Below are positions 1-64,000 of a stretch of 64,000 nucleotides of DNA, in pieces. The notes beneath the pieces are model-generated. The model made no database searches. It was not told the DNA's origin and saw nothing but the letters and a program-made list of their open reading frames with translations. The position numbers were made by a program, and so were the translations under genes. Each line of letters starts with the position of its first letter. Position 1 is the stretch's first letter. Source of the stretch: Artemia franciscana (Eukaryota > Arthropoda > Branchiopoda > Anostraca > Artemiidae); assembly GCF_032884065.1 (NCBI RefSeq), contig NC_088883.1:33773354-33837353 (forward strand), given 5' to 3'.

Positions 1-91
1 GGCTTTTGCCAGGTTATCATTACAACGCCTATGGAACTACTGAAGATTCAACTTCAGGATGCGGGAAGATTGACAGCACAGTCTAGAAATG
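1..91 (+). CDS. SLC25A22: Glutamate carrier exon (partial at window edge)
   Basis: Open from the first base. It encodes a carrier signature (PMELLK) followed by [15 protein letters not shown] and ends in phase 1 before a strong donor, G|GTAAGTTT. The acceptor is outside the window. Confidence 0.93.
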
Positions 92-3000
92 GTAAGTTTA
101 CCTTTAATTTTTAAAAAGTTGACATTTTCAAAAGTTCCTTTCATAGACAAACATTGATGCTCGGAACTGACAGGAACTCTTTTTAAAAGTTCAGAATCAC
201 ACATTAAAAGTGAGAGTATGTTTATGTACTTTTCATCGTCACAAAAGAAAATGCTTCTCAATGCGCATGGCAGTTCTACAGTTTCACATGCCAGTTTTAA
301 TGCGCGTGCGCGCCTGGTAAGTTGTATATCTGGTTTATGGTCAAACTGTACGGGGTAATCCATTCGGGAAGTTTATTGTATTGTTCAAGAAAAAAATTCA
401 AATTGAAGAGAAAAAATTGTTTTAAAAATTTAAGAAAGAAAAGATATTCGATATTTTTTTTATTTTTTTTCATAAGCAAATACCAATGCTAAGAACTGGC
501 ACAGATTTTCTTTTAAAAACTTCTAGAGTTAAATCTTAAAAGTAAAAGTTGAATATATACTTTTCATCATTACAAAAAAATTGCTGCTTAAAGTCAATGA
601 CTGTTAAAGTACATCAGGGACGTCTGGTAGGTAAATTTTCTGGAAGCTGGTTAAGTTTTTTTTTTAATTCCAGTTTTTCAAAAAATGCCATTTATTTTTT
701 TTTTCATAGATTAACACAAAGAATGAGAATTCGCACGAACAATGTTCTAAAAAAATCTTAAAGTTGTCTGTATATTACAAAATTTCTGAAGACGTTTTGG
801 CTACTAGTTCCTGCATTTATCTATATACCGCTTTGACTTGTGGCGATTCAAAAATAACAAAGCTACTAAACCTTTGGCCGAAGCTAATCTCTACATGCTA
901 ATATCTAGTGCCCTTTAAATATCACCCTAGGGCACTATCTCTAGTACCCTTTTAAAAGCGGCAACATTCACTGATATAATAAAAAAAACTGTAAAATTTG
1001 TGTGGTCTCAAATTGTGAACAGTTTTAGGTGATTGAAATGAAACATAAAATGTCAAAAAACATGACACAAAAAAAAGTCAAACCTGTAAAAATAAAATGT
1101 GTGTGGTTTCAAATGGTGAACTGTTTTAGGTGATGAAATTTAAAATAAAATTTTAAGTTCAAACTGGGTTCAGAATTCCAGATTCTAAAATTGTACTCTC
1201 CAGTAGAACCACCGTGTGTTGATGCATACACATAGGAACTAGCGAGTCTTCTAACGGCTCAATAAAGTGTACTATGGTGTTCCGTATGATAGACTTTATT
1301 ATAGAATACTAGCTGGGACCCGGCGGCTTCGCCGACGGGCCCCAGCATGGCACGCTGCAGGCTTTTATATATAGATTTTCATTGTCCCTTGTGTTCTAAC
1401 TGCAGACAGTTTCCTGTCTTTTCATATTGCATATATATATATATAATAATAAATTATTTATGACCCAAAAAATACATTAAACTGTGGAGTAAACACACAA
1501 AAAAAGAAAAAAACAAGAAGAAAAACATAATAACATAAATAACATAACAGCATAACAACATACAACATAACAAATTACCTCAATTCAAAAAATGGCTAAA
1601 GAGGGTCAAAAACACCAATCATTTGCTGAGTTTTAAGAGATATATCTTTAGATAAATGTTTCAGTCGCGAGGGCGCATCAACGATGTCAAATTTAGAAAC
1701 GACTGTATGATTCCAATATCACCGAGGCAGACGCAGCAAATACTTGCAATACTTAAAATATCCTTTATTTTTTGTATCTTCTATTTTCTTTGTATCCTTC
1801 TTGCGAAGGAGGAAAGCAAAACCAGAAAGATAAAAAACAGTAGGGGCACAAAAACTAGAATAAAGTCCTTTTCGGTTATATCGACCACGATTTGGTGAAA
1901 TTTTTCCGTAGCCAACCCGCATACTTTTCAGCACGCTGGACGTAATAGCGGAACAAGTAGACGAAAGTAACGTGGAAAAAGAGATACCCAACCATTTAAT
2001 GCTTGCCCCCTCATATATATAATCAAAAATATAAGAATATAAAAGTTTGTTACGTAAGTTAATTCTTAAGTTACGTATATTTTTTACTAATAAAAACGTT
2101 CGTTAAAAATTAAAAGTTCTAGTTGCCTTTTTAAGTAACCGGAAAATTGGAGGGCAACTAGGCCTCCTTCCCCACCCCATATTTCTCATAATCGTCGGAT
2201 CAAAACTAAGAGAAAGCCATTTAGCCAAAAAAACAATTATTATGCAAATTTCATCTTAATAATTTATGTACGGAGAGCCAAAATCAAACATGCATTAATT
2301 CAAAAACGTTCAGAAATTAAATAAAAAAAAACTAGTTTTTTTAACTGAAAGTAAGGAGCGACATTAAAACTTAAAACGAACAGAAATTACTCCGTATATG
2401 AAATGGGTTGTCCCCTCCGCAATCCCTCGCTCTTTACGCTAAAGTTTGACTCTTTGCCACAATTCTACTTTTTAAAACAATTAAAAACTTTAGCGCAAAG
2501 AGCGAGGGATTGCGGAGGGGACAACCCATTTCATATACGGAGTAATTTCTGTTCGTTTTAAGTTTTAATGTCGCTCCTTACTTTCAGTTAAAAAAATAGT
2601 TTTTTTATTTAATTTTATTAGAGACTTGAAAGACATTCCCAACACATAAGGGGAAACGGCATGGCCTGGCTGCCATGCCGTTTTTGACTATTGATTGACT
2701 ATTGATAGTAATCTCAAATTGGCGGAGGTGTCAAACGCCAAGAGAGCACAGTTTTTGCCCTAAGTTAAAAGGAAAGGAGACAAAAAGGACTACAGATATT
2801 TTTTAACGTACCATTTTCCATCAATGGAACCTAAGGGAACCTTCTAATCAAATTTGCACTTCTATTTTTGCAAGTTCTTTGGGAAGTTTCAACAGGTCTG
2901 CTCGCTAGAAGGAAGAAAGTACTTTTCCAAGATTTATTTGAAGGACCCAATCCCATCTGTAAATTTACTGACCCTCTCCCAACTGTGGTCTATAAAATTC

Positions 3001-6000
3001 AATTGTGTCGTTTTTACACTCCAAACGAACTTCTCCGATTTTTTATTCTGAGGGTAATTTTATAATCGAATATTAAATAGTCTTTTTATAGCTTTAACAG
3101 AGTCCTAGCCTGGTCGGTTGGTGCGCTGGATTTGGGATCCTTTGTCTGAAAGGACGCGGGTTCGAATCCCAGTGTACCCAATTGTTCAGTTTGGGACGGG
3201 AGTCAGTGGCGTGACTCTATAAGCTTAGCCAGAGTCGACCCAGCTTTAAATGGGTACCTGGAGAAATCTGGGGAAGGTAAACAGGAAGGGTGTGCGAAAG
3301 CACAGGATGGTTGGCCCCCAGCCCCCCATTGCACTTCCTGGCTGAAGGGCCAAGAAACGGAGATCAGCACCGCCGGTAGGGACTGTAAAGTCTAATGCCG
3401 TATCCTTTTTTTTTTTTTTTTTTTTTTACCTGCAGCCCCTCAGCTTAGATTATTTGGAGCTATTTTATTTAGGGGGAGGTGGGCTCGACAACCTTTATGC
3501 TGGAAAGTTTAAAAATATTAGCTTGTTTTGTAACAAATAGTTATACAAAGATCTCTTCCATAGTAAATTAACATCTTTTGACTTGTTTATCTTGTAACTC
3601 ATGACCTTTGGTACAGGACCGACAAAATAAAATAAATATACACTCGTAGATAGTTTTAGTTAACAAGTTTGGGGATTTTTATTTCCTCGATTGGCCATAA
3701 AGCCGTGATTTCGTCTAGAGGAAACGTGTAATTTCATAGAAATATATAGTAATATAATAATAATAATAATTTATTCCAGAAAAAGCCCGTGGGCCATAGG
3801 AAATTTACATAAAAAAAAACAAACAACAAATTAACTAAATTAAATTAATACTATTTAAAGAAAACGCTACCGATGTGCCGCTACAATCCCTACAAATCTT
3901 GCTATCCTTTTAATACTCAGGAAATTTGTCTCTTTCATTCTATCTACCATCCATATCTCATTCAATTTTCCTTTACCATACATCTCTCGCCTCCAATTAT
4001 TCAATTCGACACATTCACACAAAAAATGTATTAAACTCTCATCCTGAGATCCACACATAGGACAAGCAATACATTCTACCTTCTCCCCTTTTCTCCCTTG
4101 ATACTTCCTTTTCTCCCCAATCCAAAATCCATTTCCCGTCCAATCCAAATAAGCCTTCAAATCCTCTCTACTTAACCCAGCCTTCCAAAATACCTCCTCC
4201 CCCCAACTACCCTTTATCTGTCTATACAATTTTAACGACCCTGAACGATCCAGACTTGCCCACCATATCTGTATTTCTTGGTTCTTCAACCTCTCTTGTA
4301 CCTCCATTATTACTATTTCCTCCATACCCATAATCCCCTTTCCTTCATTCCACCATTCCCCTAATCCACACTTATCTAAGATATCCTTAATCTCCGCTGG
4401 CCACCCTGTTTTACTATTCTTTCTCAACGCCTCTAAGTATGCTGCCTTTGCTACCGTAAATCTCTGCATACCCAGTATCCTAACCCAATATCTCACCATG
4501 GTCACTAGCCTCATAGATCGCAGCGATACTAGCCCTAAATCCCCCTGGATTACCAAATTACTAAACGAATCCCATAGTCCTAACATCCTCTTATAATATC
4601 TCATCATAACCACCTCAAGTTTCGGACCTTTCCGTATATAGTATGTAATTATATGTAAATAGTATATTTACATATAAAAAAGAGCCAACTACTCACTATC
4701 TTACAGATGGCCATTGGAGCCTGTTTTATGTTGCGAGAGCAACACCTTGGTTTTGTCGTTTTTTTTTGTTTTTGTTTTTTCTAGCACCCCGATTTCAGCT
4801 TATTCTTAGAAAGTGGTAAGGGTCTAACCTCTGCGGCTTTTACAGAAAGTGTGGACCTTAGGACGGATTGATGAGTATGACTTTGGATTTTGGAAAGCTT
4901 CGTAGAACTCTTGTTTGGGGCCAAAAATCTATTGTTTCTACCCATTTCTGTTCGTGATTTCAGATGAGTTTATCATTCGTTTTTTTGCACTTGTGATTGC
5001 GGTAAAGAAATGGTGTCTGATGTGCCTCTTAAACTTTAAAAGTTCTCTCATTGCTAAAGAAATTAGAGTTTATCCTTTGCTCCTTTCTAAGTGATGACGC
5101 TAGAAACTTGACCTACGGCAAAAAAAAGTCAACTTTTGAATTAAGGCAGATATATATATATATATTTTTTGACGGCAGTCGATAGCTCTTGATGAGCTGA
5201 TCAAAGTATATGTCATCAATTTTTTGGTAGAAAAAATCCTTCATGAGATTTATCAGTTTGAAAGTTTAAAGGGGCTGACAAATTGAGTAGTAAGGTACAC
5301 ACTGAAACCAAAAATAGGCCGATACAGAAATAGTATCAGATGTGCCTCTTAAACTTCAAAATTTCTCTCATCGCTAAAGAAATTAGAGTTTATTCTTTGA
5401 TCCTTTCTAAGTGAAGACGTTAGAAACTTGGCCAACGGCAAAAAAGTCAACTTTTGAACTAAGACAGATAGATTTTTTTTGACGGCAGTCGATAGCTCTT
5501 GATGAGCTGATCAAAGTATGTGTCATCCATTTTTTTGGTAGAAAAATTCCTTCATGAGGCATACCAGTTTGAAAGTTTAAAGGTGTTGACAACTTCAGTA
5601 GTAAGGGACACACTGAAACCAAAAATAGGCCGATACAAATTGTGAGACATATAGGGGAGTTTTAAGCAACAGTCGGCTTTTAGCTCATAATCATCTTCGG
5701 CGATGACGGGCTCGCAACTTTTGCTAGTTGGTGTACCTATTATTTGTTTCATGTGTATTTAATGGTAAGACTAATTTGGTTCCAGTGGTAAGACATGTAG
5801 GAGAGCGTTTAATCGAAGCGAGGAAACAAAACCAAAGTGTTGCTCTCACAACACTTTACTTGCTGAAGCCGAACAAGATTGTCGCAACGCCTCACGTTAC
5901 CCATGCAACCTAGATCTTTTTGTCTTTTGATTCAAATAAATCGCGGTAATTGTAAATCTGATGTTTATATGACAAAATTTAGTATCTGATCACCGAAATG

Positions 6001-6404
6001 CTTTGGTATCAGAAAAGATGAGATTAAGTTCTATTAAATTCCACCTCATTGGCTTTTTTCCTATTTATTAATTTTGACGAGTTTCATGTGCTTAATTATT
6101 CACATTTTATTTCACTTTCACAAGATGTATATGACTTCATAATTAACGATATTGACTTGTTTACTAGTATATTTACTTCTTTACTAGTATATATTGCTGG
6201 TTTACTATAGCTTTTAGATTGACTATATTGACTGAATAGGATTTTTTTTCTCCCTCTCTCATCTTTATTTTCCTTTTTTTTTCGCTTTTTTTTAATGAGG
6301 TTGCTATTGTGTTCATTGAATGTTTATCAGTCACTACTAACAAGTCCTTTACCTTCTAAAGTGGCTGATGTGGTTCTTTTGTATATTGATGATATGTATA
6401 CCAA

Positions 6405-6496
<92 letters not shown>

Positions 6497-9400
6497 CTTT
6501 CTCTCTCTCTCTCTTTCTCTTATATAGACTTGTTTTCTAGTATATATGACTTTTGTACTCGTACATAGAGATAGTATATTTCCATATTAAGGAGGGCCAA
6601 CTATTCATGTTGTTTTCTGGTGGTTTTGGGGATCTGTTTCTGTCTTTCTGACTTGAAAGAATTTTGGTGATTGATGAATTTAATGCCTATATAAAAGAAC
6701 TTTGGTGATTGATAAATTTAATGCCTATATGCCAAATGTATTATCGATCGCCTAGATCCTTTTCTATTAGAAAAGATGAAATTAAGTTTCATGAAATTCC
6801 ATTTAATACTTTCATGTTCTTAATTGTCCATAGTATATTCCACTTTTTTATAATCAACGATATTCCTTCGTTTGTCTTTTTGTCAATGTAAGAAGGTAGA
6901 ATTAGTTCGTTCGGACGTTAGTTTTCCAGAGTTGGTTAGTTGGTTTAAATGACCTTAGCTTATTCTTACTTTATAATAACTCGTTCCTTCTATAGGTGGA
7001 GCAGCTTTGCAAGCGCCACGTCTCAGCGCCACTGCTATTGCTTTAAACCTGCTTAAGTCAAAAGGCATAACTGGTCTCTATAAAGGAAATGCAGCTACTT
7101 TACTCAGAGATGTCTTCTTTTCTTTGATATATTTTCCGCTGTTTGCCAATTTAAGGGACCTTGGTCGAACTAATCAAGTTGGTAAGAGAAAATGCTTGTT
7201 TTTGCGTAGCGGATTTTCTGGTGAATATTTTTTTTATGATAAAATTTTTAGTAATATTGAAAGTGATGATGGTATCCATTAAAGTACCAAGGTCATAAAA
7301 ATAATTTTTGTTTTGTTTCGTAGACCTACCTTAGGGCAATTCAGACTTAAAAACCGCAAATTTTTCACATTTTCTTTTGGATGCTTCAAGATTATAAAGT
7401 TTTCAGGAAGGTATCCTATTTTCATCGGTGTTGCTACCCTGGATTTGGAGTCGACCATAAGTTATACTGACTCCGAATTCAGACATTTTCAATATAGCGA
7501 CTCCAACTCCGACTCCATTCAGCAAAAATTTACTCTGACTCCTCGTCTCTGAATCCATAGCCCTGTTTTAAAGCTTCACTTACCTAGATTTTATAAGTTA
7601 TTACCAACTTCGATTCCAGCTCCGACTCCTTGATTCTGAATCCACAGCCCTGTTTTAAAGCTTCATTTACCTAGATTTTATAAGTTATTACCAACTTCAG
7701 CTCCAACTCCGACTCCTCGACTCTGAATCCACAGCCCTGTTTTAAAGCATCATTTGCCTAGATTTTATAAGTTATACCGACTTTGATTCCAGTTCTGACT
7801 CCTCGACTTTGAATCCACAGCCCTGTTTAAAGCTTCATTTGACTAAATTTTAAAGTTATAACCGAGTTTGACTCCGACTTTGACTCTAGACATTAGCAAT
7901 ATTCTGAAGTCCAACTCCGACCCCATTCAGCAAAACTTACAAAAGCTCCAACTCCACATCCCTGGTTGCCACGGATAACTGTGAAAAGAAATAAGCGAAA
8001 TTAAATTAGTCAAATTTGACATTGCTTTTCTTCCAAAAAATTCAATTATTAAAAATCTGTGGTTGCCCAAAAATAACTACACCTTCAAGGGAAATCTACA
8101 CCTTCTTAAGCTGTTTAGTGCCGTATGTTTTTAGCTTATTTTTCGCCGATTTTTCTCCAAAGTTCCTTTTATTTTAATTTAGTGCTGGCTAAACTTCGTA
8201 ACTGCTTACGGATGTCCTTTTCATAAAGAAGTGTTTTTTCGATTCTTCCTAATTTTTAAGGTGCAAGAAACTTTAAGGGTAAACAATCTTTTGATTCCAA
8301 AGATAGCTACATTTTCAAAGGATATGTGCACATTCTGAAGCTATTTGGTGCAATTTGTTTTAGCTTTTTTGCTAAAGTTTTTTGGGCAGTCTCATATTTT
8401 CGTCAGTGTTGCCACGTTGAGTCATGAAATAAACAAGGAAAGCTAATTAGCTAAATTTGGTAACGCTTTTATCCCGTACAAATCCAAAGATTAACAACCT
8501 GTTGAATCCAAGGTCATTTGCATCTTCGAAGGATGTACACACCTTTTGAGGTATTTGGTGCCATATGCTTTTAGCTTTTTGCTGAGGTTTTTTGGGCAGT
8601 CTAAAATTATCGTCAGTGTTGCCACTTTGAGTCATGAAATAAACAAGAAAAGATAATTAGCTAAATTTGACAACGCTTTTATCACATAAAAATTCAAAGA
8701 TTAACGACCTGTTGAATCCCAAGGACATCTACACCTTCAAACGACATATAAATCTTCTGAAGCTATTTGGTGCCATTTGTTTTTAGCTTTTCCGCTGAAT
8801 TTTTTTACTTTTTTTAATTTATTTCATTTGACACCCAATACTACCAAAAACTGCGTAACCTCATATTGATGTCGTTTTCATTAAAAAGTAATTATACGAT
8901 TTTCTCCAAATTTCTTCAAATATAAATAATTGTGTAAGTTTTCACTTAACCGAATCAGACAATCAGATTTCATTTTTCATCGTCCTTGGTACATTAAGAA
9001 TGAAAATTGAAAATTTGGATTCCCATGTAGAAATTAAATCGACTTCCCCAGAAGAACCTTCGTTGTGATTGTGCTTTGCCAAGTCTGTCATCACTAACAC
9101 CCGAACCGAGAAAATTCTCCCACATTATGCCAATATAGGTATTACTGATACAATTATTACCGATCTTATAACCAATACAACTGTTACCGTTTTCGTACGA
9201 TTAAATGTTCAATTAAAATGTAAGGTTTGTAATACAGTATTCAATTGCATCAAGGGAAGCTTGAAGCTCGAGTACCTTCCCTGCAAAAACCCTTACACGT
9301 TAGTTTTCGAACAAGTATTTTCGAACACTAAAAATTATCGATTATTGCCAATGCAGTTATTACCGTTACATTTATCAATAGTGTTCATATCGATTCAATT

Positions 9401-12400
9401 GTCAATTCTATTTTTATTGATACAACTACCAATATGATTATTGCTACCATTTTCAGAAAAACTAGAAAATTTATTTCCTCCTATAAATGTTAGCAGTAAA
9501 CTAGTACTTACTGTGCGAGCTCTGTTTGTAGTAATTATTGGCGTTGTATCACAAAATTGCCTCTTTTACCAATGCAGCTGTTACCGTTACAATTACCGAT
9601 TTAATTCTTATTATTTCAATTACACATTCTATTATTGTCGATACAACTACCAATGTACATATTAGCCTACTGATACAATTAACAATACAATTATTAGCGT
9701 TTGCCATGCTTTGGGAATGCTGTGTATGTTTATTACCAATGCAGTTATTAGCGCTACAATTTCCAATGCAATTATTACTGATACAATTAGCGTTACAACT
9801 ATCGCCGTTTACAAAGGGTTGAAAACATTAAATGGTAAAGGTTGCAATACAGCTTTCAATATTATCAAGTGAAGTTAGAAGCTGAAGTAGCTTCCATGCA
9901 AATACTCTCCACGTTAATTTTCGAAAAAGCCCTAAAACCTGATCATAAGAAACTGCCATTTTCAGAAAAACTAGAAAATTTAGTTCTTCCTATGCGTGCT
10001 AACAGTAAACTAACAGTTACTGTGCGAGCTCCGTTCGATGGTAACTATTGCCGTTGTATCACAAAATTACCGTTTTTTGCCATGCAGCTATTACCGTTAC
10101 GATTATCTATACAATTATAAATAAGAATGGGTCTGGAAAATTGTAGTTTTATTCGCTATTTTAAGAACTGAAATTTGAAGTAATCCTTATGTATAGTATC
10201 AAGTATCATAGTATGAAGGAAAGGCTCATCTTTCAGTTTTTTTAGCCTTGAAGATTTCTTTAGACTTGGACACACTGTCGTGTTTTTGGCCATTTTAAGG
10301 AAAACTAGGAAATTTATTTCCTCCTAAGAAAAGCAAATTCCAGCAGTAGCCTAGAAGTTGCTATGTGAGCCCCCTTCGATATTAGTTATTACCGCTGCAA
10401 TAAAGAAATTACTGTTTATTACCAATGCAGTTATTACTCTTTCAATTACCAATGCAATTACTACCGTTTACAATATGTTTAAAACTTTAAATGGTAACTG
10501 TTGCAGTACACCAGTCGATTGCATGTAGAGAAGCTCAAATATGTCCCATGCAAATGCTCCTCCGCGCTGTTTTTCGAACAAGCCCTAAAACCGGATCACA
10601 AGGAACTACCACTTTTCAGTAAAACTAGGAAATTTATTTCCTCCTAAGAAAAGGAAATTCTAGCAGTTGCTATGTAATCCCCCTTCGATATTAATTATTA
10701 CCGCGGTAACAAAGACATTATTGTTTATTACCAATGCAGTTATTACTGATGTAATTACCAATACAATTACTACCGTTTACAATATGCAATGTTCAGCATA
10801 ACTGGAAAATTTTTATTCTATTCCGGGTAAATGAAATGCGATTTTTAAACTAGCAGTTGCTGAATATGAATATCTTTGTCCGATGGAGCTTTTACTTTCA
10901 TGTGTATACTTTGAATCAATTCTTAGAAGAAGTTTATTATATTTGCTGTGCCGAAAACCTGAGCTAAAAATAGAACTAAAAAATGATCTAACATGAGCGT
11001 TATATTTCCTATCTGAAATATAATTGTGAATTAAATCTCAATTTGCATGGTTTCTAGTGCATCATTTCAAATACTGTTTGCAACACTGCAATTTCTGATA
11101 TTTTCTTCCATGTTTCTTTAGATTGGAATGAAACGCTTTAGAAACTGTACTTCGTTTTTGTTGTTTTATAGATGAGGCCCCTTTCTATTGGTCATTTACG
11201 TCAGGATTAATAGCTGGAGGGGTTGCAGCAGTGGCAGCGAATCCAGCCGATGTCATCAAAACACGATTGCAACTTCTTACAAGAGGTGCTAACGAACGAG
11301 CATATACGGGGATACCTGACGCCTTTAGGTAAGTCTTGTGAGAGTTGCTACTAAATGAGCATATACGGCTATACCTAACGTCTTTAGGTAAGTCTTAAAC
11401 TGGACATTGTCTGTTAAACGCTTACTTTATGAGAAGTATATCTTGCCACTCTTGCATATTATTAGGGGTTGAAGGAAGGGTTCCCCTCAATATATATTAA
11501 GAACTCTCCTAAGACTCTCTTCCCAAACCTAACCGGGTAAGGGAAATAACCAACTGCGGCGTTAGAAAATATAACTTACTTTTATTGACCGAAGTGTCAT
11601 TCCAACAACATGAACTTTTCTAAACTCTAAGACGAACTTGAAAGAACTCTTTACAAACTATCTTCGAACTAACTAAAAACATATGTACGCACAAAAAGTC
11701 AACTCACTAAATGCTTGCTTAGAGGTATAATTAAATATATAATAATTAGATAATTAATATAATTTAATTATCTATTAATATATATTAATTAATAATTAAT
11801 CATTAATTAATATAATTAATAAATATATAATAATTAAATAATTAAGAGGTATAATTATAAGCAAATGCTTGCTTAGATTGCTTAGAGCTTTATTAGAGGT
11901 ATATTTTGCCACTGTTGCCCATCATATCGTACAAAAGTATTATTTATTTCTCTTAATAAACTAGTGGGTTTTGACAACAGTTAGCTTGAACATACAGTTT
12001 TTTGGTAAGCAAGAACTTCAACGCTAGCAATTTTGCATGTAAGGTTCACCTCGCCATCAACAAAGTACTGATCGCCGCTATTCTTGCCACCGGTATGCTT
12101 TAATTCATTTCAAATTCAGTTCAAACATTTTATTGGCCTCTAAAATTGAAGAGCTTCCAAAATGAAATATTTGTTTAGACAAATCATGGTTGCAGTATCA
12201 GATCCAGCCTAGTAAAGAACAAGGTTTAGCTTATAGTAACTGAAAGATTGAAAAGGTATTTTAACAAAAACTGTCGAGTGAGTAAGAACCGGTGTTTTGT
12301 TGGTGATTCAGGAATGCTAACTATTGTTTCGATGTATGTTAATGGTAAAAGTTTCGTTGTATAAACACATATATTATAAAGAATATTGCATTGGATTTTT

Positions 12401-15400
12401 ACAATCCCTAGCGGCTCTGCTGATTTCCGTTCTATGGCCCTTCAACCAGGAAGTGCAAGGGGGCTTGGGGCCAACCATCCTGTGTTTTCGTACGCCCTTC
12501 CTTCCCCAGATTTCTACAGGTGCCCATTTAGAGCTGGGTCGACTCTGACTAAGCTTGCAGAGTCACATCACTCACCCCGTTCATTATAAATAATTCAATT
12601 CGTTTTCAATTCGTTTATTAACAAAACAACAAATCACACACTATAAACTAACTACACCCTAAGAGAGCACTGCCCGTAACGGGCAGTATATAACCAGCGA
12701 CACCAGGACTCGAACTCATGTCCTCTGGAACCAACTGTCTTAAGTCTAGCGCGCTAACCACTTGGCTAGGACGGCTCTAAACAGATATATGGGGCTTTCG
12801 GAAATAGTCTGAAACCCCCAGAAAAATTGCGTCGGATCGAAATAAAAATTACACCATTAGAATTACCATAGCCGAAAACCGAAATGGACTGAATATAATA
12901 TAAAATATATTATACAATACAAAATAATATATATTTTATAAAATAATAAATAAAGCATATTAAATAATAAATAAATATACAAAAAAAAAATTATTATATT
13001 ATAAATTATACAATGTAAAAATATAACTACAAAAGCAAATGTAAATAGTTATCAATAGACAGCACCAGTATGAAGCAACAAAACTGAGCAAACCTAAATT
13101 TTTCTTAGAGTGCTTAATAACTTTTCTAGACTTTCAAAAACAAAAAAAGATCATGAGCAATTGATTTAATTTTTGTTGTTCCTTACTCATTAACAAAATG
13201 GGATCTTTTATAGCATATTGTTTCATCATTAAAGCTAAATAAAATTCAAAATCAGGATGATTAGAAAAACCAAGATATGGTAACCATCCTGAAGATAAAA
13301 GAACTTAAGGTAGAGCTAGAGAATTAAAACGATTATAGTGACTTTCTAATTAAAAAATCGTGGAGAGAAATTGCAGTACGAAAGCTTGCAGAAATACAAG
13401 AACGGAGAGATTTCATTGTATGTACTAATTATACAGCATATACTTCATATCCCTTGGGGGCAAAGGACTATAAGAGATACTTGAGTGAAGAAAAGACTCA
13501 AACAATATCAGAAGGATGTCAAATTTATCTCTTGACCCTAATATTATTATTATTATTAATATTATATAATATTAATATAATATAATTAATATAATTATAA
13601 TATTATTAATACTAGAAGGCTCCAGACCAATAATTAAAAGTTGGCAGTTTTCTGCCTTAAATCTTAGACCAAAATTTTGAAAAGCTATATATACGTGATC
13701 TAGTCAACAAGACATGCTTAAATTATTTCATTTTTTTCATACTTTTCATGAGTTTGTTGAACACATATCTTGTCCTCAATTCTTGGTAAAGATTTCTGTT
13801 ACATTCTTTATTTTGTTTTTCTTCTCTTTTTTTAATCGAAAGAGATATCGAGATGCATGAGGGCTTTGTTCATATTTTTTATTGTGAAAGTCTTCGCGTT
13901 TTTGTCAGCTTCCTTTTCCGGTTCTAGTTCATTTATTACAAACAATTTAAAAAATTAATAATTAGTTGCAATTTTCTAGCAGAGGGAAGCTCATTATGTA
14001 GACATAAAAAAATGATATTTTTTTTTAAACTATAAAAGTATTGTTCTTTCTCACTTTCATTATGGATTTCAAAACTTTATAATTATTGCTGTTTGGAAAG
14101 AGATTTGATTGACCCAATAACATCTTTTCTATTATTATTTTTTATTGTCAATTGAATTATTGTCCGCAAGTTTTTTATAAAGTTGGATTTTTTGAAATCT
14201 TCGAAATAGCTAATTATTTGAAATGTAGTGCCGGTTCCAGTCTTAATTTCACATCATTGAATTAGTTAAGCTCAGTAACGAAAAAAATATATTTATATAT
14301 GTTTAGTAATAAAAATGAATGTTAAGCCAGTTTACTTAGAAATTCTGTTGAGGCTTATAATAGACATTTTAAAACATTTATTAGGAACAAGGCTATATCC
14401 AGGATTTTTGCTTGGGGAGGGGGAGGGATACGAAATTTTTTTATCAAAAGTTTGTTTATGCATTATTCGCTACGATTTGACGAATCAGAAGAAAACATGG
14501 GGGATGGGGGTCCAAACACACTCCCCTCCCTAGATACGGCCTTGATTAGGAATGTTTCAAACTGCAGAGTTATGAGGCTAAAGTGGCATTGTTTGTTGAG
14601 GCTTTATTTTGGAGAATAACATAATTCACAGTTTCATTTATTTTTTGCTTAGCGCAGAATGTGTTGAAGTACCAGGACAGTGACAATGAAATTTGACTAT
14701 TGAATTGGTCAAGTGGAAACTTGATCTGGTGTCTGGTATCTGGTGTATCTGGTGTTTCTAGTATTCCCTGGTCTTTAGTTAAAGTACGAAGGATAGTGGA
14801 GATGAAATATGATTGTTTGAACTGGTTAAGTGGAAACTTGCACAACCGTAGAGATAAAGAATTAGTAAAAAATCTTGATTCAATTTTTAATGAAAAAACC
14901 TTCCATGTGCAGTTATGCAGTCTTTAATAGCAGTAGATGCGGAATTACAAAGAAAAACATGGGTAAATAATAAGTTAAAAACATATGATGTAACCCTCCT
15001 TTGAGGTCTTAGAAAGAGTTTAAAGTTGAAATTTTTACGGAGTAAAAGCGTCGTCAAATTTGGCCAATTAGTTTCGCTTGTTTGATTCCACAATTTTATG
15101 TGGCAACACTGACGAAAATATGATAGTGCCTTAGAAACTCTAAAGACAAATATTAGAGAATCGTGGTTGTTGGGTATGAATAGACTTACTTAAGATCTTT
15201 TTGACCTGTCATTTTTTTTGCAGTAGGGGCTGCTAAATTAAAAAAAAGAAACATGGGCGAATAACAAGCTAAAAACATATGGCACAAAACAGCTTAAGAG
15301 TGCATAGCTTTCTTTTGAAAGTGTAGGTGTCTTTGGAAATCACCAGGCTGTAATATTCGAAATTTTACGGAGTTACGCTTGTTACGCTTAGTTAGTTTTG

Positions 15401-17981
15401 CCTGTTTATTTTCGCGATTCAACGTGGCAACACTGACAAAAATGTGATACTGCCTCAGACACTACAAAAGAAAAAATCTTTAAAAATCGCGGTTTTTTGG
15501 CTATGAATATACATAAGATAGATCTTTTTTACCCATCTTTTTTGGATCATTTTTTGGTAGTAGGGGCTTCTAAATTTAAAAACAGAAATATGGGCAAATA
15601 ACAAGCTAAAACTTCTGGCATTAAAAAAGCTTAAGAAGGTGTAGCTTTCATTTGAAGCTGTAGATGTCCTTGGTAATCAACAGGTTGTTAATGCTTATGT
15701 TTTTACGGGTGAAAAATGCTGTCAAATTTAACTAATTAGTTTTGCTTGTTTATCCATGACTCAACGTGGTAACACTGACGAAAATTTGATACTGCCTTAG
15801 ATAAATTCAGAAGGAACATCTTTGAAAATCGTGGTTATTGGGTATGAATAGACCTAGGATAGTTCTTTTTGACCCGTCATTTTTTTGTAGTAGGGGCTGC
15901 TAAATTTATAGAAAAAAGAAACATGGGCAAAAAACATGCTAAAAACGTAAGGCACAAAACACCGTAAGAAAGTATAGCTTTCCTTTGAAAGTGTGGGCGT
16001 CCTTGTAAATCAACAGGCTATTAATGTTTGAATTTTACTTTTTCAATTTGAGGTTGTCAAATTTAACTAATTAGTTTCCCTTGCTGTATTTCCACGACTC
16101 AACGTTGCAGCACTGACGAAAATGTGTTCCTTCCTTAGAAAATCTAAAAGAAACCCCCCTCCCCCCAAAAATCCAAGGTTTTGGCACGTAGTGCCGATGC
16201 CTGGGAATTTTGGGTATCTTAGGCGTCTTAATTCAGCTTATGTGTCCGCACTTGTCAGCAAACTTGACGGTTTTGTCGGTAAATTCTTTATATCCCCCCT
16301 CCAAACTTAAAACTCTAGCTTCGCCCCCGCCTAGGGGTGGTAGTGCCCCTGGGTAAAATTAATTACAGCGCCACCTCCCGACTAAAATAAGTAAAAAAGT
16401 TAAATCGAAGTGGAAATTTGATCAAAGTGGACAACCTCCAATCGTGACCTCCCCTATCTGTGGCGCCCGGGGCAGCTTATCTGGTTTCTCCCCATCCCCC
16501 TTTAAAAGACTCTCGGTGTACCTAGCGTGAATATAACCGCAAAATTTAATTAAATTAAACAGGTCCAATGGAAATAAAAAATTACTGGTGTCACTACCAG
16601 TACAGTATCACTGTACCACTAAGAGTGGCCACAGTGCAACTGACCCAACAGAACTAGAACCAATCAAAATAATATATTTAAATTACTGAAGTCCAAAAAT
16701 TACGTGGTTGATAGCTTCTAGGTGCTGACAGTTTAAGAAAGTTTAGTTTTCCTTTAAAAGTGTGGCTGTCCTTGTAAATCATAACCGCATAGGTCGCAAA
16801 AATACATCAAAATTACTGCCTGAGCTTGGCGACCCCATAAAAAGGACAGAAAAAGGAATAACATATTCCCCGTTCACTGCCCGTGTGTTTTGCGTTGTCA
16901 AGATTTGTAAAAATTCAAACATTAGTAGCCTGTTGATTTACAAAAACACCCACACTTTTTAAGGAAAACTATACTATCTGGTGCTGACAAGTGTGCTCGC
17001 AACGTCATTTAAGTTATCTACAGCTTTAAGTTAAATGTTATCAATTATTATTAAATCATTATTAAATTATTAAATTATAAACAATTATTATTAAATTAAA
17101 TGCTTCAAGTTATCTTCATCGTGGTTGTAGTCTCTACAGCTTTAAGTCTAAGAATTACAGTATTAAGTCTTGAAACTTATAAAGAAATGAAAAATAACTA
17201 AAAAATCAAGTTTGTTTTGACCCAGGCTTAAATTTCAGGAAATAGGCAAATTATTTTGTTTCAAGCTATTTTTTTCTATTAATCAACAATATTTTTCTAT
17301 TATACAACAATATAGGCTAATAAATCGTAAGCTAATTCAAGAACAAAAGGTTGTCAAATTTCTTATTGGAAAAAGAACTTTTTCCATCTTCGATCTAAAG
17401 AATAGTTAATTGAATATATTTTGAAATATTTATATGTTTCTTATAGATAACTTAAGAATTTTTTATTGGAATGCTGAATGGATTTTTCCTTTTCTTTTTA
17501 CAAATTTATTATAATTTATTGTCTTGCAATTTTTTTGCTAAGTAACTTCTGATTTTTAGGCCTCTTATTACACTTGCTGCATCTTTCTTTGTGGTTTTCA
17601 TGTTTTCGGTTTGGAGTACCTAGCGTGAATGTCCAATTCGGGACATACCAAAATTCGGGTTTCACAACGTCTTTAAAGTTAGGTATTCGAAACGTGGAAA
17701 CACGAGAGTTTGTCATTATTATTGCTATTTGATTGTGTTTTTTGTCTACTGATGATCTTTGTCTGACATTGCGTTGAATATAGCTATACTTTATGCTGCT
17801 TAAATTTTTTTTTTTGTTAAATAATTTTTTTTATTTCAGATCAATTGTTCGAGAGGAGGGATTTTCTGCTTTCATGAAGGGTGCTGGGTGCAGAGTAATG
17901 GTGATAGCACCCCTTTTCGGCATTGCACAAACAGTATATTATTTGGGTGTGGCTGAGAGAATCCTTGGGATCAAAAATTGA
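1..17981 (+). CDS. SLC25A22: Mitochondrial glutamate carrier, last four coding exons (5' part outside window)
   Basis: Exons 1-91, 6996-7181, 11172-11328 and 17840-17981 join in phase (91+186+157+142 = 576 nt) to encode the C-terminal 191 residues of an SLC25 carrier. The family moves glutamate with a proton across the mitochondrial inner membrane. Seen in the sequence: two copies of the carrier signature Px[D/E]xx[K/R], as [12 protein letters not shown] in the first exon and [12 protein letters not shown] in the third; [14 protein letters not shown] in the second exon; and [14 protein letters not shown] near the C terminus. These match human SLC25A22/SLC25A18 closely (known: [39 protein letters not shown]). 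The human protein is 323 residues, so roughly the first 40% is off the left edge. Introns are 6.9, 4.0 and 6.5 kb, all GT-AG. Phases are 1, 1 and 2. No stop or frameshift is seen, so the gene looks functional. Assignment between SLC25A22 and its paralogue SLC25A18 is not possible. Confidence 0.93.
100..775 (+). repeat. Three diverged tandem copies next to the carrier exon donor
   Basis: Blocks at about 100-330, 440-645 and 650-775 share the order T-rich run, CAAA(T/C)A-C-ATGCT, GGAACTG or AGAACTGGCACAG, TTTTAAAA, ACTTTTCATC and then CTGGTA(A/G)GT. Each copy contains a donor-like GGTAAGT or GGTAGGT. Seen directly; the origin is not known. Confidence 0.55.
780..1300 (+). repeat. Intron segment with a ~95-bp tandem duplication
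   Basis: A phrase containing TGTGTGGT(C/T)TCAAAT and GTGAAC(A/T)GTTTTAGGTGAT occurs at about 988-1065 and again at about 1083-1157. Nothing else is recognisable here. Confidence 0.5.
1312..1346. repeat. GC-rich 35-nt hairpin in AT-rich intron
   Basis: GCTGGGACCC at the left pairs with GGGCCCCAGC at the right (one mismatch) and encloses a second stem, CGGCGGC/GCCGACG, around TTC. The hairpin stands out against the surrounding AT-rich sequence. It probably marks the terminus of a mobile element, but I cannot name the family. Confidence 0.5.
1995..2605 (-). mobile_element. Truncated copy of the palindrome-bearing element also found at 37550-39298
   Basis: This segment is the reverse complement of the left ~600 bp of the element at 37550-39298. 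The shared landmarks include GTAAGGAGCGACATTAAAAC, TTGCGGAGGGG, CGGAGAGCCAAAATCAAACA and GGAGGGCAACTAGGCCTCC. It contains a near-perfect palindrome with arms at about 2329-2447 and 2485-2603 around a 37-nt centre. The other end of the element is missing. Confidence 0.75.
2654..2683. repeat. Perfect 12-bp hairpin
   Basis: AAACGGCATGGC and GCCATGCCGTTT are perfect inverted repeats around a CTGGCT loop, followed by GACTATTGATT repeated twice. It is a possible transposon terminus. It is not a terminator in a eukaryotic setting. Confidence 0.55.
3101..3427 (+). mobile_element. tRNA-derived SINE, full-length-looking copy 1
   Basis: The 5' head is tRNA-like: an A-box-like TGGTCGGTTGGTGCGCTGG and a B-box GGGTTCGAATCCC spaced as in a tRNA gene. 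A non-tRNA body follows, with the landmarks AAGCTTAGCCAGAGTCGACC, CTGGGGAAGG and TTGCACTTCCTGGCTGAAGG. It ends at GGACTGTAAAG plus a T-rich tail. Two other copies on the opposite strand (12406-12776 and 33478-33755) confirm that this is a family. Pol III transcription from the internal boxes is expected from the class. Confidence 0.85.
3754..4640 (-). mobile_element. 5'-truncated non-LTR retrotransposon, ORF2 C terminus with zinc-knuckle domain
   Basis: A continuous - strand frame (about 4613 to 3867, ~248 codons) encodes a helix-rich LINE ORF2 tail. Landmarks are [39 protein letters not shown] and then a Cys/His knuckle, [21 protein letters not shown]. This has the CxxC...HxxxxC layout of the zinc-binding domain that follows many LINE reverse transcriptases. 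The stop codon is followed by a 3' UTR ending in TGGAATAAATTATTATTATT, a short (TTA)n tail typical of LINE 3' ends. The RT core is absent, consistent with 5' truncation on insertion. The surviving frame has no internal stops, so the insertion may be fairly young. The clade is not resolved. Confidence 0.75.
4645..5007. other. Intron sequence, no gene seen
   Basis: Only one dispersed phrase is recognised: AGTATATTTACATATAAAAAA...GCCAACTA(C)TCA, which recurs diverged near 6572-6615. Confidence 0.5.
5008..5640 (+). repeat. Two tandem copies of a ~320-bp unit
   Basis: Copies at about 5008-5327 and 5328-5640 share GATGTGCCTCTTAAACTT, GACGGCAGTCGATAGCTC, TTGATGAGCTGATCAAAGTA and CTGAAACCAAAAATAGGCCG. 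Copy 1 carries a short (TA)n absent from copy 2. The unit is non-coding. Confidence 0.85.
5985..6960 (+). repeat. Diverged direct repeat flanking a microsatellite
   Basis: The segment at about 5990-6160 (AGAAAAGATGAGATTAAGTT, TTTCATGTGCTTAATT, AATTAACGATATT) recurs at about 6765-6880 (AGAAAAGATGAAATTAAGTT, TTCATGTTCTTAATT, AATCAACGATATT). A smaller duplication, TTTGGTGATTGATGAATTTA and its neighbour, lies at 6663-6730. Confidence 0.6.
6407..6518 (+). repeat. (CT)n microsatellite, about 110 bp
   Basis: An almost uninterrupted CT dinucleotide run, with TTTTT interruptions near its 3' end. It makes spurious Ser/Leu frames on the + strand. Confidence 0.97.
6996..7181 (+). CDS. SLC25A22: Glutamate carrier exon (matrix loop to transmembrane helix)
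   Basis: The acceptor is CCTTCTATAG at 6995 and the donor is G|GTAAGA at 7182. It begins in phase 1 with Gly-Gly-Ala-Ala and carries [19 protein letters not shown] and [16 protein letters not shown]. The latter is the short matrix helix plus transmembrane segment of the second carrier repeat. A downstream stop follows if the donor is ignored. Confidence 0.93.
7430..7965 (+). repeat. About four tandem copies of a ~115-bp unit with CTCCGACTCC motif
   Basis: Each unit contains CCAGCTCCGACTCCT-GATTCTGAATCCACAGCCCTGTTTTAAAGC, CCTAGATTTTATAAGTTA and TACC-ACTT. Copies begin near 7495, 7610, 7695 and 7780, decaying towards 7960. No coding function is seen. Confidence 0.75.
7966..8890 (+). repeat. 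Tandem satellite-like units, forward orientation of the family at 15020-16140
   Basis: Units of about 206-220 bp contain GTCAGTGTTGCCAC, TTGAGTCATGAAATAAACAA, TAATTAGCTAAATTTG, CAACCTGTTGAATCC and TTTGGTGCCAT. The best pair lies at 8400-8605 and 8606-8815. The reverse complement of the same unit makes the array at 15020-16140 in a different intron of the same gene. Confidence 0.75.
9080..10790 (+). repeat. Nested repeat: ~600-bp units containing short TTATTACCGTTACAATT-like repeats
   Basis: Two levels are visible. Longer units recur at about 9230-9835, 9843-10490 and 10500-10790, sharing TTTCAGAAAAACTAGAAAATT, TGTGCGAGCTC, CGAACAAGCCCTAAAACC and CATGCAAATACTC. Inside them runs of ACCAATGCAGTTATTACCG and close variants repeat with a period near 12 bp. 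Apparent frames here are repeat artefacts. Confidence 0.75.
10791..11171. other. Intron 3' part, no repeat or gene recognised
   Basis: Plain AT-rich intron leading into the acceptor TTTTATAG at 11171. Confidence 0.5.
11172..11328 (+). CDS. SLC25A22: Glutamate carrier exon (third carrier signature)
   Basis: The acceptor is TTTTATAG at 11171 and the donor is AG|GTAAGTC at 11329. It encodes a transmembrane helix ([13 protein letters not shown]), the signature [11 protein letters not shown] and a matrix-side loop ending YTGIPDAFR. It ends in phase 2. The last ~45 nt and the donor are duplicated immediately downstream (see 11284-11396). Confidence 0.93.
11284..11396 (+). repeat. Tandem duplication of exon 3' end plus donor splice site
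   Basis: The last ~45 nt of the carrier exon and its donor (AGGTGCTAACGAACGAGCAT...CTTTAG|GTAAGTCTT) are repeated, diverged, at 11341-11396 (GAGTTGCTACTAAATGAGCA...CTTTAG|GTAAGTCTT). The second donor is intact at 11388. Using it would add 59 nt and read straight into a TAA from the first donor (AGG TAA), so it would truncate the protein. Confidence 0.85.
11700..11880. repeat. AT-only low-complexity tract
   Basis: Overlapping TAATTAAT/TATATAAT palindromes, flanked on both sides by AAATGCTTGCTTAGA (about 11708 and 11863) and by AGAGGTATAATTA (about 11721 and 11844). The flanks form a direct repeat around the tract. Confidence 0.7.
12406..12776 (-). mobile_element. tRNA-derived SINE, copy 2
   Basis: On the - strand it reads CCGTCCTAGCCAAGTGGTTA (A-box region), then GAGTTCGAGTCCTGG (B-box), then the shared body with AAGCTTAGTCAGAGTCGACC, ATCTGGGGAAGG and TTGCACTTCCTGGTTGAAGG. 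A segment with CTGCCCGTTACGGGCAG lies between head and body. It is diverged from copy 1. Confidence 0.85.
12890..13045. repeat. AT-rich low-complexity tract
   Basis: Repeating ATAATATATTATA/AAATAATAAATAAA phrases. Nothing coding. Confidence 0.7.
13046..14387. other. Intron sequence, no gene seen
   Basis: AT-rich, with one (TAATAT)-like run at about 13540-13612. No conserved coding phrase or repeat with a second copy was recognised. Confidence 0.5.
14388..14545. mobile_element. Small fold-back (MITE-like) element, family M, copy 1
   Basis: Ends are AAGGCTATATCCAGGATTTT and its imperfect inverse TAGATACGGCCTTG. A G-rich run (GGGGAGGGGGAGGG) lies inside the left end and a C-rich run inside the right end. 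Length is about 158 bp. Other copies lie at 20831-21008 and 23428-23586. Confidence 0.75.
14680..14850 (+). repeat. ~112-bp diverged tandem duplication
   Basis: TTGAATTGGTCAAGTGGAAA near 14700 recurs as TTGAACTGGTTAAGTGGAAA near 14816, each preceded by GATGAAAT or CAATGAAAT. Confidence 0.6.
15020..16140 (-). repeat. Four tandem units of ~335 bp, reverse orientation of the 7966-8890 family
   Basis: CAACGTGGCAACACTGACGA or a variant recurs near 15100, 15424, 15765 and 16101. Each is preceded by a TTTAACTAATTAGTTTTGC phrase and followed by GTATGAATAGAC, TTTTTGACC and GTAGGGGCTGCTAAATT. The reverse complement matches the units at 7966-8890. Confidence 0.85.
16718..16992. repeat. Inverted repeat related to the same satellite family
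   Basis: GTGCTGACAGTTTAAGAAAG...TTTCCTTTAAAAGTGTGG...TTGTAAATCA at 16722-16780 is mirrored by TGATTTACAAAAACACCCAC...CTATCTGGTGCTGAC at 16935-16990. The fold-back is about 270 bp. Confidence 0.65.
16993..17839. other. Intron 3' part, no gene seen
   Basis: AT-rich. A short AATTATTATTAAAT run lies near 17040-17100. No conserved feature was found before the terminal-exon acceptor. Confidence 0.5.
17840..17981 (+). CDS. SLC25A22: Glutamate carrier terminal coding exon
   Basis: The acceptor is TTTTATTTCAG at 17839. The first base completes the Arg codon split by the intron. It encodes [20 protein letters not shown] and then the last transmembrane helix [11 protein letters not shown], and stops with TGA at 17979-17981. 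The short C-terminal tail (ILGIKN) is compatible with glutamate carriers. Confidence 0.93.
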
Positions 17982-18247
17982 CTTAAATCTACTTATGTAG
18001 GGTGTATGGACTAGTTTTCGAACTGTAGACAAAAATTATGCTTGACGAAGATCTATCAATGAAACCGAACTTTCGTATATATTTTAATGAAAAATTCATT
18101 TACACAATCTCGTGAGATTTTAAAATCTGGGCATCAGTTTATATAAAGTTAATTTGAGCGATAGTTGAACATCATAAACGCATAGTTGAGATTTCTATTT
18201 TTTGGAATTTTGCTTATCTGGATTTTCCTGGTAATTGCGTAGAAGTA

Positions 18248-18415
18248 ATAATGGAAGCATGGACACATAGGGTGTGGAAGGGACTGGCCGCCCCTGAAAT
18301 CTTGAATTATCCTAATTTCTGGAAAATATATTTAAATTTTCAAAAAATGTTTGCTTTTCTAATAGTCTCCTCCCCCCCCCCCCCCTAAAAAAACTACGCC
18401 TGGACTTGGATGGCT
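18248..18415. mobile_element. Decayed family M MITE-like remnant
   Basis: A C-run (18369-18386) is followed by AAAAAACTACGCCTGGA, resembling the right end of family M. The left end is weak. Confidence 0.4.
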
Positions 18416-19904
18416 GGATACTATCATAGGAGAAAACTAGAACGGTATATTTTAAGCTTCATTCTTGCTCTAAAATTTGAACTTCCCTGAATGTGACGTC
18501 GCCTCTCAAGGACTGAGCTCGAAGCTTAGCCGTCTGAAGACAAATCCCGTATTTAAACTTTTTGTTATCCCAAAATAGCACGTCTCTTAGGTCTGTGGTA
18601 TTTGAGCCTTTCAGAAGCCAAAACTATTAAGTCCTCTTTTAAATTTGGATTCTAACCATTAACACATGGCTAACTCTTAACTTTGTATCTTTATCCTTTT
18701 CTCTAAATTACCAATATAATGCATTGACACAAAATATTATTTTGTGTCAATATTTATAAATGAGTTTTAATTTTGAATAACTGTACGTGTTCATTTGTAC
18801 AATCAAATTATATGAGAGTTATACCAAAAATAATAATAAACATTTTCCTCAAGAATAGACTACTTTATTTTCATCAATTTACAAAAAACAAATAATTGAA
18901 CAAGTGATTTTTTAATTAAGCATGGCTTAATTAATTAATTAAACTACGTCATCAATAATGCAAAAACAGGATTATTGAATATTTCTGTAATCAATCACAT
19001 CAATGAACACCTACTTACCCTGGAGATTTCTTGGTAAAAAAAAAAATGGTAGAATAATCAAAACCAATGATGTGTCTCCTTTTAAAAATTTTCCGCTGTT
19101 TTCTAATTTTAATTTTTTTTTTTTTTTTTTAATTCAAAAAATGGGAATAGGTGCTCTCCTTGAATTTTCTTTCTTTTTTTCTCTCTTACTGACTTGACTA
19201 ATTTTGCCTCTGAAAGGCTCATCTATGGCCTGAATAGTATTTACGATTGAACTAAAATACCTACTTCTGGAACTGATTTAGTGTAACAAAAAAAAACAGT
19301 TTTAAATATTCCAAAAGTTGTCTTTTTTTTAGTATTGTCATTACATATGCTTCTTCTTCTAGAGGACGAAATCTAGCTACATTTTTCATAAATAATCGAC
19401 TTATTAACCTTCTCGATCCATTAAATTGTTTTATTTATTTCTTCTATTTCAGAAGAAGAAGAAAAAGTCGAGACTCGAGTATATTTTTCTTCGAAGCTAA
19501 TTTTTGTCTACAGTCCAGAATGTGGTCTTCGGACTGTTTTTTACCTTCAGTCCAAAATGACTTCAGTTTTATGTCTTTCTATGTTTGTCTTAACTTTTTA
19601 CTTCAGGATTTTGTCTAATCAAATAGCAGCATTATTTCGCTTGTGGGCGGACCACCTTCGCTATATCCTAGGATTTCGCCTATATTACCACCCAACATTT
19701 CTCGTCCTTATTCTATATTTTTTCTGTTTTGTTACCATTCAAACTTTCATTTCTCCTTTAATCTATTTTATCTCTTATCTTTTCACTACTCTACAAAAAG
19801 TAGTTGTAATTTTACAAATAGTCCTCTAGTATTTTTAAGACCCCTTCCTCTGACAAAGATTTTGGGTGAAAAGATACATACACAGGTAGGATTTGGGGTC
19901 CATA
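18416..19904. other. Intergenic or 3' UTR sequence, no further gene seen
   Basis: Contains the candidate poly(A) signal at 18835, several T-tracts, and a small inverted repeat, GACACAAAATATTATTTTGTGTC, at about 18726-18748. No recognisable protein. Confidence 0.5.
18835..18840 (+). promoter_or_regulatory. Candidate poly(A) signal for the glutamate carrier gene
   Basis: An AATAAA about 850 nt after the stop codon and the first canonical + strand hexamer noticed downstream. Unsupported by transcript data. Confidence 0.3.
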
Positions 19905-20590
19905 CGCCCAAATTCTGACGATTTTTTTTTTCATATGTGCCCAAATTCTAAGCTCTGGTGATTTTTTTTTTTTGCTATTTACACCAAAATTCTGTTGTTT
20001 TTTGTTTGTTTTTTTTCATATGTGCCCAAATTCTGAGTTCTGACGTTTTTTTTCCCTAATACGGCCAAATTCAAACGATTTTTTTTTATATGCGCTCAAA
20101 TTCTGAAGATTTTTTTCCATATGCGCTCAATTTCTCAGTTCTGACAGTTTTTTTTAAGTTCTGGCGATTTTTTTTTCATATACAGCCAAATTCTGAAGAT
20201 TTTTTTTTTGTATGCGCCCAAACTCTGAGTTCTGACATTTTTTTTTTATATATATACACCCAAATTCTTACAATTTTTTTTTTATATATATACACCCAAA
20301 TTCTTACAATTTTTTTTTTATATGCGCTCAAATTCTGAAGATTTTTTCATATGCGTCCAATTTCTGAGTTCTGACAGTTTTCTTTCATTTTTTTTTTTTC
20401 TAAGCTCTGACAATTTATTTTCCATACACGCCTCAATTCTACCGATTTTTTCCATATGCGCCCGATTTCTGAGTTCTGACAATTTTTTTCATATACGCCC
20501 AAATTCTGAAGATTTTTTTCCATACACGCCCAAATTCTGAGCTTTGAGGATTGTTTCCCATATACGCCCAAATTCTGATAATTTATTTTC
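19905..20590 (+). repeat. Minisatellite of ~35-bp units (CCCAAATTCTGA...GATTTTTTT-CATATGCG)
   Basis: About 17 units combine CGCCCAAATTCTGA, an optional GTTCTGACG, a T7-T10 run and CATATGCG or CATATACG. Units vary by loss of the GTTCTGA part. T-runs on the + strand make spurious Phe-rich frames. Confidence 0.85.
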
Positions 20591-20830
20591 GAAGGGCTAA
20601 ACAAAGGAATCCTTACATAGTTAAAACTCATCCCCTTATTGATCTCATTTTTAATTTAGGTGATCATAAACTTTGTATTAATGAATTTATTAATATTAAA
20701 CTATTATACTTTCTATTAAGTCAATATAAAACATAAGGTTTGAAGTGCCTGTTTTGGCCAATAGCAAATCGCCAGAATTCGAAACACTGCCTAAATTTTT
20801 GAACTGAGATATAATTTCCTGCTGAGCGAG

Positions 20831-21008
20831 GCAAGGCCGTATCCAGAAGTGGAGGTTATGGAGTTTGAACCCCCTTCCATCCGAAATTTTAGCCCAATTC
20901 GTAAAAACGGAATAAGAAACGTACAAAAAACTAATTCTCTGCGTGTTTTTTAAACTTTTTTGTACCCCCCCCCCCCCCTCGAAGGAAGATCCTGGATACA
21001 CCCTTGCT
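20831..21008. mobile_element. Family M MITE-like element, copy 2
   Basis: GCAAGGCCGTATCCAG at the left and CTGGATACACCCTTGC at the right are inverted repeats. A C14 run lies inside the right end. Length is about 178 bp. Confidence 0.8.
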
Positions 21009-23427
21009 GCCAGGTGTGGGTACACAGATTGAGATTTCCTGTCTTTTTCGTTTAATTATAGCCAAAAGTTAGATGAACTAAAGAAACTTAAAAAGGCTTA
21101 AAAAATCAATAAATCCAACTTTTATAACTTATTTGAATTAATATTAAAATAAGAAGAGCAAGTATGAAATAAAAGTAATTTTTAAATAATAATTCAGTAA
21201 TACTAATTAATAGGTATGTAAGGAAATTAGCAAAAGACAATAGTATAAAATAGCAGTATTTCTAGAGACATTTTGGGAAAAAATAAATTCTTCTTTGTCA
21301 TTCCAAAAGTTCTTCTAAAGACGAAAACAATTCTTTCGTGATAATTTTTAGCCAAAAACTAGTATGGGTGTTTGGCAGCGGGATGGCGCTGCAGTTAAAT
21401 TGGGATGGTCCAATGACCAAAATTACAAATTGCTGTTGTGCTACAAAATTAACCTAAATTGTAAAAGAGGAAGGTGAACTTTTTTTCCAGTGTGATGGGA
21501 TACTACAATTTCAGTGGGAGGACTTAGGAATACTTCTTCAAAAATTTGCCTGGTGACACTTGCAATTTGTTATTTGGTTCAATCCATTTTTGGGTGAGAA
21601 CTCGGCCATCCTTCTTCAATAGTTTTTGGCCATGTGCCAATTAACTTATAGGTGTGTTTGTCTTCTTGTTCTTCCGGTGTTTTTCTTCCTTCACTTTGTT
21701 CTTCCTTATTACTTTCATAAAAGGTCTAAAGCCTCCAGAAGGTGGCTTCAGGAGACCCGACGGTGTAAAGTAGTGTGGTGCATTCTTAACATTTATGAAT
21801 GCTCTAATTTTCTTTCCTAAGCTAGCTTAGATTGTATAGTTACGAGTGCATTTACTTGATTCACGACAACTGTGCTAACATTCTGAACCTTGGTCTTCCC
21901 TTTTCTAGGTTTTTTTTTCATATCAGTTTAGATTGATACTTCTACTGAAGCTGTTAAGCTAAGTTCTGGAGAGATAGTAAATATAATCAAGTGTCAACCC
22001 AGTAACGCTGTAAAGATGGTAAATATTGACCCACAAACGCTGCTGTTCGAACTCTGGTTGATGTCTGATTAAAAACAAAATTTTCGGGATTCTCGCGAAT
22101 AAAATGATTAAGGTACCCCAGTAGAGCACTATAGCGCATAGAGGGTCAAAACTTGTCGACTTTTCGGTTACCAGCTCTTTTTGTATGGACAGGACAGGTA
22201 GCAAGAATGTCGCCCATCCTTGGTTCTGCTGGTATCAAACCCTTGGCTCTGCGTTGCCAAGCAAGAATCAATCTACAATGCTGCTACAGTACACGATTTG
22301 AATGACTGTTTAAAAATTACAGCTAAAAACTAAGAAATAATACAAAATAATAATGACAATATTGTATAGTGGGTGCAGTAAATGTGAAACAGTATGCGCA
22401 CTCAATTAACAGTGATATAAAAATGAAAATTCAAAAAATTTATAAAAAAAATAAAAATAATAATGAAAAAATTGATACTGTATTTTTACCATTGCTTTGT
22501 CGGCCTGAATAACGAATTTTACAATTTTGATTCAAGTTCCTTTTATTATCAATATCCATCCATTTATAAACAAAAAATATCCCAAAGGGCTCAATGGCCC
22601 TTCGAAATTCGTTTCTATTTCGAATTTCCATTCGAAATAGAAACGGACCGAATATTCACGTAGATTGAAACTTTTTTTTCTTACTGTGCGACATGAAATC
22701 TGGCTACCGGAATAAAATTCAACTTGTCTCAGAACCTAGCTTTACAAGGTATTTTTAGAATGAGTCAGGGGCAGCTTTGGGTAGTTTTTTTTCTGCATCA
22801 ATTTTCTAATATTACTGTATACCCCTTCCCTTCTCTCTTCTCTCTTCCTTTTTATACAGATCCAAGTTATGAAGAGCATAATATTTTATAACTAACTTGA
22901 TTATGAATCATTTATTGACTAGAGCAACAGCGAAAGGAACAGAATTTTATGCCGATTATGTGGCTAAGAAGATAATAATGATTTAATCGTTGTTAGCGCC
23001 AGTAAGGCTGAAAAGAGATTGGAGTTCAATCTACTATAAATTCTAATCTTCAAATTCGGATTGCTTGAATAATCTCCAATCCCGATATAGTTGATCGTGA
23101 CAACACATTATTTCGAAATGCATTAGGATTCAATTAATCATGGGCTTTAGTACCTTAATTTTGGGGAATAGGATTAGGATCAATGTTTTATTTTATTGTT
23201 TAATCCTACCCTTATTAGATTGTGATATTGCCAGTCATTATTGTTGTTTTGTTTTTATTGCATGTTAATATTAATTAATTAGTTAATTTAGTTAATTAGT
23301 ATTAATGTTAAAAAAAAAATTTTTATTATGTAGAAATAAAATTTGTAATGGTGTCTGTCTCGTTTCTTAGATTAGTGCTTGTGTAGAAAATTTATTAGAG
23401 AATGCAAGTATTTGTATACTAAGGGGT
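21009..23427. other. Intergenic sequence, nothing recognised
   Basis: No conserved protein, RNA or multi-copy repeat was recognised. Short palindromes (for example TTTCGAATTTCCATTCGAAA near 22617) are isolated. Confidence 0.45.
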
Positions 23428-23586
23428 AAGGCTGTTTCCAGGGGGGCTACTGGATTTGACGGCCTCCCCCTTCAATATTGTGTTCGACTTTTAAAAATGC
23501 ATATAAACTAATTTTTCTGCGTTTTTTTTAGAAACCCCTCCTTTTGGAAAATACCCCCTGAACAAAAATCCTGGCTACGCCCTTGC
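23428..23586. mobile_element. Family M MITE-like element, copy 3
   Basis: AAGGCTGTTTCCAGGGGGG at the left pairs with ATCCTGGCTACGCCCTT at the right. Length is about 159 bp, with the same internal phrase CTAATTTTTCTGCGT as copy 2 (CTAATTCTCTGCGT). Confidence 0.8.
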
Positions 23587-24499
23587 ATAAGGGTTCTGAC
23601 ATTTTGGAAGGGAAGGGGGTAAATTCAAATATTTAAGATGTAGGGATACGTTGAAAAATCTTGGCATTCCGTGAAATAGGTTTTATCCCTCCCTTCCTCC
23701 CCCAGGCGTTTATGCCCAGAATTATGTATCGCTTTTCGGACGAGTAAATTTTATTTCCGTAACTTTACGAAATTCGTCATTGGACATTTAAAAGAGTAGA
23801 CACTACTACTCCCGAGAACCATTAAAATTTACTTATTCATTTATTTGAAGAAATATAAATTTACCTCAGTTTCAACAACAAAAATTTACACCTGTTATAT
23901 TTTTAAACACTTGTTTTGGGATTACTTTTGATACTAGACCCTAATTCATTAGTCAAAACTAATTACTTCTGCGCATGTTCAGGTCAGGATTCACTAATAG
24001 AGCCGGGCCTAGGGGCGCAATAAATTATTACTGAGCGGTTGTTTTTTACAAAAACTGGAGCAATGTGATAAATCGTCAAAGTGCAAGGTGTACTCCGCCA
24101 CCGTGTTGACACTTCACAGAAACGATTTTAAAACAACACAGGAATTTCGTGGCCACTTATAAACTGCCAGATGTCTCCCAAGAATGGCAGCTGAGAGTTC
24201 GGTATCACTTCTCTTTCATTACTTTCGGTTCATCAGTTGAGTTCTGTTCTGTGTTTCTACTATCCCTGAATTTTCGGGGATTTCCCCGAAAATCTCGCAA
24301 AAATGCTTGGGCTTAGGCGTGTCAAAACTTTAAATTCGGCCCTCGTCAGAATGTTGTTGAAAAGTTAAGCTCGGTTTCCATTTTGTTGAATCAAGTACAC
24401 GGTTGTCGGGATTTAAATTTGTCGAGCTTGCGAATAGTAAAAACAGCTTTTCTGTTCAACTTAGATTACAGAATTCCTTTTATTAATTCATAAAAATAT
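23587..24499. other. Intergenic sequence, nothing recognised
   Basis: No repeat with a second copy in the window and no coding phrase were recognised. Confidence 0.45.
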
Positions 24500-25660
24500 A
24501 TACGACAGTTATTCTAAGAAAATAAGTTATGCCCGATGTCGGAAAGTAATGCCATGGCGTTTATCAACACCGCATGCCTAAAGACCTTAGTACTCGAAAG
24601 AAAATTACCCCCCCCCCCGTATTTTGTAGTTTTAAATTTGTTTAATATCTTTATAATGCTGTCTAGCGTCTTCCGGCTCCTCGGCAATTTTATCCGGTTC
24701 CTCCACTTCACATCTCCTTAGTTTGCCGTTTAGTGTTCTCTCTACTTCCCTCATATTTTCAGCAGATCTGTTTCGTAAGATCTGCATCCTTACGCAGAAC
24801 TTTTTTCTCTTTTTCCATAACTAATATCCCCAGCCGCAATTTTTAACTTCCCCACTTTTCATGGTCTTCCGCTGGCTATTTTCCTAAAATCATCCCATCT
24901 ACCTTTCCCATTATTAAATTCTGAAGTCTCCAATTTTCTATCCATTTATCTCCCCGGAAGTTCTACTCAAATGTTGATCCTGAAGTCTATCAACATCGTA
25001 ACCGCATGATAATTAGTTATTCTACCTAAATGTCAAATTTAAATTAACTATGGACACTACTAATTGGTAATCATTATTTTTTGGAGGATATGATACCTTA
25101 ATTATTTCGTGAGCCTCCGCGCGGAGGCCCTTTCATGAAAATTGTTTTAGAATATTACGATCGTTGCTATTTTCTTTCCTGTTTCACATTGGACTAAGGT
25201 TGGATAACATCTATCTAAATTTTGTTCCAATTGTAGTATTAAAGCCTCCAAATAAAAATATCACATTTAAGCATGGGATTGTGTATATTCAGTCCTACAG
25301 CTCCTTCTATACCAATTGCCATGGTTAAAAAAATTAAATGATACATTATGCCCACTTCGCTCATTACTTAGGCAGTACTATTGCTCTGCCTATGATATGA
25401 TGCCTTAAAATCAGGCATCTGCGCGAAGCCGAATTTCGCGGTGGCCGTTTTATGAAAATTGTTGCCGTCTGTTACTACCATTGCTATTTTCCTTCCAAGT
25501 ATCATATTGGACTAAGTTTGAGAAACGTCTATCTAAATTTATTCCAACTATAGTATTAAAGTCTCTAATAAAAACATCAGGTTTATACGTGGGATTGTGT
25601 TTATTTGGTGCTGCAACTGTATGTAGAATTCTTTCAAGTCAGTGCTGTCTCCCGTCAGTC
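24500..25660 (-). mobile_element. Decayed LINE, endonuclease-domain remnants in two tandem copies plus linker
   Basis: On the - strand, about 25620-25440 translates as KPDVFIRDFNTIVGINLDRR...DTWKENSNGSNR. This matches the GDFN...G...N.NG region of a LINE apurinic endonuclease. A second, more decayed copy (FGGFNTTIG...ENSND) lies at about 25330-25125, so about 310 bp has been duplicated. Further along the strand, 24960-24500 retains short coding-like pieces (KGRWDDFRKIASGRP, EVEEPDKIAEEPEDARQHYK) typical of the endonuclease-RT linker. Stops and frameshifts are numerous. Confidence 0.55.
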
Positions 25661-27525
25661 GCTTCTACAGGAGTATGTACAGCTCGATCACTTTATTTCA
25701 AACCCCCAAGGGCAATATACCCCAAAAATATCTACGAATATCACAAGCAAATCTTTAACAAAACAAATTATGAAGCGAAAAATACCTAATCTAGACAAAA
25801 AATACCTCAATTGGATAAGTTTTCCTTCTTTCAAAGCATATATCTATTCACACACCACTTCCAGTTATTGTTGTTGGGTTTCTACTTGGAAGAATGGAAA
25901 CGAAAAGGAAGCACCAAGACAATCCCTTGCAAGTATTTTGAAAGCAACCCATGAAATTAGAAAGCAACCAATAATGCAAAGAAAAAATTATCATATATCC
26001 CGTACCCCTTGACTTTCGGGATATGTGACCCCTCTTCTCCCCAATAAAAATGCTGGAAATTCGTCCCTGGTTGATTGTTCTCGAGGGATGACTAAATTAT
26101 AATGATAACTAGCTAAATGGCATATTCATAGATGCTCCAGTTCTCTTCAGCTCACTATCTTGAACTCAGATTTTCCCAAAATAACAGAAAGATCCGCCCT
26201 CGAGAAAGCGGTCAACGCCAGATTTCCGACTCTAGTAACTACAGCATAAATACAGAATAATCCGGGAAAAATATTCCAAATCTGCATCCTTTCCTTTACT
26301 GAGAGGACAGCCTATACCACTATGAGCGGTATCTTGTGCTTCTTCATCGAAGTGCACAACTAAAATCGTATTAGTTAAACCTTTCCCAGCCCAAACAAGA
26401 CGTAGAAGCTTCCCTACTCATCTTGAGTTTGCCCTATCGTTTTTACCTGAATAAATAAATCCCTTGTCGTCTAATGCAATTTTCGAAATCCTGGGAAATG
26501 ATTTAAACTCCTGACAAGTTCATCCAAAAATTTCTAAATTTGTCGGTAAAATTCATCTTAAAATGTCTAAATTTGTCTGTAAAAATGTCATTATGATAGT
26601 TGCCTCTCAAATAAGGTAGCGTTGGACGGCGAAATTGATAGACTTTTTAAAACAATGGAAGTGGCAGGGCCTAAAGAAAAGGAAACCGTCCCACTAGTGA
26701 CCATTAACTCCTCAAGTCTTAAGCCACCCTACAACTGGACAGCGTCTCTAGGACCTTAAGTTGCGGGAAGGCTTTTTGCAAGCTCAGGCCCATTGCAGCC
26801 GCGACAGAGTGTCCATAAAGTTATAATTCACTCCTATGAACAAGATTTGATGTTCTGCACAACGAGTCTCAGGACTATTACCTCCAAATCAATATATATT
26901 CGTGGCTGCAAATGTTGTAGTATGATGAAGAGGTAATCGATAATAAAACCACATAGCAGGAAGGAGGTTTAACAGGCCAGCCAAAAATAAAAAACCGAGA
27001 ATCTATTGCTCAGATTCCAGTCCTCGAGGAACACCATTTCCATGATTATCCTGGCATATTGGTCGTAGTTATGGTTCGGATTAGGTGAATTTGTGAAAGG
27101 TCTACCTTGATGGTGCTATGAGGTCGTTTGAGCAGGGTTTCCCTTCCGTAGATAGAAGTAAAAAGAAGCTTATGAGGAAAAGAAGGCCCAGAAAAAAAAC
27201 ACCTGAACGACTCCAGTCTTGTATATCCTACCCATCCTTTTGGGGTAATTTCCCCGAACAAAAATCTTGGAAACGGCCTTGGCAACAATATGGCTAGCTT
27301 AGGTGTTACTCTCAGTAAAAGCAGTAAAAATGAAACCGTTCATGAAATCGGTTCATTCAGGATACAGGATAAAACAGACAAAATCCGATGACACACCGAA
27401 ATACAGTCGTATGAACCTAGGGTAAAACTGATGAAGCCTGAAGATTTGATTTGCATCATTTTCAGAATTACAAAATTTACTGGATAAAATTAAACAATTA
27501 TATAATTATTTGATACACGCAAACA
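25661..27525. other. Intergenic sequence, little recognised
   Basis: Contains half of a family M end (CCCGAACAAAAATCTTGGAA near 27253, followed by ACGGCCTTG). Otherwise no second-copy repeat and no recognisable protein. Confidence 0.45.
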
Positions 27526-27531
27526 TTTATT
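27526..27531 (-). promoter_or_regulatory. Candidate poly(A) signal for V-ATPase subunit E
   Basis: TTTATT on the + strand is AATAAA on the - strand, about 150 nt after the stop codon. This is a plausible 3' UTR length. Confidence 0.45.
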
Positions 27532-27679
27532 ATCTGTCGAAAAACAAAAGAAAATTAAAAAAAGAAAAACATGAACACCACAATGAATTAAATCAACTCG
27601 TTAGACCATTGTTTTAAAACTTTCAACAACTGAAGGGAACTTGGCCTAAATATTGTTTGACTGACAATCACGTGTCTTT

Positions 27680-27830
27680 TCAGTCAAGGAATCTTCTGTT
27701 TGGGTTTCTGCCAAATAACGTATTTCGGATATCTGGTAGCAATTGTTGCGCAATCATATCTAGACGAGTTTCTAGAGTATTGACGACCCTGATACGGCCA
27801 CGCATGGCCGAAAGTTCAACTCCACCAAAC
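27680..27830 (-). CDS. ATP6V1E1: V-ATPase E exon 5 (C terminus and stop)
   Basis: The acceptor is GAACTCTTTCAG. It encodes [20 protein letters not shown] through NPNRRFLD and stops with TGA at 27682-27680. It matches the GGVE...NTLE.RLD...F module of all E subunits. Confidence 0.97.
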
Positions 27831-30800
27831 CTGAAAGAGTTCGAATAGTTTGATTATTTTCAAGAAATGATTCATGAATTTGATTATTTTTATTTATTGA
27901 AGAATGTGATTATTTTTACTTATTAAATGCCAAATAATTACAAATGGTCATTTCTTTTCGCCTTTCCATCAATTTTCTCTTTACTACTCTCTCTGTTTTA
28001 TTTCATTCCCTATTCTTAACCAATTTTCGTGTTTATTATCTTACTTCTTAGCATTTTGAATGACCCCCCCCCCCCCACACACACACATACACAAACACAT
28101 TTGTTTATCATTAATTGTGGTATACTTACAAATAAAGGATATGCGACTTAGACCCAGGGCATCAATTAGCGAAAATTAAAGGGGGCCCAAAATGTACTTT
28201 TCAAAATCTAGGGAGGGCAGAAAATTCTAAAGAGGGGGCAATTACCTCTCATTCCCCCTGTCTTTCCTGCCTTAGACCTTATTTATTGGCTGGATATATG
28301 GAATTGTATCCTTGAATTGCAAGGTTAACTGTTTACCTTCTTTTTTTCTTACTATTATCTTACAAAGATAAACTATAACAAAAAGTGAAATAGGGAGACA
28401 ATTAAAAGAAACAGGAGAATTAAAAAAAAAATCTATACAAATATGCGACACAGACAATCACAAAAACGACTATTGTATAAAAGAAAGACGTAAAAAAAAT
28501 GTAGGAGCTGAGATGTGAAGACGAACAGACTGAAGTTTGCAGTTGCATTTAGCCACCAATCTAGATAAGGCGAACCACTCTGGCTATCCATGATGTTTGA
28601 CAAAAAGAGGACAATATAGTTAGAAAATAACCGAGAAAACGAGGGTAACATCAGCCACTTACCCTCACAGCCATTTACATGACCTGATATTATCCTCGTT
28701 TTCTCGATTATTTTTTTAATTATATATTATTATTTTTTTCGTCAGACGTTAAGAAATAAAAACTCGATCCTGGAGGAATAAAACATCAAACAAATAGTTG
28801 CAAAAGAACATGGACAAGAATAAATCCCTTGCTATAGCATCACAAATGTGGGTTACACATTCAGTATATAGGTCAAAAATAGCAATTTAGTTTTAAATAG
28901 ACTTTTTTTTATCTAAGCAGAAAAAAATGAAAGGAAAGAAATAAGAGACTAATTTCAGATATGATTATACAAAAAAGAATCATGGTAATTTTCGAAGCCA
29001 GGAAACAAAGTTACAAGAGTAATCAATAACAAATGCAAAAAGAAACGCAAAGTACATAAGAACATATAAATACAAAAAAAAACATTTACAAATTACAAAA
29101 TGCCAGACAAAACCTGATTTGCCGTAGAGCTCTCAGATCTTTTTTTACTTTTACTGAGAGAGTTAAAAGGGAAAAAAAGAAGAAAAATTTTCTTATAAAA
29201 ATGTTTAGACAAAACGTTAAAACTTGATAAAATTTATGTTCTCTGATAATTTTTTCTTCTGATAATCTATTTCTTTCAAATTCATATTTTTCAATGTTGC
29301 TAAATTTTTATTCTGTCAAAAGTTAGAGAAACCCACTTCTCTGGTTCGATGCACTAAACTTAAACCTTTTTTTTTAGTTTATCCTTCTCTTTCCTTTTTT
29401 AAGCGCCCAGGACGGCTTAACGAAATGTTGATCAAAATATCTGCTTTGGCTTTTCATTTTATTTACTAGCTGAAAATTAACCAACTTAATCATGTTTTTT
29501 ATCGTCCTTGTGGTGCGCTAGCCACCGTGGTCTCAAGAACGTATTTACGAACCTCTTCATCACTATAACTGTTACAACTTACCAATAAAAAATAAATCAT
29601 TTAATTTGTCGCGTTTAAAAAGCTACTTCTAAAAATTAGAATTTTGTTTAGGCATTGTATATGTATCTCGAACAACACTTAAGATAAATCCCGCTGGTTG
29701 TTCCCCATTCCCAGGATACCCCCCCCCCCACGGAAAATTCCCCCACATGAAAAAGTAAGCATCTACAGACAAAGTATGAAGTAGGTACCTCGAAATGTCG
29801 ATCAGATGTCCTAAGGGATAACAAAAGAACCAGAAGTCTACCTTTTTAACGAAATTTAACATGTAACAAAAAAAAAGAATGGAACTTAACAATTCATCAA
29901 ATTTCCTTAGCAAAAATGGAACGAAACAAACCGTTAAAAATAAAACACACAAACAGACAACATGGAAAGCAAAAGAAATAAAGATACAATTGGAAGAATA
30001 AAAAAACATAAAAGTGTGGAAAAAACAACAACAGACAAAATGAATAACAGGGAATCAATCTAAAAGTTAGAAAAAAAGCTAAATTCCAAATTTCTGTAGA
30101 TGAGAACTTGAAACCCCTAGAAGGGTTCAGTAGTTTCGCAGTAAGGGAGGGGGCAGACGCCTTAAAGTGTGCATTTAAATGCTAAAATATTCTAAATCTC
30201 ATTAAGTCTTCAGATAAATACAGAATGCTAAGGAAGCGGAGTGAAGGTAGAAATTGATACATAATACCTCTTGATTTTGCGGCAATATTTCTGGTCTCCT
30301 CCGTTATTATGAAAGAAAAGAGTAACATTAAACCAAAAATGGGCAGAAATTACTCCGTATGGGATTGAAGTTCCCCTCTTCATCACCAACCTCCCCCTCG
30401 TAGTCATAGAAACTTCGGAGGATGCTCATTCGTTCGAAAATTGGGAGCTCTAGTTCTTTTTTTTAAAGTTGTATTTTCTCCGTGGGTGTTCAAAATTTAC
30501 CACGGGAGGATTTTCCCAAGGGGGAATTTCCAGCACGATAGACGCCTTCCAGATTAAACAACTCCGTCAAATCGAGGGGTTCTGATGGGACGATTTTGTG
30601 TGAATGGCTCCTTGCATTTACCCACCAAGTTCCAATATCAACTCAAATACTCGAGCGGACTCCCAAACGGTTTGGGAATCTCCTTCGGATACCACTGACA
30701 GCCACTGTTAGAATCATATATGATTTTAAACCCAAATGCCATGGCTGGTCCTACCCGAGGGGTAGACCTCGGACCAGGTGGAAGGACAACCTACAGAAGT

Positions 30801-33800
30801 TTCTAAACATGGCCGACATTGCAGCAGACCACTTTCATAGCAGCAGAATGATCCACCTGGAGTGGATCCCTACACTCTCAACGCCACGTATCATGCGGCA
30901 AGAGTCTTAAGTCAAGTGACTCAATAATTTTCCACAGGGTAATTTTCTGAGGACCCCCATGATAAATACATGACTGCCAAATATATATCATTTAAAAAAA
31001 AAACTATTAAAACAATTTTGATGTTGAGGAAATATTATTGGTTTAAAAAATAAGTTTAAGAGCCAGCTGGAAATGTAAATGCCTTACGTTCCAGTTGGCA
31101 GAAAACATTCCGTGTCGATCTTGATAACTGCTTCTTTTGACGTTGCCTGCTTATACACTTTAATAGCATCTGGAACTGCACGTTGAACGAGTGAAACATC
31201 AACTTCACGACAGCGGAGAGCTACAGTTGCCTCCATGAGCTGGAAATAACCCAAAAAAGTAATAAAATTTATTTAACAGTTTGTAGAATATTTTTTTTAT
31301 TTCTTCTTTCGAATATTTAGACAGAGGGTGACTGCGCTGAAACTTGCTAATTTCAGTTTGCTTTTTACTCAAAAATTTAATTTAAAAAGCGCTTTCAAAA
31401 AAAAGAAGTTTTTCCAAGAAAAGCAAATAGGCTATATTAAAACATATAAGGAGAAGAAATATTGTCATTATGACTCAACCTGAAACGAACAGAAATAAAT
31501 GAAACTCAGAACAAACAGAACTGGAAATGAAAAATCAAATCAAACATGAAGTTAATAGATACTATACATGAATAAATCCTAAAACGACAAGGTATTAAAA
31601 TGAAAAATCAAGTTAAACTTAAAATGAACATAAATTACCACACATAGAGGTAGGGCTACAGGTCCTTAAACCTCCTCAAAGCTTCGTTTGCTTAGTGAAA
31701 ACGATTTTTATTCTGAGGAACACTTTTTTTCCATTTCTTCAAATATCAACAGAAACACAACAACAAAAACAACATCCCAAGACTAATCAAGATTTATCAT
31801 TAAGTGTGGCACCCCCCTCCGTTTCATAGCTTGGGTGTCATTTGAGTTTTACAGAAAACGATATTTATTTTGGAAAATGTGGTTATATTCGTCAAAAATA
31901 TTAACAATAACAAAAGAAATAACTAATAACAATCAACACTACTTGAAAAAACGAATGAACATACACTGATTGTTTAATATATAATTATGTTAGTACCTAG
32001 AAGTCTCAGCAATTTTGATTTTGCTATGTTATAATCATCAAAGAAATTTACTTTTTCAGTATGGAGCAAATTATGCTCTGGCCTTTAGAAGGTTTAGGGG
32101 ATGGTAGCCCCAATGGTAATTTTTGTTTGTTTGATGTTTTAATGTTTTTGGGTTTCTGTTTCGGGTTCTAAAACATTTTATGTTTAATATGTGCGTTTAT
32201 TTCAATATATGTTCGTTTTGGGTTTCATTTTATTCAATGATAGTAATTTCTGTTTTTTAAAGTTAAAATGATTTATGACTTTATTTCTGCTCGTCTCATA
32301 TTTTAATATGGCTCTTAGCTTCTTTTGAATAGCTTCTTTTTTGGAAAACGTTTCTATTAAATCAACTTCAGTCTATTTTTTATTGATATAATTTTATTAC
32401 TGGTTTATATTGAAATGTACAATTTTATTTTTCAGTTTTTTGGCTTAAATTAAGTTGATATCCAGTCAAAATTTTGATCTATAATTTACATTCAATATAT
32501 TTCTATGCTAGTTAAACCAGTGGTAGGTACATACAGGGGCCTTTGAATACTAATTTAAATCACTGGCCGTCCTGTTTAGTGTCTTACCATGAGGTAAGGT
32601 ATTTTTTTGGGGTGCTACCGAGATCGGATGGACTGAAGCCAGTAGTGGCTTCCAAAATCATGCACGGGGTGTTCAATCCCCCATTACATGTGAAGTGCCA
32701 ACCGTGAAGCAAGAAACACTCCTTTAGGAACAATCCGAGGGGAGAAAGTCCTCGTTTGAAACACCCCTTGTCGCTGATGGCTGGCAGGTGATGGGTGACT
32801 CTCCCCTTTCTTTTGAGGGACAAGTATTAACGGTCTGAAGTTCACGGTTGAGGTTCTCAGTATGGAAAGGACAACGGAGGACAACTTGACACCATTTAAA
32901 CACACCCGAGGGGTCACCAATAACCCAGTAAATATCAGTACTATATAATATTTTTTTTAGAGGGAGGGATCGAGAAAATAGGGATACTTAAATGAAGTTT
33001 CTGAAATTTTAAGGCTTGTTAGCGTGTAAAAATTCAGCTTTTTCGTGCCAAATATGGATATGACCATATTTTCTTCCAAAATTAATTGTCCTCATTAAGG
33101 TTCCTTGGTCCAGTCTAATCACCCTGAAAGTTTCACCCATTAAGAACAAAACAATGTACAGCTAATTTTAGGGTTTCACGGATCGGGTACAACCCTTTTT
33201 TTGGAAATATTATTTTCCTCCTATTTTCGTTTAGTCATTTATTTATGCCCAGTTTCAAGTGTCACATGTTAATACAACCGATCTTCGAAATATTTTTGTT
33301 TTCATAGAGATCTACCTACTCCAGACCTGTAAGTTAGAAGCCTGTCAGAGATTAACAGAATTTTGGACCCATATTCGGACGTAACGACCTGATACAGCCA
33401 AAATTACTCTCAAATTTATTTTCTGAAAAAAAAAATCAATAAACACATGAATACCATTCTCAAACCGGTCTCTTTTTCTCATGCTGACCAATGGTCTGAG
33501 TAGCGCAGGTACCGATCTCCTGATTGTCTGCCTTCGAGCGGGAGTGCAATGCATGGTTGGGGGCAGATCATCCGACGCTTCCCGTGTTTGCCCCAGATTT
33601 ATCCAGTCATTAAGAATCTGGTCGACTCTGGCTAAGCTTACAGAGTAACACCATTGACCCCGTTCCGAACCGAATAACCAGCGACACAAAGACTAAGACC
33701 CCTGTAATCGGGATTTCAAGTCTAGCACGCTAACCACTCGGGTAGGACGCATCCAACCGATTGGAGATATAAAATCTAATGCCTCGCTTTGTGTCTCTCG

Positions 33801-36800
33801 AATCTTTTAGTCTTGTGGTCTGGAATAATCAAAAACACTCAAAGTCAAGTAACCGGGCTGAATAGAAGTATTATGAATCCTAGTTGATCGAGAAAATAAG
33901 ATCTGAGCCCCTTTTTTGAGCAAAATAAACTAATTTTCAAGTTTTTTCTGTACATAAGGACCCCCTTGATCAAGTCACTTACAGATATAAATTTCATGTT
34001 ATAAAATAAAACGGTTGGTCCTTTTCAGACGAACTAATATTTAGGAGAAAAAAATATTTTGACTCTTTTATCTCTTTCCCTAAACATAATGTCTGAAGTC
34101 TCCTTGCCGCTCTCTGAATGTTTGAACTCGACTACCCTGTCATTCCCTAAACATTACAGATACCCTACTTTTACTATGAATATACACCAAATATAAATGG
34201 CCAAAACCTTTAGATGGATCGGAGGAGAAGAACTTTTCACCGCCACCCCCTGCCTTCTTCACCAAGTCAAAATTTGGGGTCCAAATGTCACCCCCCGTCC
34301 CTCACACTTTCTTAAAAGTTTCAACTTGATCCCCAAGGCATTTCCCGTGATATTGGGGGCACGCTATTTTGATAATCATAGAGTAGAGTAAAACGCATAG
34401 ATACGCACAGTATGTTTAGATTTACTTCTGGTCCCACACCCAAGTCAAAAACTGAGATCCGTTTGACCGCCCAACAGCCCCCGGAAGTTTCAACTCGATT
34501 TCCTCACTCGTTATTGAGATATTACGGGTATCCTAGTTTCAGACGCGGGGTAAAAACCCGGTGTCTTATCAATTTACATCGCTACTTCATGGTGAATAGA
34601 TTCTAATCCTATTGAATAGATTCGGGCTTAAGTGCCGACGCTTTTAGGCATAAATGAGACAAAATATTTTCAGTCCTTCTCATCCCCTCCGCCAAGTTAA
34701 AATTGGAGGTTCATACGGTACACTAGGCCAATCCACATGGAAGAAACATCAGGACAGACAAGTCGAGACGTGGATAAGCCTTGTTAAGACGGACGTTGGG
34801 CCAATCGGAGGTTTCCGTCTTAATGGCCGCCACTAGGGCCCAAACAAGCTAAAGATAGTAAGATCATAGGCTCACAACCAAGCAGATCGGAGTTCAACCG
34901 TCTGTACTGTCCTCGCACCACGGCGAGTTGCCGGCGAGCTGATGTACTCATTGCAAGATAAGTAAGAAAATCCTCATCCTCCCACATAGGAACTCCCTGA
35001 AAATTTTAACTTGATCTCCCAAGACATTGCAATAACACTTTATTCTAAGAACTTGGCAACACTTACCGTCTTTTGACTTACATCGCTAATTAAGCATGAA
35101 TACATTTTGTTTATCCAATCTTTTCAACACAAAACTTAAAGTCCTCCTCTCCCTCCCCATTTCTTCTCAAGCAGTATCAAATAGCTTCGACTCCATCCTC
35201 CGAGCCGTCTCGGAGATATTGCTGGTAATCTGAATGCACATAATGTATTTTAGTCTAGTCCTATTTTCTCAACAAAGTTATAATTCAATGTCACCTTGCC
35301 CCCCCGCCCCATCCTTCCCACTCAAAACTCACAAAAGACATGATACCCAAAGCTGTTTGACATATTTGGTGATATATCATGTTGACAGCCTGAGAATGCA
35401 TACGCAGGGTTTGGCCCCTGTCTTCTGCCCCTACGCAAGGTTTGAAATCCCCTTGTCCCCCTTTCTTTCCCTATATTTCCTTCCTGAAAAATTTACTCTT
35501 GGTATCGTACATCCAAAACTACAGTTTCAAAACAAGAATAGTTTATTTATTTATCTTTGATCAAATTTTGACAGGCAGATACACCTGATCTGAATCAAGA
35601 AAAACGGAATATTTGTCCAGAGTACCTACCTTCATCAAAAGACGTGAAATCCAACTGCAAAAGTAAAATGCAAAATTTAGCTTAAGACTGATGTCCAATA
35701 TCTAAAAAAAAAAACACAAAACAAAAGAAAAATCAAACAAAAAACAAAACACCAAACTGAGTCGTTAGATGGAATTCTTGGTTGTTGTTTTTTTTTTTCA
35801 GGAGACTAATACAAGCTTCCAGTCCAGCATTACCAACGTGGTACAATTGTACCGTTTTTGGTGTAATTTGGAGGTCCTGGCACAATTGGACTTTTTTTCA
35901 GTGCAATAGAAATTTTCTGGTACATTAGGCTTTTACATGCTCCTTTCTGACTCAGAGATCTTTTCAAGTTTTAGTTTAGCGAAAATTGTCTTCTTATTAC
36001 AGCGAAGTTTCAGTCTTCTGTCCATAAGAAATAAATCAATTTCTTGCAGTACAATTTGAGTTAGAAAACTGGCACAATTTATTTCTAAATTGGCAACACT
36101 ATTCTCGTCTTATAAGTTTCCCTTAGTTTTTGAGATGGTCTTTATTCTTAAATTTCGGTAAAAAGGTAGCAAGACCCTACGTTTCCTTGTTTTGTCCTTA
36201 TGAAAAAGCAAAGTAGTTCCTCCTCCCCCCCTTGGAAGAATATAAATCAACAAGATGGAGGAGCATCAACCAACTTCGAAACCACAAGGACCCCGAGTGA
36301 TGTGATTCCAATTGCTTTTTGCAGAAGAAAAAGATAGGGAAAATAACACACAAAAAGCAATCTTACCTGGAATAGACCTTGCACAATCAGAGACTTAAGG
36401 ACCTCTAGATACTTTGCCTGGTCCCGAGTAATATCACTCAGTCGTTTCTTCGTTTCTTCAATAACATTTCCAACATGATCATCTTGAGCCTTTAAAACCC
36501 TCAAACGAGCTTGATTCAGCATTGTCGAAGATTGACTTGAAAAAAAAACGGTAAGTAAAACTATCAAAGATTGACTTGAAAAAAAAATGTTAGGTAGAAA
36601 CGGTAAAGTAAAATTGTCGAAGATTGATTTGAAAAAGAAACGGTAAAACTGTCGAAGATTGACTTGAAAGGAAACGGTATGTAGAAACGGTAAATAAAAT
36701 TGTCAAAGATGACTTGACAAAGAAATGGTAGGTAGAAACGGTAAATAAAATTGTCGAAGATTGACTTGAAAAAGAAAAGGTAAGCAGAAACGGTAAGTAA

Positions 36801-39800
36801 AACTTTCGAAGATTGACTTGAAAAAGAAACGGTGGGTAGAAACGGTAAATAAAATTGTCGAAGATTGATTTGAAAAAGAAACGGTGAGCAGAAACAGTAA
36901 GTAAAACTGCTGAAGATTGACTTGAAAGAGAAACGGTAGGTAGAACAGTAAATAAAATAGCCGAAGATTGACTTGAAAAAGAAACGGCAAGCAGGAACGG
37001 TAATTAAAACTGTCAAAGATTGACTTGAAAAAGAAACGGTAGGTAGAAAAGGTAAATAAAATTGTGGAAGATTGATTTGAAAAAGAAACGCTAAGTAAAA
37101 CTGTCAAAGATTGACTTGAAAAAGAAACGGTAGGTAGAAACGGTTGATTTTGAAAAAGCGGTAAGCAGAAACGGTAAGTAAAACTGTCGAAGATTGACTT
37201 GAAAAAGAAACAGTAGGTAGAAACGGTAAATAAAATAGTTGAAGATTGACTTGAAAACGGTGGGAAGAAACGGTAAATGAAACTGTCAAAGATTGACTTG
37301 AACAAGAAACGGTAAGTAGAAACGGTAAGTAAAACTACTGAAGATTGACTTGAAAGAGAAACGGTAGGTAGAAACAGTAAATAGAATTGCCGAAGATTGA
37401 CTTGAAAAAGAAACGGTAAGCAGGAACGGTAATTAAAACTGTCAAAGATTGACTTGAAAAAGAAACGGTAGGTAGAAAAGGTAAATAAAATTGTCGAAGA
37501 TTGATTTGAAAAAGAAACGGTAAGTAAAACTGTCAAAGATTGACTTGAATTAAATAAAATAAAATAAAACAAATTTTTTTTAGCTGAAAGTAAGGAGCGA
37601 CATTAAAACTTAAAACGAACAGAAATTACTCCGTATATGAAATGAGTTGTCCCCTCCGCAATCCCTCGCTCTTTACGCTAAAGCTTTTAATTGTTTTAAA
37701 AAGTAGAATTGTGGCAAAGAGTCAAACTTTAGCGTAAAGAGCGAGGGATTGCGGAGGGGAAAACTCATTTCATATACGGAGTAATTTCTGTTCGTTTTAA
37801 GTTTTAATGTCGCTCCTTACTTTCAGCTAAAAAAATTTGTTTTTTTTTTAATTAATTTCTGAACGTTTTTGGATTAATGCATGTTTGGTTTTGGCTCTCC
37901 GCACATAAATTATTAAAATGAAATTGTATATTAATTCTTTTTTGGGCTAAATGGCTTTCTCTTAGTTTTGATCAGACGATTTTGAGAAATAAGGGGTGGA
38001 GAAGGAGGCCTAGTTGCCCTCCAATTTTTCGGTTACTTAAAAAGGCAACTAGAACTTTTACTTTTTAACAAACGTTTTTATTAGTAAAAAATATACGTAA
38101 GTTAAGAATAAACTTACGTAACAAACTTTCATGACCTTATATTTTTATTATGTATACGAGGGGGTTTGTACCCTCGTTAATACCTCGCTCTTTACACTAA
38201 ATCGTAAGTTTTGTCCCAATTCTTTAAGAATGACTCCTGAATCAGAAAGGCCGTAGAATAAATAGTCAAAATTACCAAAAATACTTTAGTATAAAGAGCA
38301 AGGTATTTATCTCCTCCTAAATACCTCGCTCTTTATGCTAAAGTATTTTTAGAACCTCTCATATGCGTAATAATCTCTGTTCGTTTTGAGTTTCAATGCT
38401 ACTTCTTCCTATCATTTGAAAAAACGTTTTCATGTTTATTTTTCATTGTTTTCTTATAGTAATGCTAGAGAATCCTGCGCCCTTGTCATTGAATTTGTCT
38501 TCCCCCATGACAGATTCCTCCAAGGAAAGATCCTCCAACATAGCTCCCTCTCCTCATCCCCACCCCCAAACAAAATAGAATTCCCCTGAAAACGTCCTGT
38601 ACACTTCCCAATAACCATTACTATATGTAAACACTGGTCAAAGTTTGTAACTTGCAGCCCCTCCCCCAGGGATTGTGGGGGAGTAAGTTATCCCCAAAGA
38701 CATAGTTATTATGGTTTTCGACTATGCTGAAAAAAATGGCTATCTCAAAATTTTGATGGGTTAACGTTGGGAAAAAAATGAGCGGGGGAGGGGGCCTAGA
38801 TGCCCTCCAATTTTTTTGGTCACTTAAAAAGGGCACTAGAACTTTTCATTTCCGTTAGAATGAGCCCCCTTGCGACATTCTAGGACCACTTGGTCGATCC
38901 GATGACCCCTGGGGAAAAAATAAAAAAACAAACAAATAAACACGCACCCGTGATTTGTCTTCTGGCAAAAAAATACAAAATTCCACATTTTTATAGATAG
39001 GAGCTTGAAACTTCTACAGTAGGGTTCTCTGATACGCTGAATCTGATGGTGTCATTTTCGTTAAGATCCTACGACTTTTAGGGGGTGTTTCCCCCTATTT
39101 TCCTAAATAAGACAAATTTTCTCAGGCTCGTAACTTTTGATAGGTAAGACTAAACTTGATGAAACTTATATATTTAAAATCAGCATTAAAATGCGATTTT
39201 TTTTATGCAGCTATTGATATCAAAATTCAATTTTTTAGAGTTTTGGTTACTATTGAGCCGGGTCGCTCCTTACTACAGTTCGTTACCACGAACTGTATAA
39301 AAAGAAACGGAAGGTAGAAACGATAAATGAAATTGTTGAAGATTGATTTGAAAAAAAAACAATTGACAATTTGAAAAAAAAAAAAGGTAAGCAGAAACGG
39401 TAAATAAAACTGTCGAAGATTGACTTCAAAAAGAAACGGTGGGTAGAAACGGTAAATAAAATTGTTGAAGATTGAATTAAAAAAGAAACGGTAAATAAAA
39501 TTGTCAAAGATTGACTTGACAAAGAAATGGTAGGTAGAAACGGTAAATAAAATTGTCGAAGATTGACTTGAAAAGAAAACGGTAAGCAGAAACGGTAAGT
39601 AAAACTTTCGAAGATTGACTTGAAAAGAAACGGTGGGTAGAAACGGTAAATAAAATTGTCGAAGATTGATTTGAAAAAGAAACGGTAAGCAGAAACAGTA
39701 AGTAAAACTGTCGAATATTGACTTGAAAAAAAACGGTAGGTAGAAACGGTAAATGAAATTGTTGAAGATAGATTTGAAAAAGAAACGGTAAGTAAAACTG

Positions 39801-42800
39801 TCGAAGATTAACTTGAAAAAGAAACGGTAGATAAAAAAGGTAAATAAAATGGTCGAAGATTGATTTGAAAAAGAAACGGTAAGCAGTAACGGTAAGTAAA
39901 AATGCCGAAGATTGACTTGAAAAAGAAACGGTGGGTAGAAACAGTAAATAAAATTGTTGAAGATTGAATTAAAAAAGAAACGGTAGGTAGAAACGGTAAA
40001 TAAAATTGTTGAAGATTGAATTGAAAAAGAAACGGTAAATAAAATTGTTGAAGATTGAATTGAAAAAGAAACGGTAGGTAGAAACGGTAAATAAAATTGT
40101 CAAAGATTGACTTGACAAAGAAATGGTAGGTAGAAACGGTAAATAAAATTGTCGAAGATTGACTTGAAAAAGAAACGGTAAGCAGAAACGGTATGTAAAA
40201 CTTTCGAAGATTGACAAACGGTGGGTAGAAACGGTAAATAAAATTGTCGAAGATTGATTTGAAAAAGGAACGGTAAGCAGAAACAGTAAGTGAAACTGTC
40301 GAAGATTGACTTGAAAAAAACGGTAGGTAGAAACGGTAAATGAAATTGTTGAAGATTGATTTGAAAAAGAAACGGTAAGTAAAACTGTCGAAGATTAACT
40401 TGAAAAAGAAACGGTAGATAAAAACGGTAAATAAAATGGTCGAAGATTGATTTGAAAAAGAAACGGTAAGCAGTAACGGTAAGTAAAACTGCCGAAGATT
40501 GACTTGAAAAAGAAACGGTGGGTAGAAACGGTAAATAAAATTGTCGAAGATTGATTTGAAAAAGAAACGGTAGGCAGAAACAGTAAGTAAAACTGTCGAA
40601 GATTGACTTGAAAAAAAAACGGTAGGTAGAAACGGTAAATGAAATTGTTGAAGATTGATTTAAAAAAGATACGGTAAGTAAAACTATCGAAGATTAAATT
40701 GAAAAAGAAACGGTAGGTAAAAACGGTAAATAAAATGGTCGAAGATTGATTTGAAACAGAAACGGTAAGCAGAAACAGTAAATAAAATTGTCGACGATTG
40801 ACTTGGAAAAGAAATGGTAGGTAAAAACGGTAAATAAAATTGTTGAAGATTGAATTGAAAAAGAAACGGTAAGCAGAAACGGTAAGTAAAACTGTCGAAG
40901 ATTGACTTGAAAAAAAAACGGTAGGTAGAAACGGTAAATGAAATTGTTGAAGATTGATTTGAAAAAGAAACGGTAAGTAAAACTGTCGAAGATTAACTTG
41001 AAAAAAAAAGGTAGGTAAAAACGGTAAATAAAATGGTCGAAGATTGATTTGAAAAAGAAATGATAAGTAGAAACGGTAAATAAAATTGTCGAAGATTGAC
41101 TTGAAAAAGAAATGGTAGGTAGAAACGGTAAATAAAATTGTTGAAGATTGATTTGAAAAAGCGGTAAGCAGAAACAGTAAGTAAAACTGTCGAGGATTGA
41201 CTTGAAAAAAAGAACGGTAGGTAGAAGATTAACTTGAGAAAGAAACGGTAGGTAAAAACGGCGAATAAAATGGTCGAAGATCGATTTGAAAAAGAAACGG
41301 TAAGCAGAAACAGTAAGCAAAACTGTCGAAGATTGACTTGAAAAAGAAACGGTAGGTAGAAACGGTAAATAAAATTGTCGAAGATTGATTGTAAAGAAAG
41401 TTGTAAGAAAGAAAAAGTGAAAATACTACTTTTGGAAGTTTTATAGAAGCATCTGAGGAAAACCGAGGAACGTCAATATTATTGTTTTTTCCCCTTAATT
41501 TCCATCAAATGGCTATCAGACTTCCATAAGTTCTTCAAAATCACAAATTTTTGCACAATAAATACTCATTAACAGCTCTTGACTCACTTTTGCCCCACAG
41601 TGCATTACAAAAAACTCTTTGAATAGCCTGGTCTCAAGGGCTATCTGTTTCAGATTTTCAGGGAATTATCTGAGTATTCCTCAGGTTTCCAGCACAGTTC
41701 TTTTTAAAATTCCTTACTTTCTTACAATCATTTGCAGACTCCAGAGAACACTCCAAAGAGCTCATAGTATGAAAAATACTCAGGAGTGAAATTTTGAAAA
41801 ATATGCACGTGTACTTTGTTGTTGGGTAGATATATTTAAGGCATCTATAGATATTTTAAAGAAGAGACAAATTGTTTAGTTATTATCAAAGCATGAAGAA
41901 GTCAACTGAAAAGGAGATGATTTATCTAGAGATTTTGATTGTGCAGGAGTGAGTAGGAAGAGCTGTATTGGTACCGGCCAGCCTAGTGGCCTTAAACAGC
42001 TGGGGACAGGCATCTCATGTACCCGTACGTCCCACAATCAACAATAATGTATTAATTTATAAAATAGTGTGCACCCATTGTTTGCTGACTGGAAGGTAAT
42101 AGTGCTTCCAGTGGCTAGTTTTTCTAATGAAGGAGTCAAAGAGGTAAAAGGACTTGATAATAGTCTATATACCTCTCTATAATTTTTGGAACTGGAACTG
42201 GATCATTTAGCTTTTCCATTCAGCATTACCATATTTGAGACCAAAAAACATATTTTAGAAAACTAAATTGTCCCTTTATGATTATGATTCTACTATAACT
42301 ATTATTGTATTAGAAATATACTTGTTGCTTACATCTTCTTTTGTAGTTCTACTGCCTTTTCTTTTCTGTCGTAAGTCTCCATTATCTTCAGTCTATGCTG
42401 TTGCACAAGTCTCCCTTTCTCAATATTGAATTCCTCCTCTGCTTTAGCATCGATTTCTTCTACTTTCTCATTAGCTTCTTGCTCAATAAAACCCATCATT
42501 TGCTTAATCTATGAAAAAAATTAAATTTAAACTTGAAAAATTAGTTCAACTGCTGCTCAACAAAGCCCATCATTTACTAAAACTATGAAACAAATTAAAT
42601 TTGTGCTTAAATTATTAGCTAAATCCTTGCTCAAGAAACCCATAATTTACTTAATCAATGAAAAAGAATATATTTGTAAAATTAGGTAAATTCCTGGTCA
42701 ATGAAACCCATCATTTGCTTCAAACATGAAATAAAGAAAATTTATACTGAAAATATTAGCCCAATTCTTGCTCAATAAAGCCCATCATTTGTTTTAACCA

Positions 42801-45800
42801 AAAATAAATAAAATTTTAAATTAAAACATCAGCTCAATTTTTGCTCAATAAAGCTCATCATTTGCAAATCCATGAAAAATATAAAATCCATGCTTGAAAA
42901 TTAGCTCAATTCTTCCACAATAAAGCCCATCATTTGCTTAATCTATTTAAAAAATTATGTTCTTTTTTTATACAATTTTAGAAAGACAAAAAAGTATCTT
43001 CAATTTGATTAAAATTCTCGGAATTCCAACGGGGAGGATCTTTTGTTTTTCCAATTTTCTTTAAAAAAAACATTTTTTCTGAGTGCCTGGTATTTAAAAA
43101 TAACATTCTTTTATAAAAAACTTGAGAGTAAAAAAAAATGAATCTTTTGAGTGTTTGTACCAGCCTAGTTATCCATATACTTTAGTAATGCAGCCTTTAG
43201 GTTTAAGATGTAAAAATAGTCAATACTTGTGCAAAAGGTATACTTGAAAACAATGTTTGAAAACATTAATGAAAATTAAAGCTCTTAGACACAATATCCT
43301 TCCAAATAAAATTTCATTAAGATCCGATCACCTGTTCGTAAGTTAAAAATACCTCATTTTTTCTAATTTTTCCGATTTAACTCTCCCCCCAGTCCTCCCC
43401 AGATGGTCGAATCGGGGAAACGACAATTTTTAATTTAATTTGGTCGGTTCTTGGTACGCCTGCCACATTTCACCGTCCTAGCTTACCTGGAAGTGCCTAA
43501 AGTAGAAAACTGAGACAGACACAGACACTTGGTAGGTTTGGCCATAAAAAGCCAAATCAAAGAGGAAAAATCCAATCAAACTGGGCAGACCTGCAGCCAC
43601 ACACACACACCCGCCTCGGTGCCTGGGGCAACACCCCAGTCCCTCCCTTTGAACAGCTCTGACCATACTGTTACATTTATGGTTTTGTTGCTGCACTATT
43701 CTATTGTCTTAGCAATGAGACTACCCTTTGGCCTGCTCTGTTTTTGTTTAAAATAAATTAAAAATAAACTTTTTTTCCCAGATTTGATTGCAACAAGAAA
43801 CATACTGACAAGACATTCATTAACAGAGAGTACCATACTTGTAGGCAAAATAGCTAGTAAAATCTTTTAAAATATACAGCTGAAAAAAAAATTTCTCTTA
43901 GTTATTTTATTTATTTTCTCCCCTTTTTTAACTGCCTTGCTGATTAAAAAGAAACCCAATTATTCCCACTTTTTCTGGGCATTATTCTTCTTCAGCAACA
44001 AAACAAATCTTCTTCTGTGACTGCTTATCTCCTTTATCTTACTAATGCTCATGATTGACAAGAGACAATATAACTAACACTCTCATTTCAAGACAGCCTT
44101 TTGTGTCCAGGGGCGGATCCAGGGGCAACCCCCAAATTCTCTTATACGCCCTCATTCCGTTTTTTAAATCTTTTTTAATCCAATTTGGTCAATTATTGGT
44201 TTGATTGTCATGTTAGACTCCCCAAGATGTTTCTCTAGATCCACCTTTGTTTGTCTGACAATTAAACTGGACATGACTCTGAAATCAAGTTTTGCTAAAT
44301 CTTTAGAAAGTAAGAATTTTGCTATTAGTTTTTAGAGTAAATTTACATTGTAAGACTAAAATAAAATACAGCTTATTTGGGGCTTTCTTCTCCCTCAGTT
44401 ACACTTCTCATCTTTTTCTAATTGAGCCTTGACAGAACCAAGACAGTCTGGGTGCCTATCCAGGGGTCCTCATGGGGCTATTGTCCCCTACGATTTTGAA
44501 AATTTCCTTTTTTTAGTTTTACTTGAAAAAATATAAAATACAACAAAATTACTTCCTCTTCTAGATTTTGAAAAATATACCATTTTTGTATCTTCAATAA
44601 AAAAGAAAAGGAAAAAAATTCTTGCCCCTCTCTCTATATTTCTGCAAATCGAAATCTCTGTACCTATCTCCTTTTGAGGTTAGAAATACCATTAAACTGA
44701 AATAATAGTTGTATATGTTACAGTTAAACTGGAGGTGACTCTGATAATCAGGTTCATAGAATTTTGCTAAATTTAATAAGGTACAATAAGAATTTTGTTA
44801 TTGTTTAGGATAAACTTATATTGCAAAACCATAGTTAAATACAGCCTCTTCAGTGGTTTTTCTTCTTCAACTATATTTCTCTTTTCTCTTATAATGTGTC
44901 AAGAGCAATAGAGTTCCCATCTCCTTTTAAGGTTTATACAAGATGAAGTTTTCAAGAAATTATTAGATGTTGAATGGAATGGTGTTCCCTGGAAATACCT
45001 GTGGGATGTGTTTTATGTTTCATCATTCATATTATCAAGTATGGAGCAATTAACAGGTCAAGATGGATCTATATTTGCTCCAAAGTGCAAATTAAGGTAA
45101 TTAATTACGGTAATATGCAGAAAAATACTAGTTTTGCTGGTGTTTTTTCAAGATTTAGATTATAAACCAACCACTAATGAGAAGTGAGGACAAACAAATA
45201 ATACAAATCACCAAAGCCAGCAATTTTTGTAGATACTGGGATACATGAATGTTCTATTCAAATACACAACAGTTCTTGCAATATAATTAGCTCTGAAGTG
45301 CAAATTAAGGTAATTAATCAAGGTAATATGCAAAAAAATACTAATTTTGTTGGTGTTATTCAAGATTTAGATTACAAACCAACCACTAATGAGAAGTGAG
45401 GACAAACAAATAATGCAAACCAACAAAGCCAACAATTTTGTAGATGCTGAGATATATGAATGTTCTATTCAAATACATCACAGTTCTTGCAACTAATTTG
45501 CTCTGAAGTGCAAATTAAGGTAATATAACAAGCATGTTATAGCAGTTTCATACCCCTCCCACTTAAGAGCTAGGCAGCACCCTAAGTACCTATACAAAAG
45601 TTTGCTGATTTGTTGTTGTTGTTTTTTTCAAATAGGCTTTATTTTGTGTTATGAACCAATGTTGATGAAAAATTGTCCTTTTGCTAGCAAGTGTGATTTA
45701 GGGTAAATCTAAGCACAAAAAAATAATACAAACCCAAAAAATTAAAAACACTTTTGTACATAAAATAGCCTATAAATACAAAATACTAGGTTACATAGGA

Positions 45801-46790
45801 GTGCTGTTATTAATGTTAAAAATAAAGATCACCATCTACTAGTGTCTAGGGTTCAGCTAAAGCAGAAATATTGGAAGGATAACATCCCAGAAATTTATGA
45901 TGTTGGTAGACTCCAGGATGAGAGTTTGAGAGAAACTTTTTAAGAACATTTGAATACTAAACTTGGGAGTTTAAAATTTGACAGTGTGGAAGATGGTTGG
46001 AATAATTTTAGAAAAACAATTTGCAAAGTTGCTGATGGTGTCTTGGGGAAGAATCCTAAATTATGATGATTCAAAGATCCAAACATACATTTCCTAAATT
46101 TAGAAAAAAAAATCCATTGACATGGCTTAAAATTCTACTCAAATAACACGAATTGCATTTTCAGAACTACAACCAGAGAAAAAGAAACTGATAACTGAAA
46201 ATTAACATAAACATTTTTTGTCAAAATTTTAATGGGTAGCCTATAGACCTGTCAAGTAGGCAAATTTCTAAAACTTAGAAATCAGATGAAAGTTAAAATG
46301 GGAGATTGGCAATACTTCTCAGAGTAAGCTTTTGGCCCTGGATTCATTACTGAAAGTTTCATTTTTTCTAACCTAACCTCTTTCCAAGGTAGCAAAAAGT
46401 ATATAACGTCTTTCCAAAGTAGCAAAAAGTAGATAAAGTAGAATTTACCTTTATTTTGTCACAGTAGATTCAATTTACAGGTTAAAACAGGAGAGACTTG
46501 GGCTATAAATTTGCACATTACAGGGGGGAGTCTAACGGGATTGTAGTTATCTTTCAGCCTATTATCTTGCAAATTATGAAGTAGGCCTAAGGATTGCTTT
46601 CTTAACCTACTTACTCAATAGCCCAATTCTAGACCTTAACAAATTCACCCAGCCTTATAAAGCACAAGCCTAACCTAGATTTGAGATAAATAGGCTATAG
46701 GCTAGAATCTAGGCTGGTCATTCCTACCTCTGTAGCCCAATTTTCAATCAAACTTACCTGTTTCTGGACATCAGCATCTGTAAGTGCCAT
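27680..46790 (-). CDS. ATP6V1E1: V-type proton ATPase subunit E, complete five-exon gene
   Basis: Exons 46790-46758, 42508-42333, 36535-36367, 31239-31088 and 27830-27680 join in phase (33+176+169+152+151 = 681 nt) to give 226 residues, the length of human ATP6V1E1. Subunit E pairs with subunit G to form the peripheral stalks of the V1 sector, holding the catalytic head still while protons are pumped into organelles. Seen: N-terminal [20 protein letters not shown] and a charged coiled-coil (residues ~12-100, [20 protein letters not shown]); the conserved [35 protein letters not shown] at the start of the globular domain; and the C terminus [17 protein letters not shown] with a final NPNRRFLD. 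All introns are GT-AG, 3.3-5.8 kb. No defects are seen. Introns 1 and 2 carry tandem arrays built from the acceptor sites of exons 2 and 3. The gene is convergent with the glutamate carrier gene. The animal gene symbol is assigned by homology. Confidence 0.97.
28622..28712. repeat. Inverted repeat with ~25-bp arms
   Basis: AAAATAACCGAGAAAACGAGG at 28622 pairs with CCTCGTTTTCTCGATTATTTT ending at 28712, with one mismatch. The spacer is about 45 nt. Confidence 0.7.
30596..30915 (+). mobile_element. LINE ORF2 C-terminal fragment
   Basis: The frame reads [46 protein letters not shown] and [12 protein letters not shown] to a stop. The [11 protein letters not shown].. stretch near the C terminus is a familiar hallmark of LINE reverse transcriptase polyproteins. 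Nothing upstream is preserved, so this is a 5'-truncated insertion. Confidence 0.75.
31088..31239 (-). CDS. ATP6V1E1: V-ATPase E exon 4 (globular domain)
   Basis: The acceptor is TTATTTCCAG and the donor is AC|GTAAGG. It encodes [20 protein letters not shown] through [10 protein letters not shown], corresponding to human LLEPRMIVRCRKQD and onward. Starts in phase 0 and ends in phase 2. Confidence 0.96.
32550..32935. other. GC-richer unassigned segment, probably transposon-derived
   Basis: Base composition is clearly richer in G and C than its flanks. Phrases such as GATGGCTGGCAGGTGATGGG and GGTGTTCAATCCCCCATTAC have no second copy in the window. No convincing protein frame. Possibly the 5' part of a LINE. 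Confidence 0.35.
33478..33755 (-). mobile_element. tRNA-derived SINE, copy 3
   Basis: On the - strand: CGTCCTACCCGAGTGGTTAG (A-box region), a decayed B-box, then GGTGTTACTCTGTAAGCTTA, GCCAGAGTCGACC, ATCTGGGGCAAAC and TTGCACTCCCGCTCGAAGG. It is the most diverged of the three copies. Confidence 0.8.
34060..35240 (+). repeat. Degenerate ~200-300-bp repeats
   Basis: Phrases of the form CAAGTCAAAATTTGGGGTCC, GTTTCAACTTGATC(C)CC and GATATT-GGG(G)GT recur near 34260, 34440, 34680, 34970 and 35160, each with a C-rich tract. Heavily diverged. Confidence 0.5.
34735..34950 (+). mobile_element. Possible LINE C-terminal remnant
   Basis: The frame reads [20 protein letters not shown]...NGRH, then stops and partial phrases ([16 protein letters not shown]). 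The W...VK.D...G spacing resembles LINE tails, and the segment is GC-rich and interrupts the surrounding repeats. Weak evidence. Confidence 0.35.
36367..36535 (-). CDS. ATP6V1E1: V-ATPase E exon 3
   Basis: The acceptor is TTTTTTTTTCAAG and the donor is CAG|GTAAGA. The first base completes the split Ile codon. It encodes [15 protein letters not shown] through SLIVQGLFQ. The Drosophila and human proteins read QSSN- and QMSN- where this one reads QSST-. The acceptor and about 15 nt of the exon match the repeat unit of the adjacent array. Confidence 0.96.
36536..37549 (-). repeat. Splice-acceptor cassette array, part 1 (V-ATPase E intron 2)
   Basis: About 21 tandem units of ~52 bp, with shorter ~36-38-bp variants, abut exon 3. 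On the gene's strand each unit reads CTTACC, TTTCTTTTTCAAG and then TCAATCTTCGACA(A/G)T. That is a branch-like motif, a pyrimidine tract and AG, followed by the first ~15 nt of exon 3. Two unit types alternate (GGTAGGTAGAAACGG and GGTAAGCAGAAACGG on the + strand), giving a 104-bp higher-order period in places. The consensus contains no TAA, TAG or TGA in any - strand frame. Confidence 0.95.
37550..39298 (+). mobile_element. 1.75-kb palindrome-bearing transposable element inserted in the array
   Basis: It interrupts a repeat unit exactly: GATTGACTTGAA stands at the left and AAAAAGAAACGG resumes at the right. The left end carries a palindrome (arms about 37570-37690 and 37720-37845). The phrase GTAAGGAGCGAC near the left end is inverted as GTCGCTCCTTAC near the right end. 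The right end finishes in a perfect hairpin, CAGTTCGT-TACC-ACGAACTG (39277-39296). A second palindrome-like zone with CCTCGCTCTTTA lies at about 38180-38345. There is no protein-coding frame, so it is non-autonomous. Inverted subterminal repeats plus a terminal 3' hairpin resemble Helentron-type elements; that class is inference. A truncated copy lies at 1995-2605. Confidence 0.85.
39299..41390 (-). repeat. Splice-acceptor cassette array, part 2
   Basis: Continues part 1 on the far side of the element with about 42 more units of the same 52-bp and shorter types. Most keep TTTCAAG or TTTCAA(A) followed by TCAATCTTCGACA on the - strand. Units whose + strand reads GATTGATTTG have CAAATCAATC, so the acceptor AG is lost in them. 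Units with GATTGACTTG keep CAAG. The two kinds alternate, so roughly half remain AG-bearing. The array ends near 41390 at GATTGATTGTAAAG. Confidence 0.95.
41391..42332. other. V-ATPase E intron 2, exon-2-proximal part
   Basis: Unique-looking intron sequence between the array and the exon 2 donor. Nothing recognised. Confidence 0.5.
42333..42508 (-). CDS. ATP6V1E1: V-ATPase E exon 2 (coiled-coil)
   Basis: The acceptor is TTTTTTCATAG and the donor is AT|GTAAGC. It encodes 58 residues from [10 protein letters not shown] to AVELQKK, all charged coiled-coil. The first ~37 nt and the acceptor are echoed six times in the intron just upstream (42509-42958). Confidence 0.97.
42509..42958 (-). repeat. 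Exon 2 acceptor cassette array (V-ATPase E intron 1)
   Basis: Six further copies follow the one that includes exon 2, each ~70-75 bp. On the + strand they carry TTGCTCAATAAAGCCCATCA, TTTGCTTAATCTATGAAA and AAATTAAATTT. On the gene's strand each is the acceptor region (TTTCATAG) plus about 37 nt of exon 2 (codons [12 protein letters not shown]). The acceptor AG survives in the first and last of these copies and is mutated in the middle ones. Divergence is greater than in the intron 2 array. Confidence 0.93.
42960..44250. other. V-ATPase E intron 1, middle part
   Basis: Includes a GC-richer block (43380-43700) with a (CA)n-like CACACACACAC and CCTGGGGCAACACCCCAG, probably repeat-derived, and a half-end of the MITE-like type (GGGGCGGATCCAGGGGCAAC) at 44108. 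No other gene. Confidence 0.45.
44255..44890 (+). repeat. ~460-bp diverged tandem duplication
   Basis: TAAACTGGACATGACTCTGA, AGTTTTGCTAAATCTTTA and TAAATACAGC-type phrases at 44263-44430 recur at 44725-44890 (TAAACTGGAGGTGACTCTGA, GAATTTTGCTAAATTTAATA). Confidence 0.65.
45076..45520 (+). repeat. Two tandem copies of a ~215-bp unit
   Basis: AAGTGCAAATTAAGGTAATT, AACCAACCACTAATGAGAAG, TGAGGACAAACAAATAAT and ATGAATGTTCTATTCAAATA occur in order twice. A third partial start lies at 45505. Confidence 0.9.
45825..46065 (+). mobile_element. LINE endonuclease-linker remnant
   Basis: The frame reads [39 protein letters not shown], one stop, then [20 protein letters not shown] and [19 protein letters not shown]. 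The DHHL motif ends the endonuclease domain of many LINEs, and the rest matches the typical endonuclease-RT linker. Confidence 0.75.
46496..46620 (+). mobile_element. Half copy of fold-back family F
   Basis: GGGCTATAAATTTGCACATTACAGGGGGG...TTGTAGTTAT...TTGCAAATTATGAAG matches the right arms of the elements at 50688, 51280 and 53985. Confidence 0.6.
46758..46790 (-). CDS. ATP6V1E1: V-ATPase E exon 1 (start codon)
   Basis: Encodes [11 protein letters not shown] and ends in phase 0 at CAG|GTAAGT. The human protein starts MALSDADVQKQ, which fixes the start codon. Confidence 0.97.
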
Positions 46791-47254
46791 GACTTTTCTT
46801 TTAAATATCAAATAACCTGGAAGCTAATACTTTCTTCAATTTAGAATTAAATCTAAGCCTAGTCTTGTGATTAGGATTTTTTAATCACGTGATAATGTCA
46901 AAACCATGGAAATAGATAGCACTTAACGTTTAAATAATGTCAAGTTCATCGACTTTTATTAGAAGAAAAAGAAGAAAACGATTGACAGGAATTAGCCTAA
47001 TAGATTTGCTTAGTTGAAGCAAAGAGATTATCAGAATTCGTAGTCATTTTGAAAGGTGAGGCTACTAAATTATAATTGATTGAATACTTTTTTGAAGCTC
47101 AGACTCTAAAGTAATAGTAGTGGTTGATTTTTTCACGGTGGGATCTAATAATGGAACCAGGTAGAGATTTGGCAAATAGGCTAGGTTATATTTTTCTCCA
47201 TTATTCTGCTTGGTAGAAGGTGAAAATATTGTTTCAGTTTGGTACTTCTCTTCA
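46791..47254. other. Upstream region of V-ATPase E
   Basis: Expected to hold the promoter and 5' UTR of the - strand gene. No TATA box or other element can be fixed with confidence. Confidence 0.4.
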
Positions 47255-47905
47255 CCAAAAGGAAAAAACGGTAAAATTCTTGTTTAGTGACTTTTGGCTC
47301 TCTTGGAAAGGGGTTAGGTTAGGAAAATGAAATTTTCAGGGATGTGTGTAAAGGCTAAAGTATGTGCCGGGAAGGTATTTTGAAGTACCTACCTTCACTC
47401 CCTCTCCCTCTGGAGGGTCCTGACCTTTGATGACCTTCAAGAACATGTGTGTTATAAAAGTGAAACCTTGCAAAATAGATCTTCTGTTCAACTTAAGTAC
47501 AACAAAATTGTTTTCAACTTTACAAATTTGCTTTATTCCAATTTATAAGGTTTTAGAGATATGCAAATACATTTCCTAAATTTTGAAATAAACATTAATG
47601 TGGCTCAGAATTGTACTCAAATAGCAAGAATTGCATTTTGAGAACATAAGGCAAAGAAAAGCACTGGTAACCATAGATTAAGGTAAAATAATGTTCTGTC
47701 AAAATTTTAATAGCTATAGACCTGTCAAGTAGTCAAATTTCAGGGCCCTGTAGGGGGAGAAGGAGTGGAGGTGGATACTTTAAAATACCTTCCCAAGATA
47801 TAATTTAGCCTTTAGACCTATCCCTGAAAGTTTCATTTTCCTAACCTTGCCCCTTTCCAGGATAGCCAAAAGTCACTAAACTAGAATTTTACTGGAAAAA
47901 ACTAT
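47255..47905. mobile_element. ~650-bp fold-back element
   Basis: TTTAGTGACTTTTGGCT...GGAAAGGGGTTAGGTTAGGAAAATGAAATTTTCAGGGAT at 47280-47345 is inverted as ATCCCTGAAAGTTTCATTTT...AGCCAAAAGTCACTAAA at 47820-47882. Diverged arm-like pieces also lie at 46345-46450 and 57890-57950. Confidence 0.7.
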
Positions 47906-48149
47906 GATGTAGTTTAGAGGAGGCTCATCACCACCTTATCAGGGGCATATTTGCTATGGGAAAAGGAGGGCAACTGCCCTTCTCAGACCTTGTTCTGTTC
48001 CTCCCAAACCAAAGTTTAGCCCCAGCTGAAATTCAGTTTCTTCTAAAATCTTGTCAAAACTGAAATAATCTTGCATAATTTAAGTATCAACAGCAGTTTT
48101 CTTTAATATTTGTTTACCTTTATAGTACTATAAAATACATTTATAGTAC

Positions 48150-50285
48150 TTTTATTATTATTTATTTAGCCTATTTATTTATTAATATATCAAATGGTAA
48201 GCAATAATGCTTGTCACTATAACCACAAAAAAAAAAATAAGCTAATTAGCAACACTTATAAATGTTAGAAGAAGAATGAAAAATAAAGGAGTTCATACCC
48301 AAAACTCATAACCAAAATATCAACTTATAACTAATAACTAAATGTCAAATATCATATGACTTTAATAGGCAGACTATCCCAATGTGAAAGAGCCCTACTA
48401 GAAAATGAGCATTGCCTTAGGCTATTTTCTTATTTGATTTTGAAGGGTACAGTTTGTAACGTTGTTGGTAGGCTATGTGATAATGACTGTGTTTGAAAAA
48501 TGAATCAAAATCTAGGTTGTCTATACCTTTAATAATATAAAACACATTGATAAGGTCACCATAATGCTGTCTGAAATATAATGACAGAATACCAAGCCTA
48601 GAAAGTGTCTCTTTGTAGAGAAGATGTTGAAGGTAAGGAAACATCCTTGACTCACTCCTTTGTACCTTTTCTATGCAAAGCTCATCCATTACATTTAGAG
48701 GAAAACAGACAGAAGTAGGTGAACAAGAGACTTGTAAAAAAAAAGGAAATTTTGACAATTGAATTTTCTGAAACTTCTCTTCAAAGACAGATGGTAGTTT
48801 GCATTTCTTACAATTGCTGAAACATGCTTATCAAATTTTAGTTGGGTATTGAAATAGATACCAAGGTCTTGCACCATTTCTTTAGAAGGGACATTTGTAC
48901 CAGACAAAAGATACATGTAGTTGGGAGGTATCCTACAACTAAAATGTAAAACAACACACTTGGACATATTTATAAACATAGAATTGGATTCACACCATTG
49001 AGTCAGGGAGTCAAGGTCCTCTAATATAAGTTGTAAATCTGTTAGATCTTTTATAGGTAAGCAGACTTGCATGTCATCAGCAAAAAAACTTTAAAAATGC
49101 ATGATGGATAGAAGGGGGGAAGTCATTAACAAAGAAACAGAATAAAACAGGTTCTGAGCAATTGCCCTAGGGTACCCTACTTATTACTTCAATTGGAGGA
49201 GATATCATGTCCCTGACAGCTGCCTGTTGAGTATACTCCTTTAGATAATAAGCTATGAATGAAACTGTTCTTGGTCTAGGGTTGTACATAGCACATTTAC
49301 AAAGAAGTAAGGGTATTGATATACCTTATTGAAAGCCTTTGAAAAGTTAATATTAACACAATCAAATAGTATACCTAGGTCTGCAAAGCCCTGAAAGTCA
49401 ACAATTACCTCAAGAAATTGGGTATTATAAGATCATTGTTTTTTTTAAATCATGTTGAGCAGGACTCCAAAGACTATTGTCAGCAAAGTACTTCTGAGTT
49501 GCTCTACAATCAATTTTTCCATCACTTGAGAAAAAATAGATTTGATTAAAATTGGCAGATAATTTGTAAAATCTGATATGGAACCCTTTTTATGAAGGAA
49601 TTTTACTAATGCTTTCACCCAGCCAGAGGGACATGACCCACAAGCAAGAGATAAATTAAATATGAAAGTAGCCTAAGTGGCTCTACAATTTCTGCAGCTA
49701 CTTTTTGGATCATATCATTTGCAAATCTATTTACATCTGGTGATTTTGATGTGTCTAATTTATCAAGAATCTCAAACACTTCAATTACTTAGAAATCTGA
49801 AACATTAAAGGGTAAAGTAGTTTCAGGCAATGTTGTTGGTATTTCAAAACATGAGGATATTGGTTTTGGCTTAAGGAAAACAGAAGCAAAAGTCTTATTA
49901 AAAATGTGGGCCTTTTTAAAATCATTATCCATTGTTAATTGTGTAGTTGGATGTGTGAATGTTGATATAGAGGGTGCCAGGTTTGGTTTATTTCTATTTA
50001 TATACTTCCAAAGCATTTTTGTTGGTGTAATACTAGATTGAATAATATGCATCTCAAGTTCTTTACAATTGGCTCTAAGAAGCTTAGTAATCCTATTTCT
50101 TGCTCTTGTGTACACAGACCATTTATCATTATTTTGATGTTGGCTTTGGGAGTTTATTTTTGGTGTTACATGATTCAATATAAGACTGCCAAAGATAGCT
50201 TTTTTCACAAATTGCTTTGAGTATTTGATGTGTAGGCATAGGCTTTCTTCTGTGGTCAGAACAGTACTCTATGAACAGTAATATG
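48150..50285 (-). mobile_element. Decayed LINE with RT domain (Jockey/CR1-like)
   Basis: On the - strand, in order: RRKPMPTHQILKAICEKSYL...SVYTRARNRITKLLRANCK (linker, ~50270-49790); a frame-broken RT core; the catalytic motif FADD at 49084-49073, followed by MQVCLPIKDLTDLQLILEDL; then SNSMFINMSKCVVLHFS and DLGIYFNTQLKFDKHV; and a C-terminal stretch with RLGILSLYFRQHYGDLINVF (~48570). The spacing is that of a LINE ORF2. Several stops and frameshifts show that it is inactive. An ATAAATAAATA-rich 3' end lies near 48160. Confidence 0.85.
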
Positions 50286-50687
50286 TATTACATGTTATCA
50301 AATGGCACATTTTTTGGTTTTTACTGTCATCTTTAATTGATATGTGAAAATTGGCTCTAACTCCCCCCCCCCCTCTGTAGGATTTTGACAAAATTATGCC
50401 ACTGCACCATATCATGCTGGGCAGGCAACTTAAAGTAATAGTCCTAGTTTAGGGCAAGGGTGCCCACTGAAAATTAGTAGGGGGGCAGGCACCAGAGTAG
50501 TAGTAAGCATGGTTAGGGGGATGGGAAAGGATAGCCTAATTTTTCTTAGGAATAAAGATATAAATGCACAATTGAGGCTATAGAGAAGGAAACATGTTAA
50601 GAAAATTATTCTTAGGCTACTTCATAATAGGTCCTCTACAAAATAATGCAGTTAACACATTTTTAGTGTCTCTTCCACTATAATATA
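50286..50687. other. Short intergenic stretch, nothing recognised
   Basis: A C-run near 50364 and G-rich phrases. No gene. Confidence 0.4.
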
Positions 50688-51010
50688 CCCCAATTACCCC
50701 CCTCCCCACTGCTCCTAGTGTGGAAATATATAGCCCAAATTAGCATATATATTTTGTATGTGTTTTTCCATTTCTTGATTTTATCAGTATTAATTCAATT
50801 TATGGGCATTAAGTTGAAACTAGAGTGACACATGAGAAATATGTAATTTGGGCTCTATGTTTTCACTTAGGGTGGGAGGTTGAATTACAGGAAAATTGCC
50901 CTCAAAATGTGTCAGCTACAAATTTTACTGTATATTATGAAGAAATAAGAAGGGAAAAAATTATTTTCTTAATATGTTCCCTTCTCAATACCCACAAATG
51001 TGCATTAATA
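50688..51010. mobile_element. Fold-back family F element
   Basis: Left arm: CCCCCTCCCCACT...GGAAATATATAGCCCAAATTA. Right arm: TAATTTGGGCTCTATG...TTAGGGTGGGAGG. It is followed by the family's tail phrase, GCTACAAATTTTACTGTATA. Confidence 0.65.
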
Positions 51011-51279
51011 CTAAATAAGTTTCTTTTTAAATATATTTAGAAAAATTCTCAAATAAAAGCAGGCTAACAGAGTAGGCTACAGTAGCATTGCTAATTTTAC
51101 ATGCAAAAAGAAAAAAAAAAACTTGGCAAAATTTTAAATGGCAAGGATTCCTGGCAAAGGGACCAACTCGTTGAATTTATGGAACTTATCTGGTTATAGC
51201 AGCAATACTTCAAGAAATGAAGTTAGGTTAATCCTAATGAAAAATACCAAAAGATAATGAAAATTAGAAACACTTTAGA

Positions 51280-51490
51280 AACCAATTAGGGTTATATATT
51301 TGCCCATTAAGGGAGGGGGTAAAGCATTGTTGATCTGCATGCATACTGTGTTAGTTGTAATTATTTTGCATATTATGAAGTTGGAATTGTTTTCTAACTT
51401 CATGCTGTCAAATACTTTATCTCCCCTGCCCCTTATGTACAAATATATAGCCAAATAAGTCTGATAATAAAATAAGATTCAAGCCAACAT
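51280..51490. mobile_element. Fold-back family F element, inside-out arrangement
   Basis: Right-arm sequence (GGGTTATATATTTGCCCATT, AAGGGAGGGGG) is followed by the tail TAATTATTTTGCATATTATG, then a left-arm-like CCCCTGCCCCTTATGTACAAATATATAGCC. Confidence 0.6.
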
Positions 51491-52019
51491 TATGGAAAGA
51501 TTTTTGTGTCACAAGATTAATACAGTAAAAGACTTATCTCTATGCAACATCCTAAGCCTTAAAATAAGCTACAGAACGAGTTGAGATAGGAACTTAAAAA
51601 CACCTTCAAGGGGTATTTTAGGCTCTGATGTTATACCTAGAAGCTTCATTTACCTGTCCTAGATCAACAGCTTTCTAAGATCTCAAATACCCCTAAAGTA
51701 AGGTTTTGCAAAAATCTTCACATTTCTAATGGCCTATACTAAACATTCACCCTCCCTACATAGATACTATGTTTTTATTTTAAAATAAATATATAAAATA
51801 TAACTTTTCAAAACAGTACAATGCTCCTCTTGAACTGAGATGCCTTATTTCTTCAGAAATAAAAAAAAAAAGAAAACGAAATTTAAGCTTACATTCCAGC
51901 TTTCAAATTGACTTATCCCCCAAAAAGATGGAAACATTCCCCCAAAAAGCAAGCAATCTTTTTGAAAACGCCAGTCTTAGATTTGTTAAAGAAATCAGTC
52001 ACTTTCAAAAATGTCAGCT
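51491..52019. other. Intergenic sequence, nothing recognised
   Basis: No gene. A short phrase near 51600-51700 resembles the arm of the 47255 element. Confidence 0.4.
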
Positions 52020-53150
52020 TAGTTTTTGTAAAGGTTGCTGAATAAACACAAACCTCATTGAATCTTATGACTTGGTGGCTTTCCAGTGGATGTTATATTG
52101 TTCAATGAAGTAAAGACTTTGATAAAATACAGTATCAACTTCTTCTCCTGAAACTGAAGGCATACAGAGTGAAAGATGATACAGTTGCCTTTCTTACTGG
52201 AAGAACTCAGAGGGCAGTAATTTATGATGCCACTGATAAAATTGTATTTGGACAAAATTCCTGTTATTAGGAGAGTCCCACAGGGCACAATCCTGGGGCT
52301 CATATTATTCAGCATGTATATTAATGTCTGTACAATTCACCTGAAAAACCTATTAACACTATATGCTTGTGCTAAGTGGGATTTGCAGTTCAATGCATGA
52401 AAATGCAAAGTCCCGCATCTTAAACATGATGACCCTAGACAACCTTACCATATTGGAGATGGCCTACTTGAGGCTGTAAGTGAGAAGAAAGACCTGGGGG
52501 GCTATTGTCAAGGACGAATTCAAGTTCCACAGCCACACAAAAGCTCAGGTTGCTAAAGCAAAATGAGCCCTAGGGCTCATAAAATGAACATTTACCACCA
52601 GGAAGCTATTTATGGTCAAGAAGCTGTACAAAGCTACAGTACATTCACATCTGGAAATTGGAATGACCCTGGCATCTCTCCTGTATAAAATGGATGTTAA
52701 AGCACTTGAGACTGTCCAAAGACAAGCAGCCAAGCTCATACCAGCTTTGCAAGACAAGGAGTGCCTTGTGTCTCTCAAACTCCACACCCTAGTTATCAAA
52801 GGAAGATAGGAGACACAATTACTGCTCAAAAACAACCTTGCCAGTCAAGTTTTCTGCTCATCCCTTGCAATGACAAGTATGACAAGAGGTCACTCAAAGA
52901 AGCTGCAAGCCCCCTGTTGCCATCAACATGAGGGCCAGTACTTCTTGTCTGTATGTGCTGTCCCTCTCTGGAACAGCCTCTCTAAAGCCACCATCCAGTT
53001 CAAAGCCATAGGTACATTCAAGAAAGAATATTCATGACTGGGCCAATGCAAAGTGCAGCCTAACCTGGGATATTAAATCTTTGTCATATCTCATCACCAG
53101 CAAGGTGTTCTACAAGAAGCTCATCACCACCTTATCTTGCTGAACATTTA
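52020..53150 (+). mobile_element. Decayed LINE, RT C-terminal half
   Basis: Broken + strand frames retain WDLQFNA-KCKV.HL, PYHIGDGLLEAVSEKKDLG, FKFHSHTKAQVAKAK and KLYKATVHSHLEIG. These are followed by MDVKALETVQRQAAKLIPAL and LVSLKLHTLVIKGR. This is the thumb region and C terminus of a Jockey/CR1-type RT, where the typical motif is LE..QRRA.K.I..L.....RL..L.L..L..RR. Stops and indels are frequent. Confidence 0.85.
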
Positions 53151-53828
53151 ATTCAAAGTAGTTAAATCAGAGAACCCTCAGTAGAGATTTCAAGCTTCCG
53201 TCTACAATAATGTGGAATTTTTTTTACAATTTTTGTTTTCAGAAGAAAGATCACAGATGCACATTTATTTTCCATTTTTTCCATAGGTGATTGTATCAAG
53301 CCAAATGTCCTTGGAAGTTAGGAAAGAGCTCATTTGAACATAAACTAAAAGCTCTAGGTCTTTTTTAAGAGACCAGAAAAATCTAGATTGCTGATTTGCC
53401 TGCAACTCTGTTGAACATTCTCAGTCCTGTGTTAAGCCTAAATCTTGATTGCCCCCACCTGTGATTCCAGCAGACTTACTCAGTAGGCTGAACCCAGATA
53501 GCATAAAAATCTGAGTTCCCTTTTCACCTGCAAGTCTAATGGGCATTGTTGGTCATTAATTTTTAAATCATTTTAGGGTCTCCAATTGCCTTCAAATGCC
53601 TGAGAGAACTGATAGATCATCTGAATTACCATTAATGCATATCTTCCTTCCTTAGTTCTGCCCTAAGATAATAGACCACCATGAAGAAGTGAAAATAAAC
53701 ATTTTTAATATAACTCTAGAAAGATTATGCGTGCTTTAGCTCTCACAGACACTATCTGACTTGGCTTTACCCTAATTAGGCTTTCAAGTCTTTGGTCAAT
53801 TTGACCAAGTTTATTACTTGTGCCACAG
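53151..53828. other. Intergenic sequence, nothing recognised
   Basis: No coding phrase or second-copy repeat was recognised. Confidence 0.4.
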
Positions 53829-54508
53829 GAAAGTATTGTTTTCTGCCATTCTGTGACACCAAACTACAATTTCCTCCCAAAGTAGACCTAGATGCTAATG
53901 ACTAAAAATTTTGATATAGCAGTCAGTTTAAAAATTTAAAAAAAAAGCATGTTTTATACTTTCCAGGTTATAGAGAATACTTCCGCTATACTTCCCCCAG
54001 CCCCCTCCTAATGTGCAAATATATAGCCCAAATTATATATTTCCCCGATATTCTCCCAATGCGGCTCTCTTAATTCAACCTGTGTTCCTGTAAATTGAGT
54101 CACTGTGACGAAACAAGAACCGGAAAATAAGTGACAGGTGACAGAATGCATTTGACTTGTATAATTTGGGCTTCGTTTTTGCACATTAGGGGGGAGGGGT
54201 AAGTACAGCGGGTCCGCATGAAAAACGGGATTAGCTACAATTATTCTGAATATCATGAAGCAAGAATTGTTTTCTAACTTCATGGTCTCCCAAGATTGGC
54301 GTGGTTGCTATAACTAATAAGAACCCGGTCATTAGACAGACTACATCAATTGTATTGTTGAAAGTATTGTTTTCTGCCATTCTGTGACACCAAATTACAA
54401 TTTCCTCCCAAAGTAGACCTAGATGCTAATGACTAAAAATTTTGATATAGCAGTCAGTTTAAAAATTTAAAAAAAAAGCATGTTTTATACTTTCCAGGTT
54501 ATAGAGAA
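53829..54508 (+). repeat. 149-bp direct repeats, nearly identical, 531 bp apart
   Basis: Copies at 53829-53977 and 54360-54508 differ at about one position (ACCAAACTAC against ACCAAATTAC). Between them lies a fold-back family F element. The high identity indicates a recent duplication event. Confidence 0.95.
53985..54300. mobile_element. Fold-back family F element, best-preserved copy
   Basis: Left arm CCCCCTCCTAATGTGCAAAT...ATAGCCCAAATTATA is inverted as TATAATTTGGGCTTCG...TTGCACATTAGGGGGGAGGG at 54157-54200. Next to the arms are CTTCCGCTATACTT on the left and AAGTACAGCGGG on the right, also an inverted pair. Confidence 0.75.
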
Positions 54509-55399
54509 AGTATAGTTTATACTTTAGGTTATATTGTTGATTCACTTTTCCATGAAATTTTGTTTAATGATGTATAAGTGCACATCAGCTATTACAATGG
54601 AGGGGTGGTTGGCCATTGTGTAGCCAGGGGCTACACAATGACCAAATTTCTATGAGCCTTTAGATAAATGTAGAAATGTGTAGGGAGGGAGTAGGAATTA
54701 ATCTCTAATCTCCTTTCATCTAGACTAAGCCTGAATAATTGTACTGTAGGGTAACACCCTTGCTGTTGCACAAAAATGTTGCTGACATTTATTTTAAAGC
54801 TTTGTTTAAGCAAACTGATTTGCTTCCTATTTCATAAAATAATATGCTGGGATTTGTAAGTGTGGATCAGCTACTATGGTGGTTAAGTATTACATTGAGG
54901 TAAATACTTCAAAGAGGGTATTTTAATGCCAAATATCCTAAGTCTAATTAAGCCCCCTGATAAATATTGAATGAGTGTTGAGATGGGGTGGAAACTGATA
55001 TATAATCCCTCTTGATTCCCACAAATATTTTTTATCCACCCCTTTATTATTTGTGTGTGTGTATGGGGGGGGGGGGTAATGGTGTCCCTTCCATTGCAAA
55101 AATATTTATCTATACTGCTTAAAATATTAAATTCACATGCCTACCAGCACAGAGATAGAAAAGGACAGGCAAGCCATCATGAGCCTTGCTAGGAAATTTA
55201 TTGGGGTAGAGGAGGGATGCTAGTAGGAATTTATTTTCAGCAATTTTGATTGGTAAGGTTTGTCTTTTTCCATTTATGCAGACTAAAATATAACGTATAT
55301 GCAAATATGTTTTTAAACATCTGAAAACTGTATTGTAATGATTGTAATGGCTTGGTCAGTGTAGAAAATCAGAATTCACATCTATATGAACGACAGAAC
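54509..55399. other. Intergenic sequence, nothing recognised
   Basis: A G10 run near 55066. No gene. Confidence 0.4.
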
Positions 55400-55659
55400 C
55401 CTTCTTTGTACACACAAATTCTGTAGTAAAAATGTCAAATGATCTTGACAAAACTACTGACCATTACAAATTTTGACAATACAATCAAATTTTGTCCAAG
55501 ATTTGATTGCAATGCAATATTTTAATCTTAAGCAGAAAACTGAAAAATTAGGACAACCAATCAATTTATAATGGCTGATATATACGCTTAAACAGCAAGA
55601 AACTGGTGAGCTTAAAAATCATACCTTGGTTAGGCCTGGGAATGATTTTAAAAATAATC

Positions 55660-55707
<48 letters not shown>

Positions 55708-56460
55708 CAAGTTTTTCTATTGAGAGTTAGGATCAAGTTTAAAACTTGCAACAAACAGAAACTGTACTTTATATGAAGGGTGATTTCCCCTTCTCAATTA
55801 CTTGTTTGCTACTCTAAATTCTGATTTTTGTCCAAATTCTGAGGAACATTTACTGAAACAGAAGGACACTTGAATTGTAAAAAAGACTTTGTGCACCTAA
55901 AATTCTGTACTAAGAATGTTATTAAGAACTTATTTGACAAAACTGCTGACCATTACAAATTCTTTAAATATAATTAAATTTTTGTCCAAAATTTGGTTGC
56001 AATGCAATATTTTAATTCTTAAGCAGAAAAACTGAAAGATTGGGGTGCTACCAATCAGTTCACAGTAACTGATATATACAATTTAACTGTGAAAAACTTG
56101 TGGGTTTAAAAATCTGGTACCCATATCATACCTTTGTTAAGTTTTTATACTGAAAGTAAGGATCAGGTTTGCAAAAACAGAAATCGTTCTTTATATGAGG
56201 GGTGATTATCCCATCTTAACTCCACGTTCGTTTCTCTAAATTTAGATTTTTATTAATTTTTTGGTTCAAACTTTGAAGAACATTTTCTGAAACACAAGAA
56301 CCATTGAATTGCAAAAAGACCCTTTTAAACATTAAAACTGTAGCTTAACAAGCAACGAGCTGGTGAGGGGACATTCCCCCTTATATGCAGAATATTTCAG
56401 TTTGTTTTTGTTTTTTTCAATTACAAAATTGCTTCTTACTTTCAGCAAAAAAAACTTTTT
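55400..56460 (+). repeat. Two and a half tandem copies of a ~420-bp unit with a T45 run
   Basis: ACAAAACTGCTGACCATTAC, TTGCAATGCAATATTTTAAT, AAGCAGAAAAACTGAAA and CTGATATATAC recur at about 55450-55600 and 55940-56090. TTAGGATCAAGTTT/GTAAGGATCAGGTTT with TTTATATGA-GGGTGATT recurs at 55727 and 56155. The second unit's TGAAAGTAAGGATCAGG resembles the end of the palindrome-bearing element. A T-run occupies about 55661-55705. Confidence 0.75.
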
Positions 56461-56992
56461 TCTAATTTAATTATGCTCCATGAAATTTTATAGTTTTATG
56501 GACATGATACTTTTCGTAGCACAGAAAACAAAGTCAATATTTCAAGGCTCTGTCTGATTTTGATGGGAAGTAGAGTATTGGTTGATAGTCAACCAAGGTT
56601 TGACTATCAACCGTGCTTCCATTGTGTTTTCTATTCTGCTTCTCTTCCTTTGGTTTCTTATATTTACTTCAAAGCCCCCATTTCTGGGGGTTTATGACCC
56701 CTCCCCCTTGTGGATACCCATTGCATAACGGCTTCTTAGTATCCTGAAAATTAGATGAGTTATATAAATGAAACTCTCAAGAAGGAATCCAGTGTATAAA
56801 ATATACCCTGGGAAGGTGCTCTCAACCTACTAAATCTATCTGATCCTTATTTATAGGGCTCAAAAAATTGTATATGACACAGGTGTTCTGCCACGCATCC
56901 TCCAAGAAAACCATGCACTTATATTTAGCCTTATCTCAAGATGAAACCTCTTGAATGATTTTTTTTAAGTTCTGAAGTATATGAACATTGAT

Positions 56993-57825
56993 ATGAGCAT
57001 GAATTCAGAAAATGAAGTCAATGATATAGATCACAGACTACAAGCAGCTCATTTATTTGCAAGAGAAATCACTAATCCTCTACTGTCATAAATTTTTCTT
57101 GTGTCAGTTATAGTACAAATCACCTCTATTCAATATAGCTTACCTCTCAGATTGTATGCCCTAGCATACAGATCAGCAAGGAATGTTCTGTTGCAAAATA
57201 GATATTTATGTATAACATCAGCTCAAGTTGCCCACCAATGACTTTATATGGTAACATTGAAACCTGGTGTGAATCTAAATGAGGCTAAGATATTGGAGTC
57301 TTTAGAATTTTTGAGAATGCAGAAGAATGATGATACATGATTTACCTTGGGAGCTATTGCAAAAAGACTAAAGAAGCTGCGAGAAGTAGTTTCTGTTCCT
57401 GGGGCCTCGTTTATTGCGATCTTAACACATCTAGAAGGTTATCTCTTTGTAGATCCTCCTTCTTTTGATACTAGGATTAGAAATTCAGACCAAATTGATG
57501 AAGAGAGTCTACCAAATCCTGAACAACTATCTAGAATTCTTGACTTTTAAGTGAAGGAGTAGTTGGAAGACAGGTTCAATCAAATAATGGATCCTCAATT
57601 TTAATGATAAAAAAGTATCTCTTATGTTCTGATACTGATTCAGAACCCCGACCTATTATGCAACCAAAGTTGAAGGTTAGAAGAAGGAGACTAAGAGCAA
57701 AGGAGTTATATCTTGCTTCAGAGATAGTTCTACTGAGCCAGATAGTGGCATAACAGCTTCCAGTGCTTCTGAATCAGAGATAACAGGGTCACCTCCCCAC
57801 TCTCCTTCTATTCTTATTTAAATAT
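56993..57825 (+). pseudogene. Decayed coding-like region of unknown family
   Basis: Broken + strand frames give protein-like pieces in order: MNSENEVNDIDHRLQAAHLF...REITNPLLS (~57000-57090); LPLRLYALAYRSARNVLLQN (~57140-57235); GAIAKRLKKLREVVSVPGAS...HLEGYLFVDPPSFDTR (57350-57550); and a Ser-rich tail, DSSTEPDSGITASSASESE, ending near 57821. Stops and frame changes separate them. I do not recognise the family. It could be a dead host gene or a transposon-encoded protein. Confidence 0.35.
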
Positions 57826-57950
57826 CCACAAAAATATTTTACTTTAATTTTGAGTTTTCTGTCTTTATGAATCTGATAAGTACATGGAATGATTTTTGAG
57901 TTTCATTCACCTACCTCAACTACTTTCCAAAATACCAAAAACCCCTAAAC

Positions 57951-57953
<3 letters not shown>

Positions 57954-58032
<79 letters not shown>
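57954..58032. repeat. (TA)n microsatellite, ~79 bp
   Basis: Uninterrupted TA dinucleotides. Confidence 0.97.
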
Positions 58033-58035
<3 letters not shown>

Positions 58036-58408
58036 TATTTATTTATTATTTATTTTCTTTATTTATCTCAAAAAATGAGGAGTAGGCTGCAATATAAATT
58101 TAAAGAAAATACAAATGATAACGCTTACAATAAAAAAAATATCAAATATTGATCAAACATTAAAAAGAAAAAAAGATACAAAAACACTTGCTAAATAATT
58201 TAGGATGTAAATCATCAAGAGCCAGAACTGATGCTAAAAAACAGAAATAAGTTGTAGCCTAAAAGGATAATTTTTGTCTTGTCTTCAAATGTTTTATACT
58301 TTTTCTTTATACAGACTACATGATCCTTCACTTTAAGCTTTAAAACAATCTCAGTGTTACTAAAAGAAAGGGGAAAACCAAGTAAAGATTTACAAAATTT
58401 AAAATAAG

Positions 58409-58409
<1 letters not shown>

Positions 58410-58465
<56 letters not shown>

Positions 58466-58731
58466 ACCATTAACGTCCAAAATTGGTGAATGTCCAAAAC
58501 AACTATTTTTCTACTTGGATTTAGTTGGGGATGCTAGTGAACTTTTTCAATTAATACAAGGTTTGAAGATGACAGGTTAGGTTGGCTTATGTTACTTTAA
58601 CTTTTACCATCATGGACTGCATATGACTGAAAAAGCTGACTCTCAAAGCTAATTGAATCCAAGCAGAGAAAAAGGAATTTCATACATTCAACAGTGAGTG
58701 TCGACATTAACCAGATTTCAGACATTCACGG

Positions 58732-58818
<87 letters not shown>
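58410..58818. mobile_element. Fold-back segment capped by (TA)n at both ends
   Basis: (TA)n at 58410-58462 and 58734-58818 enclose ~270 bp. Its ends, GTTACCATTAACGTCC and GACATTCACGGTAAT, are imperfect inverted repeats, with further paired phrases inside (GGTGAATGTCC, TACTTGGATT and CCAAGCAGAG). It looks like a small microsatellite-capped MITE. Confidence 0.5.
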
Positions 58819-58823
<5 letters not shown>

Positions 58824-60111
58824 TTCATAAGATCAAGTTATTAACCTTTTCATATCTGTGTGTCAGGAAGGGGGTAAATATACCATGAAAGTTTTGGTAG
58901 GATTGTCCTGAGTTGTTGCTTAGATGTAAACCCCTCTTTCCTCTCTAAGGTTGTTGATCTAATATAAAATTCAATAATATTGACTAATATAAAGACCTTG
59001 GGTTGCTAACTAACAAACAACGCCATTTTAAGGGAATCTTTATGTGTCTTCTCTTTGTGGATGACTAGTAGAAAACCATTCATTTAAATCTTAAGGAAAA
59101 TGCAAGGGGAAACTGCATTTTTAGGCCCAAAAATGCTCCATTTTGTTTCCAGCTTCTGACCCCTTCTTTTGACTTTTTTTTAAAGTGATTTCTGGCTGTC
59201 TTTTACTTGCTGATGGCTTGCAGTGTTAGTTTTAAATTTAAACACGATTCCTGAGGGAACTGCAGTTTTTTGTTCTTGGGATACTCCAATTTGGGATCTC
59301 CTTATGACACCCCCACCTCTCAGCCTTGTATTTTGCTTGAAGAAAAATCCAATTTAAAATGATCTGCAAGAGTCTCTCTTTACGCTCATCAAACAAACCA
59401 CAGTTTATTACAGGTTCAGGCATCATGTAGGGAAATCCACATCTTTAGGCCTAAAAATGGTATATTTGTGTTAAATTCAACCCTCTGCTGTTAACCATCA
59501 AACAGACTAAATGCAAAACAATGCTATCTTAAACTTTGTCTGTCTTTTGTTTATAAATGGTAATCAAAACATAGTTTATTATGAATTATAGCATCATTTA
59601 AGGAAGAACTACATTTTTGTGTGAGTGATCTTTATTCACTCTTGTTGAAGAGCTAACTTAAATTGGCTATCTTAATATAATTCCTCAAACTTTTGAAGTC
59701 TTGTTGAAGCAATAATTTTTGATAGCGTTTATTTTTCTTTTTGAAAAACATATTTTTAGATTGTGTTTTGGTTTTCTTATGTATTTTATGTTCTGTGGAA
59801 TCGTTCCATGTACTTACCAGGTTAACTCCAGATTATTCCCAGAGGGTTTGAATTGGAGAAAACACTTCCAATCTTATTTATATATTTGTTTCTGAAAAAC
59901 AGCTTGAATGAGGCCTATAAAGGAGATCTATCAATCACTCCATTGAAGCCATCAGTAAATGTGATCCCTTCCCTGATTTGGATTAAATGAAAAAAATCAT
60001 CGTTGATTATTAGGAGGGTCGTCATTGTATAAGAGAGTCAAGAGTTAACTGGAAGAGTGCCTGGAACGCATCCACGATTTACATCTTCTTCTTCATCTTT
60101 GAAAATAACTT
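58819..60111. repeat. MOB1-like gene upstream region with ~3 diverged repeats
   Basis: Phrases of the type GCATCAT-TA(A)GG-AA-C-ACAT-TTT(A)GGCC(T)AAAAATG recur near 59100, 59425 and 59605. Nothing coding. The promoter and any 5' UTR exon of the MOB1-like gene should lie here but cannot be located. Confidence 0.45.
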
Positions 60112-60124
60112 TTCATTCTTTCAG
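60112..60124 (+). promoter_or_regulatory. Possible 3' splice site just before the MOB1-like start codon
   Basis: CATTCTTTCAG ends one base before ATG (AG at 60123-60124). A pyrimidine-rich stretch precedes it. If used, the coding exon begins at 60125 and the gene has a 5' UTR intron. Confidence 0.5.
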
Positions 60125-60125
60125 A

Positions 60126-60770
60126 ATGAGTTTCCTTTTTGGGAGTAAAAATGTCAAGACATTTAAACCCAAAAAGAACATCCCAGAAGGAACCCATCAG
60201 TATGACCTGATGAAGCAGGCTGCTGCAACTCTTGGCTCTGGCAATCTACGATTGGCTGTTGCCCTTCCAGATGGTGAAGATCTGAATGAATGGATTGCTG
60301 TAAATACAGTCGATTTCTTCAATCAGATCAATATGCTCTATGGAACTATAACTGAGTATTGCACAGAAGAAAGTTGCACAGTTATGTCTGCAGGGCCTAA
60401 GTACGAATACCATTGGGCTGACGGACAAACAGTGAAAAAACCTATCAAGTGCTCTGCCCCAAAATATATAGACTACTTAATGACCTGGGTACAAGATCAG
60501 TTAGATGACGAAACTCTCTTTCCCTCTAAAATTGGAGTTCCTTTTCCAAAGAATTTTTTGTCAATTGCGAAAACGATACTGAAAAGATTATTCCGAGTTT
60601 ACGCTAATATTTATCACCAGCATTTTAGTCGAATTGTAGATCTTGGAGAGGAGGCACATTTGAATACTTCTTTTAAGCATTTCATATTTTTTGTTGATGA
60701 ATTCAGCCTTATAGATAGGAGGGAGTTACAACCTTTGCAAGAACTCATTGATAATTTTGTTAACAACTAG
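60126..60770 (+). CDS. MOB1: MOB kinase activator 1-like protein (Mats/MOB1), uninterrupted frame
   Basis: 214 codons from ATG to TAG. MOB1 binds and activates NDR/LATS kinases in the Hippo pathway. The match to human MOB1A (216 residues) is near-identical over long stretches: MSFLFG, KTFKPKKNIPEG, TLGSGNLR, EDLNEWIAVNTVDFFNQINM, YEYHWADG, KCSAPKYIDYLMTWVQDQLD, DETLFPSKIGVPFPKNF and EEAHLNTSFKHFIFFVDEF. The Thr12 and Thr35 positions phosphorylated by MST kinases are kept. Zinc ligands Cys79, Cys84 and His166 are kept, but the fourth, His161 in human, is Asn here (YANIYHQHF against YAHIYHQHF). Human MOB1 genes have several coding introns; this frame has none. It could be a functional intron-poor gene or an old retrocopy. 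The open frame, the conserved sequence and the acceptor-like site upstream favour a working gene. The ATG is chosen by homology; an in-frame open stretch extends upstream to about 60057 without a supported start. Confidence 0.93.
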   Translation: MSFLFGSKNVKTFKPKKNIPEGTHQYDLMKQAAATLGSGNLRLAVALPDGEDLNEWIAVNTVDFFNQINMLYGTITEYCTEESCTVMSAGPKYEYHWADGQTVKKPIKCSAPKYIDYLMTWVQDQLDDETLFPSKIGVPFPKNFLSIAKTILKRLFRVYANIYHQHFSRIVDLGEEAHLNTSFKHFIFFVDEFSLIDRRELQPLQELIDNFVNN

Positions 60771-61006
60771 GAAAATACTCTAATTTTAGTGTGTAATATT
60801 GTGGTAGTAAATATCACATGATTATTTTGGTTATTTGTTGAAGGATAAATTTTCCTTGTACTTAGCATTTTTATGTTGTTCTGCTGCTATTCTGCTTTAA
60901 CTTTTTGCTGATACTTTATTTTATTTTACTTTTTCAAAGTTTTAACAGGCTATCTCTTTCAGAACAAAGAGAAAAACAAAGAGGGTGTAGGTTTGTTTTT
61001 TCTTTA

Positions 61007-61012
61007 AATAAA
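61007..61012 (+). promoter_or_regulatory. Candidate poly(A) signal for the MOB1-like gene
   Basis: AATAAA about 240 nt after the stop codon, the first canonical hexamer downstream. Confidence 0.5.
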
Positions 61013-61514
61013 AAGGTAGCGTTCACTCATTTATTTTCACCCTTTTGAAGCTAACTATGGTTTAGCAGAGGAGGGTCAAGGGTATTATGCTCTTTTTGAT
61101 TAAGTTTACTGCTAACAATTCCCTGTAGCACCGAGCTGCCTGAGCTACGCACGCTCCTCCATCCTCATTTAATGTCTCTACTGAAAAAATAAATTTTGGT
61201 TTTGATGCTTTTAAGTTTGTCATTCAACACCTAATTCAATTGAAGAGGAATCTAATATGGGAGGGACAATAAAATACAGTGCTGAATTTTTGTTTTATGC
61301 TAATAGTGTGGTTTTTGTTTCAAACTAGTCTTTATGTAGGTGAAGTTGTCACTGCAAGTAAACAAGCAGTATATGCAGGTTCAATAACTTTTTTTCAATC
61401 GTATGGAGCCACCCCCCCCCCCCTCACCATAATTGTCATGCCCAAAATGATGAATGAATTTTGCCATGAGCTTTGACCAAAATAAGTCGTTTCCATTTCA
61501 GGCTGTCTGGCATT

Positions 61515-61745
61515 GATTGGAAGTGAATACATAATGCTGAAAAAAATGTTTTGTTAGTGTGTTCTCACTATACAGTAAATACATAATGCTTGAAAAAAAG
61601 AAATATATCGTGAGTATGTACTCACAGTAGAGTATGTACAGAGAGTGAAAATGTTGACATAGCCTGTGAGTACAGGCTATCTCACGTTGAAAGAAAGTAA
61701 ATATATAGTGCTTGAAAAAAATTAATATATTGTGAGTATGATGGC
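61515..61745 (+). repeat. Three diverged ~75-bp tandem units
   Basis: AATACATAATGCTGAAAAAA, AATACATAATGCTTGAAAAA and AATATATAGTGCTTGAAAAA each precede a GTGAGTATG or GTTAGTGTG phrase. Confidence 0.7.
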
Positions 61746-62734
61746 GGAAATGGTAGGATTGAAAGAGAATGAATATTTAAAGGTTCTTCTTAATCAAAAT
61801 GTAACAATTTAAATTGCAACACTTGCTTGACATTGTATTGAACTCCATTATTTGTCATGCAAGTCAAGAGTTAAGCCTCTATCTAATTCTTGAACAAACA
61901 TGCACGGTGTCCCCTTGGGCATGGAAAGGATTTCAAATAGCACCATCTGTGGAATATTACATATTTGGAATCTGAGATGTAGGTTTGGTTCAAAGCCCGG
62001 ATATTTTATAATTCTGCAATAAAAATTTTGAAGTGTTTAAAAGCCAAAGAGAAAATAAATTAGCCTTCTATAAATTTTAGAAAGATTTTCATTTTTAAAA
62101 TTTGCTGCTGCTTCTCCCCCCCCCCCCCTGACAAGTCACATTGTCGTTGTTGGCATACTTAAGCACAGTTTAGACTATTAGGGGAGAGTGGAGTTAGAAT
62201 AGCTTCTCAATCGCTGTGGAGTGGGAACAGAATTAGGAAGTTTTCGTTCCCTCTCAATGATAGTTTCTGTTAAGCTTAGTGACTAAGCTAAATATAAGAT
62301 AGAGTAGGGGGGGGGGGGCAATTTTCTGCAAAATTGGGGGAATATTTGTACAGTGCTTGGCAAAAGATATTCGTTTTTTTATTTGTTCAATAATACTAAT
62401 GTAGTTTCTTAAATCCAGAAGAGAAAAGCTTGAAATTTTGTCAGTGACTTGTCTGTGTGTATAGATAGATGTATCCAGCCAAATATTTTGGGGACTCAAG
62501 GGGATTCCCAAGGGATATAAAAAATTAATGATTTTTATGCCCAGTATCCAAATATGTGCATAATCTTTACTTTTGTTGTAGAATTTCAAAGGAGGAAGGG
62601 GGTATATATTCATTTCTCCCTCCATGTATGAAGGAAGGAAAGATGTTGATTTTCTTCCTGTATACACTTGCCTTTAAAGAGAATTGTCCAAACAAACTCT
62701 TCTCTCAAAATTTATAACCTTTTAGTAAGTAAAA
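61746..62734. other. Intergenic sequence, nothing recognised
   Basis: C- and G-runs near 62116 and 62308 and AT-rich filler. No gene. Confidence 0.4.
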
Positions 62735-64000
62735 GTAATTGCAATGAATGGGTAGGTCGCTTGTTTGTTGATTTTTGTGTTGTTTTTTTTTTTTTTTTTT
62801 TTTTTTTTTGCTTAGGGATCTTATTATCCTGCAATTTAATCATTGTGACGTATCCAATGTGCTGCATATCTTGTTTACATCTTTTTTTAAAAGCACTGCA
62901 ATGAATTTGTAGCTCTGGCGTTTTCATTCGATTGGATACCTTATTAGTGTTCCTTATAGTCATTGTGGTGTATCCAATGGGCTGCATATCCTTTTAACAT
63001 CCTTTGCTGAAGCATTGCAATGAAACAATAGCTCTGCTGATTCCATTTGGTTAAAGATCTTATCATGGTTGTGTTTAGTCATTGTGATGTATCCAATGGG
63101 CTGTACTTCTTTTTGACATCCTTTTCTAAAGCATCGCAGTGAATCAGTAACTCGGCTGATTTCATTTGGTTAAAGATCTTCTTTTTCTGTTTAGTCATTG
63201 TGATGTATCCAATGTGCTGCATATCCTTTTAACATCCTTTGCTGAAGCATTGCAATGAATCAGTATCTCTGCTGATTTCATTTGGCTACAAGATCTTATT
63301 ATGGTTCTGTTTAGCCTTTGCGATGTATCTAATGTGCTGCGTGTTCTTTCAACATCCTCTGCTGAAGCTTTGCAATGAATCAGTAGCTCTGCTGGTTTTG
63401 TTTGGTTGGGGATCTCATTAAGGTCCTGTTTAGTCATTGTGATGTATCTAATGTGCTACATATCTTGTTAACATTCTTTGCTGAAGCATTGCAATGAATC
63501 TCTAGCTCTGACGATTTCGTTCAGTTGGAGATCCTATTATTGTTCTTTTTAGTCATTGTTATGTATCCAATGTGCTGCATATCCTTTTAACATCCTTTGC
63601 TGAAGGATTACAGTGAATCAGTATCTCTGCTGATTTCATTTGGTTACGAGATCTTGTTATGGTTCTAGTTAATCATTGTGATGTATCCAATGTGTTGCAT
63701 ATCTTGTTAACATCCTTTGCTGAAGTATTGCAATGAATCAGTAGCTCTACTGATTTCATTTGGTTATAAGATCTTTTTATGTTTCTGTTTATCCACTGTG
63801 GTGTATCTAATGTGCTGCATATCCTTTTAACATCCTCTGATGAAACATTGCAATGAATCAGTAGCTCTACTGATTTCATTTGGTTATAAGATCTTTTTAT
63901 GTTTCTGTTTATCCACTGTGATGTATCTAATGTGCTGCATATCCTTTTAACATCCTCTGATGAAACATTGCAATGAATCAGTAGCTCTGCTAATTTCATT
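62735..64000. repeat. Tandem array of a 120-bp unit, at least ten copies, continuing past the window
   Basis: GATGTATCCAATGTGCTGCA or a variant recurs every ~120 bp (about 62849, 62969, 63089, 63205, 63325, 63441, 63562, 63681, 63802 and 63922). Each is followed by CCTTTTAACATCCTTTGCTG, AAGCATTGCAATGAATCAGT, AGCTCTGCTGATTTCATTTG and GATCTT. A T34 run interrupts the first unit. Because 120 is a multiple of three, a 40-residue repeat reads on the - strand (ELLIHCNASAKDVKRICSTL) across some units, but stops break it in others. Confidence 0.95.

Follow-up and report, generated by a model that had tools for sequence, protein, structure and literature searches.

We found that intron 2 of a V-ATPase subunit E gene in Artemia franciscana contains a tandem array of 64 full or partial units that reproduce the boundary between this intron and exon 3. 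Very probably, the array is a neutral minisatellite of the kind called a 'mirage' in lancelet genes, a tandem duplication that would have straddled the acceptor and then expanded. Below, the window is the whole stretch of DNA that was analysed, 64,000 nucleotides long, and W, A and C are the copy of the gene in the window and the two other copies in the genome.

By its matches to known protein sequence, the minus-strand gene in the window is a V-ATPase subunit E gene. Exons 2 and 3 match Pfam PF01991 at profile positions 1-52 (E 1.4e-15) and 54-109 (E 6.6e-16), respectively. A tblastn search with a Drosophila protein as query placed five collinear exon matches in the window copy, the first of them weak (E 0.031), and five in copy A; the fetched stretch of copy C gave four, with the last one missing. 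Six genome matches to exons 2 and 3 were each to a single exon, and none among them was a processed copy with the two exons joined. Intron 2 extends from the donor at 42332 to the acceptor preceding 36535 (Table 1). Across it the reading frame is AT/T CAA TCT TCG ACA ATG (I-Q-S-S-T-M; here and below, a slash outside brackets marks the splice boundary), in agreement with the conserved protein. Because the terminal unit of the array restores this conserved frame, we infer that it holds the true acceptor, as the first-pass annotation of this DNA had proposed.

Table 1. Features of the V-ATPase subunit E gene in the window, with positions counted from the first base of the window.
Feature	Positions	Strand	Basis
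Exon 3 of V-ATPase E, 169 nt; its initial 15 nt form the exon-derived block of the intron-2 units	36367..36535	-	tblastn, Pfam PF01991, genome matches
Intron-2 array, proximal part; ends at the inferred true acceptor CAAG/TCAATC	36536..37543	-	cyclic alignment, unit counts
Inserted repetitive element, ~1.7 kb, splitting the array; ends approximate	37544..39292	.	break in unit alignment
Intron-2 array, distal part	39293..41399	-	cyclic alignment, unit counts
Exon 2 of V-ATPase E, 176 nt, with its donor at 42332	42333..42508	-	tblastn, Pfam PF01991, genome matches
Intron-1 array, six units of 73, 72, 73, 69, 73 and 74 bp	42509..42942	-	cyclic alignment, TRF

Intron 2 was aligned cyclically to a unit of 52 bp whose phase was set by the start of exon 3. 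The alignment runs from window position 41399 down into exon 3 with a score of 3399, and the scores in the other two gene copies were 3304 and 2405. Units were counted when they had at least 20 bases and at least 75% identity, with rows of the inserted element and one 11-nt fragment left out. This yielded the 64 units upstream of exon 3, confirming the earlier estimate of about 60 boundary copies; 41 of them are 52 bp long, 9 are 39 bp and the 14 others are 20-51 bp. Each unit is composed of a polypyrimidine tract, CAA(G/A/T) and then 13-15 nt from the start of exon 3. The 52-bp unit resembles four 13-bp blocks, one of which is absent from the 39-bp units, and block 1 plus two bases corresponds to nucleotides 1-15 of exon 3. 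Identity between unit and exon stops after exon 3 base 15: both read TCAATCTTCGACA(A/G)T, after which the exon continues as GCTGAATC and the unit as TTTATTTACC. The shared block therefore contains coding bases. Since this exon side encodes conserved V-ATPase E residues (PF01991, tblastn), the array is best read as derived from the intron 2/exon 3 boundary, the direction favoured by the first-pass annotation. Its statement that roughly half of the units keep the AG was also right: unit ends are AAG in 36/64, AAA in 19/64, AAT in 6/64 and irregular in 3/64.

An exact CAAG/TYAATC decoy occurs in 33 units of the window array, and the two other gene copies hold 33 and 27. These numbers speak for a reading in which the repeated acceptors slow or regulate the splicing of intron 2 or yield alternative inserts, an explanation that we regard as very unlikely. 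Also in its favour, the closest decoy, at -39, predicts an in-frame open insertion of 13 residues in all three copies, the units are mostly free of stops, and an intronic minisatellite of C. elegans has been linked to alternative splicing, according to the accessible text of PMC4039745. However, an in-frame open insertion is predicted from just 1/33 decoys in the window and from 1/33 and 3/27 in the other copies, unit numbers vary between gene copies, and regular splicing is described as undisturbed by mirages in the accessible parts of the lancelet papers (PMC3087553, PMC3902484). The acceptor itself is also poorly kept. Column frequencies were pooled over the three copies from a looser set of 66, 64 and 53 rows, which includes one to two element-tail or short-fragment rows per copy. 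The commonest base had a mean frequency of 0.917 in exon-derived columns and 0.923 in the remaining ones, and conservation of the acceptor G across units was 0.625, with just one other column more variable. Neither the exon-like part nor the AG thus stands out as preserved, and in these frequencies the exon-like parts showed no extra conservation relative to the rest of the unit. The functional roles that had been offered as speculation (stepwise splicing, alternative insertions or a sink for pyrimidine-tract binding proteins) consequently gained no support from the acceptor G, from the equally variable exon columns or from the few in-frame decoys.

Coding use was also considered as a general explanation for an array that is so poor in stops. 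It was rejected because units with TTAATC contain stop codons and only a few decoys keep the frame.

We searched the genome (1,270,528,402 bases in 6,468 contigs) for the 19-base unit pattern TCAATCTTCGACARTTTTA. All 52 of the 52 matches listed lie within three V-ATPase E copies on one chromosome, and the reversed-pattern control had 0 matches. Among the matches listed, the intron-2 array was thus found nowhere outside the three gene copies, and no array unlinked to the gene came to light; exon 3 stands at the array end in all three. The cleaned unit counts are 64, 61 and 50 in copies that may be alleles or paralogues, the count for copy A including two short rows that are possibly pieces of single units. 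The inserted element also sits within the array of both other copies, with 98.5-99.1% identity between copies. This element, the intron-1 array and the other gene copies were absent from the first-pass annotation.

The three copies are near-identical and lie within 400 kb. W and C are 97.0-97.8% identical upstream and 98.9% downstream. From exon 3 onward, W and A share 99.1% identity over 10 kb, as against 92.7-93.6% immediately upstream of the array and 77-89% farther upstream; over a fixed 700 bp upstream of the array the value is 80.8%, apparently lowered by ~170 extra bases in A. In the array itself, identity is 98.5% in the proximal part and 93.1% in the distal part. From these identities copy A looks like a mosaic whose join coincides with the array or lies inside it, which recombination within the array would produce, and the array, extreme in size, looks recombinogenic.

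Homology of copy C ends exactly at a gap of 100 N. For this reason, the three copies are possibly alternative haplotypes that were put into a single scaffold, and the gene copy number may be an assembly artefact. That the arrays themselves are artefacts of collapsed or expanded repeats or of stacked haplotigs, for which this contig gap and three such similar copies within 400 kb could be cited, we consider extremely improbable. Many substitutions, in ordered patterns, distinguish the units from one another, an array with the same inserted element is present in all three copies, and the units of the intron-1 array are diverged.

This second array lies directly upstream of exon 2 in the same gene. 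Each of its six units consists of an end that resembles the exon 2 acceptor and the first ~33 nt of exon 2, and the cyclic alignment score in the window was 658, whereas 20 base shuffles reached at most 42. The six units have counterparts in copies A and C. Because the intron-1 units are more diverged than those of intron 2, the intron-1 array is probably older or less homogenised.

We also surveyed exons of the CCT/HSP60, kinesin and myosin families, with gene names read from Pfam matches. For CCT/HSP60, 30 loci were fetched of 75 matches, for kinesin 30 of 122 and for myosin 10 of 66. The first 60 loci gave 42 non-redundant exons after 18 loci had been dropped as copies, and the 10 myosin loci, added without a redundancy check and scanned at a laxer cut-off, brought the total to 52. 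To set the splice boundaries of these loci we relied on a script and on visual inspection instead of transcripts. Local repeats spanned the boundary at 5/52 acceptors and 2/52 donors. At acceptors, these were a 114-bp repeat in two copies (HSP60-like L038), a 140-bp repeat in 7.7 copies (CCT L040), one old copy, ~73% identical, in 4 of the 5 loci of a kinesin group (L058), a 190-bp repeat in two copies (kinesin L073), and a 135-bp repeat with 9.3 copies in the fetched stretch, whose edge it reaches (myosin L078). Both donor cases, CCT L031 and myosin L081, are single copies a few hundred bases downstream. A further myosin locus (L082) has an exon fragment copied upstream without the boundary.

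Local duplication is common in the introns surveyed here: in 42 loci, 8.1% of intronic points fall within repeats of this kind. Given this background, boundary-spanning repeats show no detectable preference for acceptors; the enrichment at acceptors was not significant (5/52 against 8.1%, P 0.41), nor was the deficit at donors (2/52, P 0.20), and the two rates set against this background are what undirected duplication predicts. Tandem arrays detected by TRF with a period of at least 30 cover 4.4% of the intron bases of all 52 loci and overlap 4/52 acceptors (P 0.19) and 0/52 donors (P 0.10), neither figure being significant.

These rates bear on a directed origin, in which 3' splice sites would be preferred birthplaces of duplications, with R-loops or pausing at polypyrimidine tracts among the possible causes. 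Two arrays within one gene speak for it, as does the TRF contrast between acceptors and donors. Four arrays of at least six units touch an exon (V-ATPase E exon 2, V-ATPase E exon 3, CCT L040 and myosin L078), all at acceptors and none at donors, which hints at an acceptor bias in a sample too small to test it. However, the acceptor rate is not distinguishable from the background, donors are not significantly low, and selective loss at donors would yield the same asymmetry. We judge a directed origin to be very unlikely. It is unlikely, too, that Artemia has an unusually active birth and expansion of boundary-spanning duplications with a 3' splice site bias and a duplicated acceptor at about one exon in ten, and that the arrays act as recombination hot spots which exchange halves of genes and contribute to the turnover of acceptors and the gain of introns.

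Two HSP60-like copies that are 94-95% identical differ by a recent duplication of this type. L038 carries a 114-bp tandem duplication around the acceptor, from about -82 to +32, with 3 bp (TAG) of shared sequence at the junction and an in-frame stop, TAA, in the upstream exon copy. L039 has a single acceptor and lacks the duplication, and it probably retains the ancestral state. The L038 duplication has the form expected of a mirage at its outset.

For the V-ATPase E array, we favour the same beginning, in which a tandem duplication straddled the 3' splice site by chance and copied the intron end and the exon start as one unit. The protein would have been kept because an intact acceptor, still attached to the whole exon, stayed beside the exon body. 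A duplication across an acceptor can be tolerated in this way since it always leaves a full exon and its acceptor next to the exon body. The upstream copies would then have become free intronic DNA, able to expand and decay, and slippage, unequal exchange and conversion may have expanded the units to about sixty and rearranged them. The terminal acceptor would be the one used in splicing, probably by exon definition from the exon 3 donor, with the decoys mostly ignored and presumably no function maintaining the array. A splicing function is not needed to explain the array.

As supports for this neutral reading we count the unit structure, the exon linkage, the second array in the same gene, the cases in other genes, the L038/L039 difference, the differences in unit number and the step in identity between W and A at the array. 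Counted against it are the arrays at two successive acceptors, the position of all four large exon-touching arrays at acceptors, the possibility that the copies are haplotypes, and survey boundaries that are not transcript-based.

The first-pass annotation had held that no class of repeat with this design has been described. This was wrong, because boundary-spanning tandem duplications are known in lancelet genes as 'mirages'. As described in the accessible parts of two papers (PMC3087553, PMC3902484), a mirage resembles a minisatellite and repeats an intron/exon boundary, 3' or 5', in tandem, and examples occur in Adh3, the globins BflGb6 and BflGb9, TnC and PGBD5. The AG or GT is kept in many but not all units, and somatic instability of the Adh3 mirage has been reported, as cited in these later papers. 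BflGb6 haplotypes have 6 and 3 units, the inner ones homogenised, and the globin paper, in its accessible text, calls the generating mechanism unclear (PMC3087553). Within open-licence papers, the mirages that we found are all from lancelets, besides one boundary duplication in potato, and a search of titles and abstracts gave no crustacean mirage. A crustacean with several mirages, including a duplication present in one copy only, makes it possible to follow how splice-boundary repeats arise and whether they ever become new introns. The array is also a natural test of how the spliceosome chooses among dozens of near-identical acceptors, and the surveyed loci could be used to test whether tandem duplication gives rise to introns.

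Such intron gain has been treated by Rogers, Zhuo et al. (2007) and Gao and Lynch (2009), as cited in the accessible text of PMC3087553, and shares with the V-ATPase E array an internal duplication that supplies splice signals. In the RdRp gene of potato, a tandem duplication over an intron-exon boundary led to intron gain (Ma et al. 2016, PMC4974935). That duplication also crosses the boundary, copying the branch site, polypyrimidine tract and acceptor according to the accessible part of the paper. However, it yielded a new intron, whereas the V-ATPase E units, as read from their sequence, show no gained exon or intron.

With the lancelet mirages the Artemia arrays share several features. In both, the units span an intron/exon boundary, here including nucleotides 1-15 of exon 3 and 1-33 of exon 2, and they are of minisatellite size in more than two copies (52/39 bp, 64 units; ~73 bp, six units). 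In both, the splice signal is kept in many units but not in all (AAG in 36/64 here), and copy number varies, between haplotypes in the lancelet and between gene copies (64, 61 and 50) in Artemia. Unlike the lancelet mirages, the Artemia arrays are in a crustacean host, number about 60 units in intron 2 compared with 6 and 3 in BflGb6, occur twice in one gene with several unrelated genes affected, and include one that is split by an inserted element. The V-ATPase E array is thus an extreme member of the known mirage class, in a phylum that is new to it as far as our literature search shows.

The repetitive element inserted in the intron-2 array of the V-ATPase E gene is common to all three copies of this gene (3/3) on the chromosome. 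It contains internal inverted stretches, and its AGTAAGGAGCGAC motif occurs again, with at most one mismatch, at window positions 2350 and 2570. Among the coding features, the Mob1/phocein-like frame is possibly an intronless retrocopy.

Repetitive and coding features of the window
Feature	Position	Strand	Details
Mitochondrial-carrier-like exon	6980-7282	plus	Pfam PF00153, E 8.4e-7
Inserted repetitive element	37544-39292		~1.7 kb; within V-ATPase E intron-2 array
Mob1/phocein-like open frame	60033-60770		uninterrupted; Pfam PF03637, E 2.4e-80
Tandem array	62817-64000		120-bp period, ~10 copies; continues past window edge

A donor-like repeat was also observed at L066, a kinesin-family locus of the same genome, where an intronic minisatellite of repeated TTGTAGGTAAGAT lies ~361-782 downstream of the start of the match on the gene strand; as far as seen, this minisatellite overlaps no exon.

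Read on the plus strand, many units of the intron-2 array (36536-41399) carry donor-like GGTAAGT, GGTAAGC or GGTAGGT. The CTTACC repeated on the V-ATPase E gene strand is the same array motif as the plus-strand donor-like GGTAAG, and CTTACC occurs in the 5' end of U1 RNA.
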